From Nitrospirales bacterium (GTDB lineage Bacteria > Nitrospirota > Nitrospiria > Nitrospirales > UBA8639): a stretch of 64,000 nt of DNA. The stretch's first letter is position 1, and each line of letters starts with the position of its first letter. Positions 1 to 64,000 of this stretch are shown piece by piece. The stretch is taken from positions 1-64,000 of the forward strand of contig JAJDBP010000029.1 in NCBI GenBank assembly GCA_029261295.1. The letters run 5' to 3'. The position numbers were made by a program, and so were the translations under genes. The notes under the pieces were generated by a model. The model was given only the letters and a program-made list of their open reading frames with translations, did not search any database and was not told where the DNA came from.

Positions 1-79
1 TGGATTCGCCACGCTGCCAGCGATCCCATATGTCCGCTCGTTGTTCAGCACTAAAGTAGATGCGGGTTCGGTGTTTCAT
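1..79 (-). CDS. IS30-family transposase, N-terminal part (runs off the window)
   Basis: Reading the minus strand from an ATG at 77-79 gives a 26-residue N-terminus that begins MKHRTRIYFSAEQ and continues with IWDRWQRGES. That is the characteristic opening of IS30-family transposases, which carry a helix-turn-helix N-terminus and a DDE catalytic core. Only the first residues lie in the window, so I cannot tell whether the gene is intact. A purine-rich GGAGTG motif 5-10 bases upstream of the ATG could be its ribosome-binding site. The gene points away from the host genes and fits the mobile-island edge suggested by the tRNA fragment at 679-737. Confidence 0.75.
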   Translation of the reverse strand, partial: MKHRTRIYFSAEQRADIWDRWQRGES

Positions 80-140
80 CGTCACACTCCATTTCTACTA
101 GGTAGAATAAAGTGTTGCGTTGATCAATTGAACTCACAGC
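1..140 (-). mobile_element. End of an IS30-type insertion sequence
   Basis: The segment between the transposase ATG and about position 140 contains GTTGCGTTGATCAATTGAAC (114-133), a sequence of the kind found at the promoter and terminal repeat of IS30 elements just outside the transposase start. The other end and any target duplication lie outside the window, so the exact boundary is a guess. Family membership comes from the transposase N-terminus. The terminal-repeat call is from memory of the family and is less certain. Confidence 0.5.
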
Positions 141-236
141 CGAAAGCCGACCCCCCTTCGAACGTTGGAAAAAAATGCAATCGAGTCATTGGCAAGACAA
201 TTAATATACTGACCTGTTGAGAGATAATCCATTCAA

Positions 237-268
237 GGGGCCGCTACGCTTGGGCTCCGCACGGCCCC
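237..268. repeat. 7-bp inverted repeat, possible hairpin
   Basis: GGGGCCG (237-243) and CGGCCCC (262-268) form a perfect 7-bp inverted repeat around an 18-base spacer. No T-run follows closely on either strand, so an intrinsic terminator is not clear. It lies in the non-coding stretch 141-678, which otherwise holds only homopolymer runs, a G/C-rich 6-bp inverted repeat at 424-448 and the short direct repeats at 531-548. I see no gene between the transposase and the tRNA fragment. Confidence 0.4.
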
Positions 269-530
269 CTCTCACGTATTAAAAAAATAAAAAATATCTG
301 GGGGGCTTCCAATCTGTGGTGATTGCCCCGCGTTCTTATAAGGGTACCTTTTAATAGGTAAATATACCTAATTTTATATTTTTGAAAAAAAATTTACATT
401 ACCCTTCTAACGCTGGTGTGAGAGGTGGGTTTTTTAAAGCCCCCCACCCCCCTTAGTTCTGGGTGAAAGGATTTAATCTATGGTGAGAACTTTTTCTTGG
501 CTGGGAAGAAGACATGGGGGGATTACTGAC

Positions 531-548
531 TGTAACCGTAACTGTAAC
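531..548 (+). repeat. Three adjacent 6-bp direct repeats (TGTAAC/CGTAAC/TGTAAC)
   Basis: Three head-to-tail hexamers, TGTAAC, CGTAAC and TGTAAC, lie about 130 bp before the tRNA-Ser fragment. Short direct repeats close to a tRNA attachment site are typical arm-binding sites for tyrosine-recombinase integrases, but no integrase gene lies in the window, so this reading is inference. The half-site TGTAAC also opens the palindrome in front of the S24 repressor at 11876-11892, which may be coincidence. Confidence 0.4.
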
Positions 549-678
549 CTTTTTCTCTCAGACCCCTCACATCCTATGCAACCATATGCAAAGTTCCAAC
601 CTGGATAACAATCAATGAAATCAGTAGAATCCTAAGCCTTATCAGGGTTTTCATCATCCTCACTTTTGGTATCTTGGA

Positions 679-737
679 GGTCTTGAAAACCGGCGTGGTG
701 CAAGCCACCGTGGGTTCGAATCCCACCCCCTCCGCCA
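679..737 (+). pseudogene. 3' fragment of tRNA-Ser(UGA): probable attachment-site scar
   Basis: The segment contains a tRNA-Ser anticodon loop (CTTGAAA, anticodon TGA) with the 3' anticodon strand ACCGG, a long variable arm (GTGG...CCAC), a T arm (GTGGG-TTCGAAT-CCCAC), the 3' acceptor strand CCCCTCC, a discriminator G and an encoded CCA. The 5' half is missing. The bases before GGTCTTGAAA do not make the acceptor, D arm or full 5' anticodon strand; GAGGT stands where CCGGT would be needed. A 3' tRNA fragment starting at the anticodon arm is the classic product of integration into a tRNA gene. Because the fragment points right, the intact tRNA and the element between the two copies should lie to the left, beyond position 1. 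Confidence 0.75.
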
Positions 738-794
738 CTTAAAACCATTTGCCATCTGTAATGCCCCTATTTTATACATCCTCATTTTAGAGAA

Positions 795-2375
795 TTAGAT
801 GGTCTCCATAACTTTGGGGTCCTGATGGCTTGTGAGCTCCACCGTTAGTTTCGATGGTTGAGAACCACCACCACCACCAAGATCAGGATTGGATAAGAGC
901 ATACCCCTCAGATCTTCACACACCTCTCGATAGTTTTTTCTCACCCACCCTCGAAGAATAAACATCCCGAGAACAATTAAGGATGCTCCTCCTAAATAGA
1001 GAGGCTGCTCAACCACCGCCAGGTTGATAAGATTCTCAAACATTTTCGGGAGGAAATATTTCAGCACGTCTGCAATATGAATAAGAATGCCCATCCCCCA
1101 TCCTGCCGGCGCTGTGCCTGAAGGGGATCCCTTCGGCAGAGAGATCCATAACCAAAGGGCTATTCCAACCAGTGCCAGAAACAGATCTAAAAAGGCTCCA
1201 TACAAGTAACTACGCAATGAAGTCCAGGTCTGCAATTGTTTTCCCAATTCTTCCCATTTCTGGTTCTGAATGGTAATGGTCTTCGCCGGTTTATTTTCAG
1301 ACACGACGGAAAAGGTCGATGGAAGATGACCTGGCGCGTAATTGCCGGTACGCCTTCCCATTCGGTCAAAGACGCTGCCATGAATCTTGATCGGAGTAGA
1401 AGAGGAAGGATTCTTCTGATTCCATAAATCGGCAATAAGTCGGGGATAATATCGATAAAACACACCCAGCCCATTTCGTTCATTATAAAGTCGCCCATGG
1501 GCATTGGCCTGAACTTGAACTTCCTCCAACCCTCCTTTTTTTATTTCCAATCCGGCAGGAACGGCCTTTGACAGCATCCATTCAAGCGCAATGTATGACA
1601 GACCCGCCCGACCATACCCCCCACCCACATTAGAATGCGCACCCGCAAACCAGACTTGGTCAACCTTTGTTTTCCCATCTCTAGGCTCTTCCCAAACTTT
1701 TGGCTCAAAGGAAAGTCGTTCCTCATCAATGGCCAACGCTTGGCAGGCATGCTGCACGTTAGGGGTCAGTTCATAATTGTAAAATCGATGCGCAAACAAT
1801 GTCTTATCACAAATCCAATCCAGCATAAAAAACAATACGTTCAACACCGGACTGACAATCCCTGCAATCTTCCAATGTTGTGGAAACCCAAGGGCGGAGA
1901 CCGTATCCCATACCCCAATAAAGGTGAGAGGTATGGCCCCGTGGTTCGGAAAGAGTATACCAGCCTGTTGATGTTTATAATGGTGATAGGCCTGCTGTAC
2001 TTTCTTATCTAATGTGGCTTTATCATCCTTTCGGCCATCAACAAGACCTGCTGCCGCAATTAATCCTGAGAGCGCCCGAACTTCGGCTGCACCTCGGCTA
2101 AAACCAAATAAAAAAACTTGGTCATCGGGATCATAGTTTCTGGCAAGGTACTCATACAGTTCCAACACATTGCGTTTAAACCCAAAACCAAACGCCCCCG
2201 TGAAGGCTCGTAAATATTTATTCGTCGCCGTCCCCACCCCATTATCGTAATAGGTGAATTGCGGCACAGCTGGCTCATTTCGTTCAATCAAGTGATAGGT
2301 CCGGTACACATTGGAATCTGGAGTTGTCCCCCCAAGGTTTCCGGTTCCATCTGCACAGAGAATGAGATTTTTCAT
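795..2375 (-). CDS. DUF2235 alpha/beta-hydrolase with C-terminal membrane segments
   Basis: The 526-residue protein opens with NLILCADGTGN and carries a nucleophile elbow GFSRGA near residue 95. Both are hallmarks of the DUF2235 family, which includes type VI secretion phospholipase effectors of the Tle1 type. A GGGYGRAG segment and a WFAGAHSNVGG motif, also typical of the family, lie near the middle. Two hydrophobic segments follow in the last 140 residues, around 395-415 and 465-485, so the protein is probably membrane-anchored. I chose the ATG at 2375 because GGAGGA sits 6 bases upstream; the TTG two codons earlier would overlap that site. No VgrG, Hcp or immunity partner is nearby, so an effector role is not supported. 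A lipid hydrolase or an uncharacterised enzyme is as likely. Confidence 0.8.
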   Translation of the reverse strand: MKNLILCADGTGNLGGTTPDSNVYRTYHLIERNEPAVPQFTYYDNGVGTATNKYLRAFTGAFGFGFKRNVLELYEYLARNYDPDDQVFLFGFSRGAAEVRALSGLIAAAGLVDGRKDDKATLDKKVQQAYHHYKHQQAGILFPNHGAIPLTFIGVWDTVSALGFPQHWKIAGIVSPVLNVLFFMLDWICDKTLFAHRFYNYELTPNVQHACQALAIDEERLSFEPKVWEEPRDGKTKVDQVWFAGAHSNVGGGYGRAGLSYIALEWMLSKAVPAGLEIKKGGLEEVQVQANAHGRLYNERNGLGVFYRYYPRLIADLWNQKNPSSSTPIKIHGSVFDRMGRRTGNYAPGHLPSTFSVVSENKPAKTITIQNQKWEELGKQLQTWTSLRSYLYGAFLDLFLALVGIALWLWISLPKGSPSGTAPAGWGMGILIHIADVLKYFLPKMFENLINLAVVEQPLYLGGASLIVLGMFILRGWVRKNYREVCEDLRGMLLSNPDLGGGGGSQPSKLTVELTSHQDPKVMETI

Positions 2376-2937
2376 TTTCAATCCTCCTTCAGGGTGAACG
2401 ACGTACTAGCTGTGTGCTCTATCAAATAGGCCTCTACTGTAGCGACCATGTAAAGAACATGAAATAAATTCCCCAGCAGCAAAGAATTCTAAACGGTGCA
2501 TTCTGTCCCACACCATTTGATCTATTTGGCCATAAAGCGTGAATAACTTCAAGCCTTTTGTTCCGTTAAATAGACCAGGCTCCGACTGACCAAAGAGTCA
2601 TACCTGAACACAGAAAGGCTGGACGAGTGAAGTCATAGAGAAAAACTCTGGAGCACTGCTTGTAGGCAAAGAAGGGGAAAGTCGATCCCAAGTCGGCGCG
2701 ATAGAATCGCTGGCAATTCTTCCAGGAGAGGTAAGAACTACTCAATAACTGCAGCCCATCATTACTTCGATGGACCAACGATCGCTGTGAAGGTTTTTTA
2801 AAAAAGCTGGCGACTTGCCTCCAACTGAAAATATGACTCGTGCACCTGATTCTCGAATGAGGGTAGGAAAAGACGGAAAGAAAAGCAGTGGGTTTCTATG
2901 GAAGAATCTTGTTTAGATATTGGCTGGTTATGGGGTA
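2376..2937. other. Non-coding gap with no assignable gene
   Basis: This stretch of about 560 bp separates the DUF2235 gene from the metalloprotease. A 70-codon open frame on the minus strand (2566-2778) is aromatic- and cysteine-rich and has no ribosome-binding site, and I could not tie it to any family. It could be the remnant of a gene or chance. I see no tRNA, no terminator with a T-run and no array of repeats here. Confidence 0.4.
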
Positions 2938-4992
2938 TTAGTTCGAAGCCGTATATTGTCCATCCGTAAACTGCCAAACCCCACCGCGTAGATACCACAA
3001 CCGCACATACAAGGTCCGACTATCTGTGGGTAACGATGTGACACCGACCGACGTACTCCCAGCCAAATATTTGATATACACATCCGTAGCCCCAACACTG
3101 GAGCCAATAAAGAGCCACCAGGCATCAATGCTGTCCCCATTAGCCGTCCAGTTGAACGTCTCACTAGCCCCGCCCAATGTGCTCCCAAGAGCTGGAACAG
3201 TCATGGCCGGGGGCGCGAGAGTGGCCGCCGTATATTGGCCATCCACAAACAGCCAAACCCCACCGCGTTGATACCACAACCGCACAAATAAGGTCCGTCC
3301 ATCCGTGGGCAATGACCATGCACTGACTGACGTACTACCTGGGACATATTTGCTATACACATCAGAGGCCCCAACACTGGAACCAATGAAGAGCCACCAG
3401 GCATCAATGCTGTCCCCATTGGCCGTCCAATTGAATGTCTCATTGGAATTTCCTAACGTGCTGCCAAGAGCTGGAACCGTCATGGCCGGGGCCGCGAGGG
3501 TGGCAGCTGTATATTGGCCATCCACAAACAGCCAAACCCCACCGCGTTGATACCACAACCGCACAAACAAGGTCCGACCATCCATAGGCAACGACGACAC
3601 ACTGGCGGAGGTACTACCAGGGATATATTTACTATACACATCAGTGGCACCAACACTGGAGCCAATAAAGAGCCACCAGGCATCAATGCTGTCCCCATTG
3701 GCCGTCCAGTTGAACGCCGCACCAGTACTCCCTAACGTGCTGCCGAAAACGGGCGTGACCATAGCCGGTGCTGCTAACGTTGCGGCGTTAAATTGGCCAT
3801 CGGTAAATTGCCACACCCCGGCTCGTTGGTACCATAACCGCACATACAAGGTTCGACCATCCGTGGGTAACGAGTTGACACTCACCGACGTACTGCTGGG
3901 CAAATACTTCTTATAGACATCATCCGCCCCAACGCTAGAACCGATAAAGAGCCACCACGCAGTGACAGGATCATTATTAGCCGTCCATTCAAATGTGACT
4001 GCCGAGTTGGCCAATGTTGAATTATATGTTGGACTTGTGACGGTTGGCCCTAAACTCACATCCCACCCAAGGTCAGCGAACAATTCCCCCGCCAAGCCCA
4101 CGTCGTGAATGGCTTCACCGGCGCTAATAGAATGCTCCATTAATTGATCAGGTTTAATGACCTTATTGAAATGAGAAACGGAAGAACCCGACGATTGCGT
4201 TGCTGGCGCGTACATTTCTACGTGGCCGCTAACTGGTTCATTCCCCGCAGTCAATATGCCGCTGCCGCCAATAATTTCTGCTCCTGTAAAATGCAAATTC
4301 GTTCCAGAAACACTCGCCGTCACACGTTGCCCATCAGTCATCGTTGGGTAGTCGGCAGGAATGGCTCCATGATGTTCCAAGTGCAAGGAATAGACATCAT
4401 CAGCCCCAGAAAATTTCGCACCCGAAGCAAGATTGACTAAAGAAAGAAAACCCAACCCATGACCTATTTCATGAAGCACCACACTCACAAAATCATATTG
4501 CCCACCAGGCGGGTTGCCATCAAGACCGAAATAAAACGTAAAGTCACTGCTAAACGTGGCATTAATATCATTCGTCGAAGGGGCCAAATCCATCCCAGCG
4601 AGTTTATTGGCCAGAGCTTGCACATACCAGGTATTGGCAAGAGGAGTATTAGAAAAATCTCGATGAACTGTTGTTGGCCCTGCCTGCCCGAGAACTCCAA
4701 CACCAAGTGGATCCATTGCCGCGTTCACTCTAATCTCCACCGAGCTACTCAAAATACCGGCCCAAATATTGGCGGCATATTCAAAAGCATTCAGTCGGGC
4801 TTGCCCTAGGGTCGTTGCCGCATTCCCTCCCACTGGGGTAAATGAGGTTGGATCGTTAAACCCTTCGCCAGCACCATCTATATTGACGACGGTAATCGTG
4901 GCAGCAGCAAAACTGCCAAAAGGCAAAATCCATCCCAAGAAGATGAGGGAGATAAACACCACACAGAAATGTATGAATTGAGAAAACTTCAT
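2938..4992 (-). CDS. Secreted zinc metalloprotease-like protein with four tandem C-terminal repeats
   Basis: The 684-residue protein starts with a clear signal peptide (about residues 1-31, cleavage near FAAA). Residues 174-178 form HEIGH, the zinc-binding and catalytic helix of gluzincin/metzincin-type peptidases, extended to HEIGHGLGFLS. In metzincins the eleventh position is the third zinc ligand (His or Asp); here it is Ser184, so the third ligand must come from elsewhere or the enzyme is altered. An LMEHSIS...HDVGLAGELFADLGW segment before the repeats resembles the end of the catalytic domain in related bacterial proteins. The last 372 residues are four copies of a 93-residue module with conserved WWLFIGSSVG, LPTDGRTL and VRLWYQRGG motifs. 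The gene lies 45 bp downstream of a small secreted protein gene and may be co-transcribed with it. The substrate is unknown. Confidence 0.8.
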   Translation of the reverse strand: MKFSQFIHFCVVFISLIFLGWILPFGSFAAATITVVNIDGAGEGFNDPTSFTPVGGNAATTLGQARLNAFEYAANIWAGILSSSVEIRVNAAMDPLGVGVLGQAGPTTVHRDFSNTPLANTWYVQALANKLAGMDLAPSTNDINATFSSDFTFYFGLDGNPPGGQYDFVSVVLHEIGHGLGFLSLVNLASGAKFSGADDVYSLHLEHHGAIPADYPTMTDGQRVTASVSGTNLHFTGAEIIGGSGILTAGNEPVSGHVEMYAPATQSSGSSVSHFNKVIKPDQLMEHSISAGEAIHDVGLAGELFADLGWDVSLGPTVTSPTYNSTLANSAVTFEWTANNDPVTAWWLFIGSSVGADDVYKKYLPSSTSVSVNSLPTDGRTLYVRLWYQRAGVWQFTDGQFNAATLAAPAMVTPVFGSTLGSTGAAFNWTANGDSIDAWWLFIGSSVGATDVYSKYIPGSTSASVSSLPMDGRTLFVRLWYQRGGVWLFVDGQYTAATLAAPAMTVPALGSTLGNSNETFNWTANGDSIDAWWLFIGSSVGASDVYSKYVPGSTSVSAWSLPTDGRTLFVRLWYQRGGVWLFVDGQYTAATLAPPAMTVPALGSTLGGASETFNWTANGDSIDAWWLFIGSSVGATDVYIKYLAGSTSVGVTSLPTDSRTLYVRLWYLRGGVWQFTDGQYTASN
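2941..4056 (-). repeat. Four in-frame 279-bp tandem repeats
   Basis: The 3' half of the metalloprotease gene is built of four head-to-tail 279-bp units. Matching landmarks recur every 279 bp, for example the GGTAACGA/GGCAATGA element near 3027 and 3306, and the block near 3003 matches the one near 3841 three units away. Each unit encodes a domain with about nine conserved aromatic or glycine positions, probably a small beta-sandwich. The high similarity of the middle units indicates recent expansion or gene conversion. Copy number is therefore likely to vary between strains and may be collapsed in short-read assemblies. Confidence 0.85.
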
Positions 4993-5037
4993 ATCACAAT
5001 CAAGAAATTCTTACGACGGCAGAATGGGCAATCCAAG

Positions 5038-5403
5038 TTATGGAACCACAGGAGGTATCGGTTCCTGAACAGAAGTCTCCGGTGTGGCCGATGGCACTTT
5101 GAGAACAGATTGAAATCTTCCCTTTAAATCAATCATCACGCCCCCACTGGCATCCGTGGTTTCCACCAATTCCTGTTCTTCTGAACTCACTGTAGACTGG
5201 GAAGGCGCTAAAACTTTCGACGATCCGGTGATTTCTGACTCCTCAGCCCGAAATCCTGCGGCCGCAGGTGAAACCGTTTCAACGTTCTTTTGGCCATCGA
5301 TAGACATCGCTTCCCCAATGGCCAAAGAGGTGGAGCCGAAAAATAGAAAAATTCCGAATAACCTGCTGATCCCATTAATAATGGGAAATCTGGCATATCC
5401 CAT
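5038..5403 (-). CDS. Small secreted protein of unknown function
   Basis: The product has about 121 residues. A hydrophobic N-terminal segment (LFGIFLFFGSTSLA) looks like a signal peptide. A low-complexity, acidic and serine-rich middle follows, then a short conserved-looking stretch GGVMIDLKGRFQSVLKV and a proline-rich tail. I recognise the DLKGRFQSV motif from other secreted proteins but know no function for it. The ATG at 5403 is preferred because AAGGAG lies 11 bases upstream; an ATG seven codons earlier at 5424 lacks such a site. The gene ends 45 bp before the metalloprotease gene in the same direction, so the two probably form a transcription unit. A role as partner or chaperone of the protease is possible but unproven. 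Confidence 0.6.
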   Translation of the reverse strand: MGYARFPIINGISRLFGIFLFFGSTSLAIGEAMSIDGQKNVETVSPAAAGFRAEESEITGSSKVLAPSQSTVSSEEQELVETTDASGGVMIDLKGRFQSVLKVPSATPETSVQEPIPPVVP

Positions 5404-5876
5404 GGCCTTCGAGACTCCTTTCATAACGGTCAGAAACTTCTATATTCCCCACTGTATTTTCGGTTACAAAAAAGCCCTTCTTGACAGCTATTTGATCTTT
5501 ACAAGACCTATCGGGAGCAAAGGCCAGAAACCGAGCAGGTAAAAACAGAAACAAAAAAATCATGTACCTCCTTGGCCATATCAATGGGTCAAAGGTCACT
5601 GAGGTGGGCTCTCCTGAATGCAAGATAATTTCTTAACAAATTGAAGGCTGACGATTACCTTCAGATCATAAAACTTTTTTTTTTGGTTCCTTGCCACCCA
5701 AAAGTCCAAACACCTACAATATCGAACCTATCTGGAAATCTTATTGGAATTCCCCCTGTAGATTTCCACCTTACTCAAACCCTACGTTTCAGGTGGACAC
5801 TCAACGGCCATAACCTATCCTGCCCTTCGTGCGTGGGAGCGACCGGAATAAACCATGAGAGAAAGATGAGGTAGAC
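5404..5876. other. Divergent intergenic region
   Basis: About 470 bp lie between the divergently read small secreted protein and the methyltransferase, so promoters for both should lie here. I see a 6-bp inverted repeat TGAAGG/CCTTCA at about 5643-5664 followed by a run of T residues near 5678-5686, too far apart for a convincing terminator. No open frame in the gap has a ribosome-binding site or a recognisable product. Confidence 0.35.
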
Positions 5877-6737
5877 GTGAGCGCAACGAATAATGATATT
5901 GAGCCGACCCCAACAATGGCCGATTTAGCCGACACTCATGACTTGTATCAAAAGAGTGTACAAAGTCCCGATAATGACATGGAGTTTCTGTCTGATTATT
6001 TCAAAGGCTACACAGGCAAAGTTCTTCGCCAGTTTCGGGAAGATTTTTGTGGGACAGCTTATCTTTCTGCTTATTTTGTGGCCCAGCATGCTAAAAATCA
6101 GGCCATCGGCGTGGACTTAGATTGGCCCACCCTCAATTGGGGTATCAAACACAATGTCTCATCTCTTACCCCCGAGCAACAACAACGTCTTTCATTGGTG
6201 AATGCGAATGTTCTGGATGTTCAACAACCACGAATGCAGATGATTGCCGCGTTAAACTTTTCGTATATGGTGTTTCATGACCGTCCCACCTTGCTCCAAT
6301 ATTTGACGAACGCAAGGGAATCGATTCAACCAGGTGGGGTCATCGTGATGGATGTGTGGGGGGGAAGCGAGAGCCAGGTTCTCCAAGAAGAAGCTCGGGA
6401 AATTGAGAATTCAGATGACGCACAGATTGGCGATTTCATCTTCACCTGGGATCAAGATACGTTTGATCCATTCACCCATTTCTACACCACACGGATTCAT
6501 TTTTCTTTTACCGACGACAGTGAAATCCGCGATGCGTTTGTCTACAACTGGCGACTCTGGACCATCCCCGAAGTCACCGAACTGATGACTGAAGCAGGCT
6601 TTCAAGATATTCACGTGTTGTGGGAAGGCACCGACCCTGACACCAAGGAAGGCACAGCAACGTATGAACGCGTCGATAAAGGCGATGCGGATTTAGCGTG
6701 GATTGCCTATATTGTCGGACAAAACCCTTCAGGCTAA
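5877..6737 (+). CDS. Class I SAM-dependent methyltransferase
   Basis: The 286-residue protein fits a Rossmann-fold methyltransferase. A VLRQFREDFCGTAYLSAYF region (about residues 49-67) occupies the place of motif I, with FCGT replacing the usual GxGxG. An acidic strand end AIGVDLDW follows near residue 80, and later come the motifs ALNFSYMVFHDR and GGVIVMDVWGG. The substrate is not evident. The start is a GTG at 5877 with GAGGT closely upstream. The gene converges with the MBL-fold gene, whose 3' end is only 13 bp away. The sequence looks complete and free of frameshifts. A natural-product or small-molecule methyltransferase is as plausible as a protein or tRNA enzyme. Confidence 0.8.
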   Translation: MSATNNDIEPTPTMADLADTHDLYQKSVQSPDNDMEFLSDYFKGYTGKVLRQFREDFCGTAYLSAYFVAQHAKNQAIGVDLDWPTLNWGIKHNVSSLTPEQQQRLSLVNANVLDVQQPRMQMIAALNFSYMVFHDRPTLLQYLTNARESIQPGGVIVMDVWGGSESQVLQEEAREIENSDDAQIGDFIFTWDQDTFDPFTHFYTTRIHFSFTDDSEIRDAFVYNWRLWTIPEVTELMTEAGFQDIHVLWEGTDPDTKEGTATYERVDKGDADLAWIAYIVGQNPSG

Positions 6738-6750
6738 TCGTCCTAGCCCT

Positions 6751-8268
6751 TCAGTGGCCCTTGACACCCTGAACTTGGAAAATTCCCTGCCCATCTTTTT
6801 CTAATTTATAGACAAACCACCGCTTGACCCCTTTGGCTTGTTCCTTACGAAAAGCGACCACCGCTCGATGCCCATCCGTGCGAAGATTAATTGCCCCATA
6901 TACTCCAACATTTCGCTTAAAGAGTTCGTCCAAAATTTTCTTTCGAGCGGCTTCCAGGTCTTTCTTCTTCTGCATATCCTGTTCTTTGTCTATCTTGTCC
7001 ACTAAAGTATTCAGTTTCCCCCGGAGCGACGCATCTTCTTTTTCCCTCGTCGACCGCAACAATTCTGTACACAAGACCAATGGGCGCCGTCCCCGACCTT
7101 TCTTCCCAAGCAGTCCGAGTAAATCCGGACGAGGATGCACATGGCTTTCTTCATCTCCAGACGACACCACAAAGGCAGTAGGATGCGTGGCTTCTAAAAA
7201 TTCATCACTCACATCAGACGAACCATGGTGGCAGGACTTCATCAGGTCTACGGCAAAATGAGCACTGGCCCGTTCAATCATCGCCTTGGTGTCGGTGATG
7301 GTCGTTGGAGCCTGCCCATCATTGCCATAATGTCTCATCAAAAAATGCTCGGCCGGGGTATTCAGATCCCCTCCAAACAGCACGGAAAAATCATGATAGG
7401 CAAGGCGAAGCAACACCGAATGTCCATTTTTTGTCTTGCCCACATTCATGGCTTTGGCTGTCAACGAACTGCCAAACGTTCGAAGACCTTTTTTCCCATT
7501 TGGGGCCTTCTCAACCACAGGTCCCAACACTTCAATCGTGAAATCTGTCTGGTCTGATGGAGCAAACCCTGGCATCCAGGTGTGCCCACTTTCCTTTTTC
7601 CCATGTTGCGTCGACAACATCGAAACATCTTTGAATCGATCGCTTTTGAGGGCCGTCCACAATAGTTTGGGATACCACTTCCTTCCTCGAACCGTCGCTT
7701 GGGCATAAAGATTTCTGGCCGACGTCTTGGTTGCCCGAATATCCGTCAAAAACCCCTTTTCCACGGTTCCCAATAACTTTAACCTTGGTCCCGTCCGTTC
7801 CAATAGGCCATTATGATACACATGCTCAAATGATATTTGCTGATTATCGAATATCTTTTGAAATCCTTGATAATGATCACTATCAGGATGAGTCACAATC
7901 GCGGCATGAAAGCCAAACTTCTTTTTAAAATCTCGAAACCGATAATCCAAATACCCTTTCATATTGTCACCAAGACCAGCATCAATAATCATGATTTTCT
8001 CTTTTGCACCAATTTTTGGAGTGGTCAGAATACAGCCGTCCCCCTGTCCGACATCCAAAAAAATCATCTCAAGAAGGCGTTCCTCTTGAAAATCCTTTTT
8101 CTTGATGGCAAAAGTCTCTCGCCCCCATTTCACTTCGAACCATTGACTATTGATCTCTTTTCCAATTCTGAGCCAATCCCCCCAAAGTAATTCTTTCTTT
8201 TTGGTCTTGCGATTCTTAAGATCGTAGAGATAGACCACTGGGCCTTTTGCATATCGAATGGCGTCCAT
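6751..8268 (-). CDS. Soluble ComEC/Rec2-like metallo-beta-lactamase-fold hydrolase with N-terminal SH3-like region
   Basis: The 505-residue protein has a short N-terminal region (about 1-60, with LLWGDWLRIGK and WFEVKWG) resembling a bacterial SH3 fold. A metallo-beta-lactamase domain follows: FLDVGQGDG near residue 70, the metal motif THPDSDH near 125, and further metal or phosphate-binding motifs SCHHGSSD and VSSGDEESHVHP. FLDVGQGD plus HPDSDH is the signature of the catalytic domain of the DNA-uptake protein ComEC, but the transmembrane channel is absent, so this is a free-standing hydrolase. A charged C-terminal segment may be a coiled coil. I prefer the second ATG (8268), which is 6 bases from GGAGG. 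Soluble proteins of this kind often sit in defence or signalling loci; here the only neighbour is a convergent methyltransferase, so the role stays open. Confidence 0.8.
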   Translation of the reverse strand: MDAIRYAKGPVVYLYDLKNRKTKKKELLWGDWLRIGKEINSQWFEVKWGRETFAIKKKDFQEERLLEMIFLDVGQGDGCILTTPKIGAKEKIMIIDAGLGDNMKGYLDYRFRDFKKKFGFHAAIVTHPDSDHYQGFQKIFDNQQISFEHVYHNGLLERTGPRLKLLGTVEKGFLTDIRATKTSARNLYAQATVRGRKWYPKLLWTALKSDRFKDVSMLSTQHGKKESGHTWMPGFAPSDQTDFTIEVLGPVVEKAPNGKKGLRTFGSSLTAKAMNVGKTKNGHSVLLRLAYHDFSVLFGGDLNTPAEHFLMRHYGNDGQAPTTITDTKAMIERASAHFAVDLMKSCHHGSSDVSDEFLEATHPTAFVVSSGDEESHVHPRPDLLGLLGKKGRGRRPLVLCTELLRSTREKEDASLRGKLNTLVDKIDKEQDMQKKKDLEAARKKILDELFKRNVGVYGAINLRTDGHRAVVAFRKEQAKGVKRWFVYKLEKDGQGIFQVQGVKGH

Positions 8269-8480
8269 CATTCACCTCCGTGACGTCAAAAAGTGAACAC
8301 ACTCAAGTATCCTATGGCGTATCTCTAGAAAAAACATCGAATTTTGTCAAGACATCAACCTCGTTCCCTCTGCTGTTTTTCTTGATAAGAAATCCTTACC
8401 ATCAAGGCATTCATGGTATTCTCACCAAAACCACGTGCTCCATTCCAAAGCAACCATTCTCCTCCATCAAGTCAAGGAGG

Positions 8481-8486
8481 TATAAT
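8481..8486 (+). promoter_or_regulatory. Candidate -10 box upstream of the RqcH gene
   Basis: A perfect TATAAT lies 35 bases upstream of the RqcH start. No good -35 hexamer is found 16-18 bases before it, so support is limited to the -10 match and its position in the spacer between divergent genes. An AAGGAGG directly before it is not followed by a usable start codon. Confidence 0.35.
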
Positions 8487-8520
8487 CATACGGACAACAA
8501 GAAAAGATACCTAAAAAACG

Positions 8521-9987
8521 ATGACGCTCAACCTGGCAGACCTTGAAACCGTTCTCGCAGAAATCAAACCTGTCCTAATCGGTGGCTGGATTCAAAAAAT
8601 TCATCAACCCCAGGATCTGGCCTTGACACTAAACGTCCGTTCACATGGCACTAGCGTCATGGTCTTTATCTCCACAGACCCTCAGCTAGCCAGACTGCAT
8701 TTCATCTCGAAGAAATACGCCAATCCATCTACGCCCCCACCCTTCTGCCAATTCTTGCGCTCGCATCTCGAAGGAGGGCGGATTGAAGAGGTCACACAAC
8801 AACCCAACGATCGTCTGGTGTATCTCACAATCAGAAAAGGTGAAACAGGCTATCGGTTGGTTGTGGCACTGTTAGGGAATCGAGCTAATATGTTCTTACT
8901 TAATGAAAAGCAGCTTCTCTTGCATTCACTGAAAGACACCCGAGTCTCCATAGGAGAACGATTTGTGCCACCGACAATCCGCTCCTCCCCTTCTTCTCAG
9001 CCTTCATCCCCGTGGCGAGAGGAAATGATGAATAACCTCCCCCAGGGGGAAGAAAGTTTTGCAACCACGTATCCTGTGTCATCAGCCATAGAATCCTACT
9101 ATGACGAGAAAGAACAAACCGCCCGTCAACACACACTCAAAGATCAACAGCTCGCTCATGCAAGAAAAACATTGAAAAACGCCAGAGGAAAACTGCGTGC
9201 CTTAGAAGCCGATTTGCAAAAAGCCGAACGTTATCGGGAATATGGACGCTATGGCGAGCTCATGAAAAGTGCTCTACACGACATGCAAAAAGGTCAGGAG
9301 ACGGCGACCATCATTGATTACTTTGATCCGGCCTTACCCTCCTTGACGCTTCCTCTTGATCCAGCTAAAGATCCGGTTCGGAATATGGAAGACTATTTCA
9401 AAAAACATCATAAATATCTCGGGGCACAAGAACACCTGATCCCCAGAATTGAAACGCAACAACAGAAGATCTCGGGATTGAGCGAGCAACTCACACAGAT
9501 AGAACGAGGAATCATGGATCCAGCATTTTCACCAAAAAATGAGAAAAAACTTCTGCCCTCTTCGACCTCTCGACCCACTAAAGTCAAACCGGCACCCGCA
9601 CAAGGCTACCGGGAATATCTTTCAGCCGACGGCTTACCTATCTTGGTGGGAAAAACTGCAAAGGATAATGATCATCTCACCTTTAAAGTCGGGAAGCCCG
9701 ATGACCTCTGGCTCCATGCCCGCGGCACACCCGGCTCCCATGTCATTGTACGATTAGAAAAAGGCCAAATGGTTCCACACGAAACGTTAAAAGATGCGGC
9801 CACGCTGACTCTCTGGTTTAGTGATTTACGAAAAAGCGGAAAAGGGGAAGTGATTTATACGCTTCGGAAATTCGTCAAAAAAGCCAAAGGCCAAAAGGCC
9901 GGTGCAGTCCAGGTTACTCGAGATAAATCCATTTGGATTGAATGCAAGGAAGAACGCCTCGAACGACTCAAAGGAAGTTCGCCTTAG
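8521..9987 (+). CDS. rqcH: RqcH/NFACT-family ribosome quality-control factor, short form
   Basis: The 488-residue protein belongs to the NFACT (FbpA/Rqc2) family, whose bacterial members bind stalled 50S-peptidyl-tRNA complexes and add C-terminal alanine tails. The NFACT-N domain spans about residues 1-165 and keeps the Asp97-Arg98 pair (NDRL) known to be needed for tRNA binding in Bacillus RqcH. The coiled-coil middle spans about 200-345. The NFACT-R domain follows, with DLWLHARGTPGSHVIVR near residue 400. Between NFACT-N and the coiled coil there is only a short Ser/Pro-rich linker where the helix-hairpin-helix domain of about 60 residues normally sits. That explains a length of 488 against the usual 560-580. 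The start ATG has no strong ribosome-binding site. The DR pair and intact NFACT-R suggest a working protein. Confidence 0.88.
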   Translation: MTLNLADLETVLAEIKPVLIGGWIQKIHQPQDLALTLNVRSHGTSVMVFISTDPQLARLHFISKKYANPSTPPPFCQFLRSHLEGGRIEEVTQQPNDRLVYLTIRKGETGYRLVVALLGNRANMFLLNEKQLLLHSLKDTRVSIGERFVPPTIRSSPSSQPSSPWREEMMNNLPQGEESFATTYPVSSAIESYYDEKEQTARQHTLKDQQLAHARKTLKNARGKLRALEADLQKAERYREYGRYGELMKSALHDMQKGQETATIIDYFDPALPSLTLPLDPAKDPVRNMEDYFKKHHKYLGAQEHLIPRIETQQQKISGLSEQLTQIERGIMDPAFSPKNEKKLLPSSTSRPTKVKPAPAQGYREYLSADGLPILVGKTAKDNDHLTFKVGKPDDLWLHARGTPGSHVIVRLEKGQMVPHETLKDAATLTLWFSDLRKSGKGEVIYTLRKFVKKAKGQKAGAVQVTRDKSIWIECKEERLERLKGSSP

Positions 9988-10111
9988 AGGCAAGGGACAA
10001 ACCAACTATTTCATACGTGCTTGGGAAGGAAAAAAGGGAAGGAATCTCTCACCACAAGAAAGAAGGAAGAGGCTCGAACGTGGTGGGCCGTGAACAGGCA
10101 AAACGATTAAT

Positions 10112-10507
10112 TCATTGTTGGTTTTTCTCCTTCAGGATTTCTCGCTCGACGTTTCGAACAATGCGAGAGAGGCGATTTTCTTGCCCTGGGTCTTGCGTCG
10201 AGAGATCAGAAAACACCAAACCTAAACGTCTGGCATTTATATGCCGAACGGTGGATGGGATTTTGGCCGCGACCTCACCATCGAGCTGAATCGTGACGAA
10301 CACATTGCTATCGACATCAACACTAGGGAGGTTATCCGGAGAAAACTCCAGAAGGATACCCCCGATATGAATATCAATACAACGCGCCTCCCATCGTGTG
10401 CCACCCTGAACCTCCAGTTCGACCTCTACGGCCAGTTCCTGGGACACACGGTTTCTTGGTGGCTGACGATCTTGCCACAGTCTATCTTCATCGGAGAGTT
10501 CTTCCAT
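10112..10507 (-). CDS. PilZ-domain protein, copy A
   Basis: This 131-residue protein is essentially one PilZ domain. The c-di-GMP-binding motif RxxxR is seen as RQPPR near residue 14, and the second motif D/NxSxxG appears as DIHIGG near residue 50, with His replacing Ser. The remainder has the expected beta-barrel pattern and ends in a charged helix (IVRNVEREIL). The ATG at 10507 is chosen over a GTG four codons earlier because it gives exactly the same length and N-terminal alignment as copy B. Single-domain PilZ proteins act as c-di-GMP-responsive adaptors; the partner is unknown. The gene is monocistronic, with its own promoter at 10598-10626. The Ser-to-His change may alter nucleotide affinity. 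Confidence 0.78.
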   Translation of the reverse strand: MEELSDEDRLWQDRQPPRNRVSQELAVEVELEVQGGTRWEARCIDIHIGGILLEFSPDNLPSVDVDSNVFVTIQLDGEVAAKIPSTVRHINARRLGLVFSDLSTQDPGQENRLSRIVRNVEREILKEKNQQ

Positions 10508-10597
10508 AGACGATCCCACGTTCTCTTTCAGGCATTGAAGCCAATGTGTTAACGATCTGATTCTTGAGAGCTCTAAATGCTGATGTGCTTACAGAAA

Positions 10598-10626
10598 ATT
10601 GTCTTACCTCTTGGGCATCTTGTCAA
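10598..10626 (-). promoter_or_regulatory. Sigma-70-type promoter of PilZ copy A
   Basis: On the minus strand TTGACA (10626-10621) is followed after exactly 17 bases by GACAAT (10603-10598). The same arrangement recurs 662 bp away in front of copy B although the sequence between has drifted, which supports function. The predicted leader is roughly 80 bases. Confidence 0.7.
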
Positions 10627-10773
10627 GACGAGTCTCTCACACATCCTCCAATCTGAGAACAGAGGAGAGGGTGAGAGAAAAGGGACAATGGCTTTACCGC
10701 AAGGAATCTCTCACCAATGAGATAGGATAGAATCGAAGGGGAGTATCCAACGAGTCCACGAAAATGAGGAAAC

Positions 10774-11169
10774 TTATTCCTGCCTTTTTTTCCTCAGGAT
10801 TTCTCGCTCGACATTTCGAACGATGCGAGAGAGGTGATTTTCCTGCTCTGGAGCTTGAGTCGAAAGATCGGGAAAGACCAGGCCTAGACGTCCGTCAACA
10901 ATATGCCGAACGATAGCAGGAATCTTGTCCGCTATCTCGTTATCAAGCTGAATGGTGACAAACACTTTACTGTCTGTGGTCACGTCTGGAAGATTAGCTT
11001 GAGCAAACTTCAGGAGAGTCCCGCCTATATGAATATCAAGACAACAACCAGTCCATCGTTTCCCACTGGGACACTCAAGCTCCGCCTTGACGGCAAGGTC
11101 CTTTGACACAGGAATTCTGGGGAGCTGGCGGTCTTTGCAATATCGATCCTTATCTGAGCCGTTTTTCAT
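10774..11169 (-). CDS. PilZ-domain protein, copy B
   Basis: This is a 131-residue paralogue of the gene at 10112-10507, related along its whole length. It keeps the second motif as DIHIGG, with the same His in place of Ser. The first motif reads RQLPR near residue 14. Differences cluster in the first 30 residues and in the middle loop, while the C-terminal helix (LSRIVRNVEREIL) is nearly identical. The start ATG aligns with that of copy A. As for copy A, a c-di-GMP adaptor function is known for the family, and the target here is unknown. The intact frame in both copies suggests that both are used, possibly with different partners. Confidence 0.78.
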   Translation of the reverse strand: MKNGSDKDRYCKDRQLPRIPVSKDLAVKAELECPSGKRWTGCCLDIHIGGTLLKFAQANLPDVTTDSKVFVTIQLDNEIADKIPAIVRHIVDGRLGLVFPDLSTQAPEQENHLSRIVRNVEREILRKKRQE

Positions 11170-11259
11170 AGTCCTATCTCAGGCCTTTTCCCAGGCACTT
11201 CGGCCACCTTATTGGCTGTCTAATTTTTTGAATCGTGTAGCTTGGAGATACCTATGGAA

Positions 11260-11288
11260 ATTGTCTTTCTTCCCAGTCATCTTGTCAA
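11260..11288 (-). promoter_or_regulatory. Sigma-70-type promoter of PilZ copy B
   Basis: On the minus strand TTGACA (11288-11283) and GACAAT (11265-11260) are separated by exactly 17 bases, with the same hexamers and spacing as upstream of copy A. It lies about 90 bases before the start codon. Confidence 0.7.
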
Positions 11289-11349
11289 GACAGTTCTATC
11301 GCACATCCTCGAACGAGATAAAAAGAGTTCGACGAATCTAGAAATTGCA

Positions 11350-11673
11350 TTAAATATTCGTAGCATTCAATTCAAAATAAGGGTCACCTTGATCATCCAC
11401 AATACAACTGTAGAGGTCTTGGGAATATACGGCCAACAGTTTATCTTCCTTTGACGAATGTGCCTTCATATATGCATTCCATTCTTTAATATATTTGTTG
11501 TGGCAAGGATCAAACTGCTCTTCAACCGCACCAATACATGCAGCGTCTTCCTTCCCACAAATTTCAGTTAAGGTTGCCTTAACATACATCAGCCCTGCTT
11601 TATTGAACAGTTGATCACAGCCAACTAAAGCCCACATAAACAAAACGATGATTAAATGATTCTTCGTAATCAT
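11350..11673 (-). CDS. Small lipoprotein of unknown function
   Basis: The 107-residue product begins with a short hydrophobic segment ending in the lipobox LVGC (Cys19), so it should be a lipid-anchored envelope protein. The mature part has four further cysteines (in EICG, AACIG, DPCHN and YSCIV), which could form two disulfides in the periplasm. I do not recognise the family. AGGAGGT is well placed upstream of the ATG. The gene stands alone between PilZ copy B and the divergently read S24 repressor, and nothing in its sequence ties it to either. Confidence 0.65.
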   Translation of the reverse strand: MITKNHLIIVLFMWALVGCDQLFNKAGLMYVKATLTEICGKEDAACIGAVEEQFDPCHNKYIKEWNAYMKAHSSKEDKLLAVYSQDLYSCIVDDQGDPYFELNATNI

Positions 11674-11855
11674 TGGACCTCCTAATAATGAGCTATCTAT
11701 CTCAAAAAAATGAAAGATCTATTAATTAGTTGCCTCTTGGAAAAAGATATCGATGCCTTACTTTTCGGCAACAAGTCTTACTTCATGAATTGCTAAGTGA
11801 AATCAACACGTTAGAACTTCACTGCCAAAGCGGCTAGACTTCAATTGAACTGTTC

Positions 11856-11861
11856 TTGACA
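11856..11861 (+). promoter_or_regulatory. -35 hexamer of the S24 repressor gene
   Basis: A perfect TTGACA lies 31 bases before the ATG at 11892. With a 16-18 base spacer the -10 element falls at about 11878-11885, inside the 17-bp palindrome, and transcription would begin at or within a base or two of the ATG. The -10 match is poor (AACCAT), as is common for tightly repressed promoters. The hexamer could also be read as a TTG start codon, which I consider unlikely. Confidence 0.6.
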
Positions 11862-11875
11862 CGCCCTGATCGATA

Positions 11876-11892
11876 TGTAACCATTGGTTACA
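11876..11892 (+). promoter_or_regulatory. Perfect 17-bp palindrome: likely operator of the S24 repressor
   Basis: TGTAACCATTGGTTACA is an exact inverted repeat of two 8-bp arms around one central base. It ends on the first base of the repressor ATG and covers the predicted -10 and start of transcription. That position and symmetry are what an autoregulating LexA/CI-type repressor would require. I found no second copy of the full 17-bp site in the window, so the downstream genes are presumably controlled by read-through from this promoter. Confidence 0.7.
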
Positions 11893-12434
11893 TGACGCCT
11901 GCCGCCTTCAAACAGATTCGCCAACGCCTCGGGCTCACCCAATCTCAATTGGCTGAACGCCTTCGCACTACCCGTATGACGATTACTCGCTATGAATGTG
12001 GGATGCGCCGAATTCCTGGCGTGGTGGAAGCTATTCTTTCGCAACTGGACTCCCCTTCTCAGATTCCCATGGTTGGAGTCGTGGCAGCCGGCAATCCGAT
12101 TGAACCTATTCTCCAGGCTGAATTAGTAGAGGTCCCCCCGTCGATGTTACGGACTGGTGAAAACTTTGCCCTCCGCGTGAAGGGTGAGTCGATGCGGGAT
12201 GAAGGGATTCTTCCTGGTGATTTGGTCATCGTCCACAAACAACGGACGGCTCGGAACGGCCAGACAGTGGTGGCGTTAGTCAACCACGACGCCACGATTA
12301 AGAAATATTATCGAAAAGAGAAACAGGTCGAATTACATCCCGCGAATACGACGATGGTTCCCATTGTCGTCACACCATCAGATGAGTTTGTCATTGAAGG
12401 GGTCGTGATCGGCGTGATTCGCCATTGCGGGTAA
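11892..12434 (+). CDS. XRE-HTH / S24 self-cleaving repressor (LexA-like)
   Basis: The 180-residue protein joins an N-terminal Cro/CI-type helix-turn-helix (about 1-45) to a C-terminal S24/LexA peptidase domain. The self-cleavage site is the Ala66-Gly67 pair in VVAAGNP. The catalytic serine is Ser100 in GESMRDEGILPGD, and the lysine is Lys137 in DATIKKYY. Such repressors autocleave when RecA filaments form on damaged DNA. The N-terminal domain is XRE-like, not the winged helix of canonical LexA, so this is a functional analogue. I start at ATG 11892, where the fold begins. No Shine-Dalgarno precedes it, and the promoter geometry predicts a leaderless mRNA. imuB follows after 77 bp in the same direction, which makes this the probable SOS switch of the cassette. 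Confidence 0.88.
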   Translation: MTPAAFKQIRQRLGLTQSQLAERLRTTRMTITRYECGMRRIPGVVEAILSQLDSPSQIPMVGVVAAGNPIEPILQAELVEVPPSMLRTGENFALRVKGESMRDEGILPGDLVIVHKQRTARNGQTVVALVNHDATIKKYYRKEKQVELHPANTTMVPIVVTPSDEFVIEGVVIGVIRHCG

Positions 12435-12474
12435 ATGAATAGCCAATCACACATAACACCTCTACCCCATCTAG

Positions 12475-12495
12475 CCTCCCCTTACAAAGGGGAGG
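12475..12495 (+). promoter_or_regulatory. Hairpin enclosing the imuB ribosome-binding site
   Basis: CCTCCCCTT (12475-12483), the loop ACA and AAGGGGAGG (12487-12495) form a perfect 9-bp stem. The 3' arm contains GGGGAGG, the only Shine-Dalgarno-like sequence upstream of imuB. Folding would therefore hide the ribosome-binding site. No T-run follows, so a terminator role is less likely. The same kind of repeat is also found as a dispersed intergenic element in many genomes. Confidence 0.6.
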
Positions 12496-12511
12496 AAGAA
12501 GTTGTCACATA

Positions 12512-13717
12512 ATGGAACGGCAGATTGTGTGTTTTGGAATTCCGCGGCTTGCTGTGGCACTTGCGCAACTTGACGACCCAACCTTGCGGACACGCCCTGT
12601 GGCCGTGGCCTTTGCCCATACCTCTCGCGCCATGATCCATGAAGTCTCGCCTGAAGCCGAAGACGCGGGAGTCGTCCCAGGGTTACAGACAAATCAGGCT
12701 CGACGACGCTGTCCTACACTTCAACTGGTGCCTCCGAACCCCTCTCGTGTCTCTCAAGCTCATCATGCTCTGATGCCATTCATCACACCAATCGCACCCA
12801 TTTGGGAGTCGTATAGGCCGGGGCATTTTTATTTAGATTTAACCGGCACCACTCGTCTCTTTGGCGCAACCTGTGACACGACGATGCGCTTAGAACGCGA
12901 CGTCTCGGCTCGGCTTGGGCTGCAAGCCGTTGCCGGCATCGGCACCAATAAACTTGTCGCCCACATGGCCAGCTCTCTCCTCACGCCACCTCAATTGTGT
13001 GATGTCCGTGCGGGCTCCGAACAGGACTTTTTATCACCTTTACCCGTCTCAACCCTTCCCGGGTTACGAGGCCCTGGAGGGATCACACTCCAGACACGCT
13101 TAGCCGATTTGAACCTGCAGACCATTGGCGACGTGAGCGAGATCAGCGTGGAAGCCTTGGAAACGGTCTGCGGTCGATGGGGCCGTCAGCTCTACCAGTG
13201 GGCACGCGGAATTGATTGCTTGCCAGTCATAGCTCCTGAGGCCTCGTTGTCGTTGACCCACTCTTATCTCTTTGAGCCAGATACGATTGACCACGACCGC
13301 CTCATTGGAGGCTTGTCTTGTCTTCTGGATTCTCTCTGCCATGATCTCCGTCGTCAGCATCGCCTGTGCCACCGACTTGAACTGACCCTACTCTATAGTG
13401 ATCAGCTCACCATTCAGCGCTCATCTGTCTTATACACACCCACACATTGGGAGGTTGATATGTTTCCATCAGCGCAGACTTTATTCCGTCGCTGCTTTCA
13501 ACGGCGTGTGCGTATTCGCTCACTCATCATTCGGAGTAATAGCTTTTCTCCTCCTCCTGAACAGCTGTCACTCTTTCCAGCACATAACTCGGATGAGCCT
13601 CAAGATCAACCGAGGCCCCATCGATTGGCCTTGGCCATGGATCATCTGCATACCAGATTTGGGATGAAGATCATTCAATGGGGGCGTTCGCGCATGGCTG
13701 CTCATATAGACAAATAG
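12512..13717 (+). CDS. imuB: ImuB-type inactive Y-family polymerase homologue
   Basis: The 401-residue protein follows the Y-family (DinB/UmuC) plan: palm and fingers (1-230), thumb/HhH-like region, then little finger. The metal-binding acids of active members are missing. The N-terminal strand reads VCFGIPRL where DxD is expected, and the second motif SLDEAYLD is replaced by YRPGHFYLD (101-109), so Asp-Glu have become Gly104-His105. A consensus beta-clamp-binding motif QLSLF lies at 351-355. Loss of the catalytic acids with retention of a clamp motif is the known ImuB pattern; ImuB acts as the adaptor that recruits the ImuC/DnaE2 polymerase in SOS mutagenesis. imuA, usually the gene before imuB, is absent. 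Translation starts at ATG 12512, 15 bases after a ribosome-binding site inside a hairpin. Confidence 0.85.
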   Translation: MERQIVCFGIPRLAVALAQLDDPTLRTRPVAVAFAHTSRAMIHEVSPEAEDAGVVPGLQTNQARRRCPTLQLVPPNPSRVSQAHHALMPFITPIAPIWESYRPGHFYLDLTGTTRLFGATCDTTMRLERDVSARLGLQAVAGIGTNKLVAHMASSLLTPPQLCDVRAGSEQDFLSPLPVSTLPGLRGPGGITLQTRLADLNLQTIGDVSEISVEALETVCGRWGRQLYQWARGIDCLPVIAPEASLSLTHSYLFEPDTIDHDRLIGGLSCLLDSLCHDLRRQHRLCHRLELTLLYSDQLTIQRSSVLYTPTHWEVDMFPSAQTLFRRCFQRRVRIRSLIIRSNSFSPPPEQLSLFPAHNSDEPQDQPRPHRLALAMDHLHTRFGMKIIQWGRSRMAAHIDK

Positions 13718-13906
13718 AGCAATGTTTATAGAGTGTTTATCATTTTAATGAAATTTAAATAAAAGAAAAGCTTTAACTAGATGAGTTATTCACAAGCAAG
13801 AAATCTAAAGCTAAATATTTATCAACAGGTTATCAAATTGGCCGTAAAGTAAAGTAATACTTTAGCTCTAAAATGAATTCGGCATTCCCATTTGAGGTCT
13901 TCGTTC
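13718..13906 (+). other. AT-rich spacer between imuB and dnaE2 with a 15-bp palindrome
   Basis: The 189-bp spacer is much richer in A and T than its neighbours. It holds TAAAGTA-A-TACTTTA (13850-13864), a perfect 15-bp palindrome, and two sequences one base off the DnaA-box consensus, TTATTCACA (13786-13794) and TTATCAACA (13819-13827). No small gene is visible. The palindrome differs from the one before the S24 repressor. A separate promoter/operator for dnaE2 is plausible. Confidence 0.5.
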
Positions 13907-16900
13907 ATGTCAGAATTTGTTCACTTGCATGTCCACTCGGACTACTCTCCAATGCAAGGCGTCTCCCCACTCGAGGCTCTCTGCCAAACGGCTCGCGCAC
14001 AAGGCTCCCCTGCCCTTGCTCTCACCGACACCAATGGGCTCTATGGCGCCATTCGCTTTACCGAAGTCGCACAGGCCCATGGCTTGCGCCCAATCCTTGG
14101 AGCCGAACTCATCCACAAACAGCATCGTGCCATCCTCCTCGTGAAAGACCTGTATGGCTATGAGAATCTCTGTCGCCTACTCTCTCAACGCCATTGCGAC
14201 GCAGAATTTGACTGCATTACCGCCGTTCAAGCACACCGCCACGGACTGATTATTCTGTCAGACGACATTCCCGCTCTGAGGATCTGGAAGCGTCACTCCC
14301 CTGCCGACCTCTACGTTGAATTGACTCCTGGAACGCTCATGCACCAGGCCCTGGCCTTTAGTCGGCACACGAACCTACCCCCGGTAGCGACCAATCGGGT
14401 CCATTTTCTGAGTCCCAAAGAGTTTCCGTTGCATCAAACGCTTAGAGCGATTGCCCTCAACACGACACTTTCTCAATTACCTCACGACTCCTGTTGCGCT
14501 CCGCATCACTGGCTCATGCCACTCGACTCACTACAGGCGCAGTTCCCACACGTGCCTCATGCAATCAGCAATACCCTGAAAATCGCACAAGCCTGTTACA
14601 CGGACTGGTCCTTTCGAGAGACCATCTTTCCCAATTTCCGCCAACTCTCGGATGCTCATGCTGTCACTCAGCTTCAGGAAAAAACCTATGCCGGAGCAGA
14701 ATGGCGCTATGGAATCCCTTCGTCCGCTGTGATCGATCGCATCGAGCATGAATTAACCGTCATCCGAGACAAAGGCTATGCCCATTATTTTCTTGTTGTC
14801 GATGAAATTGTTCGCCAAGCCCCTCGCACCTGTGGGCGCGGTTCAGCGGCCGCTTCGATTGTGTCCTATTGCTTAGGCATTACCCATGTCGACCCCATCC
14901 GTCACAATTTGTTCTTCGAACGCTTTCTCAATCCTGGCCGTCATGATCCACCAGATATTGATATCGATTTTCCTTGGGATGAACGCGACCACATTATCGA
15001 TTTTGTCTTTGCTCGGTATGGCAGCCGACAAGCTGGCATGGTGGCCAACCACAATACCTTGGCCCCGCGCGCGGCAATTCGAGAAGTCGCGAAAGTCTAT
15101 GGTATGCCTCCGGCAGAAATGCGCCAGGTTAGCCAACTTCTAGCACGGCAACCTTCAGCTCTTGCCACCTTGCGAGAGCCATGGCCTGCCATTATTTCTC
15201 GTGCCCGCCAACTTCAAGGGCGACTTCGCCATCTCTCGGTGCATTGCGGCGGCATGGTGATTGTGCCGGACGATCTTCGCCGGTATGTGCCCGTTGAAGT
15301 GGCCACGAAAGGTGTTCCGGTTATTCAATGGGAAAAAGACCAAACCGAAGAAGCGGGGCTCGTCAAAATCGATCTTCTCGGCAATCGTTCCTTAGCAGTG
15401 ATCCGTGACGCCTTAGCAGCCATTGCCGAACACACTGGCAATCATATCGACTATGCCACATGGGATCCGATGCCTGACCCTGCGACACAAATCCTTATTC
15501 AACGAGGCGACACGATTGGCTGTTTTTATATTGAATCACCCGCCACCCGTTTGCTCCTCAAAAAACTCTGGACAGGTATGCCTGCTTATCGGCGGGCACA
15601 AGCTGATGTCTTTGAATATTTAGTGATTGTCTCTTCACTGATTCGTCCCGCCGCCAATCGATTTGTTCAACAATTTGTTCGACGCGCTCACGGCCAGAGC
15701 TATCACCCGCTTCATCCGTTAGTGGAAAACGTCCTGGCTGAGACGCATGGCATTATGGTGTATCAAGAAGACGTGACAAAGGTGGCGATGGGACTGGCAG
15801 GGTTTTCTGCTGAAGCAGGCGATCAACTGCGGAAAGTCTTAAGCAAGAAACATAAGCATCGGCAGCTCCAAGATTATCGTCAGCAATTTTTCGACAGGGC
15901 GCTTGTTCGAGGTGTCGAACTTCATACCATTCAAGCCGTCTGGGAGATGATTATGAGTTTTGTGGGCTATAGCTTTTGTAAGCCGCATTCGGCCAGTTAT
16001 GCGCAAGTATCCTTTAAGTCGGCGTATCTCCGCGCGCATTATCCCGCAGAATTCATGGCCGCCGTCATCAGCAATCAAGGTGGATTCTATTCCACTTTTG
16101 CCTACCTTTCCGAAGCACGCCGGATGGGGTTGACCATCCTTCCCTTAGATATCAACACCAGTGAATGGGCCTATCGTGGAATCGGCATGACACTCTGTCT
16201 TGGCTTTATGCAACTCAAAGGGCTGGAACGCGCATTCGTGACTCAATTCCTGGAAGAACGCCAACGTCATGGCGCTTATCGATCATTCCACGATTTTCTG
16301 ACTCGACTCAATCCCGAACCCGCACAGACTCGGCTGCTCATTCTTGCGGGCTGCTTCGACACCATTGCAGGCGAAGTTACTCGCCCTGGTCTGCTCTGGC
16401 GTCTCTATGCCATGTATCCATTCTCAGGTTTTTCCTCACAGCAAGCGTCATTGAGACACACCCCTTCTCTCTTCACAACTGCCCCGACGCTCCCAATTCC
16501 AAACGACTATACGCGTGAGCGCAAGATTCAACACGAAATTCAATTATTCGGATTTCCGCTTCAATGCCATCCCTTAACCCTGTATGCCCAACATTGGGCA
16601 GATCTGAATCTTACTCAAGCCATCGAAATGGCTTCACATGTTGGCAAGCAGATCACGATGATTGGATGGCTCATTACCGAAAAACCGGCTCTCACGAAAC
16701 ACGGCAAGTCGATGGCCTTCATGACGTTGGAAGACAGCACGGGGCTCTATGATGCCACATTATTTCCAAGCGTTTTCCAACAGTACGGGCCCTTACTCAC
16801 AACCGAACGCCCACTGTTACTCCAAGGGAAAGTTGAAGAAGAATTTGGAACAGTCACGATCACCGTCACGCAACTTCAGATTGTCGGGCAAGGGGACAGA

Positions 16901-16918
16901 CAGTTGGCTACAGCGTGA
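13907..16918 (+). CDS. dnaE2: Error-prone DNA polymerase III alpha-type subunit (ImuC/DnaE2)
   Basis: The 1003-residue protein has an N-terminal PHP domain (HLHVHSDYSPM from residue 5), the C-family polymerase core with the catalytic acids in PPDIDIDFPWDERD near residue 350, a GRGSAAASIVSYCLG motif just before it, a tandem HhH region and a C-terminal OB-fold (about 910-990). The length matches DnaE2/ImuC, which is 100-150 residues shorter than the replicative DnaE1. DnaE2 extends DNA past lesions and needs ImuB for access to the clamp. The ATG at 13907 is chosen because GAGGT lies 8 bases upstream; a TTG five codons earlier would overlap that site. With the S24 repressor and imuB it forms an SOS-mutagenesis cassette. 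No frameshift or missing catalytic residue is seen. Confidence 0.92.
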   Translation: MSEFVHLHVHSDYSPMQGVSPLEALCQTARAQGSPALALTDTNGLYGAIRFTEVAQAHGLRPILGAELIHKQHRAILLVKDLYGYENLCRLLSQRHCDAEFDCITAVQAHRHGLIILSDDIPALRIWKRHSPADLYVELTPGTLMHQALAFSRHTNLPPVATNRVHFLSPKEFPLHQTLRAIALNTTLSQLPHDSCCAPHHWLMPLDSLQAQFPHVPHAISNTLKIAQACYTDWSFRETIFPNFRQLSDAHAVTQLQEKTYAGAEWRYGIPSSAVIDRIEHELTVIRDKGYAHYFLVVDEIVRQAPRTCGRGSAAASIVSYCLGITHVDPIRHNLFFERFLNPGRHDPPDIDIDFPWDERDHIIDFVFARYGSRQAGMVANHNTLAPRAAIREVAKVYGMPPAEMRQVSQLLARQPSALATLREPWPAIISRARQLQGRLRHLSVHCGGMVIVPDDLRRYVPVEVATKGVPVIQWEKDQTEEAGLVKIDLLGNRSLAVIRDALAAIAEHTGNHIDYATWDPMPDPATQILIQRGDTIGCFYIESPATRLLLKKLWTGMPAYRRAQADVFEYLVIVSSLIRPAANRFVQQFVRRAHGQSYHPLHPLVENVLAETHGIMVYQEDVTKVAMGLAGFSAEAGDQLRKVLSKKHKHRQLQDYRQQFFDRALVRGVELHTIQAVWEMIMSFVGYSFCKPHSASYAQVSFKSAYLRAHYPAEFMAAVISNQGGFYSTFAYLSEARRMGLTILPLDINTSEWAYRGIGMTLCLGFMQLKGLERAFVTQFLEERQRHGAYRSFHDFLTRLNPEPAQTRLLILAGCFDTIAGEVTRPGLLWRLYAMYPFSGFSSQQASLRHTPSLFTTAPTLPIPNDYTRERKIQHEIQLFGFPLQCHPLTLYAQHWADLNLTQAIEMASHVGKQITMIGWLITEKPALTKHGKSMAFMTLEDSTGLYDATLFPSVFQQYGPLLTTERPLLLQGKVEEEFGTVTITVTQLQIVGQGDRQLATA

Positions 16919-16923
16919 ACAAC

Positions 16924-17082
16924 TTATTCGCCGACGCGAACCAGCATGCCTTTTTCTTTGCACACGTTGAACGTGTGATAAAACCACGCCACAATGACGC
17001 CAAAGAAGAACAGGTTTAAGCCGGTAGCCCAAAGGATATGATTGACGGAAATAATGCTATCGACAAGGACGGCGAACATGCC
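16924..17082 (-). pseudogene. C-terminal remnant of an ABC-2 permease gene
   Basis: This 52-codon stretch plus stop matches the last 52 residues of the complete permease at 18591-19382. Shared blocks include VAWFYHTFNV and CKEKGMLVRVGE followed by the stop codon, with about a quarter of residues changed. Upstream of the match the similarity ends abruptly and the frame has no start signal. It begins only five bases beyond the dnaE2 stop codon. It is best read as a diverged partial duplicate. The PEP-CTERM gene lies between this remnant and the intact copy. Confidence 0.85.
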
Positions 17083-17166
17083 ATCACATTTTAGAATTTC
17101 GATAGAGACAGGATTCATATCACCAGCCAAAGGATGAATCCATACTAAGCAGGGTCGCTAAACACA

Positions 17167-17201
17167 AAAGAGCCCCTGTCGTATGGGATCAGGGGCTCTT
17201 T
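17167..17201 (-). terminator. Intrinsic terminator downstream of the PEP-CTERM gene
   Basis: AAAGAGCCCCTG (17167-17178) and CAGGGGCTCTTT (17190-17201) make a perfect 12-bp stem with an 11-base loop. On the minus strand the stem is followed by a T-rich tail, consistent with termination of the gene ending at 17227. The stem is symmetric, so it may also stop plus-strand read-through from dnaE2. Confidence 0.85.
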
Positions 17202-17226
17202 AATAATAAATCCGCTGGCGCTTTGC

Positions 17227-18255
17227 TTAAATGTGTTTTCTCGTTCTCCATCGCAATGCAGCCAATCCCGCTAATCCCGTACCCAACAACAGCATCGTCG
17301 AGGGCTCGGGGATGGGGGCAGTGCCATTTTTAGGTGTAGCACTTAAGGATTTCTCTGTGGTCTGTGATTCGTTAAGTACGATTCCGTTTAAAGTCAGTTC
17401 CTGAAAAGTATCACCATTGCTAAACCCCAAACCGGGATTGCCAAAATAATTCCATTGTTGAGCGCAACCGGATGATCCACACTGTAAAAATTGGTTCGTG
17501 GTTGTATCAAAGTTCATGGCGAATGCCTGTGCCCCGCCACCCGGCCCATCCACCAAGTCCCAACTCCCAATTAAGAGACCATCTTTAAAGCCATCGATCA
17601 TCAAGGAGTTCAAATGCCGTCCTTCTATCAAACCATCGTCAAAGGTATCCCAATAGGAAAACATGCCGCTCATTGAATAGCCATTGGGCCCAGTCCATTC
17701 AAGATTAAATCCAGATGAGGAAGGTAGGTCTCCCACAAATAAGGTGCCTGCATCTTGTGCTTTATCTAGAGAGGAGTCCCCTAAGACCACTCCATTTAAC
17801 GTAAGACCCTGAAAAGAATCGTTATTAAAAAATCCTAATCCTGGGCTACCACTATTATTCCAGAATTGACCTTCCCCAGCTGAACCTCCCTGGAGAAAAC
17901 TATTCGTGTCCGTATTAAAACCAAATTGAAAGGCTGTAGCCCCAGCTCCTTGCCCATCAGCTAAGTTCCAGGTTCCAATCGGGGTACCATAGCGAAAGCC
18001 TTGGATCATCAGCGTGTCCAGACTGGTGGCATCAATAACCCCCGTTCCAATTAACGCATCATTAAAAGAGAAGGTGCCGGTCATGTAATACCCGTTATAC
18101 CCCACCCAGGAAAGATTCTGCGTGATCGCCTGAGCAGGGAGGCTGAAACCTAAGAGACACCAGGTTACACTCGATACCAGTATTGTAACGTGTCTCAATA
18201 CCTTGCTTCTCCATTTAGGTCCTAGTTGCCTTAATACATTCCACGCGACATGCAT
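17227..18255 (-). CDS. PEP-CTERM sorting-signal protein with internal duplication
   Basis: The 342-residue secreted protein has an N-terminal hydrophobic segment (ILVSSVTWCLLGFSLPAQA) as signal peptide. It ends with a textbook PEP-CTERM tripartite signal: PEPSTM, a hydrophobic helix LLLGTGLAGLAAL and the basic tail RWRTRKH. Such proteins are processed by exosortase and usually belong to the exopolysaccharide or biofilm matrix. The mature part consists of two related halves of about 140 residues, each with a GYxMxGxFSF/SY segment, an LMIxGFxxGxxIGxWxLxDG segment and an LTLNGxVL segment. I start at the ATG at 18255, where a GGGGGAG site precedes the codon by three bases. No exosortase gene lies in the window. 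The gene is followed by a strong terminator and appears to be transcribed alone. Confidence 0.88.
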   Translation of the reverse strand: MHVAWNVLRQLGPKWRSKVLRHVTILVSSVTWCLLGFSLPAQAITQNLSWVGYNGYYMTGTFSFNDALIGTGVIDATSLDTLMIQGFRYGTPIGTWNLADGQGAGATAFQFGFNTDTNSFLQGGSAGEGQFWNNSGSPGLGFFNNDSFQGLTLNGVVLGDSSLDKAQDAGTLFVGDLPSSSGFNLEWTGPNGYSMSGMFSYWDTFDDGLIEGRHLNSLMIDGFKDGLLIGSWDLVDGPGGGAQAFAMNFDTTTNQFLQCGSSGCAQQWNYFGNPGLGFSNGDTFQELTLNGIVLNESQTTEKSLSATPKNGTAPIPEPSTMLLLGTGLAGLAALRWRTRKHI

Positions 18256-18590
18256 AATCTCCCCCTCTCCTACATCGTCCAACCAAAAAAAAGTAAAAAT
18301 ATATAATTTGGTAAATGAATATTATTAGTCCTTTAGTTAGCCAAACGTCCTTTGCAGATCTTCATTTGGCTGGTTAACCCATCTTCAAAAACCATTCGGC
18401 CTTCTCCGGCATCTGAAGCAGATTACTGGGAAAAGGATCAGATAATCCCTCCCTCACTCTTGCCGACTTCGGGCATTTATGTTTGACCAGCGTTACGAAA
18501 TATGGGCGAAGGTGCCTCAAATTTAGCGAATCAGTCAACCCCCTCAAAAGAGGAAGAGTAGAAATACCTATTTATCATCACTCACCCACC
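18256..18590. other. Intergenic region between the ABC permease and the PEP-CTERM gene
   Basis: This stretch of about 335 bp holds the likely promoter region of the PEP-CTERM gene: an AT-rich block at about 18290-18330. No clear -35/-10 pair stands out. I see no RNA gene, no open frame with a ribosome-binding site and no terminator after the permease stop codon at 18591. Confidence 0.35.
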
Positions 18591-19382
18591 TTACTCGCCA
18601 ACACGAACGAGCATCCCTTTCTCTTTACATACATTGAAGGTGTGATAAAACCACGCCACAATGACGATAAAAAAGAATACGTTTAGGCCTGTTGCCCATA
18701 GAATATGAGTGACGGGAATGACTCCATCGACAAGCACGGCGCGCATACCTTCGAAAATATGAGCAGGCGGAACCATCCAGGCAATGGATTGTAGCCACGA
18801 TGGGAGAACTTCAAGCGGATAGAACACACACGAGATTGGCTGAAAGAGAAAGACCATTCCCCAGGCTAAGACTTCGGCTTGCTGACCGAATCTCATAATG
18901 ATTGAGGTGGTGAGGACGCCAATGATCCAACCTGATAGCACCAAGTTTAAAATAAATGGAAGTAGCGACAGCCCGATTTTCAACATATCATAGGAATAAA
19001 ATACCCAGGCAAAGACCATCATCAGACTGGCCACTGCGGTAACTTTTAAGATACTCATGATCATGGTTGAGGCCAGGTATTCTCCGACCGTTAATGGACT
19101 GGCAAAGAGGTTCATGAGATTTCGAGACCACATTTCTTCCAAAAAGGAGACGGCCACGCCTTGTTGAGATCGGAATAAGACGTCCCACAGAATTAGCGCT
19201 CCCAAGAAAAAGGCGACGGCTCCATGAAGGGACACTCCCGCATCCTTTAAATACATGGTGATGAAGCCCCACACCACAAGATCAAGAAAGGGCCAATAAA
19301 AAATCTCCAGCATGCGCGCAAAGCTGCGCTTATAGAGATACATGTGTCGAGAGAGTAACCCGCCTATTCGTCCTAGATTCAT
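18591..19382 (-). CDS. ABC-2 type transporter permease
   Basis: The 263-residue integral membrane protein has about six hydrophobic segments, the layout of ABC-2 permeases, and a conserved amphipathic N-terminus (LLSRHMYLYKRSFARMLEIFYWP). It would form the channel for the ATPase encoded just upstream, and the two genes overlap by four bases (ATGA), a sign of translational coupling. The substrate is not evident; related permeases export polysaccharides, drugs or lipids. The last 52 codons recur as a diverged fragment at 16924-17082. The gene is the last of a long minus-strand run that starts near tatC, although the 80-bp gap before moeA may hold a separate promoter. Confidence 0.88.
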   Translation of the reverse strand: MNLGRIGGLLSRHMYLYKRSFARMLEIFYWPFLDLVVWGFITMYLKDAGVSLHGAVAFFLGALILWDVLFRSQQGVAVSFLEEMWSRNLMNLFASPLTVGEYLASTMIMSILKVTAVASLMMVFAWVFYSYDMLKIGLSLLPFILNLVLSGWIIGVLTTSIIMRFGQQAEVLAWGMVFLFQPISCVFYPLEVLPSWLQSIAWMVPPAHIFEGMRAVLVDGVIPVTHILWATGLNVFFFIVIVAWFYHTFNVCKEKGMLVRVGE

Positions 19383-20131
19383 TTCCCTTTTGGCTCCCTC
19401 GCTAGTTTCAAAAAAACTTCTTCTAAATCCCGTTGCCCATAGCGTTGAACAATTTCGTCCGACGTGCCTTCCGCCACAATGTGGCCATGCTGCAAAAAGA
19501 TGATGCGATTGGACATCTCTTCCATTTCGCGCATGTTATGGGAGGTATAGAGAATACTTAAGCCAGCGGTTCGCTGATACTCCCTCAGAAATTCCTTGAT
19601 TTTATTTACGATGTCTGGATCTAAACTGGCCGTGGGTTCGTCTAAAAAGAGCACTTTGGGTTCCGTCATGAGTGCTTTGGCTAACGTCAGCCGAGACATT
19701 TGGCCTGACGACAATTTTCGAGTGAGTTTCTTTTGAATATCCTTCATCTCCAGTTTCTCAACAATAGTATCGACGCGCTCCTGAATGTTCTGCAGGTTAT
19801 AGAGTCGCGCAATCACTTTGAGATTTTCTTCGACCGTCAAGGAAAACGGCATGGAAATATAGGTTGAAGAGAAATTAACTTGTTGAAGAATACTTTCCCG
19901 ATGCTTGGCCAGATCAAGCCCAAACATATGAATCGTGCCTGAGGTAGGGGCAATCAATCCTAACAACATGTGAATGGTGGTGGTTTTTCCCGCACCATTC
20001 GGCCCCAACAGCCCTAAGATTTCACCTTCGTGAATATCAAACGAAATATTGTCGACGGCCGTAAAATCACCAAAACGCTTGGTCAAATTTCGTACTTCGA
20101 CAATGGGTGTAGACATGGGGACGGAGGACAT
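19379..20131 (-). CDS. ABC transporter ATP-binding protein
   Basis: The 250-residue ATPase has Walker A GPNGAGKTTT near residue 45, a Q-loop region (NFSSTYISMP), signature LSSGQMSRLTLAKAL near 143, Walker B KVLFLDEPTASLDP near 162 and switch His in YTSHNM near 199. It pairs with the ABC-2 permease at 18591-19382, with which its 3' end overlaps by four bases. The order ATPase-permease and the absence of a binding protein point to an exporter. An in-frame ATG five codons later (20116) is an alternative start; neither has a strong ribosome-binding site. The gene begins two bases after the hexahaem cytochrome stop codon, so it is co-transcribed with it. Confidence 0.92.
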   Translation of the reverse strand: MSSVPMSTPIVEVRNLTKRFGDFTAVDNISFDIHEGEILGLLGPNGAGKTTTIHMLLGLIAPTSGTIHMFGLDLAKHRESILQQVNFSSTYISMPFSLTVEENLKVIARLYNLQNIQERVDTIVEKLEMKDIQKKLTRKLSSGQMSRLTLAKALMTEPKVLFLDEPTASLDPDIVNKIKEFLREYQRTAGLSILYTSHNMREMEEMSNRIIFLQHGHIVAEGTSDEIVQRYGQRDLEEVFLKLAREPKGK

Positions 20132-20133
20132 GT

Positions 20134-20832
20134 TCAGAATAAAAATTCGCCGATTTTATCGGGCAGGTGGCAGGTTTCACACTTGTTACTGAGTACGTCG
20201 CCTTCATGTGTTTGTTTTCCATCATGGCACACCATGCAATCCGTCATCGTGGTCTTCCAAAGCTTGGAATCGGGAGGAAGATTAGGCTCATGTGGTTGAT
20301 CGTCAAGTTGGACATGTCCCCGGGGAATGACAATGGGATAGTTTTTTATGGGAGTCCCGTGTACAACACGAGAATGGCACGTTGTGCAGCCTTCTCCTTT
20401 ACCCCGCTGATCAAAGACTTTCATATGTTCGCGATGATCCATAATAAGTCCCACCTCTTTGACTGGTGCGGGCAAGTCTCGCGCAGGCAGCTCATTCACT
20501 CGTAGAATGGCACGATGACATCCCAGGCAGACGGAGGAATACACGTGCGACTGCAGATCATGGGGTTCGGTTGGGGTTCCAAAGAAAGTAATCGCGACAT
20601 CCTCTAGACCTGCGTACACCTTATCGTGGAGAAATCCTGATATCCCAGGTCTCACGTGGCAGTCCACACAGGTCACGTCTTTATGACTGGAGCCAACCCA
20701 GGAATCGTACGCCGGCTTAATCGTATGGCAACTGGCGCAAAAGGTAGGCTGATTGGTGAGGGGAATGGCTGCTGCCCCTCCTAAGGCCAACACGGCGAAC
20801 GTGGCCAGAATGAGGGTCAGACTTTTACCCAT
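20134..20832 (-). CDS. Membrane-anchored hexahaem c-type cytochrome (NapC/NirT-like)
   Basis: The 232-residue protein has an uncleaved N-terminal membrane helix (LTLILATFAVLALGGAAAIP) followed by six CxxCH haem sites: CASCH, CVDCH, CLGCH, CTTCH, CMVCH and CETCH. The first two, with their spacing and the WVGSSHKDVTCVDCH segment, resemble the NapC/NirT quinol-dehydrogenase family, which passes electrons from the quinone pool to periplasmic enzymes. Six haems exceed the four of classical NapC, so it may be a NapC-type head with an added domain. It lies between mobB and an ABC transporter in one minus-strand run, five bases after the mobB stop. A role in electron flow to or from a molybdoenzyme is inferred from context only. 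Confidence 0.85.
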   Translation of the reverse strand: MGKSLTLILATFAVLALGGAAAIPLTNQPTFCASCHTIKPAYDSWVGSSHKDVTCVDCHVRPGISGFLHDKVYAGLEDVAITFFGTPTEPHDLQSHVYSSVCLGCHRAILRVNELPARDLPAPVKEVGLIMDHREHMKVFDQRGKGEGCTTCHSRVVHGTPIKNYPIVIPRGHVQLDDQPHEPNLPPDSKLWKTTMTDCMVCHDGKQTHEGDVLSNKCETCHLPDKIGEFLF

Positions 20833-20837
20833 GGAAT

Positions 20838-21341
20838 TTATGAATCCGCTTGACGTGGAAATCTGGAAATAAGAAGCGTAGCCAACCCTTGCACATTATC
20901 TCGATCAAACCAGGGGACATCAACCTCTATCGGCTTGATGGAGGCGATAGCGAGTAATCCTTCAAGGGACACATCAACCTCCTTCAGTTCCTCTCGCACC
21001 ACCACAACTTTTGGGAACCCTTGGCTTTTCCAGCCTTCGGCAATGATGAGATCAATGTCTTGATTGATAAAGCGATCACGGATGTCTTCGACAGGAAGCT
21101 CCTCAACCACATCGGTAAACATGGCCAGGCTTCCCTTGGACAGGACGACTACTTGGCTCGCCCCTGCCCGCTTATGTCGCCAACTATCTTTGCCTTCAGT
21201 ATCAAGATCAAATCCATGCCCAGCATGTTTGATCGTGGCCACTCGATAGCCTTCTCCGGTCAATTCTAGGATTAATCGTTCGATGAGGGTGGTTTTGCCA
21301 CTGTTGGAACGACCCACGAAACACACAATAGGGGGTGCCAT
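20838..21341 (-). CDS. mobB: Molybdopterin-guanine dinucleotide biosynthesis adaptor MobB
   Basis: The 167-residue GTPase-like protein carries the P-loop GRSNSGKTTL near residue 10, the MobB motifs ATIKHAGHGFDLDTEGKDSWRHKRAGA (about 35-61) and LIIAEGWKSQGFPKVVVVR near 110. MobB assists MobA in attaching GMP to molybdopterin to make the MGD cofactor of DMSO-reductase-family enzymes. The N-terminal P-loop and the HxGHxFDxDxxGKDSxR pattern are diagnostic. It lies in the same direction and 79 bp downstream of moeA, and five bases before the cytochrome gene. mobA is not in the window. Confidence 0.93.
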   Translation of the reverse strand: MAPPIVCFVGRSNSGKTTLIERLILELTGEGYRVATIKHAGHGFDLDTEGKDSWRHKRAGASQVVVLSKGSLAMFTDVVEELPVEDIRDRFINQDIDLIIAEGWKSQGFPKVVVVREELKEVDVSLEGLLAIASIKPIEVDVPWFDRDNVQGLATLLISRFPRQADS

Positions 21342-21420
21342 GTTGAAACCTGCATATTCTTTTATAAATTTCAGGAATAATTAATTCCTGTCGTATGAAA
21401 TGAACAAAACAATAAACCGC

Positions 21421-22647
21421 TTAAAAATTTCTTGATAATAATTGCACATTCACGACATCACCGGGTTGAAGTGCTTCCACTTCTTCCGGCACATCAATAA
21501 ATCCATTGGCCTTCACCATCGACGTTAAAATTCCAGAGCCTTGTTTACCAGTCGTTCTAACCACTAAGGCGCCATTTTCATGACTGAGAACTCCTCGAAG
21601 TAAATGCCGACGATCGGTTTGCTTGGAAAATTTTTCTTGGAAAATGGCTTTCACTGTCGGACGTTCCCAAGTGGCATGACCTCCGAGTTTCAGCATGGCC
21701 GGCCGAACCAATTGATCAAAGGTGACCATGGACGACACGGGATTCCCTGGTAGTCCAAACGCCAATTTCCCTTGAATTTTGCCAAAGGCCACCGGCTGCC
21801 CCGGACGAATGGCTAATTTCCAAAAGTTCATATCGGCCCCAAGCTCGGCAAATACCGGTTTGGTGAAATCATAATCTCCCATCGACACGCCACCGGAGAG
21901 GACCAGAATGTCACAGGTCAACCCTTGGCGAATTTTGTCTTTGAGAGAATCCGGGTTATCTTTGGCTATGCCTAATAAGACAGGAATGCCTCCAGCTTCT
22001 TGTACACCGGCGGCAATGCCATAGCTATTAGAGTTCACAATTTTATTCTCATCGAAGGACTCATCCAGATCAGCCAACTCATCCCCGGTTGAAAGAATCC
22101 CGACGCGTGGCCGTTGATGAACCAGCACAAAGGATTTCGCCAGAATGGCCAACATGCCGATCTCTCCCGACCGAAGTTGCGTGCTTTTGGAAATAATACA
22201 CTCCCCTTCTTGAACGTCATCTCCCTTTGGTCGAATATTCGCACCGTGTCCGTATTCGGAGAGCATGATGCGCACGGAAGATTCGGAGGGTTCTGTATAT
22301 TCAATCCGAACAACGGTATCGGCTCCCGCCGGCATGGGGGCCCCGGTCATAATGCGAATGGCTTCCCCTGGCCCCACGGACTTGGTCGCCACGGCCCCAG
22401 CGGCCACATCTTCAACCACCTTCAATTCAGGAATTTTGGTAATCGCATGGTCCTGTTTAATATCAGCCCACCGAACGGCAAACCCATCCATGGCCGAGTT
22501 GTCCCAAGGAGGATTCGCGCGCGGAGCAATAATATCTTCTCCTAGCACACGCCCCAGCGCATCGAGTAACCCCACTTTTTCACACCCCAACACACTGGTT
22601 GCGTCTAATACAATTTTTTGGGCAGCAGTTAATGACGTTAAAGACAT
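21421..22647 (-). CDS. moeA: Molybdopterin molybdotransferase MoeA
   Basis: The 408-residue protein is a full-length MoeA. The N-terminal domain has NPPWDNSAMDGFAVR near residue 42, the MPAGADTVVRIE segment follows, then the MogA-like domain III with STGDEL near 190 and LSGGVSMGDYDF near 250, and the C-terminal domain has GLPGNPVSSMVTF near 315. MoeA inserts molybdate into adenylated molybdopterin, the step after Mog. Its neighbours mog, mobB and mrp supply the rest of the late cofactor path. The gene is preceded by a 56-bp gap after mrp and followed by mobB at 79 bp. The start has no strong ribosome-binding site. Confidence 0.95.
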   Translation of the reverse strand: MSLTSLTAAQKIVLDATSVLGCEKVGLLDALGRVLGEDIIAPRANPPWDNSAMDGFAVRWADIKQDHAITKIPELKVVEDVAAGAVATKSVGPGEAIRIMTGAPMPAGADTVVRIEYTEPSESSVRIMLSEYGHGANIRPKGDDVQEGECIISKSTQLRSGEIGMLAILAKSFVLVHQRPRVGILSTGDELADLDESFDENKIVNSNSYGIAAGVQEAGGIPVLLGIAKDNPDSLKDKIRQGLTCDILVLSGGVSMGDYDFTKPVFAELGADMNFWKLAIRPGQPVAFGKIQGKLAFGLPGNPVSSMVTFDQLVRPAMLKLGGHATWERPTVKAIFQEKFSKQTDRRHLLRGVLSHENGALVVRTTGKQGSGILTSMVKANGFIDVPEEVEALQPGDVVNVQLLSRNF

Positions 22648-22703
22648 ACTATGACCAATTTTCTCAAGACAATTTTCTGTGTATACATGGTCTTACTAAA
22701 CAA

Positions 22704-23669
22704 TTATGGTTTCTTAAATGGCGCAGGCCGTGCGGAGACGTTGACCAGGGAACCCTTCTTTTTACAAAATTCTTCGATTTTATTGGCCGCCCCATGAATG
22801 GCTTCAGCTGTAGGTAGATCAGAATGGAACAGGGCATACGGTTCGCCTCGATCACATTGCAACACCATTTCTGGATCAAGTGGTACACGTCCAAGGAACG
22901 GCACATCCATATCCGCCGCCGAAGCTTCTCCCCCACCTTTTCGAAAAACTTCAATTTCCTTATGACAATGCGGGCAATCCATCCCGCTCATGTTTTCGAT
23001 AATACCGATTATCGGCAACTCACTATCCCTCACAAACGTGACCGACTTACGAGCATCCAATAGAGATACTTCCTGTGGAGTTGAAATAATGACACAACCA
23101 GTGACATCTCCAATTAAATCCATGGTGGTCACAGATTCATTCCCAGTACCAGGAGGCAAATCAATAAATAGATAATTCAAATCTTGCCATTCCACTCCAC
23201 CCAACAATTGATTGATGAATTCAAATTTATAGGCGTCTCGCCAAATAATAGGATCATCAGAATTCTGAAGTAGAAACGACATCGACGCAATTTTCAGATT
23301 GTAGACTTGATGGGGAATGATTCCGCCACCTGTACTAATTTTTAGCTTTTCCCCTTCAACCCCCATCATTTTAGGAATATTCGGACCATGGATATCCATG
23401 TCACAGACCCCAACTTCGTAGCCCTTCAAGGCTAAACTAATGGCCAAATTGGTCGTCATGGTGCTCTTCCCAACTCCACCCTTGTTACTCATGACTAGAA
23501 TTTTGTTTTCGATTCGCTCCATTCGCTTGTTAACCAACCATCGACTATGTCCCTCGCGATCCTTCTGACACGTTTCCGTTTCATCACAAATCGCACATGC
23601 CCACATATAGGTACACACATCGCCACTTGACGATGGAGAAGGTTGAACCATTTTAAGCTCGCTTGCCAT
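22704..23669 (-). CDS. mrp: Mrp/ApbC (NBP35-type) Fe-S cluster carrier ATPase
   Basis: The 321-residue P-loop ATPase has the deviant Walker A KGGVGKST near residue 65, the DMDIHGPN motif, the switch segment DLPPGTG near 165 and the cluster-binding pair CPHC near 235. Members bind a 4Fe-4S cluster across a dimer and hand it to target proteins. Ahead of the ATPase core is a short cysteine-rich N-terminus with spaced cysteines (CTYMWACAICDETETC) like the N-terminal cluster site of NBP35. The ATG at 23669 has GGAGG five bases upstream; a GTG four codons earlier overlaps that site. Sitting between mog and moeA, it likely supplies Fe-S clusters to molybdoenzymes, by inference from context. Confidence 0.9.
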   Translation of the reverse strand: MASELKMVQPSPSSSGDVCTYMWACAICDETETCQKDREGHSRWLVNKRMERIENKILVMSNKGGVGKSTMTTNLAISLALKGYEVGVCDMDIHGPNIPKMMGVEGEKLKISTGGGIIPHQVYNLKIASMSFLLQNSDDPIIWRDAYKFEFINQLLGGVEWQDLNYLFIDLPPGTGNESVTTMDLIGDVTGCVIISTPQEVSLLDARKSVTFVRDSELPIIGIIENMSGMDCPHCHKEIEVFRKGGGEASAADMDVPFLGRVPLDPEMVLQCDRGEPYALFHSDLPTAEAIHGAANKIEEFCKKKGSLVNVSARPAPFKKP

Positions 23670-23754
23670 ATATGCCTCCACAAAAAAGCCAATAAAATTT
23701 CATAAGTCACGCTTGCCTCTAAAATCTATGAAAGAACAAACCCTTTCTTTTCCA

Positions 23755-24222
23755 CTACCCACCAATTTTTTGAACTAAGTGATCAAGGAGAGGTAAGACA
23801 ACCTCACAATTTTCTTTGATCCCTTTGGCGCTTCCCGGCAAATTAATAATTACCGTGTGATCTTTGATGCCTGCAATCCCCCGAGAAAGCATCGCGGTAC
23901 GAACCTTTTTCAAACTTTCGGCACGCATCGCTTCCGCAATTCCTGGAATTTCTTTATCGACAACTTCCCTCGTTGCTTCTGGGACGCAATCTGTTGGCCT
24001 CACTCCGGTTCCTCCGAGGGTCAGAACCACAGGCGAGTCTCCCTTCTGACAAAGAGCCTGCAGTCTTTGCACGATCAACTCACGCTGATCAGGGAGAACT
24101 TCATAGGATAAAAGAGTCATTTGGTGGTTCGTCAAGGTTCCCTCTAAAATTTCACGACAACCATCTGGTTCTTGCCCTGAAAAAACTTTTTGATTCACCA
24201 GGAGGGCAGTTACAGCAAGCAC
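23755..24222 (-). CDS. mog: Molybdopterin adenylyltransferase (MogA/MoaB family)
   Basis: The 155-residue protein belongs to the MogA/MoaB family that adenylates molybdopterin before metal insertion by MoeA. Diagnostic motifs are LTLGGTGVRPTDCVPEAT near residue 67 and INLPGSAKGIKE near 125, which shape the molybdopterin site. The start is a GTG at 24222 with AAGGTG upstream. It begins 14 bases after the tatC stop codon and reads in the same direction, so it is probably translated from the tatC message. Whether it functions as MogA or MoaB cannot be settled from sequence alone. Confidence 0.9.
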   Translation of the reverse strand: MLAVTALLVNQKVFSGQEPDGCREILEGTLTNHQMTLLSYEVLPDQRELIVQRLQALCQKGDSPVVLTLGGTGVRPTDCVPEATREVVDKEIPGIAEAMRAESLKKVRTAMLSRGIAGIKDHTVIINLPGSAKGIKENCEVVLPLLDHLVQKIGG

Positions 24223-24236
24223 CTCATATCACCTTA

Positions 24237-25181
24237 TTATCGTGGCCCTGAATCCGGAACACTCACGTAGTCATCATCTCCGGCCGCAACGGTGCCGGTC
24301 GACTGAACGACAGGACGAGTCACCGCTGGAACCGATGGCTCTACCGACTCATCTTCTTCAGCGACCTTTGGTTTCTTTTTTCCAAAGATTTGGGCACTGA
24401 TAATCCCTACTTCGTAAAAGAAGTACATGGGTAAGGCCATAATACATTGATTAAACGGATCAGGCGTCGGCGTCAAAATCGCCGCAAAAAGAAATGAGCC
24501 TAAAAATGCCCACTTTCGATATTGTCTCAATAAGGGGGCATCGACCCACCCTAACTTGGCCATCAACGTCAACGCTAAGGGCACTTCAAATATGAGTCCA
24601 AACACCAAGAGAAACCACAAAATAAATCCGACAAAATTTGCAATTGAAATTTGTGCGATGAAACCTGAAGCTAATCCGTAAGAAAGCAGAAAGTGGAGTG
24701 CAAATGGCAGCACAAAAAAGAAACAAAAGGTCAAACCGAGAAAAAAGGCCACGGTACTAATTGCCGTAAAGGGTGCCACGAAACGCCGTTCTTGTGCATG
24801 AAGACCTGGGACCACAAATTGCCAAATTTCCCATAGCCAATAGGGTGTCGTGAGTACGAGGGCACACAATCCGGCCACCTTCACATTTTGCCAGAGGGCT
24901 TCCGCCGGGGCGAGAAAGACTAAGGGGATTTTAGGCAAATCCGAAGGAACCCATTCCCATGAATCTAAAATAAAATAGTTTTGCAATGGAACTCTCAACC
25001 AGGTGACGAGCGCATCTGCATAAAAAAACGTGCCGACAAAGACTAACGCCATCACGACAACGGCACGAGTCAATCGATGTTGAAATTCATGAAGATGCTC
25101 CATAACGGGCATCTTCTTATCTTCCAAGGGTTTAAAGACTTTCTCTTCAAACCACTGTCCCATTTGACTTTGTTTGGGCAT
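24237..25181 (-). CDS. tatC: Twin-arginine translocase subunit TatC
   Basis: The 314-residue membrane protein has the six-helix TatC fold. The conserved N-terminal motif MEHLHEFQHRL opens helix 1, a LAPAEALWQNVKVAG stretch follows helix 1, YWLWEIWQFVVPGL lies in the second region, and FxxxFG(L)IFEVPL and LTPTPDPFNQ lie near the end. TatC recognises twin-arginine signal peptides and exports folded cofactor-bearing proteins. A charged, proline-rich tail of about 50 residues extends beyond the last helix. I start at ATG 25181, eleven codons into the longest frame, where AGGA lies upstream. tatA/B are not in the window. The link to mog, mrp, moeA and mobB suggests export of a periplasmic molybdoenzyme. 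Confidence 0.93.
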   Translation of the reverse strand: MPKQSQMGQWFEEKVFKPLEDKKMPVMEHLHEFQHRLTRAVVVMALVFVGTFFYADALVTWLRVPLQNYFILDSWEWVPSDLPKIPLVFLAPAEALWQNVKVAGLCALVLTTPYWLWEIWQFVVPGLHAQERRFVAPFTAISTVAFFLGLTFCFFFVLPFALHFLLSYGLASGFIAQISIANFVGFILWFLLVFGLIFEVPLALTLMAKLGWVDAPLLRQYRKWAFLGSFLFAAILTPTPDPFNQCIMALPMYFFYEVGIISAQIFGKKKPKVAEEDESVEPSVPAVTRPVVQSTGTVAAGDDDYVSVPDSGPR

Positions 25182-25203
25182 AGTTTTCCTAATGGTCAAA
25201 AAC

Positions 25204-25232
25204 AAAGAGGGAGACATTGCGTCTCCCCCTTT
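25204..25232 (-). terminator. Intrinsic terminator downstream of htrA
   Basis: AAAGAGGGAGAC (25204-25215) and GTCTCCCCCTTT (25221-25232) form a 12-base stem with one mismatch and a five-base loop. On the minus strand the hairpin is followed by TTTGTTTTT, so it should end the htrA message 16 bp past its stop codon and separate it from tatC. Confidence 0.75.
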
Positions 25233-25247
25233 ATTGAGAACATATTC

Positions 25248-26771
25248 TTATTTTGGATTCACCGCGACGAATAAATTATTCCCTCGGCGACTGACCAAAA
25301 GCACAACCAATTCGCCTTTTGGGATCTTCGAAGCAATCTGTTGATACTCTTCGATATTCTTGACAGCACTTCGGCTCACCTCTTGTAGGAGATCACCAGG
25401 TTGAATTCCCGCGGCTTCTACCGAACTCCCCGATTCCACCTTCGAGACCACCACTCCTTTGGCATCTTCTGGTATCCCAAATTGATTTCGGTTTTCGGCG
25501 GAAATGGATTCTACAGTTAACCCAGATAACACATTATCGAGCTTAGCCGCGACAGGAGGTTTTTCTCCTGGAGGAGTAGCCTTAGCCAAAACCTGATCAG
25601 AGGGCCGTTCCCCCAAAACCAAAGTCAAAGGGGTTTCCTTCCCGTCACGCAAAACGGTGATTTCCTTTTGCTTCCCAACTTTGGTCCGAGCCACAATATT
25701 GCGAAGATGGTTTACGTCTTTTACCTCTTCATTGCCATATTTCAGAATCACATCTCCACGCTGTAACCCCGCTTTAGCCGAAGGGCCGTCCTGATGAACC
25801 TCACTGATGAGCACTCCCCCTTGTTGACCTTCTGGTAATTGGAAAGACTGAGCCAGCGCAGGGGTCAACTCTTGAATCGCCACTCCCATCCAGCCACGTA
25901 CTACTTTTCCGGATTCAATCAAACTACTGGTAATATCTTTGGCAATACTGACGGCAATGGCAAATCCCACCCCTTCTGACCCACCGGTTCTGGAAAAGAT
26001 CGCCGTATTAATGCCAATAAGTTCACCTTTCATATTGACGAGTGCCCCACCAGAATTTCCTGGATTAATGGCCGCATCGGTTTGAATGAAATCTTCGTAT
26101 TCGGTAATTCCCACACTCCCACGACCCAGAGCACTGATAATTCCCAATGACACGGACGATTTCAAACCGAAGGGGCTACCCAATGCTAACACCACATCAC
26201 CCACACGCAGAGCATCATAGGTTCCCCAAGGAATAAAGGGGAGATTTTCATTTTCAAGTTTCACTTTTATCACAGCGAGATCCGTTTTAGGATCAGTGCC
26301 GACTATCGTCGCAGGAACTTCGCGGCCATCATTAAATGTGACCTTAATATCGTTCGCATCTTCGACTACATGATTATTGGTGAGAATGTATCCACGGGCA
26401 TCAATCACCACTCCCGAACCAGCACTCATACCGGGGCCACCAGGACCTGGAGGTCTTCCAGGAGGACCTCCACCAGGGCCACCTCCACCAGGAGGGCCGC
26501 CAAATGGGCCTGGCGGTAATTGTCTGGATGAACCTCTTCCGCCGCTTGTGACAGCCACGTTGACAACGGCAGGTCCAACTTTTTCTACGATATCAGCAAA
26601 ACCTTCAACAAAAGCACCAGGAATGGCCGCGTGTGAGGGAGCAGGGACCACCCAATCATAGGATCCGATTCCTCCTAAAAGACCAAAGCACACGAGAGCA
26701 AGGATGAATCTCCTCCATGAGGAAATTCTTGAGGAACGTGAAGAACCCGAAAACATCCGTAACATAGGCAT
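25248..26771 (-). CDS. HtrA/DegP-type periplasmic serine protease
   Basis: The 507-residue protein has a signal peptide (about 1-45), a trypsin-like domain with the triad His in NNHVV, Asp in KTDLAVIKV and Ser in PGNSGGALV, then two PDZ domains (about 290-380 and 410-500). HtrA proteases degrade or refold damaged envelope proteins. A striking Gly/Pro-rich stretch of about 27 residues (GPFGG...PGGPG) lies just before the protease core, in the N-terminal linker region. I start at ATG 26771, where GGAG lies 9 bases upstream. A terminator follows the gene. The exact subfamily (DegP, DegQ or DegS) is not clear from motifs. Confidence 0.92.
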   Translation of the reverse strand: MPMLRMFSGSSRSSRISSWRRFILALVCFGLLGGIGSYDWVVPAPSHAAIPGAFVEGFADIVEKVGPAVVNVAVTSGGRGSSRQLPPGPFGGPPGGGGPGGGPPGRPPGPGGPGMSAGSGVVIDARGYILTNNHVVEDANDIKVTFNDGREVPATIVGTDPKTDLAVIKVKLENENLPFIPWGTYDALRVGDVVLALGSPFGLKSSVSLGIISALGRGSVGITEYEDFIQTDAAINPGNSGGALVNMKGELIGINTAIFSRTGGSEGVGFAIAVSIAKDITSSLIESGKVVRGWMGVAIQELTPALAQSFQLPEGQQGGVLISEVHQDGPSAKAGLQRGDVILKYGNEEVKDVNHLRNIVARTKVGKQKEITVLRDGKETPLTLVLGERPSDQVLAKATPPGEKPPVAAKLDNVLSGLTVESISAENRNQFGIPEDAKGVVVSKVESGSSVEAAGIQPGDLLQEVSRSAVKNIEEYQQIASKIPKGELVVLLVSRRGNNLFVAVNPK

Positions 26772-27182
26772 TATCCCAATCTCCTGTTTTAAGGAAAAAG
26801 TAATTGAAAGAAGGTGTGAGATCAAATCTTAGGGAATAGAACTTTTTGGGCCTATCTAGAAAATAAAGGCTAAAGACACAAGAACAGTACAACCTTTTGA
26901 TTCTACAATAATTGTTTCTCCACCTTCAAAGTCAAATCATAGGTATTTCACCGGATGCCAATAAATAGAGGGTTTATACTTATTATTTAAGTGAAGGGCA
27001 AAACCCGTAATCATAGAAAGGGTTCTCAAACAATATCCAGTGTTTTTTAGGGAATGTAACGAGAAAAAGAGGGGGCTAGAACGAGAAAAATTGCGTGGGG
27101 AAAATGGACGACAAAACCAGGAAGCTTAGATGTTTAATAAAAAAGTAAGGACAAGTGAGCTATGAATTCGTGAAACGTCTAT
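26772..27182. other. Intergenic region upstream of htrA
   Basis: About 410 bp without a gene. It must carry the htrA promoter on the minus strand; a TTGACT lies near 26930 with an AT-rich stretch about 17 bases downstream, but the -10 is poor. A T/A-rich block at about 26960-26990 is the only other feature. I see no RNA gene. Confidence 0.35.
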
Positions 27183-27533
27183 TCATTCAATAATATCTAA
27201 GATAGAGCCCAACACCTCATCTTGGGTTCTTATACTAGCGAGATTGGCTTCAACCAGATGAGTCGCTTGTAGAGTATTGACGATTTCTTCTTCCAATTCG
27301 ACATTTGATCCTTGTCGAAAGGAAAAGGGGTCATCCCCTGTGGGCAATTGAGGGCCAGGTCGTTGATCTTGACTCAAACTCACAAGAACCCCTCCAGAAG
27401 GAGATTCTTCAAGAGTGGCTTGCGTACGCTTAAAATTTTCAGTTTGCGCATTCGCAATATTATGAGCACTCGCCCCGAGAACCCGTCCACCAGCTTGTAT
27501 TCCGGAAAGTGCGACAGCAAATCCTGAAAACAT
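27183..27533 (-). CDS. Flagellar basal-body rod-type protein (FlgC-like), orphan
   Basis: The 116-residue protein matches the axial-rod family. The N-terminal helix contains ASAHNIANAQTENFKRTQ, a variant of the ANNIANxxTxGF motif, and the C-terminal helix EIVNTLQATHLVEANLASIRTQ is the counterpart coiled-coil strand. In intact rods these helices pair in the coiled-coil core. The start ATG at 27533 has GGGAGGTC close upstream. No other flagellar gene lies in the window, and the protein is shorter than typical FlgC (about 135-150 residues). It could be a stray rod gene in a motile species or a relic. The frame is intact. Confidence 0.65.
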   Translation of the reverse strand: MFSGFAVALSGIQAGGRVLGASAHNIANAQTENFKRTQATLEESPSGGVLVSLSQDQRPGPQLPTGDDPFSFRQGSNVELEEEIVNTLQATHLVEANLASIRTQDEVLGSILDIIE

Positions 27534-27748
27534 AATGACCTCCCTTTTTGATGAAGGAAATGGTGCTTGCTTTACCATCGGCCAATTCTCCTAAAACCTT
27601 TCCAATTGTCCATTGCCTCTTAGTAACATGGAACCATTTCTTGTGGTTTTTCTCTATTGGGTCAGGCTACTGAAGGAATAGGGTAAATTTGTTAAGATTG
27701 GCTTCTTCATCAGAGGTACCTAAAAATTCTTGAACATTGAGGCATATT

Positions 27749-28705
27749 ATGCGTGGCTTAGTCCTTGGAAAAACCCTCACGCTACAAGTTGATCGACCCA
27801 ATCCAGAGGCAAAACCTGGCGAGGCCATGATCCAAGTCTTGCAGGCAGGAATCTGCTCAACTGACTTACATCTGGTCAAGGGCTACATGGAATTCCAGGG
27901 AGTGCTAGGACATGAATTCGTGGGCGTAGTCGATCAAGCGCCGAATCAGTCATCACTTATTGGGAAACGAGTCGTTGGGGAAATCAATGCGGCATGCCAA
28001 GTCTGTGAGACCTGTATAACCGGCCATCCAACGCATTGCCCCCATCGCACAACATTAGGAATCATGGGGCGTGACGGAGCCTTTGCTGATTATCTTTCGC
28101 TCCCCTTTGAAAACCTTCATCTACTCCCCGATGCTGTAACGAATGAACATGCGGTATTTATTGAACCGCTGGCCGCTGCGTGTGAAATACCTCAACTTGT
28201 CTCGATCAAACCCAAAGACAGAATTATCGTGATCGGGGATGGGAAATTAGGGTTACTCTGCGCCCAAGTATTAGCCCTATCCGGATGCCAGGTCACGCTA
28301 GTGGGACGCCACACAACACACCATACATGGCTTGAATCAAAAGGGATTGCCGTCACGGGCGACATCCATGATATTCAGCAAGGTGCCGACATCATCGTCG
28401 AAGCAACCGGAAGTCCAGAAGGACTTGCCCTAGCCGCAAAACTCGTTCGAGCTCGCGGAACGATTGTCTTGAAATCTACCTATCACGGTGAGGTCTTGGT
28501 GAATATGACAGAATTAGTGATAAACGAAATATCGGTTATTGGGTCCCGTTGCGGGCCTTTTGCTCCAGCTCTTCGAATGTTAGCCGGAGGCATGATTGAA
28601 GTCGAGCCACTTATACATGCACGTTTTTCGTTGAACGACGGAATTACAGCTATGGAGCAAGCCGCACAACAAGGAACCTTAAAAGTCCTACTCAAAATGT
28701 CTTAA
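27749..28705 (+). CDS. Zinc-type medium-chain alcohol dehydrogenase
   Basis: The 318-residue protein has the GroES-like N-terminal domain of medium-chain dehydrogenases. AGICSTDLHLVKGY supplies the catalytic Cys, and GHEFVGVV supplies the His-Glu pair. The structural-zinc loop CQVCETCITGHPTHC is complete with four cysteines. The Rossmann domain follows, with VIGDGKLGLLCAQV near residue 165 and strand ends IIVEATGSPEGL and GTIVLKSTY. The substrate alcohol is unknown; threonine- or sorbitol-type relatives are possible. The ATG at 27749 has GAGG seven bases upstream. It appears to be an isolated transcription unit ending before tRNA-Thr. Confidence 0.88.
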   Translation: MRGLVLGKTLTLQVDRPNPEAKPGEAMIQVLQAGICSTDLHLVKGYMEFQGVLGHEFVGVVDQAPNQSSLIGKRVVGEINAACQVCETCITGHPTHCPHRTTLGIMGRDGAFADYLSLPFENLHLLPDAVTNEHAVFIEPLAAACEIPQLVSIKPKDRIIVIGDGKLGLLCAQVLALSGCQVTLVGRHTTHHTWLESKGIAVTGDIHDIQQGADIIVEATGSPEGLALAAKLVRARGTIVLKSTYHGEVLVNMTELVINEISVIGSRCGPFAPALRMLAGGMIEVEPLIHARFSLNDGITAMEQAAQQGTLKVLLKMS

Positions 28706-28793
28706 GATGTTTTCGAGAACAAAAAAAATTCCTTCCAACCTCCTAGTTCCAACCCTTAACTTTTGATAAGATCACACCGACATTTATCCTATT

Positions 28794-28869
28794 GCTGGCG
28801 TAGCTCAGTTGGTAGAGCAGCGGTTTTGTAAACCGCAGGTCGGAGGTTCGATCCCTCTCGCCAGCTCCA
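28794..28869 (+). tRNA. tRNA-Thr(UGU), complete
   Basis: The 76-base gene folds as a canonical tRNA. The acceptor stem is GCTGGCG/CGCCAGC, the D arm contains AGCTCAGTTGGTAGAGC, the anticodon arm is CGGTT-TTGTAAA-CCG with anticodon TGT, the T arm is GGAGG-TTCGATC-CCTCT and the CCA end is encoded. It is read on the plus strand downstream of the dehydrogenase gene. A T-run starting at about 28871 may help termination. Confidence 0.97.
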
Positions 28870-28989
28870 TATTTTTTTTCAAATTTTTCTATACCTGTCC
28901 CTTCAACACCTTATTATTCCAAGGCAACATAACCCTGGACTGTGCCAGAAACTGTGCTCGTCTTTCGATTTTAAAGAGTCCGGCCTACT

Positions 28990-30090
28990 TTATTGGCGAA
29001 ATGCTGGGCTGGAGAAAGGGCCCAAGAGGGAATCACTACAAATTATTTCCATACGCATTCCATCCGGAGACACCGTGCCCGAACAGTCTCCAACTGATGT
29101 AACGCCCCCTTGATAGGTAGCTTTGTAGTGACTTGTGAAACGGTGCCCAGTAATCGTCCCGCTGCCCACCGATTCGAATCGAGTTCCATTCGGGAGAACA
29201 CCTCTCCGCTGGAAATTGAAGCTATTACCATCTTGGTTAATGTGGGAAAGATTGCTTTGATAGTTGCTATCACGCCAAACACCCTTGATATCCAAAATCG
29301 ACTCAGCGGGATACAAGGATTCGCTTGGGTTCCTATTCGGATTCACATTCTTCCCGGCGTTTTCTTCGACTACGCGCTCCGACATTTCGTCTGACTTTTC
29401 TGTGGCTGGAGACACAACTCGATCCTCTTGGCTGTTTCTTTGATTAACTGGAACTCCCCAACCCTTCAAAGTGATTTTTGTAATGGATGCCGGTACAGCA
29501 TACCCAATATCATCTAAAACCTCAGTCAGGACACCTACAACTTTTTCATTAACAAGAATGGGACCTCCAGAATTACCTTCGTTAGCCACTGCACCCGATA
29601 CAATGAGATCAGCACCTATCTGCCCTGTCAGAATCCCTTGCAAGATCCCCCACTGTATTGGCGGGGAACGGCGAAAACCAATGACCGTCGCGTTTTCCCC
29701 ACCTTTTACTTCAAAGTTAGAGGCGAGAGACAAAGAACGAAGACCTTCTGGCAAGGGGCCTTCAACCGTTATCACGGCCAGACCTTTTGTATTGTCCCCT
29801 TGCATATTTCTTGTTGTGCCAATATAGGCTTTATCAGGGTTGGTGTAAAAATTGACCGTAAGGGTAGCTCCTTCGACCACATGGGAGGCCGTGAGGATGT
29901 AGGCGGACTCATCTCCGAGTGAAACAATAAAGCCTGTTCCAATCCGGCGCTGTTGATCAATCATTGCGGTGATCTTTACTACCCCCGCTTTCTGGGCTTC
30001 AATACTTTGGGCATGGGCAGAAGAAAACCCCAAGAGAAAGAGAAAAATCGATGCAGAAATGAGTGAAGGGAAGTTGCGGGGTAAACGCAC
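28990..30090 (-). CDS. Secreted trypsin-like (S1C) protein with C-terminal extension
   Basis: The 366-residue protein has a signal peptide (about 1-28) and a chymotrypsin-fold domain. The catalytic His is in TASHVV near residue 68 and the Ser in ANEGNSGGPI near 168. The Asp expected in a TDLAV-type motif is replaced: the matching segment reads TKGLAVI. The triad therefore looks incomplete, and the protein may be a weak protease or a binding protein. A linker rich in Glu and Asn (210-265) leads to a C-terminal domain of about 100 residues with Gly/Ser/Asn-rich strands that I do not recognise. The start is a GTG at 30090 with GAGG upstream. No partner gene is evident. Confidence 0.75.
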   Translation of the reverse strand: MRLPRNFPSLISASIFLFLLGFSSAHAQSIEAQKAGVVKITAMIDQQRRIGTGFIVSLGDESAYILTASHVVEGATLTVNFYTNPDKAYIGTTRNMQGDNTKGLAVITVEGPLPEGLRSLSLASNFEVKGGENATVIGFRRSPPIQWGILQGILTGQIGADLIVSGAVANEGNSGGPILVNEKVVGVLTEVLDDIGYAVPASITKITLKGWGVPVNQRNSQEDRVVSPATEKSDEMSERVVEENAGKNVNPNRNPSESLYPAESILDIKGVWRDSNYQSNLSHINQDGNSFNFQRRGVLPNGTRFESVGSGTITGHRFTSHYKATYQGGVTSVGDCSGTVSPDGMRMEIICSDSLLGPFSSPAFRQ

Positions 30091-30134
30091 AATAGCCTCT
30101 TATTTTTATAGACCATAGTGGAAGATTAAGGAAA

Positions 30135-30227
30135 TTTCGTCAACAACACAGGCAAGGTTCTCTTGAATACACAAAAGGAATATCTAGCTTCATCACCACC
30201 GATGGAGGCCTGCTGATCTTTGAATAA
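30135..30227 (+). pseudogene. Possible N-terminal relic of an IS1380-type transposase
   Basis: In one plus-strand frame the peptide SFITTDGGLLIFE followed by a stop lies at about 30189-30227. SxxTSxGGLLL-like motifs are typical for the N-terminus of IS1380-family transposases. Only about 30 codons are in frame before the stop and there is no start signal or matching remainder, so this could be chance. It lies in the gap between the trypsin-like gene and the next lipoprotein gene. The rest of that gap (30091-30391) shows no gene. Confidence 0.3.
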
Positions 30228-30391
30228 TTACTCGGCATTATCAAAAGAAGTGGGATGGATAAAATTGGAATAGCTCATGCTGAGGTGTTAGGGAGAGACT
30301 CTGATTCTCGGGCCTAAGACTTTCTCATGGCCTACAATTTCCAGCCTTTCAACAATTCGTGATTATTCAATCGCTTCTTTTGCTCGGTTCC

Positions 30392-30844
30392 TTATTCGCC
30401 AACAATTTTTAATTCATGCGATTTTGGGAGAACGTTCTCATTTGCGGGACACCGTCCGGTGGGGACATATTCGAGGACATGTTCCTCCTTGATATAGAAT
30501 ATATTGTTACAGACGATTCTACTACTCGAGCAAATGATAAAATCGTTTTCCTTGACGAAGTCACCAAATTTATCGGCTCCTGCTTCGCCAAAGCATTCTC
30601 CAAAGTCATAGCCCAAGGCATAGTTCCGAATTTCGGTACCACTGTCAGTCTTGGTACGAAACATGGGCATCGTTTTGAACAATACATGATCATCTAACAG
30701 TTTAACTGGAGCATGGATCCAGGCATCCTGGCTTGGTTGGGGATCAGAAATCCCAGATACACAGGCCGAGCATAGAGACAGAAAAACTATCGTCATGCCC
30801 CATTGAATTTTTAGCTTAGTCATCATCGTTCTCGTGCGGCCCAT
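30392..30844 (-). CDS. Small lipoprotein of unknown function
   Basis: The product has 150 residues from the longest start. A lipobox LCSAC (Cys28) follows a hydrophobic N-terminal segment, so the protein should be anchored in the envelope. The mature part has several cysteines (GECFGE, IICSS, VCNN, GRCPA) and no domain I can name. Two start codons are possible: ATG 30844 or the double ATG at 30826, neither with a strong ribosome-binding site. The later one leaves a more typical short signal peptide. The gene reads away from the oligoendopeptidase gene and has no clear partner. Confidence 0.55.
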   Translation of the reverse strand: MGRTRTMMTKLKIQWGMTIVFLSLCSACVSGISDPQPSQDAWIHAPVKLLDDHVLFKTMPMFRTKTDSGTEIRNYALGYDFGECFGEAGADKFGDFVKENDFIICSSSRIVCNNIFYIKEEHVLEYVPTGRCPANENVLPKSHELKIVGE

Positions 30845-31152
30845 GGTTGCCGCTTCAATTCTCGTACTCAGCCCCGTGCTCTCCCCCTTAGCCAGATTTC
30901 CCTAAAGCGAAGAAACAACGTCACCGCTCTTTCTCTCAAAAACGAGGTACTGTATTAGAAATGAGGGAATGGCACAACCCACTTTCCACCTAATGTCCAG
31001 ACCTTTATCAAGATTAATCTGCCTTGTATGGAATTGAAACAAGATTGCTCGTTTGCTCTAAGACTTGTAATATCTCTTCTTCAAGAATTCTTCAATCTCG
31101 GTTCAACCCGAAAACTTCCTTTTATGCGTGATATTTAGTTAAAGGAGCCCTT
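30845..31152 (+). other. Intergenic region upstream of pepF with a candidate promoter
   Basis: About 300 bp between divergent genes. A plausible sigma-70 pair for pepF is TTGCTC followed after 17 bases by TAATAT, at about 31047-31075; both hexamers match consensus at four of six positions or fewer, so support is weak. I see no repeats, RNA gene or open frame with a ribosome-binding site. Confidence 0.35.
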
Positions 31153-32916
31153 ATGTCAGCGGCATTACCTTCTTGGGATTTAAAAGAATTATTGCGCGAT
31201 CCGGTTAAAGATTTTCCACGGATTGAGAAAAGGTTGGAATCTGAAATTACCTCCCTCGAGAAACATCGAATTCACCTGAAACCTAGCATATCCCATCAGG
31301 CTTTCCTCAGTATCTTGAAACAGATCGTGACAATTACCGAACACATGAATACCTTAGGGGCCTATGCCTTTTTATGGGTAGCAGAAAACACTAAAAACCA
31401 AGCCGCACGAGCCTTTGAAAATCAGGTCCAGAGTCGATTGGCAACCTTTTCCCCTCGCCTGTTGTTTTTCGATCTCTGGTGGCAAAGCCTCACACCAAAA
31501 CAAGCAAGCCGACTTTCCACACAGGCCATCCCCTATCAATATTATTTAGATACGCTCACACGATTCAAAGACCATACGTTAGGTGAAGCCGAAGAGCGTA
31601 TTATGACCCTCAAAAATACGACCGGACGCCAAGCCTTAGAAGGGCTCTATGGAGTTGCCACGAATAGTTTAACGTTTCCATTGAAATATCAGGGCCGCAC
31701 GAAGCACCTCACCCGCGAACAATTGATGAGTTATGTCCGCCATCCATTGGCATCTGTCCGCCAAGGAGCGTATGAATCACTCTTCAATATTTATCAGGCA
31801 CGACGAGATATTTTAGGTGATCTGTATAAACATTTGGTCCAAGATTGGGTGAATGAAGGGTTACAATTACGACAGTATGCTTCCCCCATTGCTGTGAGAA
31901 ATACAGCCAATGATCTTCCTGAAAAAGCCGTCGATGCCCTTCTCTCCACCTGCCGAAAAAATGTCAATATCTTCCAACAGTACTTTCAACTCAAAAAACG
32001 CATTCTCAAGCTCAAGACCTTTCATCGTTACGACCTCTATGCCCCGTATGCGACCAAGTCTCGTCGATATACATTTTTACAGGCCAAGAATATGGTGATG
32101 GAAGCGTATCAAAACTTTTCACCGACCCTGGCCGATTTGGCTACTCGGGTTATTCGCGAACACCATGTGGATGCAACCATCCGTTCTGGGAAAATGGGAG
32201 GAGCCTTTTGTTATAGCGTCCGACCCAAGCAGACACCGTATGTCTTGGTCAATTTCACGGGAGAGGCTCGCGATGTTTCAACGCTTGCGCATGAATTGGG
32301 GCACGCCATTCATGCCATGCTGGCGGAGAATCATCCAGCATTGACCTTTCACTCAGCCCTCCCTTTAGCCGAAACGGCTTCGATCTTTGGTGAGCAATTA
32401 CTCTCAGATTCTTTGCTGTCGCAAGAGCGGGATACAAAGGCAAAAGTCAGCCTATTGCTAGGACAATTAGATGACGCCTATGCCACCATTATGCGCCAGG
32501 CTTTTTTTGTTCTTTTCGAACGGGAGGCCCATCGTATGATTGAGCAAGGGGCAACGATTGATGAATTGGCAAACGTGTATCTCACATTTTTGCAGGAACA
32601 ATTTGGACAAGACGTTAACGTCGGAGAGGAATTTCGATGGGAATGGCTGACGATTCCCCATATTTATGCCAGTCCATTTTATTGCTATTCCTACAGCTTT
32701 GGAAATCTCTTAGTTCTTGCTCTCTTCCAGCAATATAAAAAGGAGGGGGAAACGTTTATCCCAAAATATTTAAAGTTATTAGCCGGTGGGGGATCAGCAA
32801 GCCCTCAGGCACTACTCACACCGTTAGGCGTGGACTGCAGCTCTCAGAAATTCTGGCAGGGAGGATTTACACGAATTCGCGCACTGGTCAATGAACTTGA
32901 GCAGAATTTGCCTTGA
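31153..32916 (+). CDS. pepF: M3-family oligoendopeptidase F
   Basis: The 587-residue cytoplasmic peptidase has the thermolysin-like zinc motif HELGHAIH near residue 380, followed by the glutamate ligand region SALPLAETASIFGE. The all-alpha N-terminal half has helices typical of PepF. Catalytic Tyr/His in the C-terminal region appear as YASPFYCYSYSFGN. PepF degrades peptides of about 6-18 residues. AAAGGAG lies seven bases upstream of the ATG. The length agrees with family members. It is convergent with the cytochrome c gene, whose end lies nine bases away. Confidence 0.93.
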   Translation: MSAALPSWDLKELLRDPVKDFPRIEKRLESEITSLEKHRIHLKPSISHQAFLSILKQIVTITEHMNTLGAYAFLWVAENTKNQAARAFENQVQSRLATFSPRLLFFDLWWQSLTPKQASRLSTQAIPYQYYLDTLTRFKDHTLGEAEERIMTLKNTTGRQALEGLYGVATNSLTFPLKYQGRTKHLTREQLMSYVRHPLASVRQGAYESLFNIYQARRDILGDLYKHLVQDWVNEGLQLRQYASPIAVRNTANDLPEKAVDALLSTCRKNVNIFQQYFQLKKRILKLKTFHRYDLYAPYATKSRRYTFLQAKNMVMEAYQNFSPTLADLATRVIREHHVDATIRSGKMGGAFCYSVRPKQTPYVLVNFTGEARDVSTLAHELGHAIHAMLAENHPALTFHSALPLAETASIFGEQLLSDSLLSQERDTKAKVSLLLGQLDDAYATIMRQAFFVLFEREAHRMIEQGATIDELANVYLTFLQEQFGQDVNVGEEFRWEWLTIPHIYASPFYCYSYSFGNLLVLALFQQYKKEGETFIPKYLKLLAGGGSASPQALLTPLGVDCSSQKFWQGGFTRIRALVNELEQNLP

Positions 32917-32924
32917 ATACTTTC

Positions 32925-33356
32925 CTAGAAAATACCGGCCTGTCGTTGTAGCCATCGGACATAGCCAATAATATGCGTGACATCTTCTGGCACCACACCC
33001 TCAATTTTCGGCATATTTCCAAATTTCCAATGATGCGATTTTACGCCTCTCGCGGCGGCTCGTTGAAATGCCATATCCGCATGATGATTGGGTTCATAAA
33101 TTTTATGTACCAGTGGCGGCCCATTATTGGTTCCTCGCGCCTGAGCTCCATGACATCGAGAGCAGAAGCTATTAAATTTCGCTTCCCCCTCCTTAAATTC
33201 ATTCGGTAAGGGTTTTTCCTCAGAAGCGACAATCGTTGGCGATTCGGCCACGGGACTTTGAGCATTGGACCCATTGTCAGAACATCCCCCAAAAAATACG
33301 CAGGAGGCCAGAAGGAGGATCGTTTTATTGGTAGAAGGTCTTAACCAAGTCTTCAT
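32925..33356 (-). CDS. Lipoprotein c-type cytochrome (monohaem)
   Basis: The 143-residue protein has a lipobox FGGC (Cys25) after a signal segment and one haem site CSRCH near residue 70. A downstream methionine in GNMPKIEGV near residue 118 is a good candidate for the sixth haem ligand. This is the class I cytochrome c fold, tethered to the periplasmic side of a membrane. Its donor and acceptor are unknown. The start ATG overlaps the queC stop codon by four bases, so it is translationally coupled to queC, an unusual pairing that probably reflects gene packing and not shared function. Confidence 0.85.
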   Translation of the reverse strand: MKTWLRPSTNKTILLLASCVFFGGCSDNGSNAQSPVAESPTIVASEEKPLPNEFKEGEAKFNSFCSRCHGAQARGTNNGPPLVHKIYEPNHHADMAFQRAAARGVKSHHWKFGNMPKIEGVVPEDVTHIIGYVRWLQRQAGIF

Positions 33357-34063
33357 TTTTTCTCTCCTATTGAAGCAGAATCACGACTGACGGGATCGGC
33401 TATTTGAGCATCTCGAAAACCCTCTTGTCGAATAAGACAACTATCGCAATGGCCACAAGAGCGACCCTCAGGCCCAGGCTGGTAGCAACTACTCGTCAAT
33501 TGAAAAGGCACCTGAAGCTCGTGACCTTTTTGAATAATCTCACGTTTCGTCATCAACAGTAATGGGGCCATAATTTCAATAGCTTCTCCCTCTTGCCCCA
33601 TTCTCGTCCCTTGCTTGGCGACTTCCATGAAAGCCTGAATAAATTCCGGTCGACAATCTGGATATCCGGAATAGTCTCGAATATTGGCTCCAAAAAATAT
33701 TTTTGTGGCTTTGAGAGTTTCGGCATACGCCAAGGCTAAACTCAAAAAAATTGTATTTCGAGCCGGCACATAGGTCACTGGAATCCCATCTTCTCGTTCT
33801 TGGAGAGGTCGATCGGTTGGAACCGGCATATGATCGGTTAAGGCCGATCCACCAAATATCCGTAAATCCAATTGGAGAATTTTGTGATCTTTGGCTCCAA
33901 GCCAATTGGCTATTTTTTTGGCGCATTCGATTTCAAATCGATGACGTTGCCCATAGTCTATGGTTAATAAGTAAAGATCACACTGATTCGCCTTGGCCAA
34001 GGCGGCGGTCACCGTGGAGTCTAATCCCCCACTTGCTAATATAACGACAGGGATAGATTTCAT
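33353..34063 (-). CDS. queC: 7-cyano-7-deazaguanine synthase QueC
   Basis: The 236-residue protein has the ATP-pyrophosphatase loop LASGGLDSTVTAAL near residue 10 and the C-terminal zinc-binding cysteines in SSCYQPGPEGRSCGHCDSCLIRQ (about 196-218). QueC converts carboxy-deazaguanine to preQ0, the precursor of the tRNA nucleoside queuosine. A conserved VPARNTIFLSLALAYAE stretch lies near residue 100. Other queuosine genes (queD, queE, queF) are not in the window. The gene overlaps the cytochrome c start by four bases. Confidence 0.95.
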   Translation of the reverse strand: MKSIPVVILASGGLDSTVTAALAKANQCDLYLLTIDYGQRHRFEIECAKKIANWLGAKDHKILQLDLRIFGGSALTDHMPVPTDRPLQEREDGIPVTYVPARNTIFLSLALAYAETLKATKIFFGANIRDYSGYPDCRPEFIQAFMEVAKQGTRMGQEGEAIEIMAPLLLMTKREIIQKGHELQVPFQLTSSCYQPGPEGRSCGHCDSCLIRQEGFRDAQIADPVSRDSASIGEKK

Positions 34064-34262
34064 CCTCTATTCCTCATTCCTGTGAAGTACCCGCAAGCCG
34101 AGGAACAACGTTCGTGAACACTAAGGACGTGCTGAAGATACGCTGTACGAACCAGCGGTTCGTTAATACGAGGTAAAAGAAGGGAGTAATCGTCCATGGG
34201 CGTGCTGTCAATGAAGACGACAAGAACCCGTACGATTTCAGGAAGCGAGAACTTATCTGCGG

Positions 34263-34856
34263 CTATGATCGTTGTTCAGAACGCTCAATCTTTTCCATCA
34301 ATTCTCTTTTGGATTGGCATTCCACACACAAACGGGCAAACGGTAATGCGTGAAGACGTTTTTCACTAATTTCTTCTCCACAATCCGCACACATACCATA
34401 CGTTCCCTCATCCAAACTATCTAAAGCATCGTCAATAAGTTGTCGCTCGCGATTACGCATTTCTTGAAGAGAAATACCCATTTCACGTTCTAAATCCACC
34501 AAGGCCTGATCCCCACTATCCATGGCAGCTTCTAGACGACGTTGTTGTTCTTCTGTCACCGATTGCCCTAGCTGTTGTTTAATTTCTTGAATGAGGGCCT
34601 CGCGTTTGGCAAGTAAGATTTCCCTGAGTGAAGCATCACGATCATCGGTTCCAGCTTTTTTCTTCGTTTTTTTCTCTGGGGGAGTAGGAGCTGGCTTATC
34701 GAGAGCCTTTTCTTTTTTGGGAGTCTTTTCTTTTTTGACAGCCTTTTTTGGAGAAGGCGCAGTCTTGGTCGTGGCCTTAGAAGCCACTTTGGTCGCTGTT
34801 TTTTTCACACGGGTCGTGGTGGACGTTGCTTCTTTTTTCCCCGATCGTGCGGCCAT
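34263..34856 (-). CDS. TraR/DksA-type zinc-finger regulator with lysine-rich N-terminal extension
   Basis: The 197-residue protein has a C-terminal DksA-like zinc finger CADCGEEISEKRLHALPFARLCVEC, with cysteines spaced C-x2-C-x17-C-x2-C near residue 155. A coiled-coil region precedes it. Such proteins bind the secondary channel of RNA polymerase and tune rRNA and stress promoters with ppGpp. The first 70 residues are almost entirely Lys, Ala, Thr and Pro, unusual for DksA and reminiscent of histone H1-type tails, so the protein may also touch nucleic acid. AAAGGA lies upstream of the ATG. About 200 bp (34064-34262) between its end and queC hold no gene I can see. Confidence 0.85.
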   Translation of the reverse strand: MAARSGKKEATSTTTRVKKTATKVASKATTKTAPSPKKAVKKEKTPKKEKALDKPAPTPPEKKTKKKAGTDDRDASLREILLAKREALIQEIKQQLGQSVTEEQQRRLEAAMDSGDQALVDLEREMGISLQEMRNRERQLIDDALDSLDEGTYGMCADCGEEISEKRLHALPFARLCVECQSKRELMEKIERSEQRS

Positions 34857-34975
34857 ACAGACTTTCCTTTCTCCATTCGGAGGTTAGCGAACCATGATCC
34901 TTCTTGAGAATCATGTCTTTATACTTCGGCACAAAAATGATTCATACCTATCAACTCTCTCTAATCTCTTTAATA

Positions 34976-35491
34976 TTAGGCGTAATTGATTAACGAATGA
35001 ACGGCATATCCATCTAATTTTTTTCGGCCCTCAAGCCCTAATAACTCCACGAGAAAACCAACTCCAGCAATTTCTCCACCTAATTGTCGAATGAGACGGA
35101 CTGTGGCTTCTGCCGTCCCCCCTGTGGCTAACAAATCATCAAGAATGAGAACGGACTCCCCTTCCTGAATAGCATCGCGGTGAATCGCTAGAGAGGTTGA
35201 CCCGTATTCTAAATTGTATTTCACTTCATAACTATCCGCTGGAAGTTTCCCAGGTTTCCTTACCGGAACAAATCCCGCATTAAGGTGGTAAGCCAAGGGA
35301 CTCCCAAAAATGAATCCGCGCGATTCAATACCTACGACTTTGGCAATTCCTTTTCCCTGATAGGTTTCGACCAACTCGTCAATAATAGATCGAAGACACG
35401 TGGGTTCTTTTAATAAGGTCGTAATGTCATAAAACAATATCCCGGGCTTGGGGAAATCTGGGACTTCTCTAATAAATGATTTATAATCCAT
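34976..35491 (-). CDS. apt: Adenine phosphoribosyltransferase
   Basis: The 171-residue protein contains the PRPP-binding motif VLILDDLLATGGTAEAT near residue 120, plus the N-terminal DFPKPGILFYDITTLL and the SRGFIFGSPLAYHL segment that define adenine phosphoribosyltransferases. It salvages adenine to AMP using PRPP and acts as a cytoplasmic dimer. The length is typical. The gene stands between acyP and the DksA-type gene, all reading leftward, with gaps of about 85 and 120 bp. Confidence 0.95.
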   Translation of the reverse strand: MDYKSFIREVPDFPKPGILFYDITTLLKEPTCLRSIIDELVETYQGKGIAKVVGIESRGFIFGSPLAYHLNAGFVPVRKPGKLPADSYEVKYNLEYGSTSLAIHRDAIQEGESVLILDDLLATGGTAEATVRLIRQLGGEIAGVGFLVELLGLEGRKKLDGYAVHSLINYA

Positions 35492-35575
35492 CCACTTTAT
35501 TCCATCTTGAATAAGAAAAATTTGTCGTCTTCGTCACTCAGTTTCTTTTGGCTAAAACCCTAGGGTTCCTTCAAT

Positions 35576-35860
35576 TCAAGCTCTGCGAATGGTAAACCCG
35601 TAAGTTTGCCTGTTTGCATCCTTCCAGTCAACATGAACTTTTGTGACCGTGGAATATGGAGGGCCCTTTTCAAGAAGCGTGATAAAGGCTTCAAGCCCTT
35701 CTTTCTGCCCTTCTGCCTCTACTTCAACCGTTCCATCTTGACAGTTTCGAACCCACCCATTTAGACCTTCTTTTTGAGCATGATCTTGAGTAAATGCTCG
35801 AAAACCTACCCCCTGAACTTTGCCGTGCACCACGGCATGTAGGCCAACGATGTCCTCCAT
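35576..35860 (-). CDS. acyP: Acylphosphatase
   Basis: The 94-residue protein has the acylphosphatase signature GKVQGVGFRAFTQ, with the catalytic Arg near residue 22, and the Asn-containing segment GWVRNCQDGTVEVEAEG near residue 37. Acylphosphatases hydrolyse carboxyl phosphate bonds, for example in 1,3-bisphosphoglycerate. Size and motif are canonical. It follows hemY by about 70 bp on the same strand; no functional link is evident. Confidence 0.93.
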   Translation of the reverse strand: MEDIVGLHAVVHGKVQGVGFRAFTQDHAQKEGLNGWVRNCQDGTVEVEAEGQKEGLEAFITLLEKGPPYSTVTKVHVDWKDANRQTYGFTIRRA

Positions 35861-35927
35861 GCTAGCTATCCGGAATCATTTTCCGAAAAGAAGAGAGCCT
35901 ATGACCCATTTCATTTCCCAAGGAGCA

Positions 35928-37403
35928 TTAAGCTTCCACTCTGGAAGAAAACGATTGAATAAGGGTTTCAGCCACGCGATTTCCTTCACGAATACAATCA
36001 GGAATGCCTATTCCATTCAACCCCGCTCCACAAATTTGCAGTGTAGGCCGAGACAACAACAGATCTTTGATTTTGGCCACTCGAGCCTGATGTCCGACAA
36101 CATACTGCGGCATGCCTTGAACCCATCGATGCACCTCAGTGTAGTTGGGAGAGCTGGTAATCCCAACAATGTCTTGTAACTCTCGACGGACTAAATCAAT
36201 AAGTTGGGTATCTTCGCATTCAAGGATTTCTTCACGACCTCTCCCCCCTACATAGCAGCGAATAAGGGTCTCTCCTTTGAGACTGCGATTGGTCCATTTG
36301 AGAGACGTCCAGGTGCAAGCCAAGAGGGGCCGCTTTTCTTTTCGAGGCACCACAAAGCCGTATCCTTGAATACATGACTCAACGGCCTCCGTAGGATAAG
36401 CCAGTGATATAGTGGCCGTGGACGTATAAGGAATATCTTCTAATAGGCTGGAGACTTGAGGTTCGAGCTGGAGAATCATCTGGGCTGTCCTAAAAGCTGG
36501 AGTAGCCAGAACAACAGCATCTGTATCCAGACTGGTTTCATTCTCGAGAACAACCGAAAACTTCTTCTTGTTGTGAGGGGAAGGCTGGACTTCTCGACAA
36601 CCACAACCTGTCATTAAATGAACCCCCTGGCCAGTTAATCGCTGGATAAGAGTTTCAGTCAGTGTTCCTAAACCATTTCTCAGAGTCATAAATAGTGAAG
36701 AAGGCGAACCAGAAGGCTTCGGACTCACTCCTACCTTGGCTTTTGCTTGAGCGACTCGCATCCCTTTGATCACACTTCCATACTTCTGTTCTAATTCCTT
36801 AAATCTTGGAAAAGTCGCTTCAAGACTCAATTCATCGGCATCACCAGCATAAATTCCGGCTACCAAGGGTTCAATCAGATAATCAAAGGCCGCGGCCCCG
36901 AAACGCCGACGAAAAAAACTCCCTAATGTTTCTTCAGATTGACCTCTAGATGATTGCGGCCAAAACCGCTCCGCTCCCATACGTAAAAGACCACCCCAGG
37001 ACAATAACCCTCCAGAAACGAGAGTATCGACTCGTTGAGGGCGAAAGGCCAATAATCCCTGTGGCAATTCTCGCAAGACTCCACGAGACAAAGAGAAGGT
37101 ACGATTATTTTCCACCACCGTTGATATCAGCTGATCCTCAAGACCTAAGGTTCGGCATAAATCCATGGCCCAAGGCTTTGACGTGAGGAAGGAATCTGGC
37201 CCCCCCTCGATTAGAAGATTGGGCAATCGATTCGTTAAAATTTTTCCACCCCAACGTGCATCCCGTTCAACAACCGTACACTGGATGGCTACCCCGTATT
37301 TTTTTGCCTCTTCCATCACGAAAAATGCGGTGGAGAGTCCGGAAATTCCTCCACCAACAATAACAACATGAAAAGGGGAGCCTGCCACGTTCTTGGGGAT
37401 CAA
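35928..37403 (-). CDS. hemY: Protoporphyrinogen/coproporphyrinogen oxidase HemY
   Basis: The 491-residue FAD enzyme starts with the dinucleotide-binding motif VIVGGGISGLSTAFFV near residue 15 and has the second FAD motif GAGLNGIGIPDCIREGNRVAE near its end. The middle domain with EPLVAGIYAGDADELS near residue 185 is characteristic of HemY-type porphyrinogen oxidases. It performs a late step of haem synthesis. The listed start is a TTG; a GTG five codons later (37388) is possible, as neither has a clear ribosome-binding site. The gene follows hemE by about 96 bp in the same direction, so the two likely form a haem operon. Confidence 0.9.
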   Translation of the reverse strand: MIPKNVAGSPFHVVIVGGGISGLSTAFFVMEEAKKYGVAIQCTVVERDARWGGKILTNRLPNLLIEGGPDSFLTSKPWAMDLCRTLGLEDQLISTVVENNRTFSLSRGVLRELPQGLLAFRPQRVDTLVSGGLLSWGGLLRMGAERFWPQSSRGQSEETLGSFFRRRFGAAAFDYLIEPLVAGIYAGDADELSLEATFPRFKELEQKYGSVIKGMRVAQAKAKVGVSPKPSGSPSSLFMTLRNGLGTLTETLIQRLTGQGVHLMTGCGCREVQPSPHNKKKFSVVLENETSLDTDAVVLATPAFRTAQMILQLEPQVSSLLEDIPYTSTATISLAYPTEAVESCIQGYGFVVPRKEKRPLLACTWTSLKWTNRSLKGETLIRCYVGGRGREEILECEDTQLIDLVRRELQDIVGITSSPNYTEVHRWVQGMPQYVVGHQARVAKIKDLLLSRPTLQICGAGLNGIGIPDCIREGNRVAETLIQSFSSRVEA

Positions 37404-37499
37404 TGCTGAGAAGTGCCTATAAAGATGAAAAGGAAGTTAGTGGTGCAACCAGACTTCTTGAGTGAGTTACAGGTGGCAGGAGCAGAAAGAGACCATCTA

Positions 37500-38537
37500 T
37501 CAACCAGGATGAAATTCCTGCGAAAAGCGTCGGACGCAATCGATAGCAAAATCGACACTATGCAAGGGTGTTGTGGGAAGAATGCCATGCCCCAAATTAA
37601 AAATATGCCCTGAACGTCCAGCAGCTTGCTGCATAATATCTCTAACTCGACGTTCGATCTCTTTCTCGGAAGCAAACAATATCATCGGGTCTAAGTTGCC
37701 CTGAATCGCCATATCATGACCAGCCAAATTCCACCCCTCATCCAATCGAACTCGCCAATCAACCCCCATGACATCACTACCGGCCTTTCGCATAAGTGGT
37801 AACAACCCGGTCGTCCCTGTTCCAAAATAAATAAGGGGAATACCTTCTACACGCAAAGCGGAAAAAATTGATTGGACATGGGGTAACACATACTCCTCAT
37901 AGTCACCGGGGCTCAAACATCCCACCCAACTATCGAACAACTGAATCGCTTGGGCACCAGCTCGACTTTGCACTCTCAAATATTCAACCACCACAGCAGA
38001 CAGTTTGGATAATAATTGATGCCAGACGGTCGGCTGGGAAAACATGAGTTGTTTCGTTCGAGCATAATCTCGAGAGCTCCCACCTTCAATCGCATAACTC
38101 GCCAAGGTGAAAGGGGCACCAGCAAAACCAATGAGTGGAACCCGATTATCTAGGGCCTCGAGGGCTTGCTTAATTGCCTCTCCCGCATAATCAAATGCTT
38201 CACCGTCAACCGCACGGAGCTCGACAATTCCCATTTCCCCACGAATGGGGTTATCAATAACGGGGCCTTTTCCTTCAACAAATTCCAAATTGAGGCCCAT
38301 GGCCTCTAGAGGCAATAGGATGTCTGCAAAAATAATGGCCGCATCCAATTGAAAACGTTGAATAGGCTGGAGGGTCACTTCAGCGGCCAATGAAGGCGTC
38401 TTACAGACTTCCAATATGGAATGGTGGCGACGGATGGCCTGATATTCAGCCATATACCGCCCAGCTTGTCGCATAAACCAAACAGGCGTGCGATCAACAG
38501 ATTGGCGGTGACAGGCTTTTAAAAATCGATCATTCAT
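37500..38537 (-). CDS. hemE: Uroporphyrinogen decarboxylase
   Basis: The 345-residue enzyme opens with the HemE motif RTPVWFMRQAGRYMAEY, which holds the substrate-binding arginines near residues 23 and 27. Conserved FADILLP and LIGFAGAPFTLASYAIEGG segments follow, and FNLGHGILPTTP lies near the C-terminus. It decarboxylates uroporphyrinogen III to coproporphyrinogen III. Size and motifs are canonical. It is upstream of hemY on the same strand. The haem supply fits the several c-type cytochromes in the window. Confidence 0.96.
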   Translation of the reverse strand: MNDRFLKACHRQSVDRTPVWFMRQAGRYMAEYQAIRRHHSILEVCKTPSLAAEVTLQPIQRFQLDAAIIFADILLPLEAMGLNLEFVEGKGPVIDNPIRGEMGIVELRAVDGEAFDYAGEAIKQALEALDNRVPLIGFAGAPFTLASYAIEGGSSRDYARTKQLMFSQPTVWHQLLSKLSAVVVEYLRVQSRAGAQAIQLFDSWVGCLSPGDYEEYVLPHVQSIFSALRVEGIPLIYFGTGTTGLLPLMRKAGSDVMGVDWRVRLDEGWNLAGHDMAIQGNLDPMILFASEKEIERRVRDIMQQAAGRSGHIFNLGHGILPTTPLHSVDFAIDCVRRFSQEFHPG

Positions 38538-38629
38538 TTCGGCATTCTACGAAGCAAAGAAATAATGAGTCAATGACCATGACTACGCAAGAATTGAGGA
38601 CTGTTTTCCTCTCGAACGGCACTCACCAG

Positions 38630-39076
38630 TTAAGAGACTGAGGACTCTAAGACAGGCAGAAGGGCATCACGAATTCGTTGAGACTCTTCTGTCATCGATT
38701 CGCCTTCAGCATCTGTCAACAACCACGCGTCATCTTTTTCAAGTTCAATCCGATAGTGTTGTTGGTCTAAAGAAAACCATTCAAAGTATGGATGTGGTGC
38801 CAGAAGTGGATGTGGGTCAAATGAAAACAAACTTACTTTCCCCAATTGCGGAATAGCAAAGTCTTCTAGAATTTCCCCCGCATAGGGATCCTCAAGAAAT
38901 TGAGGATTACGAAATTGAATCACCTGCCCCTCAATCTCCCCGGTCAAAGCTCCCGAAAGACAAAAGTCTACGACGCCAAAGGCAGCAAACGTAATCTGCC
39001 CAACGACGATTCCTGCCGTTCGGTTATCGAAGTAGCCTTCTTTCACCCACCTGGCATTCCCAAACTTTTGCGCCAT
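38630..39076 (-). CDS. Conserved-looking protein of unknown function
   Basis: The 148-residue soluble protein has no signal peptide or membrane segment. It shows a strand-rich pattern with motifs NARWVKEGYFDNRTAGIVVGQITFA and an acidic middle rich in aromatic residues (FDPHPLLAPHPYFEW). I do not recognise a named family. AGGAACC lies close upstream of the ATG, and codon use resembles the neighbours, so I consider it a real gene. It lies upstream of hemE on the same strand with a 90-bp gap. Confidence 0.6.
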   Translation of the reverse strand: MAQKFGNARWVKEGYFDNRTAGIVVGQITFAAFGVVDFCLSGALTGEIEGQVIQFRNPQFLEDPYAGEILEDFAIPQLGKVSLFSFDPHPLLAPHPYFEWFSLDQQHYRIELEKDDAWLLTDAEGESMTEESQRIRDALLPVLESSVS

Positions 39077-39143
39077 GTAAGGTTCCTAGAAAAACACGTA
39101 TAATAAAAATGTCAGAATTTGAGAACTGGTAGGCAAAGCACCG

Positions 39144-39347
39144 TCACGGCTTACACACCGGACATTTGAGTTGGGCAGCGGCATCACTATTTTCTAAGGC
39201 ATCCAAGGCTGTCTCCTTATCAGGATATTCCTCCCACCCTCCTTGCCAATAGTCAGCCCGATGAGGTCCAGATGGGATTTCCAAACACCGGTCTTTATGA
39301 ATCATGGCCTGGTCAAGCGACCGCTTTAAATGTATCCAATATCCCAT
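39144..39347 (-). CDS. Small protein with a C-terminal CPVC motif
   Basis: The 67-residue protein is soluble and charged, with several tryptophans (GYWIHLKRS, YWQGGWEEYPDKETALD) and a C-terminal CPVCKP that could bind half a metal site. AGGAGAG sits six bases upstream of the ATG. I know no family. Its ribosome-binding site and neighbour-like composition make it a likely real short gene. It reads leftward like its neighbours. Confidence 0.55.
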   Translation of the reverse strand: MGYWIHLKRSLDQAMIHKDRCLEIPSGPHRADYWQGGWEEYPDKETALDALENSDAAAQLKCPVCKP

Positions 39348-39469
39348 TTATATCTCTCCTGACAAAAGAAACCCCTCAAACAACGCCAATTGGGAGAGGA
39401 AGGATCCGCTTATTTTTCTACCCGAACACAACACAACGAAATGATTGAAAGGAAGAAACCGGAAGGATT

Positions 39470-39649
39470 TTAATCCTCAAGCAGTTGCCATTCGTCTTTA
39501 TCAATAAAGACTTTTTGCCCAGCTTCAAGTTTGGCTTTCCCTTCTCTATCAAAAAACTGCATATAGCGTTCAATACGATCAGCGTCATCAATTCGTTCTT
39601 CTTTCATCATTCCTGTGGGCAATTTAAACTTCCGAATAAGCACCGCCAT
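39470..39649 (-). CDS. Very small conserved-looking protein of unknown function
   Basis: The 59-residue protein starts at the ATG at 39649, which has GGAGGG seven bases upstream; the longer frame starts five codons earlier but overlaps that site. The protein is charged and soluble, with MKEERIDDADRIERYMQFF and a terminal KDEWQLLED. No family comes to mind. The good ribosome-binding site supports it. It lies between another small gene and the divergently read fmdB-type gene. Confidence 0.55.
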   Translation of the reverse strand: MAVLIRKFKLPTGMMKEERIDDADRIERYMQFFDREGKAKLEAGQKVFIDKDEWQLLED

Positions 39650-39849
39650 GGCGAGACCCTCCAAATTATAGACGAAACATTCAGTCTATAGAATGGTCCA
39701 GAAAGCGTCAAGATCTTGCCCCACGCTATTATTTGGTACGACCATGGGAAATAGTTCGCCTCCCTCTTGCCTCCGCCAACCCTTTTTCCTATATACTTTG
39801 GCATTAATCATGAGCCTGCATTTTGCCTTATCTTAAGGGGAGGTCCAAC

Positions 39850-40149
39850 ATGCCATTATACGAATATATCTGTGAGTCCTGTGAGTACGGCTTTGAGGCT
39901 ATGCAGTCCCTGAGCACCAAACCAGAAGAGACAACGTGCCCAAAATGTCAAAAAACAAACAGCCGACGGATCATGTCCTCGTTTGCCTCAAAAATTGTCG
40001 GCACACAAAAACCAGGCTTTGCGGAAACTAAAGCGTATAATATGCACGATGAACGTATGTCGAAATTCAACAAGCTTCCGCCCATGTCAGGAATGCGTGA
40101 AGCCCCCACAGAATCCAACTCTCAGCCAGGCCCCGGGGAGTCATGGTAG
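39850..40149 (+). CDS. FmdB-family zinc-ribbon protein
   Basis: The 99-residue protein begins MPLYEYICESCEYGFEAMQ and has a second pair CPKC, forming the four-cysteine zinc ribbon typical of FmdB-type regulators. The function of the family is not settled; the name comes from formamide metabolism genes, and most members are presumed nucleic-acid or protein binders. GGGGAGGT lies five bases upstream of the ATG. The C-terminal 40 residues are flexible and Pro/Ser-rich. A terminator follows about 100 bp downstream. Confidence 0.82.
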   Translation: MPLYEYICESCEYGFEAMQSLSTKPEETTCPKCQKTNSRRIMSSFASKIVGTQKPGFAETKAYNMHDERMSKFNKLPPMSGMREAPTESNSQPGPGESW

Positions 40150-40246
40150 CCATACATCAACTTGCTTAATTCTAACTGGTTGCAAGGATTCATCCTCTAC
40201 TCGAACCCTTTTCCTTAATCATTACCCTCTTGACATTCATTTCCTG

Positions 40247-40276
40247 AAACGGGAAAGATGCCCCGTTTTTTCCTTT
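40247..40276 (+). terminator. Intrinsic terminator downstream of the FmdB-type gene
   Basis: AAACGGG (40247-40253) and CCCGTTT (40262-40268) form a 7-bp stem with an 8-base loop, followed by TTTTCCTTTTTT on the plus strand. It should terminate the fmdB-type message before the binding-protein gene. Confidence 0.75.
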
Positions 40277-40355
40277 TTTAGAAATTCACTTGTTTCCTTT
40301 TCTTACTTGTCGTTCATTGTTGAACCATGACCATTTTCTAATACAAGCCTTAGTC

Positions 40356-41249
40356 ATGCCTCCTACTTTTCAAATTAGACATAGACGGCCAACATCCCTG
40401 GTCATAACCGGACTATTACTCTGCTGCACATTTTTGCTCTATACTTCTACTTCTGCGCAGGAACGTGTCATACCCAAACAACAGGCTCCCACCGAAGGGC
40501 TTCATTTCTCAAAAACCATTCTTTTGGCTGGAAATGGACCTGAACGATACCTCATGGAAGTATTGGCTGAGGCCTTTGAACAGAAAAACCCATCTATATC
40601 GGTAGATTTCTTTTGGCATCCCAATGCGAAGCCTATTCGCACTCTTGAGTTAGGTGAAGCCGATATTGCTGTGACTGGTGAAGAGGTGTCATCCTTCCGT
40701 TCGATCATGATTGCTCGAGATGGCATTGCCGTCCTTACTAATTTCTCGAACCCTGTCAAAAATGTCACCTCAAACCAACTAGCTGAAATCTTTTCAGGAA
40801 AACTACGCTATTGGTCTCAGGTCTATGAGGAAGCACCTCAAACAAAAATAGTTCTGGTTAATCGATCGGCAAACCAAAATATTAAACAAGGCCTTGAAAA
40901 TGAGTTGAACATTTCCAAGAAAATCCCCCGCTCGGCTTACCGAGCAGAAACCGAGAAAGAAGCGATCACAAAAGTCAGTGGAAATTTAGAAGCCATTACC
41001 TTTGTCTCTATTACTCCAGCTCTTCGGGCAAAGGAAGACGGCGTGGCCATTAATCTTCTTTTTATTGATACTATCGAGCCCGAAGTCCAAACCGTTCTCG
41101 ATAAACGTTATCCCTTACAGCGACCTGTCATGCTTATTTCAAAAAAACAGCCTTCGGCAGAAGTCTTAGCCTTTGAAGAATTCGTGCTTTCAGCTCAGGG
41201 ACAACGGCTCATTAAAAAAGGCCAATACTATCACCTGAGTGATCGTTAA
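40356..41249 (+). CDS. PstS-like periplasmic substrate-binding protein
   Basis: The product has about 297 residues from the ATG at 40356, with a signal peptide (LVITGLLLCCTFLLYTSTSAQ). The mature protein follows the type 2 periplasmic-binding fold of PstS/ModA relatives: ILLAGNGPERYLMEVLAEAFEQKNP near the start, EADIAVTGEE, LAEIFSGKLRYWSQV, and FEEFVLSAQGQRLIKKGQY at the end. The LAEIFSGK element is typical of phosphate-binding proteins. No transport permease or ATPase is adjacent, so it may serve a distant transporter or a signalling role. A frame extends upstream to 40290, but the signal peptide fits the later ATG. Confidence 0.75.
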   Translation: MPPTFQIRHRRPTSLVITGLLLCCTFLLYTSTSAQERVIPKQQAPTEGLHFSKTILLAGNGPERYLMEVLAEAFEQKNPSISVDFFWHPNAKPIRTLELGEADIAVTGEEVSSFRSIMIARDGIAVLTNFSNPVKNVTSNQLAEIFSGKLRYWSQVYEEAPQTKIVLVNRSANQNIKQGLENELNISKKIPRSAYRAETEKEAITKVSGNLEAITFVSITPALRAKEDGVAINLLFIDTIEPEVQTVLDKRYPLQRPVMLISKKQPSAEVLAFEEFVLSAQGQRLIKKGQYYHLSDR

Positions 41250-41334
41250 AAAAAAGGAACGACAATTGGAAACTGAACTGCTAGGATTCACGAAATATCG
41301 ATAATTTTCATTATGGTCTCCCTGACGACCCACT

Positions 41335-42753
41335 ATGTTTAAAAAAGTCTTAGTTGCCAATCGCGGTGAAATTGCCATGCGTGTCATCCGAGCCTGTCGA
41401 GAATTCGGCATTGCCACCGCGGCTATTTATTCGGAAAGTGATGCCACCGCTATTTATGTCAAAAAAGCGAATGAAGCCTATTTAGTCGGGCCAGGTCCTG
41501 TTCAGGGTTATCTCGATGCCCGACAAATCGTCGGGTTAGCGAAACGCATTCGCGCCGATGCGATACATCCAGGCTATGGATTTCTTGCTGAAAATGCTGA
41601 CTTTGCCAAACTATGCGAAGAATCTGGTATTAACTTTATTGGCCCCTCACCCTATTCATTAGATCTTTTAGGCGACAAAGTTAAAGCTCGAGAACTCGCG
41701 ATAAAAATCGGCGTCCCTGTTGTCCCCGGAACTGACGGAAGCGTGGAATCCGTGGAGGATGGCCTGGCATTTTGTCACCGGATAGGCTATCCCGTCATGG
41801 TCAAAGCCAGTGCCGGAGGTGGAGGACGTGGATTACGGGTGGTGCGGTCAGATGAAGAACTCAAGAATGCGATGGAAGCTGGTGCTCGTGAAGCATTAGC
41901 CGCCTTCGGTAACGGTGAGCTTTTTATCGAGAAATATATTGAGCGACCTCACCACATAGAATTTCAACTCTTAGCAGATAAAAATGGGTACGTGATTCAT
42001 CTCGGAGAACGAGATTGCTCTATTCAGCGACGTCATCAAAAACTTATTGAAATTGCACCGTCTCTTGTCTTAACCCCACGCCTCAGAGCGGAAATGGGTG
42101 AAGCCGCCATTGCCATGGCTCGAGCTGCCCAGTTTTATAATGCAGGGACCATTGAATTTCTCCTAGATGCTGATGGTCGATATTATTTCATGGAAATGAA
42201 TCCACGGATCCAAGTCGAACATACTGTGACTGAACAAATCACCACCGTCGATATTGTCCAGTCACAACTCTGGATTGCCGCCGGTCGTCCCCTGGTGTTT
42301 GGGCAGCATGAAGTCAATTTGCAAGGGTATGCTATCCAAACCCGGATCAATGCAGAAGACCCGCAAAATGGATTTCGCCCGTCCTCCGGAAAAATTACAG
42401 CCTATCTTTCTCCTGGTGGAGTTGGCGTGCGTATTGATGGGGCGGTATATAAGGACTATACGGTCCCTCCGTATTATGATGCCCTCTTGGCTAAACTGAC
42501 CGTCCATGGCCGCACCTGGGACGAAACAGTACGCCGAACTCACCGATCGCTTGAAGAATTTGTCCTGAGGGGGGTAAAAACCACCATTCCTTTTTTAACA
42601 AAGGTCATGGAAGAACCAGATTTCCGAGCTGGACGCTTTGATACCAGTTATTTGGAACATCACCCAGGCCTTTATGATTATGAAGAAATGGAAGAGCCTG
42701 AAGATTTAGTTGTTGCCCTTTCCGCAGCCATTGCTGCGTATGAAGGTTTGTAA
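41335..42753 (+). CDS. pycA: Pyruvate carboxylase subunit A (biotin carboxylase)
   Basis: The 472-residue enzyme begins FKKVLVANRGEIAMRVIRACRE, the biotin-carboxylase N-domain signature. The ATP-grasp domain has KASAGGGGRGLRVV near residue 160 and EMNPRIQVEHTVTEQ near 290 with catalytic residues. It carboxylates biotin using ATP and bicarbonate. The next gene encodes a carboxyltransferase joined to a biotin carrier, so the pair makes a two-subunit pyruvate carboxylase. In acetyl-CoA- or rTCA-dependent autotrophs this enzyme supplies oxaloacetate. Without the neighbour the sequence could equally be AccC. Confidence 0.93.
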   Translation: MFKKVLVANRGEIAMRVIRACREFGIATAAIYSESDATAIYVKKANEAYLVGPGPVQGYLDARQIVGLAKRIRADAIHPGYGFLAENADFAKLCEESGINFIGPSPYSLDLLGDKVKARELAIKIGVPVVPGTDGSVESVEDGLAFCHRIGYPVMVKASAGGGGRGLRVVRSDEELKNAMEAGAREALAAFGNGELFIEKYIERPHHIEFQLLADKNGYVIHLGERDCSIQRRHQKLIEIAPSLVLTPRLRAEMGEAAIAMARAAQFYNAGTIEFLLDADGRYYFMEMNPRIQVEHTVTEQITTVDIVQSQLWIAAGRPLVFGQHEVNLQGYAIQTRINAEDPQNGFRPSSGKITAYLSPGGVGVRIDGAVYKDYTVPPYYDALLAKLTVHGRTWDETVRRTHRSLEEFVLRGVKTTIPFLTKVMEEPDFRAGRFDTSYLEHHPGLYDYEEMEEPEDLVVALSAAIAAYEGL

Positions 42754-42805
42754 GCATCGTCGTCGATCCAACAACGGATACCGTTGCTCATGTGAAAGGT
42801 TGCTT

Positions 42806-44740
42806 ATGCCACGAAAAACAAAAAAACGAGTCCACGTCGGGCGTCCAAATCCCACACGTACAAAATCCGGCGCTCCTCCGGCTCTCGACATTGAGGCCTC
42901 ACCAAAACGGCAGGTGTATCTGACAGATGTCGCCCTCCGAGATGGACACCAATCACTCCTCGCTACCCGAATGCGGACCGAAGATCTCTTGGCCGTCGGT
43001 GCAGATTTGGATGAAGTTGGGTTCTGGTCATTAGAAGTTTGGGGAGGAGCCACCTTTGATTCTTGTCTCCGATTTTTGAAAGAAGATCCGTGGGAGCGAC
43101 TTCGAGCCTTTCGCCAAGCCATGCCAAAGACTCGCCTGCAAATGTTATTGCGGGGACAAAACGTGGTGGGGTACCGACATTATGCCGACGATGTGCTTCA
43201 GAAATTCATTGAACTCTCCGCAAAAAACGGCATCGATGTCTTTCGAATTTTTGATGCCCTCAATGATATACGGAACATGAAGCCAGCCATGGAAGTGGTC
43301 AAAGCTTGTGGAAAACACGTGGAAGCCACGATCTGTTACACCGTGAGTCCCGTTCATAGTCTGAATCATTTTGTCGAACAAGCCAAACAACTAGAAGACC
43401 TCGGTGCTGATACGATTTGCATTAAAGATATGGCCGGATTGTTGCCCCCATTTGAAGCCTATGAATTAATCGATCGACTGAAATCAACGGTTCGAACTCC
43501 CCTTCATCTTCATACTCACTACACCTCGGGAATGGCTTCTATGTCTTCCCTGATGGCCATCATGGGTGGGCTTGATATATTAGATACGGCGTTGTCTCCC
43601 TTATCAGGGGGGACCTCCCATCCTCCGACAGAATCATTTATTGCTGCGCTTAGAAATACCCCGTACGACACGCAACTTGATCTTCAACAACTGGCTCCAG
43701 CCGCAGATAAACTTCGAAAATCACGAAAACGCTATCGGCAATTTGAAAGTGATTTCACTGGCGTCGATACCGACATTCTGCTCTCTCAGGTTCCTGGCGG
43801 GATGCTCTCCAACCTCGCAGCTCAATTAGCCGAACAAAATTCCTTAGGAAAAATAAAAGAAGTCTTGGAAGAAATCCCTCGAGTCCGAAAAGATATGGGA
43901 TACCCTCCCCTGGTTACCCCAACAAGTCAAATTGTTGGCACACAAGCCACCTTAAATATTTTGACAGGTGAACGGTATAAGGTCATTACCAACGAGACAA
44001 AAAATTATTTTCAAGGTTTGTACGGCAAGTCACCAGGAAGTCTGAACTCAAAAATTAGGAATAAGGCTCTTGAGGGTGACAAACCGGTTACCGGACGACC
44101 TGCCGACAATCTTGACCCAGAGCTGGAAGATGCGCAACAGGAATTAGTCGGAAAAGACATTGCAGAGGAGGATATTGTTTCCTACGCTCTCCTTCCTTCT
44201 GTCGCATTACAGTTCTTTGATGAACGTGAAAGAGGTGAACTTAAACCCGAGCCGCTGCAAACCCAATCAGAAAGCGGGCCAGCTGCGGGACATGATTTAC
44301 ATTTGGCCCCTGTAGAATTTAAAGTGACGGTCCATGGTGAGTCCTATCATATTCGCGTGTCTGGATCGGGGCAGACAATTGATGGCACTAAACCCTATTA
44401 CATTAAGGTCAATGACAAACTGGAAGAGGTCTACCTAGAACCTATTCAAGAAGTATTGGCTGGGGCACCTGATGCCACGCAACCATCCTCTTCCACAAAG
44501 ATAGACGGCCGGCCTAAACCCTCGCAACCTGGAGACGTCACCACGCCAATGCCTGGCCGCGTCGTCAAGCTATTAGTCGCTGAAGGCGATACGGTCAAAG
44601 CTGGGGACCCGTTACTCGTGGTCGAAGCGATGAAAATGGAAAACCGCGTACAGGCACCTATTGCAGGCAAAGTCAGTACGATTTATATCAAAGAAGGCGA
44701 TGAAGTGAACCCGGATGAAACCCTGATTCATTTGGAATAA
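42806..44740 (+). CDS. pycB: Pyruvate carboxylase subunit B (carboxyltransferase plus biotin carrier)
   Basis: The 644-residue protein begins with an HMGL-like TIM barrel: LTDVALRDGHQSLLATRMR near residue 33, SLEVWGGATFDSC, then DTICIKDMAGL and HTHYTSGM. That is the pattern of pyruvate/oxaloacetate carboxyltransferases. The PYC_OADA region follows, and a Pro/Ser-rich linker leads to the biotinyl domain, whose VVEAMKMENRV holds the biotinylated lysine near residue 608. It transfers carboxyl from biotin to pyruvate. The ATG at 42806 is chosen where the family homology begins. The stop codon overlaps the next start by one base, so the following hydrolase is coupled to it. Confidence 0.92.
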   Translation: MPRKTKKRVHVGRPNPTRTKSGAPPALDIEASPKRQVYLTDVALRDGHQSLLATRMRTEDLLAVGADLDEVGFWSLEVWGGATFDSCLRFLKEDPWERLRAFRQAMPKTRLQMLLRGQNVVGYRHYADDVLQKFIELSAKNGIDVFRIFDALNDIRNMKPAMEVVKACGKHVEATICYTVSPVHSLNHFVEQAKQLEDLGADTICIKDMAGLLPPFEAYELIDRLKSTVRTPLHLHTHYTSGMASMSSLMAIMGGLDILDTALSPLSGGTSHPPTESFIAALRNTPYDTQLDLQQLAPAADKLRKSRKRYRQFESDFTGVDTDILLSQVPGGMLSNLAAQLAEQNSLGKIKEVLEEIPRVRKDMGYPPLVTPTSQIVGTQATLNILTGERYKVITNETKNYFQGLYGKSPGSLNSKIRNKALEGDKPVTGRPADNLDPELEDAQQELVGKDIAEEDIVSYALLPSVALQFFDERERGELKPEPLQTQSESGPAAGHDLHLAPVEFKVTVHGESYHIRVSGSGQTIDGTKPYYIKVNDKLEEVYLEPIQEVLAGAPDATQPSSSTKIDGRPKPSQPGDVTTPMPGRVVKLLVAEGDTVKAGDPLLVVEAMKMENRVQAPIAGKVSTIYIKEGDEVNPDETLIHLE

Positions 44741-45696
44741 TGCAGGGTCGTTTGCGTCCGAGACTCAGCATTCTTGTCGTTCTTATCATCTTGAGTGTGA
44801 CATTCTTGGGATGTTCCTCTCCACCACCACTCCCGCCGTGGGTTGAACTCGTTCAACGGGTTCCCTTTCAAACCATTCAAGTCAATAATCATCGGGTGGC
44901 CTACCTTGATGTTGGCGAAGGAAACCCCATAATTCTTATTCATGGGTTTGGTGGATCCATGTGGCATTGGGAATATCAATACCCCCTGTTAGCGAAGTCT
45001 CACCGAGTCATCATCCCTGATTTAATAGGATCCGGGCTTTCAGACAAGCCGGAAAGCATTTACAGCCCCGATCATCTCGTCAAATTTTTCCTAGAGTTTA
45101 TGAACAAGCTAGGCATCCCACGTGCCACACTTATTGGGAACTCCATGGGGGCAGGCCTTGCTATGGCCATGGCCCTTGACCATCCAGAATACGTTGATCG
45201 CTTAGTCCTCATTTCTGGATTTCCTGCCAAGATTGAAGAAAGTGTTGCTTCACCGCAATACCGCCAATTTCTTCTTAACCGCCCACCATTATGGCTAGTG
45301 AACATCGGCAATCAATTCGCTGGGAGAGGAACGACGGAAAGATTCCTCAAAGAAATCATCCATCGACCAGAGTTAATTTCTCCATTAATTGTGGAACGCT
45401 CATTTCAAAATCGCCGTCGAGGAGATGTGCTGAGCCCCTTGTATTCATTATTAGACCATATCCATACATGGGAAGAACGTTATGGCCAACGCCTAAACCA
45501 GATCTCCCACCCCACATTACTCCTCTGGGGTGATCATGACCGCGTCTTTCCCCTGAAAGTTGGGCAACAAGTGAAAACATTGCTACCTCAGTCTGAATGG
45601 CAGGTTATTCCTCAGAGCGGCCATCTACCACAATGGGAAAACCCGCAAGTGGTCAACCCGCTTATTCTTTCATTTGTAGAGGGAACATCTTTATGA
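44740..45696 (+). CDS. Lipid-anchored alpha/beta-hydrolase
   Basis: The 318-residue protein has a signal segment with a lipobox FLGC (Cys25) and an alpha/beta-hydrolase fold. The oxyanion region is HGFGGSMWHW near residue 67, the nucleophile elbow GNSMGAG is near 130, the acid LLWGDHDRVFP is near 268 and the catalytic His is in QSGHLPQWENP near 297. The enzyme should face the periplasm. Its substrate is unknown. It starts within the pycB stop codon and overlaps the tenA start by four bases, so the three are made from one message, although no biochemical link is obvious. Confidence 0.85.
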   Translation: MQGRLRPRLSILVVLIILSVTFLGCSSPPPLPPWVELVQRVPFQTIQVNNHRVAYLDVGEGNPIILIHGFGGSMWHWEYQYPLLAKSHRVIIPDLIGSGLSDKPESIYSPDHLVKFFLEFMNKLGIPRATLIGNSMGAGLAMAMALDHPEYVDRLVLISGFPAKIEESVASPQYRQFLLNRPPLWLVNIGNQFAGRGTTERFLKEIIHRPELISPLIVERSFQNRRRGDVLSPLYSLLDHIHTWEERYGQRLNQISHPTLLLWGDHDRVFPLKVGQQVKTLLPQSEWQVIPQSGHLPQWENPQVVNPLILSFVEGTSL

Positions 45697-46361
45697 CCTT
45701 TTCTGAACACCTACGCCAATTAGCTGATCCAATCTGGAAAGCTCAACTACATCATCCCTTTGTCAAAGCCCTAGGAAACGGCACTCTTCCTCAGCAGACG
45801 TTTCAATATTATATTTTGCAGGACGCTCGATATTTAGAGGAATTGGCAAAGGTCTTCGCAGCAGGAGCGGCAAAAGCTGAAGATAAGGAAACGGCTATTC
45901 GCTTTGCCCAATTAGTTGAAGAAACGATCATTGTCGAACGAGGCCTTCATGAATCCTACGGAAAACAATGGAAATTAACGGCTCAACAAATGCAAACCAC
46001 GCCACTCGCCCCAACCAATTATGCCTATTGCCGACATATGCGAAGTGTCGCCCAAACGGGCACACTGGGGGAAATTACGGTCGTGGCGTTACCTTGCGCC
46101 TGGGTCTACTGCGAAGTGGGGCAACATCTCCTTCGAAAAGGCCCTGCCAAGCCTTCTCATCCCTATCGAGAATGGCTTGCATTATATGGCTCACCAGAAT
46201 TTGCCAAAGTGGCCAATTGGATGCGTTCCCTTGTGAATCGATGCGCAAAACATGCAGGAAAAGGAGAAAAAGCCAGGATGGAAGAAGCCTTTCTGATCAG
46301 CTCTCGCTATGAATGGATGTTTTGGGATATGGCTTGGCGAAAGGAACGCTGGCCAGTGTAA
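45693..46361 (+). CDS. tenA: TenA/thiaminase II family protein
   Basis: The 222-residue all-helical protein matches TenA. DPIWKAQLHHPFVKALGNGTLP is near the start, FQYYILQDARYLEE follows, and the catalytic cysteine lies in VVALPCAWVYCEVG near residue 138. TenA hydrolyses degraded thiamin pyrimidines in salvage, and relatives include CADD-type enzymes with other chemistry. The LPCxWxY context favours TenA proper. The start overlaps the hydrolase stop codon (ATGA). It could contribute pyrimidine to thiamin diphosphate, used by pyruvate-handling enzymes, but that is context only. Confidence 0.88.
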   Translation: MTFSEHLRQLADPIWKAQLHHPFVKALGNGTLPQQTFQYYILQDARYLEELAKVFAAGAAKAEDKETAIRFAQLVEETIIVERGLHESYGKQWKLTAQQMQTTPLAPTNYAYCRHMRSVAQTGTLGEITVVALPCAWVYCEVGQHLLRKGPAKPSHPYREWLALYGSPEFAKVANWMRSLVNRCAKHAGKGEKARMEEAFLISSRYEWMFWDMAWRKERWPV

Positions 46362-46488
46362 AATGCCTTGACTCTTATTCCCTGGATTTAACTTTAGCCA
46401 AGGTTTTTGGGGATTTATGCGGTCATCACCCCTGAGACTTTCACGTTTCAACATATCAAATCCATCATTCCTTCTCGTGAATACGCGC

Positions 46489-47175
46489 ATGAAAAGAAAT
46501 AGTTTATCTTCTCTGACTCTAGCAATTTTCCTAGTGGGTTGCTCTGCTTTTCAAGGCCTTTCCAAGGCGTACGGGCAGATGGATGAAGGATATGGGATTC
46601 AACCACTTCATGAGCAAAAGGGAAGGACCATTAGTCATTTTATCCCTGCTTCAATCCAACCTCTTCTCCTCCCAGTGGAAATTGAACAATACCTTCAAAA
46701 ATTAGAAGGAAACCCTCCTGACTGGACCCAACTTCATCATTCTGATTTAGCAGAACAAAGTGAACGGTTGTTTCAATATAACCGCCAACAAGATTCGGCT
46801 CGTGAAAATAAAACCCTGTTACTCAAGCAACCGATTGCTTTTATATGGTCGGGATTTCTCCGTCAATATCTAACTGAATTCCAAGGGTTTACACTGGCTT
46901 TAGGCCCTGAATTGACGAATACCTCTTGGGGTCTTATACGCTTCAAGCCCATAGACCTGCCTGATTATGTCGTAGCGGTGCCATCGATAGAATTAAGAAA
47001 AAGCCTTCTCATGCGTCAAAAACGAGGGGAACATATAGAAGTGATGGTGGTGTGTATTGGAACAATCATTTCGAATGAATCACTTATTTATGCCTTTTCA
47101 CATGAAGATCATCAAAAAGGAATGATCCTTCCCGTCGTATCTATTCAGAGTCTGATATATCTTTTAAAGTCGTAA
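46489..47175 (+). CDS. Lipoprotein of unknown function
   Basis: The 228-residue protein starts at the ATG at 46489 with signal peptide and lipobox FLVGC (Cys18). The mature part is mostly soluble, with segments IFxWSGFLRQYLTEFQGFTLALGPELTNTSWGL and IEVMVVCIGTIISNE that suggest a folded domain, but I do not recognise a family. A longer frame begins at 46417 but lacks a ribosome-binding site and would disrupt the signal peptide. It lies downstream of tenA on the same strand with a 130-bp gap. Confidence 0.6.
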   Translation: MKRNSLSSLTLAIFLVGCSAFQGLSKAYGQMDEGYGIQPLHEQKGRTISHFIPASIQPLLLPVEIEQYLQKLEGNPPDWTQLHHSDLAEQSERLFQYNRQQDSARENKTLLLKQPIAFIWSGFLRQYLTEFQGFTLALGPELTNTSWGLIRFKPIDLPDYVVAVPSIELRKSLLMRQKRGEHIEVMVVCIGTIISNESLIYAFSHEDHQKGMILPVVSIQSLIYLLKS

Positions 47176-47229
47176 AGACTGCAGCCCTTCACCTTTCACT
47201 CCCGTCAATTTTCACCGAGAAACATTCAC

Positions 47230-47622
47230 ATGTCTCTTCAAGGCCAACAAAGTCACCTACGATATTGGATTCCCGTTATCTTGTATTGCGCACTGATTTT
47301 CTACCTCTCTTCCCAATCCTACCCAAGCCGACATCTTCCCTCCTTTTTGATGGGCCTGAGTGATAAACTGGTCCACGCAGTCGAATATGGTATATTGGGC
47401 ATACTGTTGTATCAAGCGTTTCATCAAACGACCCCCAGAATTAAAAGTATGAGCCTGGCTATTTTCGGTGCCATGGCCTTTGGTATATCGGATGAAATCC
47501 ACCAATGGTTTGTCCCATTTCGACAAGCAGACCCTTGGGATGTCGTCGCTGATACGTTTGGCGCTAGCTGCTTTATTTTCCTCTGGGTTTTTCTCTCAAA
47601 AAGATACCGATGGGCATCCTAG
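47230..47622 (+). CDS. VanZ-like membrane protein
   Basis: The 130-residue protein has four hydrophobic segments and the VanZ-family pattern: an FYLSSQS segment after helix 1, DKLVHAVEYGILGILLY, then GISDEIHQWFVPFRQADPWDVVADTFGA with the conserved His-Gln-x-Phe-Val-Pro and Asp-x-x-Ala-Asp motifs. VanZ-like proteins are widespread and their general function is unknown; the founder gives low-level teicoplanin resistance. No van cluster is nearby. The gene lies 50 bp after the lipoprotein gene. Confidence 0.85.
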   Translation: MSLQGQQSHLRYWIPVILYCALIFYLSSQSYPSRHLPSFLMGLSDKLVHAVEYGILGILLYQAFHQTTPRIKSMSLAIFGAMAFGISDEIHQWFVPFRQADPWDVVADTFGASCFIFLWVFLSKRYRWAS

Positions 47623-47744
47623 ACTTTAATAAACAATAGCTCCTATTTTTCTAAAATATGCAGAGAAACGATTGGGGCCACATCTTAAGCTCCTAGTCCG
47701 AAGAGTCGATAATGACACCGGAGGGATGTACCGACTTCATAATA

Positions 47745-48335
47745 ATGCGAATTTCTCACTTTCTAAGACAATCAGCAACCAAGCAGGCTGGCGTGACGTA
47801 TCTTTTTGTCATGATCTTCGTAGTGGTGATGAGCATATCTCTCTTAGGAGTTAGCCAACAGTGGTCCGTCATCATGAAGCGAGATCGAGAGGCAGAACTT
47901 CTCTTTCGAGGAACACGTATAAAGGAATCAATTGAACGCTATGTGGCCGATTATGAAGTTCAAAAAGCCACACGACCTAATCGTTGGCCCCGCACACTCC
48001 AAGACCTCACAAAAAAAAGCCCGAAACGCTACCTTCAAACAGTCTATACCGATCCAATTACTGGAGAGGATTTTGATTTAATAAAGGTAGGAGAAGAACT
48101 CCATGGCGTTCGTAGTACAAGCCTAGATTCCCCCTACGACCAAGTGCACTTCAAAAACGTCACAACCTATCAGGCCATTCGCTTTGAATCAACTGGAGTG
48201 TCGACCAATTGCCAACCAAATGCCATCAATCCTCTCGTTCAACAAAATTGCCCACCATCTGGCACGACACCGTCTGATGAAAAAGGTGCTTCTCCAGAAC
48301 CGACCAATCCAGACACGTCCAAGACTGCGCCATAA
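47745..48335 (+). CDS. Minor pseudopilin-like protein lacking the Glu5 residue
   Basis: The 196-residue product has a leader ending in Gly followed by VTYLFVMIFVVVMSISLLG, the place and shape of a type IV prepilin cleavage site and helix. Residue 5 after cleavage is Phe, not the conserved Glu, as in tip subunits of the GspK class. The segment REAELLFRGTRIKESIERY and the later KRYLQTVYTDPITGEDFDLI match a family of secretion-associated pseudopilins with a calcium-type loop. The start is uncertain: ATG 47745 or ATG 47712. A Pro/Ser-rich tail ends the protein. It is the first gene of the pilus/secretion locus. Confidence 0.7.
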   Translation: MRISHFLRQSATKQAGVTYLFVMIFVVVMSISLLGVSQQWSVIMKRDREAELLFRGTRIKESIERYVADYEVQKATRPNRWPRTLQDLTKKSPKRYLQTVYTDPITGEDFDLIKVGEELHGVRSTSLDSPYDQVHFKNVTTYQAIRFESTGVSTNCQPNAINPLVQQNCPPSGTTPSDEKGASPEPTNPDTSKTAP

Positions 48336-48588
48336 GTTCCGGCTTTGGTAAATTTCATTGACCACAGGAAAAATTCTCCAAAATTACCTTTTAAAAGGTC
48401 GTCTGTATCCTTTTTTTTGTCGGTCAGGTTCCTTCCCTTAATTTCGAAAGATCGCAATCCGATACATACAAAGTAGTCCGGCTATGTCTCTAGCCGAAAT
48501 TTTCGAAATATGCTAGGCTTAAAGGGAGTTTTGGCAACTGCAACATCCCCCCGCCTGGTCGTCACAAGAAGGAACGTACGGCACCATT
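48336..48588 (+). other. Intergenic leader before the secretin gene
   Basis: This 253-bp gap is AT-rich in its middle. It holds two short inverted repeats, TTTTAAAA and CGAAATTTTCG (the latter at about 48494-48504), and a possible -10 TATGCT at 48508 without a good -35. A promoter for the large secretion operon most likely lies here. I see no match to a known riboswitch core. Confidence 0.35.
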
Positions 48589-50940
48589 ATGCACACACTT
48601 CATCGCATTGGAATTTCATTTTTCATTCTTATTCTATTCGCTTGTACCATGCAAGAAGTACGGGTTGGAGATGAGCTTGAGAAAAAAGGAAATTGGGATG
48701 GTGCCGTAACCGCATACAGAGAAGCAGTAAGGAAAGACCCCTTCAACGATGAACTCGTGAACAAGCTCAAACATGCGAAAACCAAAGCCGCAGAACAGCA
48801 TTTTTCCCAAGGACGTAAATGGCTAAAAAAACGGCAAATTGCTGAAGCTCTGCAAGAATTCCAAATTGCCCTTGGCTTAGATCCAGAGAAACAAGAACAC
48901 CATTCGGCCCTCAATGACGCTTGGCGTTTAAAAACAGCTCGTCAAACCCTTCTTGATGCCAAACAAATTGAAAATTTGGGGAGATATGATGAAGCCCTTA
49001 CACTCTACGAATCCGCCGTTGAGTTAGATCCTGATCTGACGGAAGCCATCGAAGGTATTACTCGAGTGGTTCAACAACAACAACAAATCGAATCCATTGG
49101 TGGCTCAGCTGAACCGGTGACCCTCCGTTTTCAAAATACCCGACTCAAACAGGTGTTTGAAATTCTCGCGAGAACCGCAAATATTGATATCTTGTTTGAT
49201 AAAGATGTGCGCGATGATTTAGTCACCATCTTTACGAAAGATACTCCTTTTGAGGAAGCGCTCAACCTCATCTTGACGACCAATCAACTTTTTGCCAAAC
49301 GAGCAGGCCCCGATCGTCTATTGATCATTCCCGATACAAAGCAAAAGCGTGAACAATATGAAGACTTACAAATTCGTACGTTCTACTTATCGAACGCCAA
49401 GGCAAAAGATATGGCCAATCTTCTACGGACCATATTAGAAACAAAAAGAGTGTATGTGAATGAACCCCTCAATACCGTCGTAATCCGTGACCATCCTAAT
49501 AAAATAGCCTTGGCTGAAAACGTGATTCTCGCGAATGACCGCCAAGATGCTGAGGTCGTGTTAGATCTTGAAGTGTTAGAAGTGAATCGAACGAAAACCA
49601 AAAGAATTGGGCTTAACTTTGCGAAGCAGGCCGGATTTGGAGCCTTCCCGAATGGGACGACCAACTTTTCAACAACTGCCCAAACTTTCACCTTCCGCAA
49701 CCTAACCAGCATTGCGAAAGACTCGTATTTATTCACGTTTCCAAGTAGTGTCTTAATGGATTTCTTCAAACAAGAATCAGATGCGAAAACATTGGCCAAC
49801 CCAAAACTTAGGGTTTTGAACAATCAAAAAGCCTCGATCAACATTGGAGACAAACAACCCATTCTTTTGTCGACCACGAATGTCTTACCAGGACAAGCGA
49901 CCACAGGAGCACTCTCGACCACTTCGACTGTCACGTCGATCGAATTTAAAGACACAGGCATCAAACTTACTGTCGAACCCACGATTCATTTAAATAATTC
50001 GATTACCCTTCGGCTCCAAATTGAGGTGACCAGGCTAGGAGACAGAGTGGTCCTCCAAGCTGACCCTGAAATTTCGCAGTTCCGCTTTGGAACGAGAACT
50101 GCAGATACCGCATTGAGCATGCGAGACGGAGAAACGGTTGTGTTAGCAGGCCTGATCCAAGAAGAAGATCGTCGCTCTAGGGAGGGCGTTCCTGGCATCG
50201 ATGATATTCCGGGCCTCGGGGACCTCCTAAGCAACAGCAACACTGACAAAATCACCACGGAAGTTATCGTGGTGATAACTCCTCGAATTGTTCGAAACCT
50301 GTCTCCACCACAATTAGCCAAGCAAACCCTCTGGTCGGGCACCGCAAACCAATATAGTACCCAACCGCTTTTTTCACAAAATACACCGGGATCAATCGCA
50401 CTTGGGAATGAGTCAGGAGGAGAAGTTTCTTCCCCAGCAGGCTCAGCGTCACCTTCAACAAATGACCCTTCGAGTGATCCTTCAAATGATGCAAAAACCG
50501 ACGAAGACGATTCCAACGCCCTTCAGCCAGGAGTCTCTCGTTTACAAGTTATCCCAGCAGCAGCATCGATTAAAATTGGCGAACAAATTTCGTTGACCCT
50601 CCAAGGGCAGAACTTTTCCGCAGCGGAACGTACGTCGCTCACGTTAACCTATGATCCTTCCGTGATGTCATTCAAACAAGCGATTGAAGGACCTTTTTGG
50701 AGCGGGCAACAAGTGCCTCCAAGTCTCACTGTCTCAGCGGTACCCAATGCGGGGCAATTAGTCATTCAAATGGGGCAAACAGGAAAGCCGGTTCAGGGAA
50801 GTGGGTCACTGGCTTCATTAGTCTTCGAGGCCACCGGAACTGGAACATCCAATATTCACATTCAAAATCCGACCGTGTTAGGAGCGAATGCTCAACCCGT
50901 GCCGGTCATGGTGCAACATGGGAGAGTCTGGGTGGAATAA
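48589..50940 (+). CDS. Outer-membrane secretin (GspD/PilQ/MshL-type) with TPR and C-terminal cohesin-like domain
   Basis: The 783-residue protein has a lipobox LFAC (Cys19), then three TPR-like units (about 25-165). STN/N0 (VTLRFQNTRLKQVFEILARTANIDI near 183) and N1 domains follow, then the secretin core (about 340-580, with the conserved VEPTIHLNNSITLRLQIEV and GIPGLGDLLSN-like terminal motifs). Past the core lies a Ser/Asp-rich linker and a final domain of about 130 residues starting LQVIPAAASIKIGEQISLTLQG, a pattern matching cohesin domains. Secretins form the outer-membrane pore for pili or secreted proteins. The cohesin could bind a dockerin partner or the cell surface. The following pseudopilin gene overlaps the 3' end by 23 bp. 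Confidence 0.88.
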   Translation: MHTLHRIGISFFILILFACTMQEVRVGDELEKKGNWDGAVTAYREAVRKDPFNDELVNKLKHAKTKAAEQHFSQGRKWLKKRQIAEALQEFQIALGLDPEKQEHHSALNDAWRLKTARQTLLDAKQIENLGRYDEALTLYESAVELDPDLTEAIEGITRVVQQQQQIESIGGSAEPVTLRFQNTRLKQVFEILARTANIDILFDKDVRDDLVTIFTKDTPFEEALNLILTTNQLFAKRAGPDRLLIIPDTKQKREQYEDLQIRTFYLSNAKAKDMANLLRTILETKRVYVNEPLNTVVIRDHPNKIALAENVILANDRQDAEVVLDLEVLEVNRTKTKRIGLNFAKQAGFGAFPNGTTNFSTTAQTFTFRNLTSIAKDSYLFTFPSSVLMDFFKQESDAKTLANPKLRVLNNQKASINIGDKQPILLSTTNVLPGQATTGALSTTSTVTSIEFKDTGIKLTVEPTIHLNNSITLRLQIEVTRLGDRVVLQADPEISQFRFGTRTADTALSMRDGETVVLAGLIQEEDRRSREGVPGIDDIPGLGDLLSNSNTDKITTEVIVVITPRIVRNLSPPQLAKQTLWSGTANQYSTQPLFSQNTPGSIALGNESGGEVSSPAGSASPSTNDPSSDPSNDAKTDEDDSNALQPGVSRLQVIPAAASIKIGEQISLTLQGQNFSAAERTSLTLTYDPSVMSFKQAIEGPFWSGQQVPPSLTVSAVPNAGQLVIQMGQTGKPVQGSGSLASLVFEATGTGTSNIHIQNPTVLGANAQPVPVMVQHGRVWVE

Positions 50941-51454
50941 CCCTGCCACTAATCGTGGTGTGACGTTAATTGAACTCTTAGTGACCTTGGTGATTATGTT
51001 TATTTTGGCATCGGTTGCCCTTCCTTTCACGAAAGTCAGCGCCAAACGTTCGCAAGAACTGGAACTGCGTCAAACCTTGCGGACACTTCGGGTGGCGATT
51101 GATTCGTTTCGGCGAGATTGGGCCAGAGATGGGAGTACCTTACTCGGCCCCTTGTGCGTCAAAAATCAACTGACGTGCAAAGAAGAAACAGGAATCACCG
51201 GGTATCCTAAATCCCTTGAGACATTATTAAAAGTGGAATTAACCGGAGGGGAAGCCCAAGCAGGAGAGCAATCATCAATCAGGCGATATTTGCGCAAAAT
51301 CCCCCTTGATCCCATGACCAATACGACAGAATGGGGAATACGATGCTATCAGGACGACCCAGATGAATCGCGGTGGTGCGGGGAAGATGTCTTTGACATT
51401 TATACCACCAGCGAACGGATAGCCGTAGATGGGACCCCCTATCGTGAGTGGTAA
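50918..51454 (+). CDS. Type II secretion/type IV pilus pseudopilin (GspG-like)
   Basis: The 178-residue prepilin begins MGESGWNNPATNRG and continues with the cleavage helix VTLIELLVTLVIMFILASVALPF; Glu5 is present. The body contains the pseudopilin pattern RAI/VAIDSFRRDWARD, YPKSLETLL, and RKIPLDPMTNTTEWGI, and ends in DGTPYREW. The ATG at 50918 lies inside the end of the secretin gene, so translation is coupled. The extra insertion near residue 65 (LLGPLCVKNQLTCKEE) has two cysteines that may pair. It is the first of two adjacent related pseudopilins. Confidence 0.85.
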   Translation: MGESGWNNPATNRGVTLIELLVTLVIMFILASVALPFTKVSAKRSQELELRQTLRTLRVAIDSFRRDWARDGSTLLGPLCVKNQLTCKEETGITGYPKSLETLLKVELTGGEAQAGEQSSIRRYLRKIPLDPMTNTTEWGIRCYQDDPDESRWCGEDVFDIYTTSERIAVDGTPYREW

Positions 51455-51855
51455 TGTCTATTTTTGTAACAATAACCAAAAAAGGCTACACTTTAATCGA
51501 ACTTATGATCGTCGTGGCGATTGCGGGGATTCTCGTATCGTTAGCCATACCCAATTTTCAGCAGTCTGCCATGAAAGCTAAAGAAACCGCTTTAAAACAA
51601 AACCTTTTCACCATGCGTACCGTCCTTGATCAATATTATGCCGACCGTGGAGATTATCCCGATAGTCTCGACTCGTTAGTCGAGGCACAGTATCTTCGGT
51701 CTATTCCCATTGACCCATTCACGAAATCTTCAACAACATGGGCTGAAATTTTGGAGGAGCAGGAAGAGGGGGATGATTCTCCTACTGGAATCTACGATAT
51801 TAAAAGCGGAAGTGATGCGGTTGCTCGTGACGGCACTCCTTACAAAGAATGGTAG
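51454..51855 (+). CDS. Type II secretion major pseudopilin (GspG-like)
   Basis: The 133-residue prepilin has the leader MSIFVTITKKG and helix YTLIELMIVVAIAGILVSLAIP with Glu5. The body follows the GspG plan: TALKQNLFTMRTVLDQYYADRGDYPDSLDSLVE, then LRSIPIDPFTKSSTTW and a terminal DGTPYKEW that recurs in the preceding pseudopilin. GspG forms the short pseudopilus that pushes substrates through the secretin. The start ATG overlaps the previous stop codon (TAATG). The shared C-terminal motif suggests the two genes arose by duplication. Confidence 0.88.
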   Translation: MSIFVTITKKGYTLIELMIVVAIAGILVSLAIPNFQQSAMKAKETALKQNLFTMRTVLDQYYADRGDYPDSLDSLVEAQYLRSIPIDPFTKSSTTWAEILEEQEEGDDSPTGIYDIKSGSDAVARDGTPYKEW

Positions 51856-51863
51856 GTTAATTT

Positions 51864-52802
51864 ATGAAACGTCTTTATTTTCAACGCATACTTTTGAGTG
51901 GGACCTTAATCATGGCCTTAGGAGCCTGTACCCACAAACCCTCAAAAACCATGAAGGCCGAGCTTCCTATTGCCGCACCCTCCCCACCTTCCCAACAAGT
52001 GGTCTTGCTTCAGGAAGCCCGATCCGAAACCATGAATCTCCGTGGGGAGTTATCGAGTCTAAAAATTCTCATGGCCAAACAAATGGGTGAATTACGAACC
52101 TTAAGGAAACAATCACAATCGGTTCAACATCGAGAAAAAGACCAAGGGCTTCAATTACAAGACATTCGAAGCCAACTGCTGTCTTCACAAGCTGAACGGG
52201 ACCAACTTCGAAAGCACAATATGGAATTAGAAGGCCAGCTCGTCAGCCTTCCTAACACCACTCAATTAGTCTCAGACATTCAAGCCCTAACTGGATCTTT
52301 TCAACAAATCATGAGCAGCATGAAAGACTTAGCCTCGGACATGCGCCTGATTAAACAAGAAATGCATATCACCACAAAAACCCTAAAGCCCCAACAAACA
52401 AAGATGACGCCATCCCAGCCAGCCTCCCGTGTGCCCGAGGAACGGACGCCTGATTCAAATGGACGCATCATGATTTTTGATGGGGATACATTATGGCGAT
52501 TGTCTCAGACCTATCACGTTTCCGTTGATCAATTGAAAGATTGGAATAACCTTTCATCTGATTTGATTATGACCGGACTTCGCCTACAGGTTGTTGATTC
52601 GCAAGAAACGGATGAAGATCAACCTGAACATGTCAACACTTCGACTGACCTCTTAGAACCAGAAACACATGAAAAATTACCTGATTCCATTGTTCAGAAA
52701 ATTCCTCATTCATCCCCCCAAACTCGAATCGATATTCCGACTGAATCAACACATATTCTTTCAATCACACCTCCCCAATCAGATTCGCACGAGTCGCCCT
52801 AG
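51864..52802 (+). CDS. LysM-domain lipoprotein with coiled coil
   Basis: The 312-residue protein has lipobox ALGAC (Cys22) and a long predicted coiled-coil region (about 50-175, many Gln/Leu heptads). A LysM peptidoglycan-binding domain follows, IMIFDGDTLWRLSQTYHVSVDQLKDWNN...LRLQVVD (about 215-262). LysM binds peptidoglycan sugars, so the protein may tether the secretion apparatus to the cell wall, like FimV or other pilotin-type partners. The start ATG lies nine bases after the pseudopilin stop, and the stop codon overlaps the gspF GTG by one base. The C-terminal 50 residues are Ser/Pro/Thr-rich. Confidence 0.8.
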   Translation: MKRLYFQRILLSGTLIMALGACTHKPSKTMKAELPIAAPSPPSQQVVLLQEARSETMNLRGELSSLKILMAKQMGELRTLRKQSQSVQHREKDQGLQLQDIRSQLLSSQAERDQLRKHNMELEGQLVSLPNTTQLVSDIQALTGSFQQIMSSMKDLASDMRLIKQEMHITTKTLKPQQTKMTPSQPASRVPEERTPDSNGRIMIFDGDTLWRLSQTYHVSVDQLKDWNNLSSDLIMTGLRLQVVDSQETDEDQPEHVNTSTDLLEPETHEKLPDSIVQKIPHSSPQTRIDIPTESTHILSITPPQSDSHESP

Positions 52803-54007
52803 TGCCTAACTTTCATTACAGAGCTGCTCGACCGGATGGAACAATTGTCGAGACAGATATTGAAGGGGAAACACCGCGTGCCCTTCGTGCTCAATTAGAG
52901 GGCCAAGGCCTTCTCGTCCTCGACCTCAGTGGATCGGGAACACGTCCAACCATTTCTTTCGGATCACGGCAACGACCGATACCAGCTCGAGACTTTCTTG
53001 TATTCAACCAGGAATTTTTGGCATTGATTAAAGCAGGATTACCAATGTTGCGATGCTTTGACTTATTAACTGACCGGCTCGCCCAAGGAGGCTTCCAACA
53101 GGCCCTGCAGTCTGTTCGCGAAAGTATTCGTGGTGGGGCGTCCATTTCAGAAGCCATGGCCATACATCCAATCTATTTCCCCGAGCTATATCAAGCCTCG
53201 CTTCGAGCAGGAGAACAGGCTGGCAACCTCGGGGAAGTCCTGAAGCGCTACATTGCCTATTTGAAAATGCTTATTGAGGTTCGAGAAAAAGTGGTCAAAG
53301 CCACCATCTATCCCTTATTTCTCTTAGGCTTTGGGCTCTTGGTCACCTGCGGGCTCTTATTTTTTGTACTCCCCTCTTTTGCCGAAGTGTATCAAGAAAG
53401 TCGTGTCGAACTACCGTGGGCCACGCAGCTGCTATTGGATATTACGAATTCAGCAGGTCAATGGATAGTCGCTCTGGCGGCTATTTTGGGAATTATTGGA
53501 GTTTGGTTGTATTGGTGGAAGTCGACTCCACAAGGACAATGGCGTATTCATTGGCTGTTTCTCAATGCACCAGTTTTAGGCCCCTTATTTCTTAAAAATC
53601 AAGTGATCCGTCTAGCCAGGACTCTATCGACCATATTAGGAGGCGGCATTCCCTTATTATCCGCGCTTCAAGTGACTGCCCAATCCATGCCGAATAAAGT
53701 CTTTGCCAAAGCATTGAACGCGGTCATTGTCCACGTTCGCGAGGGAATGAGCCTTTCCGTGGCTTTAAAAAAAGAAAAATTTCTGCCGAATTTGACCTTA
53801 GAAATGATTGAAGTTGGGGAAACGACCGGAGCCTTAGAAACCATGCTGTTTGAGGTCGCTGAGTTTCATGAAGGGGAATTGGACTTTCAACTATCTCGTA
53901 TGATGACGTGGATCGAACCGATTTTTATCATTCTCATTGGAATCATATTGGGGGGAGTGGTCATTGCCTTGTACCTTCCCATCTTTCAAATGGCAGGAGC
54001 CGTTTAA
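52802..54007 (+). CDS. gspF: Inner-membrane platform protein GspF/PilC
   Basis: The 401-residue membrane protein has the two duplicated cytoplasmic domains of GspF/PilC, each with helices such as FNQEFLALIKAGLPMLRCFDLL near 80 and ARTLSTILGGGIPLLSALQVT near 280. Three transmembrane segments lie around 170, 220 and 370. GspF organises the assembly ATPase and pseudopilus at the inner membrane. The start is a GTG overlapping the previous stop codon. The EVGETTGALETML segment near the end is diagnostic for the family. Confidence 0.93.
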   Translation: MPNFHYRAARPDGTIVETDIEGETPRALRAQLEGQGLLVLDLSGSGTRPTISFGSRQRPIPARDFLVFNQEFLALIKAGLPMLRCFDLLTDRLAQGGFQQALQSVRESIRGGASISEAMAIHPIYFPELYQASLRAGEQAGNLGEVLKRYIAYLKMLIEVREKVVKATIYPLFLLGFGLLVTCGLLFFVLPSFAEVYQESRVELPWATQLLLDITNSAGQWIVALAAILGIIGVWLYWWKSTPQGQWRIHWLFLNAPVLGPLFLKNQVIRLARTLSTILGGGIPLLSALQVTAQSMPNKVFAKALNAVIVHVREGMSLSVALKKEKFLPNLTLEMIEVGETTGALETMLFEVAEFHEGELDFQLSRMMTWIEPIFIILIGIILGGVVIALYLPIFQMAGAV

Positions 54008-54029
54008 CGAATAACAAGAGCGGGAAATC

Positions 54030-55760
54030 ATGACCACACCTGTTAAAAGAATGCCATTCGAAGAGATCCTTGTGAAAAAAGGTCTCATTTTGGACCGGGA
54101 AAAAGATACCTTACTCGAATCCGCGAAAACGTCGAACCAATCAATTGCCACACTTCTCCTAGAACGAGGTACGTTGACCGAAGAGTCAGTAGGGCAGATT
54201 TTGGCTGATCAATATGGCTTACCATGGAATGACTTAGCAGATTTCCGCGTTCCAACGGCTCTCATGGAATCCATTCCCGTTGAACTCATGCACCGCTATG
54301 AATTTGTTCCCATGGAACAAGAGGATGACGTTCTAACCATTGCGATTGCCAAGCCTCAAGATCTTCGAATGATTGATGAATTGGAGCATCAATTAGGGCA
54401 TGAACTACGCTTAGTGGTCTCTTCAAAACCGGCCATTCTTGAAGCCTTGAGCAACAGTGAAGGGAACAGCCAGGTCCTGACACGGATTAAAGCCGAGCTG
54501 GACCCGGTGCTCATCAAAGAAGATGAACGAGGAGAAGAAGTCCTTTCAGTCGAACGTATCACTCAAGATCAAAGCCCAGTCGTGAAGTTGGTGAATACGA
54601 TCATTTTAACCGCTCTGCAAAAGCATGCCAGTGACATTCATATCGAGCCCACAGAGCGAACAGTTGACGTAAAATTTCGCATTGACGGGGTGTTGTACTT
54701 GGCGATGGAACCATTTGATACTGGTATTCATCCTTCGTTGATCTCAAGGCTCAAAATCATGTCGGAATTGGATATCGCTGAACGCCGAACCCCACAAGAC
54801 GGCCGGTTTAAATTATTACTCAATCAACGCACCATTGATTTTCGTGTATCGATTCTGCCCAGTGTCTATGGAGAATCTGTTGTCATCAGAATCTTAGATA
54901 AGCAACATGTATCAGCAGGCGTTCAAGGCCTAAGACTGGAAGCATTAGGGTATACCGGCGAAGACTTATTACGTTTTCGGCGAGCTATCACACGTCCGTA
55001 CGGCATGGTCTTAGTCACCGGGCCAACGGGGAGTGGGAAAACGACAACGCTCTATGCCGCATTAAATGAAGTCCATTCGGATGAAGACAAAATCATTACG
55101 ATTGAAGATCCTGTTGAATATCAGCTAAAGGGAATTGTCCAAATCCCAGTAAACGAGAAAAAAGGATTAACCTTTGCCAGAGGCCTTCGTTCCATATTAC
55201 GTCATGACCCTGACAAGATCATGGTGGGTGAAATTCGTGATCTCGAAACAGCACAAATCGCCATTCAATCAGCACTGACCGGACATTTGGTCTTTACCAC
55301 CGTCCATGCAAATAATGCATTTGATGTCATTAGCCGATTTGTCAATATGGGCATTGAGTCCTACAATTTTGTCGCCTCCCTTAGTTGTATTCTCGCGCAA
55401 AGACTGGTGCGCTCCATTTGTCCTTATTGTCGTGTCCCCGTAGAAATTCACCCGGATCAGTGCAAGGAATCAGGGATTGTGTACGAAACCGTCAAGCACC
55501 AGACATTTTTTGAAGGAAAGGGCTGCAATGAATGCCATGGATTAGGCTTTCGAGGTCGAAAAGCAATTACAGAATTTTTAGATATGACCGATTCCATTAA
55601 AGAAATGGTTTTAGCAGGAAAAACCTCTTCTGAAATTCGAGTGGCTGCCATGGCCCAAGGCATGACTTCGTTGCGCCAGGCGGCCTTAGAAAAGGTCTTT
55701 CGAGGAGAAACCACCCTGAAAGAAATCAACCGAGTCACCCCGGTTGAAGAAATATTATGA
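54030..55760 (+). CDS. gspE: Assembly ATPase GspE/PilB
   Basis: The 576-residue ATPase has the GspE N-terminal domain (about 1-150), Walker A TGPTGSGKTTT near residue 334, the Asp and His boxes (HASDIHIEP near 200), Walker B RSILRHDPDKIMVGEIRD near 390 and a C-terminal zinc-binding pair CPYC...CNEC near 470-495. It powers pilus or pseudopilus assembly. The length and motifs are typical. It begins 23 bp after gspF, and its 3' end overlaps the pilM-like start by four bases. Confidence 0.95.
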   Translation: MTTPVKRMPFEEILVKKGLILDREKDTLLESAKTSNQSIATLLLERGTLTEESVGQILADQYGLPWNDLADFRVPTALMESIPVELMHRYEFVPMEQEDDVLTIAIAKPQDLRMIDELEHQLGHELRLVVSSKPAILEALSNSEGNSQVLTRIKAELDPVLIKEDERGEEVLSVERITQDQSPVVKLVNTIILTALQKHASDIHIEPTERTVDVKFRIDGVLYLAMEPFDTGIHPSLISRLKIMSELDIAERRTPQDGRFKLLLNQRTIDFRVSILPSVYGESVVIRILDKQHVSAGVQGLRLEALGYTGEDLLRFRRAITRPYGMVLVTGPTGSGKTTTLYAALNEVHSDEDKIITIEDPVEYQLKGIVQIPVNEKKGLTFARGLRSILRHDPDKIMVGEIRDLETAQIAIQSALTGHLVFTTVHANNAFDVISRFVNMGIESYNFVASLSCILAQRLVRSICPYCRVPVEIHPDQCKESGIVYETVKHQTFFEGKGCNECHGLGFRGRKAITEFLDMTDSIKEMVLAGKTSSEIRVAAMAQGMTSLRQAALEKVFRGETTLKEINRVTPVEEIL

Positions 55761-56929
55761 ACCTTTTTCCTATCAATCAACCAACATTAGCGCTTTCGAT
55801 ATCGGAAGATTCCCTATGTTTAGTTGAAGTCAAAAAATCCTGGAGGACCACCACACTCAAGGAAATTCAAAAAGTCCCCCTTCCTTCGGGTGTCATCCGT
55901 TTATCATCAGCCAAGCCAAATATTGAAAATATGGAAGTATTTGTAGAGCAATTACGGATCTTGGCCAAACCCCTAAAAAAACCGACTTCGCTGGCTCTTA
56001 GTCTTCCTGACCTCTGTGCGCGCACGAATATCTTTGACTATTCAACATTCCCCACAAAAAAAAGTGAACAAACAGCTTTATTAAATTGGCGGTTTAAACA
56101 AGATTTAAAATTAGACACTTCTCAATCACGTTTATCCTATGCCATTTATGTCCCAACATCCGTAGCCAGTGGCTCAAAACAAGAAAATCCCGAAAAAGTT
56201 CAAGTGCTCGGAACCGCTATTCGAAATGAAATAGTTGAGCAATATGAACGTGCATGTCTTGACTTAAATCTCATGCCAGTTTCCGTCAGTATTTCTGGTT
56301 TAGATATTTTCGACCTGTACCATGCCTCCATTCAGGAAATCTTAGATGTTGGGGACCGACGAAGTCCCTCAACACATTCTGGAGCCATGTTCCTCTATAT
56401 CAGTCATTGGGGATTTTCATTTTTTGCCTTCCATGACGGATGCCCTAACTTTGTGAGAACAAAGGCCATCAGTATTCGGCCAGATACCACTCGGGAACAG
56501 TGGGAATCAGATTCAGGGGTATCAGCAGAAACGAAAATCCTTGGAGAGACTCAAGCTGATCGACAAGATTCTCAAGAACTGCGACAAAGAGAAGGCTTCG
56601 TGCATCCCTACCCTTCCTATACCGCAACAAAAGTTGAAAAGGAAATTTTGGCAACCCTTCAATATTATTTAGAAACATTCTCTCAAGATGGTTCCGCACC
56701 GTCCCTGGCTAATCTCTTTGTGGTCAGCGACCTTGAATATGGGGACAAACTTCTTCCTCAGCCTGAACACCTTCAACAAACAGCCAAAGTCAGTGGATTA
56801 AGTATTTCGGACATTCAGGTCACCCATCTCTCTGCCACGACGCATTTCAACCAACGAGAGAACCGGTTGACCCAAGAATCAAAATTTTGGTCGGCCCTAC
56901 CCGGCTATGCCAGCTTGAGGGTGGCATAA
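55757..56929 (+). CDS. PilM/GspL-like actin-fold assembly protein
   Basis: The 390-residue protein resembles PilM/MshI. An actin-like N-terminal segment reads TLALSISEDSLCLVEVKKSW, followed by the PilM pattern LALSLPDLCARTNIFDYSTFPTKKSEQTALLNWRFKQDL. In pili PilM sits in the cytoplasm and holds the PilN tail; in type II systems the counterpart is GspL. A helical middle region and a segment SGLDIFDLYHAS near residue 175 follow. The start overlaps the gspE stop (ATGA), and the stop codon overlaps the next gene's start by one base. Family identity rests on pattern and position. Confidence 0.78.
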   Translation: MNLFPINQPTLALSISEDSLCLVEVKKSWRTTTLKEIQKVPLPSGVIRLSSAKPNIENMEVFVEQLRILAKPLKKPTSLALSLPDLCARTNIFDYSTFPTKKSEQTALLNWRFKQDLKLDTSQSRLSYAIYVPTSVASGSKQENPEKVQVLGTAIRNEIVEQYERACLDLNLMPVSVSISGLDIFDLYHASIQEILDVGDRRSPSTHSGAMFLYISHWGFSFFAFHDGCPNFVRTKAISIRPDTTREQWESDSGVSAETKILGETQADRQDSQELRQREGFVHPYPSYTATKVEKEILATLQYYLETFSQDGSAPSLANLFVVSDLEYGDKLLPQPEHLQQTAKVSGLSISDIQVTHLSATTHFNQRENRLTQESKFWSALPGYASLRVA

Positions 56930-57528
56930 TGGTCCCTCGCGTTCGCATTCCTCTTTCTGCCCCGGGTATCAATCATTTGACACTCACTCAATTCGCGTTG
57001 AAGTTAATTACGGTCGGAGGACTCGCACTCACCATTTCATTTTGGTGGGTAGGCACCACGCTTCATCAAAAAATTGATGCGCTTGAAAACCAAACGAATA
57101 TGATTGGGGCTCAAACCCAGCAAGTCGTCTCTCAAGCAAAGGCCAAGGGGATTGACTTGTCAGATCAGGCCATCAAAAAAATTCCACAGCATATCTCATT
57201 TGTCAAACAAGTACGAAAGCGAGTGGGGTTTTCTTGGACACAATTATTGATCGACTTAGAATCTGCCGTCCCGGCCAACCTGATGATGAGCACTGTGTCC
57301 CTTGATGAAAGAACAAATACGGTGGTGCTGAATGGCTTCACCCCTTCACTCAAGAATTTAAATCAACTTATCCATCAACTGGAAAAGCACAAATCCTTTC
57401 AGGATGTCATCTTAACTCAACATGCCAAAAAGAAGGTAAAAGGCAAGTCAGAGTCACCCTTTTTTGTATTTTCTCTGAAAGTTTCTTATGCCATTCATCA
57501 TCAACATTCACCAACAACCGAGTCTTAG
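56929..57528 (+). CDS. PilN-like inner-membrane assembly protein
   Basis: The 199-residue protein has a short cytoplasmic N-terminus, one transmembrane helix (LITVGGLALTISFWWV, about 26-41) and a periplasmic coiled coil and fold typical of PilN: HQKIDALENQTNMIGAQTQQVVSQAK and SWTQLLIDLESAVPANLMMSTVSLD. PilN bridges cytoplasmic PilM and periplasmic PilO. The start ATG overlaps the PilM-like stop codon. An in-frame ATG upstream at 56887 lies inside the previous gene and is unlikely. Identity is by fold pattern and operon position. Confidence 0.8.
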   Translation: MVPRVRIPLSAPGINHLTLTQFALKLITVGGLALTISFWWVGTTLHQKIDALENQTNMIGAQTQQVVSQAKAKGIDLSDQAIKKIPQHISFVKQVRKRVGFSWTQLLIDLESAVPANLMMSTVSLDERTNTVVLNGFTPSLKNLNQLIHQLEKHKSFQDVILTQHAKKKVKGKSESPFFVFSLKVSYAIHHQHSPTTES

Positions 57529-57534
57529 CGAACC

Positions 57535-58110
57535 ATGATATCCTTGAAGGTTTTCCAACAGTCTAAGACCACGCTTTTGATTTCACAGCATCTCATGCCA
57601 TTATTTATTGTGGCGAGCCTATCTGTACTTTCTTCTATTGGGATGTTTGGCCTCATGTTTTATCCGGCTCAAGATCGCTACACGAATACCACTGCACTGT
57701 TTCAAGCAGCCCAACAAGCTCAAGCTCAAACCCAGGTGGCTCAACACACCCAAGAAATTATTTCAACCACCTGGGCTGCCCTTTCCGATTATCGAGAATT
57801 TACCGATCTCAGTTTAGATATTGCTGATTTGGCCAAACGAAACCACGTCTCCATCCCTGGGATGGGATACGATTTCAAGCCACTGCCTCATAAATTAGCA
57901 GCCAAAGGCACCTTTGCCTTTGAAGCTCAAGGAAATTATGAAGCCATTAGAAAATTCATTTATGAACTGGAAAAACGATGGCCATATTTATTTATTGAAA
58001 AATTGTCGGTGGAACGATCAAAAAAAAAGAACGGGGTGCTGTTTAGAATTACCGTCTCAACCTTTCTAAAAGAATACCCTCAAATCCTCAAAAAAACGAA
58101 AGCCTTATGA
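57535..58110 (+). CDS. PilO-like inner-membrane assembly protein
   Basis: The 191-residue protein has one N-terminal transmembrane helix (LFIVASLSVLSSIGMFGLMF, about 22-41), then a coiled coil (AQQAQAQTQVAQHTQEI). The periplasmic domain has the PilO-like pattern FAFEAQGNYEAIRKFIYELEKRWPYLFIEKLSVERS near residue 120. PilO pairs with PilN in the alignment complex. It starts six bases after the PilN-like stop, and its end overlaps the next gene by four bases. The sequence is intact. Confidence 0.8.
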   Translation: MISLKVFQQSKTTLLISQHLMPLFIVASLSVLSSIGMFGLMFYPAQDRYTNTTALFQAAQQAQAQTQVAQHTQEIISTTWAALSDYREFTDLSLDIADLAKRNHVSIPGMGYDFKPLPHKLAAKGTFAFEAQGNYEAIRKFIYELEKRWPYLFIEKLSVERSKKKNGVLFRITVSTFLKEYPQILKKTKAL

Positions 58111-58697
58111 CAAACCAACAAAAAGGATTTGTACTCGTCGGACTCCTTGTTGCCTGGGGCGGCTTAACGGCCTACCAAATGCTAGATTCCTCCGAGTCAA
58201 ATTCAAATACGGTTTCATCTACCATCGGCAAAGCCCAATCGGCCCTGCCTTCAATCAAAGCTCTTTCTTTAAAGAAATTGTTTCCGAATTCTAGGCAATT
58301 GGTCAGCTTCTCTCAACCTCGCAACATCTTTGCCCCTCTTGGATCACGCCAAGTGGTGGCCAAACAGAATACTCCGACGTCTCCCCAACCACAATCAAAC
58401 AGACCCGACACTTTGCCAATTCCACCAGGTCCTTCACCAGGAGATCTGGCGGCACAACGAGCCCGTCAACAACTCAATCAATTTCGTTTTCTAGGGTATC
58501 TGACAAAGGGGGGGGAAAGTCAGGCGTTTCTGACCAATGGCCAATCCATTTATATTGTAAAACAAGGCGAAATGCTTGAAGGGCAAGTTCAAGTAAACAA
58601 AATTGAGCCAGAATTGATTGTCCTCTCTACCCAAGTATGGGAAACAGGGAACCAAATTCAAGCCAGGATTCCTCTCACACCTGAAACACGCAGTTAA
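58107..58697 (+). CDS. PilP/GspC-like periplasmic protein
   Basis: The 196-residue protein has a single N-terminal membrane segment (GFVLVGLLVAWGGLTAY, about 7-23), a Pro/Ser/Gln-rich linker, and a C-terminal HR-type domain FRFLGYLTKGGESQAFLTNGQSIYIVKQGEMLEGQVQVNKIEPELIVL. That domain is typical of GspC and PilP, which contact the secretin's N-terminal domains. The start overlaps the PilO-like stop codon. It closes the run of coupled assembly genes. A prepilin peptidase and a retraction ATPase are not in the window. Confidence 0.78.
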   Translation: MTNQQKGFVLVGLLVAWGGLTAYQMLDSSESNSNTVSSTIGKAQSALPSIKALSLKKLFPNSRQLVSFSQPRNIFAPLGSRQVVAKQNTPTSPQPQSNRPDTLPIPPGPSPGDLAAQRARQQLNQFRFLGYLTKGGESQAFLTNGQSIYIVKQGEMLEGQVQVNKIEPELIVLSTQVWETGNQIQARIPLTPETRS

Positions 58698-58792
58698 TCT
58701 TTCCCATAGCTCTTCCCCCCTCCAGACTGATAAAATTTCTTATGGCTCTCTCATTCTACATGGCTCAGAGCAGAAAGAATTAGAAAGTAGCC

Positions 58793-59485
58793 TTGAAACT
58801 TTTTATACTCATTTCAACTCTCCTGATTTCCTGGGTGTCACCAGGAATGGCTGCCATGTATCGCTGCCATGATCAGTCTGGAGCCACAGTGTTAACCGAC
58901 AACCCAACTCAATTACACAACTGCTCTCAACTAGAGGGCTCAGCAACGTCCGTTCCCTCCAACTCAAAAGTCATCCTGCAAGGTCATGCCCACAATGAAT
59001 CAGCTTCTAACCCACACTCTGCAAACGAGGAGAAGAATCCAGATACCTCAATATTAGGGAACTCGCAACAAGCCCCTCAGCAAGAGCAGGACCTTTCCAT
59101 TCCTCTCAAAAAAATAGGAGGCTCGTTTGTCGTCCAAGTTAATCTCAACGAAGAAAGAACAGCACAGCTTATTGTAGACACTGGCGCCTCAATGACGGTC
59201 CTCTCAACAGCCATCGCCATTGACCTTGGCATTCTCGGTACAACTGATAATGAATTGCTCACGATCAATACTGCGGGCGGCTCCGTGCAGGTCAACATGA
59301 ATTTTCTTGCTTCGCTTCAGGTGGGGACGGCAGAGGCCAATCATGTTGCAGTAGCCATTCATGATCTTCCTGACGTGCCAGAACAGATCGAAGGCTTATT
59401 AGGCATGTCTTTTCTCAAGCATTTCTTGGTGACCTTAGATGCCGCACATGCCCGATTAATCCTTCGCCCCAAACAATCCTCCTAA
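58793..59485 (+). CDS. Periplasmic retropepsin-like aspartic protease with DUF4124-like N-terminus
   Basis: The 230-residue protein has a signal peptide (about 1-21) and a short DUF4124-like segment AMYRCHDQSGATVLTDNP near residue 21. A retroviral-type aspartic protease domain follows, IVDTGASMTVLS near residue 125, with the catalytic Asp-Thr-Gly. Retropepsins of this single-lobe type are active as dimers. The terminal GLLGMSFLKHFLVTLDAAHARLIL matches the flap/end region of the family. The start is a TTG at 58793 with a weak AGAAAG site. It follows the PilP/GspC-like gene by 95 bp and could act on secreted or envelope proteins; that is inference. Confidence 0.82.
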   Translation: MKLFILISTLLISWVSPGMAAMYRCHDQSGATVLTDNPTQLHNCSQLEGSATSVPSNSKVILQGHAHNESASNPHSANEEKNPDTSILGNSQQAPQQEQDLSIPLKKIGGSFVVQVNLNEERTAQLIVDTGASMTVLSTAIAIDLGILGTTDNELLTINTAGGSVQVNMNFLASLQVGTAEANHVAVAIHDLPDVPEQIEGLLGMSFLKHFLVTLDAAHARLILRPKQSS

Positions 59486-59574
59486 ACGGCGAATTGCCCT
59501 CGCAATGAGCGCCCACAAAAAAGGCTCGCCGCAACCACCTCCTCACCATCATACATTCAGGGAAAGAAGAAGAA

Positions 59575-60627
59575 TTACTGGGGAAGAGAAAGGGGAGGAC
59601 GTGCGCCTAAATGAGGAAATTCCCCAATGTTCAGCATTAAGGAATCTTGCCGTAGCCGGAAATCATCCTCTTGTGAATTGACAAAACCTGGGGCAAGTTT
59701 CATGTCGGTTTTTCCAGCACGTGGCCGAACTGGAATTTGTTGCGGGCCCTGCATCACATAATCGTCTTGGTTGTCATACAAGGCATTGAACGCCAAGGCG
59801 GTCTGACTCTTCGGAGAAAATAACAAACCGACCTTATTTAAACTCACAATATTACCTTCGATTGTCGCTTGGGACTTATCGTGAACCGCCATTCCACCTC
59901 CATTACGTACGAGGGTATTCTGAACGACTGTCGCTTTGGCTTGGTCTGTCATGAGGATGGCTTCAAAAAGATTATGAGAAATGACATTTCGTCGAAGAGT
60001 AACCTCGGAGTTTCCCCCCAGGGCAATGCCATGATCATTATGATGAATCGTATTCCCTTCGAGTGTGCCTGAAGAATTGGCAAATGCCACACCAGTGGTT
60101 TCGCTCTCACCAATGACACAGTCCTCAATATGCACCCTCTGAACTTGCTGACTAAAAATCATCCCTTTTACATGCACCTGTTTGAGATGAACACCACTTC
60201 CGTTAAATATTCCCACGCCCAAACCACCGTGCTGAAAGACCGTCATCCCTTGAATGAGGACATTGGTTGCACCATACGGCCATTTTCCAATATGTAAGGA
60301 ACCGACTCGTTTTTCTCCTGTAATAAATACCTGATCAGGCCCTTCCCCTATAATTTTCAAATTTTCTTTACTATGAACCGTGACATCTTCGGGATAGGTT
60401 CCGGCTTGAATAAAAATCGTATCCCCCGATGAGGCGTGATCGATCGCTTCTTGAATCAACATAAATTGCCCAGACCCATCCGCTGCCACCTGCCACTCAG
60501 AAGAAAGGGAAGTTTTGGCTTCCCCTTCAATTGGAGGATTTCCCCAAGCGACCTCGGATAGAGAAAAGAACATCACACTAGTGAGACAAAAGAAAGCCAA
60601 GGAGATTATGCGAAATTTTTCGGGCAT
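59575..60627 (-). CDS. Secreted right-handed beta-helix (NosD/pectate-lyase-like) protein
   Basis: The product has about 350 residues from the ATG at 60627, with a signal peptide (about 1-29). The body is a parallel beta-helix of short repeated coils rich in Asn, His, Gly and Ile, for example GNTIHHNDHGIALGGNSEVTLRRNVISHNLFEAIL, GNIVSLNKVGLLFSPKS and an opening DGSGQFMLIQEAIDHASSGDTIFIQAGTYPEDVTV. That matches the NosD/CASH domain. Function is unclear: carbohydrate binding or lyase activity, or nitrous-oxide-type maturation, are family options. No nos genes are nearby. It is convergent with the protease gene and divergent from coaE. Confidence 0.82.
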   Translation of the reverse strand: MPEKFRIISLAFFCLTSVMFFSLSEVAWGNPPIEGEAKTSLSSEWQVAADGSGQFMLIQEAIDHASSGDTIFIQAGTYPEDVTVHSKENLKIIGEGPDQVFITGEKRVGSLHIGKWPYGATNVLIQGMTVFQHGGLGVGIFNGSGVHLKQVHVKGMIFSQQVQRVHIEDCVIGESETTGVAFANSSGTLEGNTIHHNDHGIALGGNSEVTLRRNVISHNLFEAILMTDQAKATVVQNTLVRNGGGMAVHDKSQATIEGNIVSLNKVGLLFSPKSQTALAFNALYDNQDDYVMQGPQQIPVRPRAGKTDMKLAPGFVNSQEDDFRLRQDSLMLNIGEFPHLGARPPLSLPQ

Positions 60628-60741
60628 GCGATAAAACCTGATTAATGAGTCAACCGAGCAATACAATAGGGTGAAAATTTAACACCATCGTTTATCTTAT
60701 TCCTTACTCACATACCTGATGATATTCTGTAGGGTCAAGCT

Positions 60742-61419
60742 GTGGCCAATTTCATTTGCATTGTTTGTTGCTCCACTTTCTCTATGCTATCGTTGGCCCT
60801 TATGGTGCTTGTAGGACTAACTGGGGGGTTAGGAGCTGGAAAAACAACAATTGCCGGCTTGTTCCACGATTGTGGAGCCACCGTCATTGACGCAGACCAA
60901 CTGGCTCGAGATGTTGTCACACCAGGAAAACCAGCATGGAAAGAGATAAAAAAACAATTCGGGGCAAATGTCTTGTTTCCGGATAAAACTCTGAACAGAC
61001 AAGCCCTCGCTCAGGTCGTATTTCATAATCCCCAAAAGCTTAAAATACTTCAACGCATCATCCATCCTCGGGTGGCACGTGCACAAGCCAGCTTGACAAA
61101 ATCCATTAAATTGGCCAATCCTAAAGCGGTCATCATTTATGACGCGGCCTTATTAATTGAAGCCAAAGCCCATCTGAGAATGGATCATATTATTGTGGTG
61201 AAAGCCGAACGTGCAACACAAATTTCTCGTGTATGCAAAAGAGATGGCCTGACGAAACCCGAAGCCTTAAGGCGCATCAAACAACAAATGTCCTTACGTG
61301 AAAAACTCCGGTATGCTGATACGGTCCTGGATGGCACCTGGCCTCGTTCCCGGTTGCGCTCTGTCGTGAAATCGTTATATAGAATTTATCAAAATGAAGT
61401 TCGTCAACATGATATTTAG
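60742..61419 (+). CDS. coaE: Dephospho-CoA kinase
   Basis: The enzyme has the P-loop LTGGLGAGKTTIAGLF and the CoaE motifs ATVIDADQLARDVV and RIIHPRVARAQASL, plus a lid region with KRDGLTKPEALRRIKQQM. It phosphorylates dephospho-CoA in the last step of CoA synthesis. From the GTG at 60742 (AGGG seven bases upstream) the protein has 225 residues, with about 20 extra before the usual start; the family core begins near 60802 (an ATG), so the true start is uncertain. It is the first of a plus-strand run with trxB and thiI. Confidence 0.9.
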   Translation: MANFICIVCCSTFSMLSLALMVLVGLTGGLGAGKTTIAGLFHDCGATVIDADQLARDVVTPGKPAWKEIKKQFGANVLFPDKTLNRQALAQVVFHNPQKLKILQRIIHPRVARAQASLTKSIKLANPKAVIIYDAALLIEAKAHLRMDHIIVVKAERATQISRVCKRDGLTKPEALRRIKQQMSLREKLRYADTVLDGTWPRSRLRSVVKSLYRIYQNEVRQHDI

Positions 61420-61499
61420 TAAGCTCACTCTTGATTTTCCTATCAGAATCATTATCTTGTTCGTATAAAAATTTGATCATTTGATATAGGAGTTTGACG

Positions 61500-62423
61500 A
61501 TGGTACATGATGTTCTCATCCTTGGTTCCGGGCCAGCAGGGCTCACCGCAGCGGTGTATAGCGCCAGAGCCAATCTTTCCCCCCTCCTCATTGATGGATC
61601 TCAACCCGGGGGACAACTCACCTTAACCACTGATGTGGAGAATTTCCCTGGCTTTCCTAACGGCATCATGGGGCCACAACTCATTCAAGATATGCGGGCT
61701 CAAGCCGAACGATTTGGAACACAATTCCGCCATGGCCATGTCTCGAAAGTGGATTTTGAGTCACAACCGTTTCGAATTACCGTGGATGGAGAAGACACGA
61801 TTGAAACCAAAACATTGATTATTTCAACAGGGGCTTCAGCCAATTTATTGGGCTTGCCATCAGAAAGCCGCCTAATGGGTCACGGAGTCTCGACCTGCGC
61901 AACCTGTGACGGATTCTTCTTTCGTGGGAAAGAAATTGCCGTCATTGGCGGAGGAGATAGTGCGGTCGAAGAAGCCACCTTTCTCACAAAATTTGCCTCA
62001 AAAGTCACACTTGTTCATCGTCGGGATAAATTACGGGCATCAAAAATCATGCAAGACCGCGCAATGAAAAATGAAAAAATTGCCTTTCAATGGAATAGTA
62101 GCTTAGAAGAAGTCATGGGTGATGACGTGGTCACCGGCGTCCGACTTCGCAATAGCCAAACCAATCAAACAGAAGAAATTGCCTTATCAGGAGTCTTCGT
62201 CGCCATCGGCCATACCCCAAATACCGGGTTATTCAAGGACAAAATCGATATGGACGAAGCCGGATATATTAGGACACAACCTTATCGCACCACGACGAAT
62301 ATCCCTGGAGTCTTTGCCGCGGGCGATGTACAGGATTCCAATTATCGGCAAGCCATTACCGCCGCGGGCTCTGGGTGCATGGCAGCCATCGATGCTGAAC
62401 GGTATTTAGAAACTGCACACTAA
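61500..62423 (+). CDS. trxB: Thioredoxin reductase
   Basis: The 307-residue flavoenzyme has the FAD motif VLILGSGPAGLTAAVYSARA near residue 5, the redox pair CATC in STCATCDGFFFRGKE near 133, the NADPH motif VIGGGDSAVEEATFL and the closing FAD motif GVFAAGDVQDSNYRQAITAAGSGCMAA. TrxB keeps thioredoxin reduced. The ATG at 61500 is preferred since AGGAG lies seven bases upstream; a TTG two codons earlier is less likely. The stop overlaps the thiI start by one base. Confidence 0.95.
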   Translation: MVHDVLILGSGPAGLTAAVYSARANLSPLLIDGSQPGGQLTLTTDVENFPGFPNGIMGPQLIQDMRAQAERFGTQFRHGHVSKVDFESQPFRITVDGEDTIETKTLIISTGASANLLGLPSESRLMGHGVSTCATCDGFFFRGKEIAVIGGGDSAVEEATFLTKFASKVTLVHRRDKLRASKIMQDRAMKNEKIAFQWNSSLEEVMGDDVVTGVRLRNSQTNQTEEIALSGVFVAIGHTPNTGLFKDKIDMDEAGYIRTQPYRTTTNIPGVFAAGDVQDSNYRQAITAAGSGCMAAIDAERYLETAH

Positions 62424-63598
62424 TGTTCCATGTGTTGGTGCATTATCATGAGTTGGCGCTCAAAGGACGAAATCGAAAACATTTTGAATATCGACTCGTC
62501 CATCACATACGTCGTGCACTGAAGCCACTCACACATGTGCATGTCGATGCCTTACAAGGGCGAATCCGCGTCAGATTTGAGGATGAATCTGCCTGGCCAC
62601 GTCTTGAGCAACAATTAAAACGAATCTTTGGCATTGTTAATTTTTCGCTCACCCGGTCAGTCTCGCTCCCCCACGACAACCCTGACCTCACAGCCCTCAA
62701 AGCAGCCATCACATCTCATCTTCCAACGCATCCATATGAGACCTTTCGTGTCAGCGCCAAACGTGCGGATAAACGTATTGCCAAAACCTCCATGGAGGTT
62801 GAACGAGAAATAGGTGCGGCGGTGGTTGAACAGACTGGGAAAAAGGTCAATCTATCGCATCCAGATCTCACCATATTAGTCGAACTCGTTCCCCCGGAAG
62901 CCTATTACTCCTGTCATCGAGAATCTGGACCAGGAGGACTCCCAACAGGGACAGGCGGAAAAGTCGTCTCGCTTATTTCAGGAGGGATTGATTCGCCGGT
63001 TGCGACCTACCGCATGCTAAAACGAGGCTGCAAGGCGGTGTTCGTCCATTTCCACGGACGCCCCTATTTGTCTCGGGTTTCCGAAGAAAAAGTGCAAGAT
63101 ATCGTGAAACACCTCACCACGTATCAAATGCATTCGCGTCTTCATCTTATCCCTTTTGGAGAAATTCAAAGCCAAATTGTCCTCAATTCTCCTCCACCAG
63201 TTCGCGTCGTGCTGTACCGCCGCCTCATGCTTCGCATTGCCGCCAAAATAGCGGAACAGGAAGATGCCTGGGGGTTGGTCACCGGCGAGAGTCTTGGACA
63301 AGTGGCATCCCAAACTCCGGAGAATATCGTCGTGGTCAATCAAGCCACAACATTGCCCATTCTCCGTCCTCTTATCGGCATGGATAAATTGGAAATCATC
63401 CAACAAGCCCAAACCATCGGAACGTTCGAAACCTCAATCGAACCCGATCAGGACTGCTGTACCCTCTTTGTCCCCAAACACCCGCGCACTCGCTGCGATC
63501 TCCCCAATATTCTCAAAGTGGAAGAACACCTAGATATTCCAGGCCTCATTCAGCAAGGGTTACAAGGCACTGAACTCGTCGAATTCACCCATTCATAA
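62423..63598 (+). CDS. thiI: tRNA 4-thiouridine synthetase ThiI, without rhodanese domain
   Basis: The 391-residue protein has an N-terminal ferredoxin-like/THUMP region (about 1-165) and the PP-loop AANH domain with LISGGIDSPVATYRML near residue 186, followed by GRPYLSRVSEEKVQDIV and the conserved VTGESLGQVASQTPENI and EPDQDCCTLFVPKHP motifs. It adenylates tRNA U8 for sulphur insertion. The C-terminal rhodanese domain of E. coli ThiI is absent, as in many bacteria that use a separate sulphur carrier. The start overlaps the trxB stop codon, so it is coupled to trxB. Confidence 0.93.
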   Translation: MFHVLVHYHELALKGRNRKHFEYRLVHHIRRALKPLTHVHVDALQGRIRVRFEDESAWPRLEQQLKRIFGIVNFSLTRSVSLPHDNPDLTALKAAITSHLPTHPYETFRVSAKRADKRIAKTSMEVEREIGAAVVEQTGKKVNLSHPDLTILVELVPPEAYYSCHRESGPGGLPTGTGGKVVSLISGGIDSPVATYRMLKRGCKAVFVHFHGRPYLSRVSEEKVQDIVKHLTTYQMHSRLHLIPFGEIQSQIVLNSPPPVRVVLYRRLMLRIAAKIAEQEDAWGLVTGESLGQVASQTPENIVVVNQATTLPILRPLIGMDKLEIIQQAQTIGTFETSIEPDQDCCTLFVPKHPRTRCDLPNILKVEEHLDIPGLIQQGLQGTELVEFTHS

Positions 63599-63805
63599 CT
63601 TTTGGCTCAAAAATCTATTAACGGAAGACGCCCCCTTTTAGGAGAACGATTCCATCGATTTACCTACCTCAACCGATTCACCCAACACAAGTCTTTACTC
63701 CTACGCTTTCTTGAAAATGCAATTATCTTCCAAACAGCCTACAATGGCTTAGGAGATGACCAAGAAAAAGCCGAACCATGATTGCCATATCTTGGAGGGC
63801 CAAAC
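63599..63805. other. Short gap before the DUF2007 gene
   Basis: About 207 bp. A plus-strand frame of about 59 codons runs from a TTG at 63604 to a TGA at 63779 without a ribosome-binding site, so I do not call it a gene. No hairpin with a T-run or tRNA is visible. Confidence 0.3.
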
Positions 63806-64000
63806 ATGAAAAAGCTGTATGTGTCGCAAAGTCTCATTGACGTGGAATCCAGGCAAGAACTGCTTGATCAGGCTGCAATCCCTTGCATGGTCAAAAACCA
63901 ACGATCATCCATGCTGGGCGGAGAAGTGCCATTTGTCGAAGTGTTTCCGGAATTATGGGTTCTGCAAGATGAAGACTTGGAAAAGGCCACGACCTTATTA
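63806..64000 (+). CDS. DUF2007-domain protein (runs off the window)
   Basis: The first 65 codons are in the window: MKKLYVSQSLIDVESRQELL, then QAAIPCMVKNQ and PFVEVFPELWVLQDEDLEKATTL. The KxLYxAxxxxEAxxLxxxLexxGIPxxI...E..PELWV.deDxexA pattern is that of DUF2007, a small domain found alone or as a signalling module near GlnB-type regulators; its function is not known. GGAGGG lies six bases upstream of the ATG. The rest is beyond position 64000. Confidence 0.8.
   Translation, partial: MKKLYVSQSLIDVESRQELLDQAAIPCMVKNQRSSMLGGEVPFVEVFPELWVLQDEDLEKATTLL

Follow-up and report, generated by a model that had tools for sequence, protein, structure and literature searches.

The contig analysed here carries what is likely to be a self-contained, RecA-triggered SOS mutagenesis switch of the order Nitrospirales, encoded in a single operon. 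We base this reading on the gene content of the locus, on the absence of ImuA, ImuB-C and canonical LexA from the searches reported below, on the position of an operator and its co-variation with the repressor, and on catalytic residues and motifs in the encoded proteins. The system is real, and its layout is the normal one for its order.

A sequence-only reading of the window (the whole stretch of 64,000 nucleotides) had proposed an S24 repressor, imuB and dnaE2 in a row with imuA absent from the cassette, 77 bp between repressor and imuB, and a complete DnaE2. The open reading frames and Pfam domains bear this out in all its elements. The genes for the repressor (lexA below), the inactive Y-family protein (iPolY; ImuB- or ImuY-like, its gene imuB below) and DnaE2 lie in one orientation (Table 1), and the gap between the first two is exactly 77 bp (12435-12511). 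DnaE2 has the PHP, palm/NTPase, fingers, HHH and OB domains and retains the PDIDID and VKID motifs; its start is more likely the ATG at 13907 than the TTG at 13892. Because the next gene downstream of dnaE2 (17227-18282) is on the opposite strand, the operon consists of three genes.

Table 1. Features of the lexA-imuB-dnaE2 locus, in window coordinates
Feature	Position	Strand	Remarks
-35 element TTGACA	11856..11861	+	14 bp before the operator
Operator TGTAACCATTGGTTACA, 17-bp perfect dyad	11876..11892 (full dyad 11875-11893)	.	overlaps lexA start codon; predicted site
lexA-like repressor, 180 aa	11892..12434	+	XRE/CI-type HTH (residues 7-43) and LexA-type S24 protease
Self-cleavage site Ala66-Gly67	12087..12092	+	invariant in 20 homologues; aligns with LexA AG site
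Ser100, nucleophile	12189..12191	+	invariant in 20 homologues; aligns with LexA Ser
Lys137, general base	12300..12302	+	invariant in 20 homologues; aligns with LexA Lys
Hairpin CCTCCCC-N7-GGGGAGG	12475..12495	.	perfect 7-bp stem; in lexA-imuB gap
Inactive Y-family polymerase, 401 aa	12512..13717	+	no ImuB-C domain; Pfam, alignment, AlphaFold
Beta-clamp motif QLSLF, residues 351-355	13562..13576	+	20-homologue alignment
RecA-NT-like motif RLALAMDHLHTRFGMKIIQWG, residues 368-391	13613..13684	+	local match to own RecA N-terminus
imuB-dnaE2 spacer, AT-rich	13718..13906	+	conserved in genus only
DnaA-box-like TTATTCACA	13786-13794		within imuB-dnaE2 spacer
DnaA-box-like TTATCAACA	13819-13827		within imuB-dnaE2 spacer
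Second dyad AAAGTA-N6-TACTTT	13846-13863		within imuB-dnaE2 spacer
dnaE2, 1003 aa	13907..16918	+	complete error-prone-type polymerase III alpha

The two gaps deserve some attention. The one between lexA and imuB is only 13 bp long in several relatives, and the hairpin found in it here is probably an inserted element. The one between imuB and dnaE2 measures 189 bp in the source genome, and across the genus it is 189-470 bp of conserved non-coding DNA. This conserved spacer may hold a second promoter and give dnaE2 its own control, so dnaE2 perhaps does not depend on the operator alone. Read-through from lexA could also be weakened by the spacers and by the inserted hairpin.

Repressor, operator and specificity code

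The repressor combines a head of one type with a protease of another. Pfam reports HTH_3 and Peptidase_S24, and the NCBIfam lexA model scores the protein at 134 bits with a curated cut-off of 111. The Ala-Gly, Ser and Lys of a canonical LexA are all there, while the winged HTH (PF01726) is replaced by HTH_3; the AlphaFold model (mean pLDDT 89) has four N-terminal helices and a head without a wing. A search of the source genome for PF01726 found none, using a profile that does match in the E. coli and B. subtilis controls. The nearest neighbor in the protease-domain tree is a winged-HTH LexA linked to a cassette in a Marinimicrobia bacterium (support 86/90, with some long branches in the tree), and the simplest reading of these sequences is that the DNA-reading head was exchanged on a LexA body.

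Alternatively, the repressor could be a phage-type cassette regulator that has no RecA-mediated damage response, for instance a constitutive autoregulator. The HTH_3/XRE head and a regulon of a single operon would both fit such a protein. We consider it quite improbable, as the protease half shares about 44% identity with its E. coli LexA counterpart and keeps the AG site, the Ser and the Lys, and as the domain tree places it with LexA and apart from the HTH_3-S24 phage repressors (91/80, again with some long branches).

Repressors of similar build are known. The non-canonical LexA of Bacteroidetes (PMC8565304) and Francisella FddR (PMC13148647) also join an S24 protease to a CI/XRE-type HTH, and they bind a palindrome in their own promoter. 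They differ in belonging to other S24 clades, whereas the Nitrospirales protease groups with LexA, in a tree that held no Bacteroidetes non-canonical LexA members. The operators differ too: the site here, TGTAACC-N3-GGTTACA, is unlike GGA-N5-TCC, CTAA-N5-TTAG and GTG-N11-CAC, and it fits neither of the motifs of Bacteroidetes LexA (GGA-N5-TCC or CTAA-N5-TTAG).

The last base of TGTAACCATTGGTTACA is the A of the lexA start codon. Of 45 homologues, 41 have the operator at -16 relative to lexA, and in all 41 of these promoters a match of at least 5/6 to TTGACA lies 20-22 bp before the start of the operator, as opposed to 1 of 41 shuffles. Given this spacing from a TTGACA-like hexamer, the operator covers the region of the -10 element and start site. 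It is the single site in the window, where no second operator was found before dnaE2 within 3 mismatches, and the sole good site in the genome. None was seen before recA, in a search that weaker, divergent sites could have escaped. Where cassettes are without an adjacent repressor, the operator stands before imuB in all 17 loci with enough upstream sequence.

In other lineages both halves of the site vary in step (TGTGAC..GTCACA, TGTATC..GATACA and others), and the repressor changes with them. In each of the 45 homologues, operator bases 4-5 can be predicted from the recognition-helix residue next after the conserved Arg: M, Q, K, T and V go with AA, R with GA, and L with AT. From this comparison we set aside two loci, L149 and L173, with damaged or unusual repressor heads. 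Not one of 20000 permutations did as well (23 unique pairs), a figure that overstates the significance because the co-variation spans related sequences. Arg goes with GA in a TGTGACA as well as in a TGTGACC context, so inheritance of a single block does not explain the match. Both the repressor and the operator code appear to be the newer part of the system, absent from the open-licence literature searched.

The same operator also occurs elsewhere. In another Nitrospira genus (four genomes) it lies immediately before the gene of a 118-aa protein of no known family, which ends in a clamp-like motif, QLR[IM]F. Extra regulon members thus exist in relatives.

The polymerase half and the absence of ImuA

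The Y-family protein has IMS (E 4e-28), IMS_C and thumb domains in Pfam, and AlphaFold gives it a normal Y-family body. The earlier suggestion that it is an ImuB that lost its catalytic acids and kept a QLSLF clamp motif proves right on both counts. In an alignment with a solved Pol IV, the three catalytic acids fall on G9, G104 and H105, with G104 invariant in 20 relatives; in the clamp motif Q351 is invariant, and L354 and F355 nearly so, in 20 homologues.

Beyond the clamp motif there is a tail. The segment RLALAMDHLHTRFGMKIIQWG resembles the RecA N-terminus of the same genome, LDLALTQIEKQFGKGAIMKLGG, with a local score reached by 14 of 2000 shuffles, and its residues L372, D377 and G384 are invariant in 20 homologues. 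The AlphaFold model has a helix at 368-383 and no further fold after it, and the protein ends 10 residues past the motif. A RecA-NT motif of this kind was described by Timinskas and Venclovas (PMC6511836), and in mycobacterial ImuB it is experimentally essential and needed for the binding of ImuA' (PMC11791113). In the present system, judging from the sequences, RecA probably takes the place of ImuA in the mutasome.

A predicted type already in the literature (PMC6511836) pairs an inactive Y-family protein with DnaE2, lacks ImuA and is presumed to have RecA for its third partner. It is named DnaE2B-iPolY-RecA in PMC12926913, where complexes of the three are predicted; Streptomyces scDinB2 and Geobacter bemidjiensis gbDinB2 are examples. 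As in that type, DnaE2 stands here beside an inactive Y-family protein that has clamp and RecA-NT motifs, the two genes are linked, and neither ImuA nor ImuB-C was found in the genome. The difference is that an XRE-headed LexA opens the Nitrospirales operon; the main texts of PMC12926913 and PMC6511836 describe no Nitrospira case. By sequence, the polymerase half matches this recognised and already known predicted type, and its DnaE2 is a candidate member of DnaE2B. In our tree DnaE2 lies apart from an ImuABC-linked DnaE2 and clusters with other iPolY-linked DnaE2s, the published DnaE2A/B/X reference set not being included.

Two other systems are worth comparing. The lexA-imuA-imuB-dnaE2 cassette (PMC8072749) shares the gene order, the clamp motif in a dead Y-family protein and control of the LexA type, but the present operon has no ImuA and no ImuB-C domain, and its DnaE2 shares only about 29-31% identity with the DnaE2s of ImuABC cassettes. 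A known imuA-less system with a standalone ImuB-C likewise has its repressor first, followed by an inactive Y-family protein and DnaE2. It differs in having the ImuB-C, which is missing here, and a repressor head of another type; and in that system induction and mutagenesis have been shown, while for the Nitrospirales operon they are predictions.

How good is the evidence for these absences? In the source genome and 59 relatives, the ImuA profile NF033429 picks up nothing but RecA and RadA, both under its cut-off, and it exceeded that cut-off in 0 of 14 control genomes, Caulobacter included. Because of this, a second ImuA query was used, a rhizobial (alphaproteobacterial) protein from a real imuA-imuB-dnaE2 cassette, which had no positive control of its own and which gave no match in the source genome. 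The ImuB-C domain PF20114 gives a match in the Caulobacter control and none in the source genome. On these two ImuA searches we reject the idea that imuA sits elsewhere in the genome.

Three further candidates were rejected. A standalone ImuB-C in the gap between imuB and dnaE2 is out, as this AT-rich stretch offers no suitable open reading frame, and PF20114 is absent from the genome. The 118-aa clamp-motif protein is out as a missing subunit, being absent here and present only in the four genomes of another genus. And in relatives, single TGA or TAG stops inside the matches might have indicated recoding or an imuB-dnaE2 fusion; we reject this because the TGA in L018 and L021 simply terminates imuB in the ordinary way, and dnaE2 follows directly in the same frame.

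It is still conceivable that the system works like Deinococcus ImuY-ImuB-C-DnaE2, or like a canonical ImuB, with its third subunit, an ImuA or ImuB-C of highly divergent sequence, encoded elsewhere. Every characterised DnaE2 mutasome needs extra subunits, and one Nitrospira genus has the 118-aa clamp-motif protein under the same operator. Yet NF033429, PF20114, the rhizobial ImuA and the 118-aa family recover nothing here except RecA and RadA, and the genome has one good operator only. We regard such a subunit as unlikely.

Distribution and a proposed mechanism

The repressor-imuB-dnaE2 layout is standard in the order Nitrospirales. In a collection of named genomes, the XRE-headed repressor is directly before imuB in 50 of 71 Nitrospirota-type loci, most of the remainder being imuB-dnaE2 without an adjacent repressor. 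Of 59 related genomes, 45 encode Imu-type Y-family relatives, with other Y-family polymerases among the weaker matches. The sequence-only reading had taken the layout for an unusual one and had itself named a standard layout in relatives as grounds for giving that up; as the layout is standard, the claim falls. Of its three explanations for the missing imuA, recruitment of DnaE2 without ImuA is the one that gains support, for the whole order, and it fits the ImuA-less systems of PMC6511836 and PMC12926913. Replacement of imuA by the repressor gene is unsupported, because the repressor is of the LexA type with its own operator, and because imuB-dnaE2 pairs exist without it or with a canonical LexA. 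The latter is seen in more distant bacteria, where the same Y-family and dnaE2 pair goes with a canonical LexA (a Desulfosarcina plasmid; L191-L199).

In two congeners, G005 and G006, lexA and the operator persist, dnaE2 is gone, and all that is left of imuB is a degraded C-terminal piece. These losses could suggest that the cassette in the source lineage, too, is a decaying or silent remnant. We find this very improbable, since lexA, imuB and dnaE2 are all intact, their motifs conserved, in the source genome and in most of its congeners, and since G005, the losing genome that was checked, has a UmuD-like and UmuC-like pair instead (G006 has corresponding matches).

For the one-operon switch that we favour, we infer cleavage, derepression, RecA and clamp binding, DnaE2 recruitment and mutagenesis from the anatomy of the operon and the biology of the named families. 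In an undamaged cell, the LexA-like repressor would bind as a dimer to the single dyad, which covers the -10 and start region of the lexA promoter, and would keep the whole operon off. Upon DNA damage, RecA filaments would trigger self-cleavage of the repressor at Ala66-Gly67, and repressor, inactive Y-family protein and DnaE2 would all be made. The Y-family protein would use QLSLF to hold the beta clamp and its RecA-NT-like tail to hold RecA, and would recruit DnaE2, which would then synthesise across lesions, RecA filling the role of ImuA. A more specific version is tentative, although a serious candidate: the Nitrospirales LexA may have had a phage-type HTH head swapped in while keeping the LexA protease, SOS in this genus may be reduced to one operon such that damage induces mutagenesis only, and RecA may be both the trigger and an obligate subunit of an ImuA-less mutasome.

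Damage-induced mutagenesis in nitrite-oxidising relatives of Nitrospira, of which we found no description in the open-licence literature searched, thereby receives an explanation that can be tested. The paired series of operators and recognition helices can serve directly as a specificity code for an SOS repressor. The operon also suggests that the heads of LexA are exchangeable while the protease stays. Moreover, it offers a minimal setting in which to ask whether a DnaE2 mutasome can work with RecA itself in place of ImuA.

Spacing between the genes of the operon

The distance between lexA and imuB varies among the relatives (compare the window with the fetched loci L121, L122, L128, and L129): in several relatives it measures only 13 bp, while others carry insertions of 228-965 bp. 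The gap in the window includes a perfect hairpin. At L122, a piece of imuB (the first 25 residues) is found upstream of lexA, in addition to the full imuB downstream.

The genes imuB and dnaE2 almost abut in other genera, but are separated by a spacer in the genus of the window. This spacer has two DnaA-box-like sequences conserved in the genus, TTATTCACA and TTATCAACA, as well as a dyad, AAAGTA-N6-TACTTT.

Coordinates of the features discussed (L, fetched loci)
Feature	Locus	Position
DnaA-box-like sequences and dyad	window	13786-13863
Hairpin	window	12475-12495
imuB fragment	L122	867-941
Full imuB	L122	3429-4625
dnaE2-less congeners and UmuD-like/UmuC-like pair	L250; L251; L252	L250:1066-1608; L252:90-2116
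118-aa protein gene	L231; also L232, L233, L235	L231:1742-2095
135-aa and 131-aa genes (minus strand)	window	10112-11169

Other genes

Upstream of the operon, two neighbouring genes encode clearly related proteins, which look PilZ-like by eye. At the end of contig C19 of genome G000 (L114) lies a second replicative-type dnaE, with an accA-like gene after it. This contig looks like contaminating DNA in the assembly, for which the reported contamination is 3.5%.

The repressor and its operator outside the operon

In two congeners the repressor and its operator remain, but dnaE2 and the greater part of imuB are gone; in their place, the one we checked carries a pair of genes resembling umuD and umuC. 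The LexA operator also occurs, in four Nitrospira genomes, immediately 5′ of the start of a gene whose 118-aa product belongs to no known family and has QLR[IM]F at its C-terminus. This protein is a candidate for an unknown mutasome protein or a clamp-binding protein.
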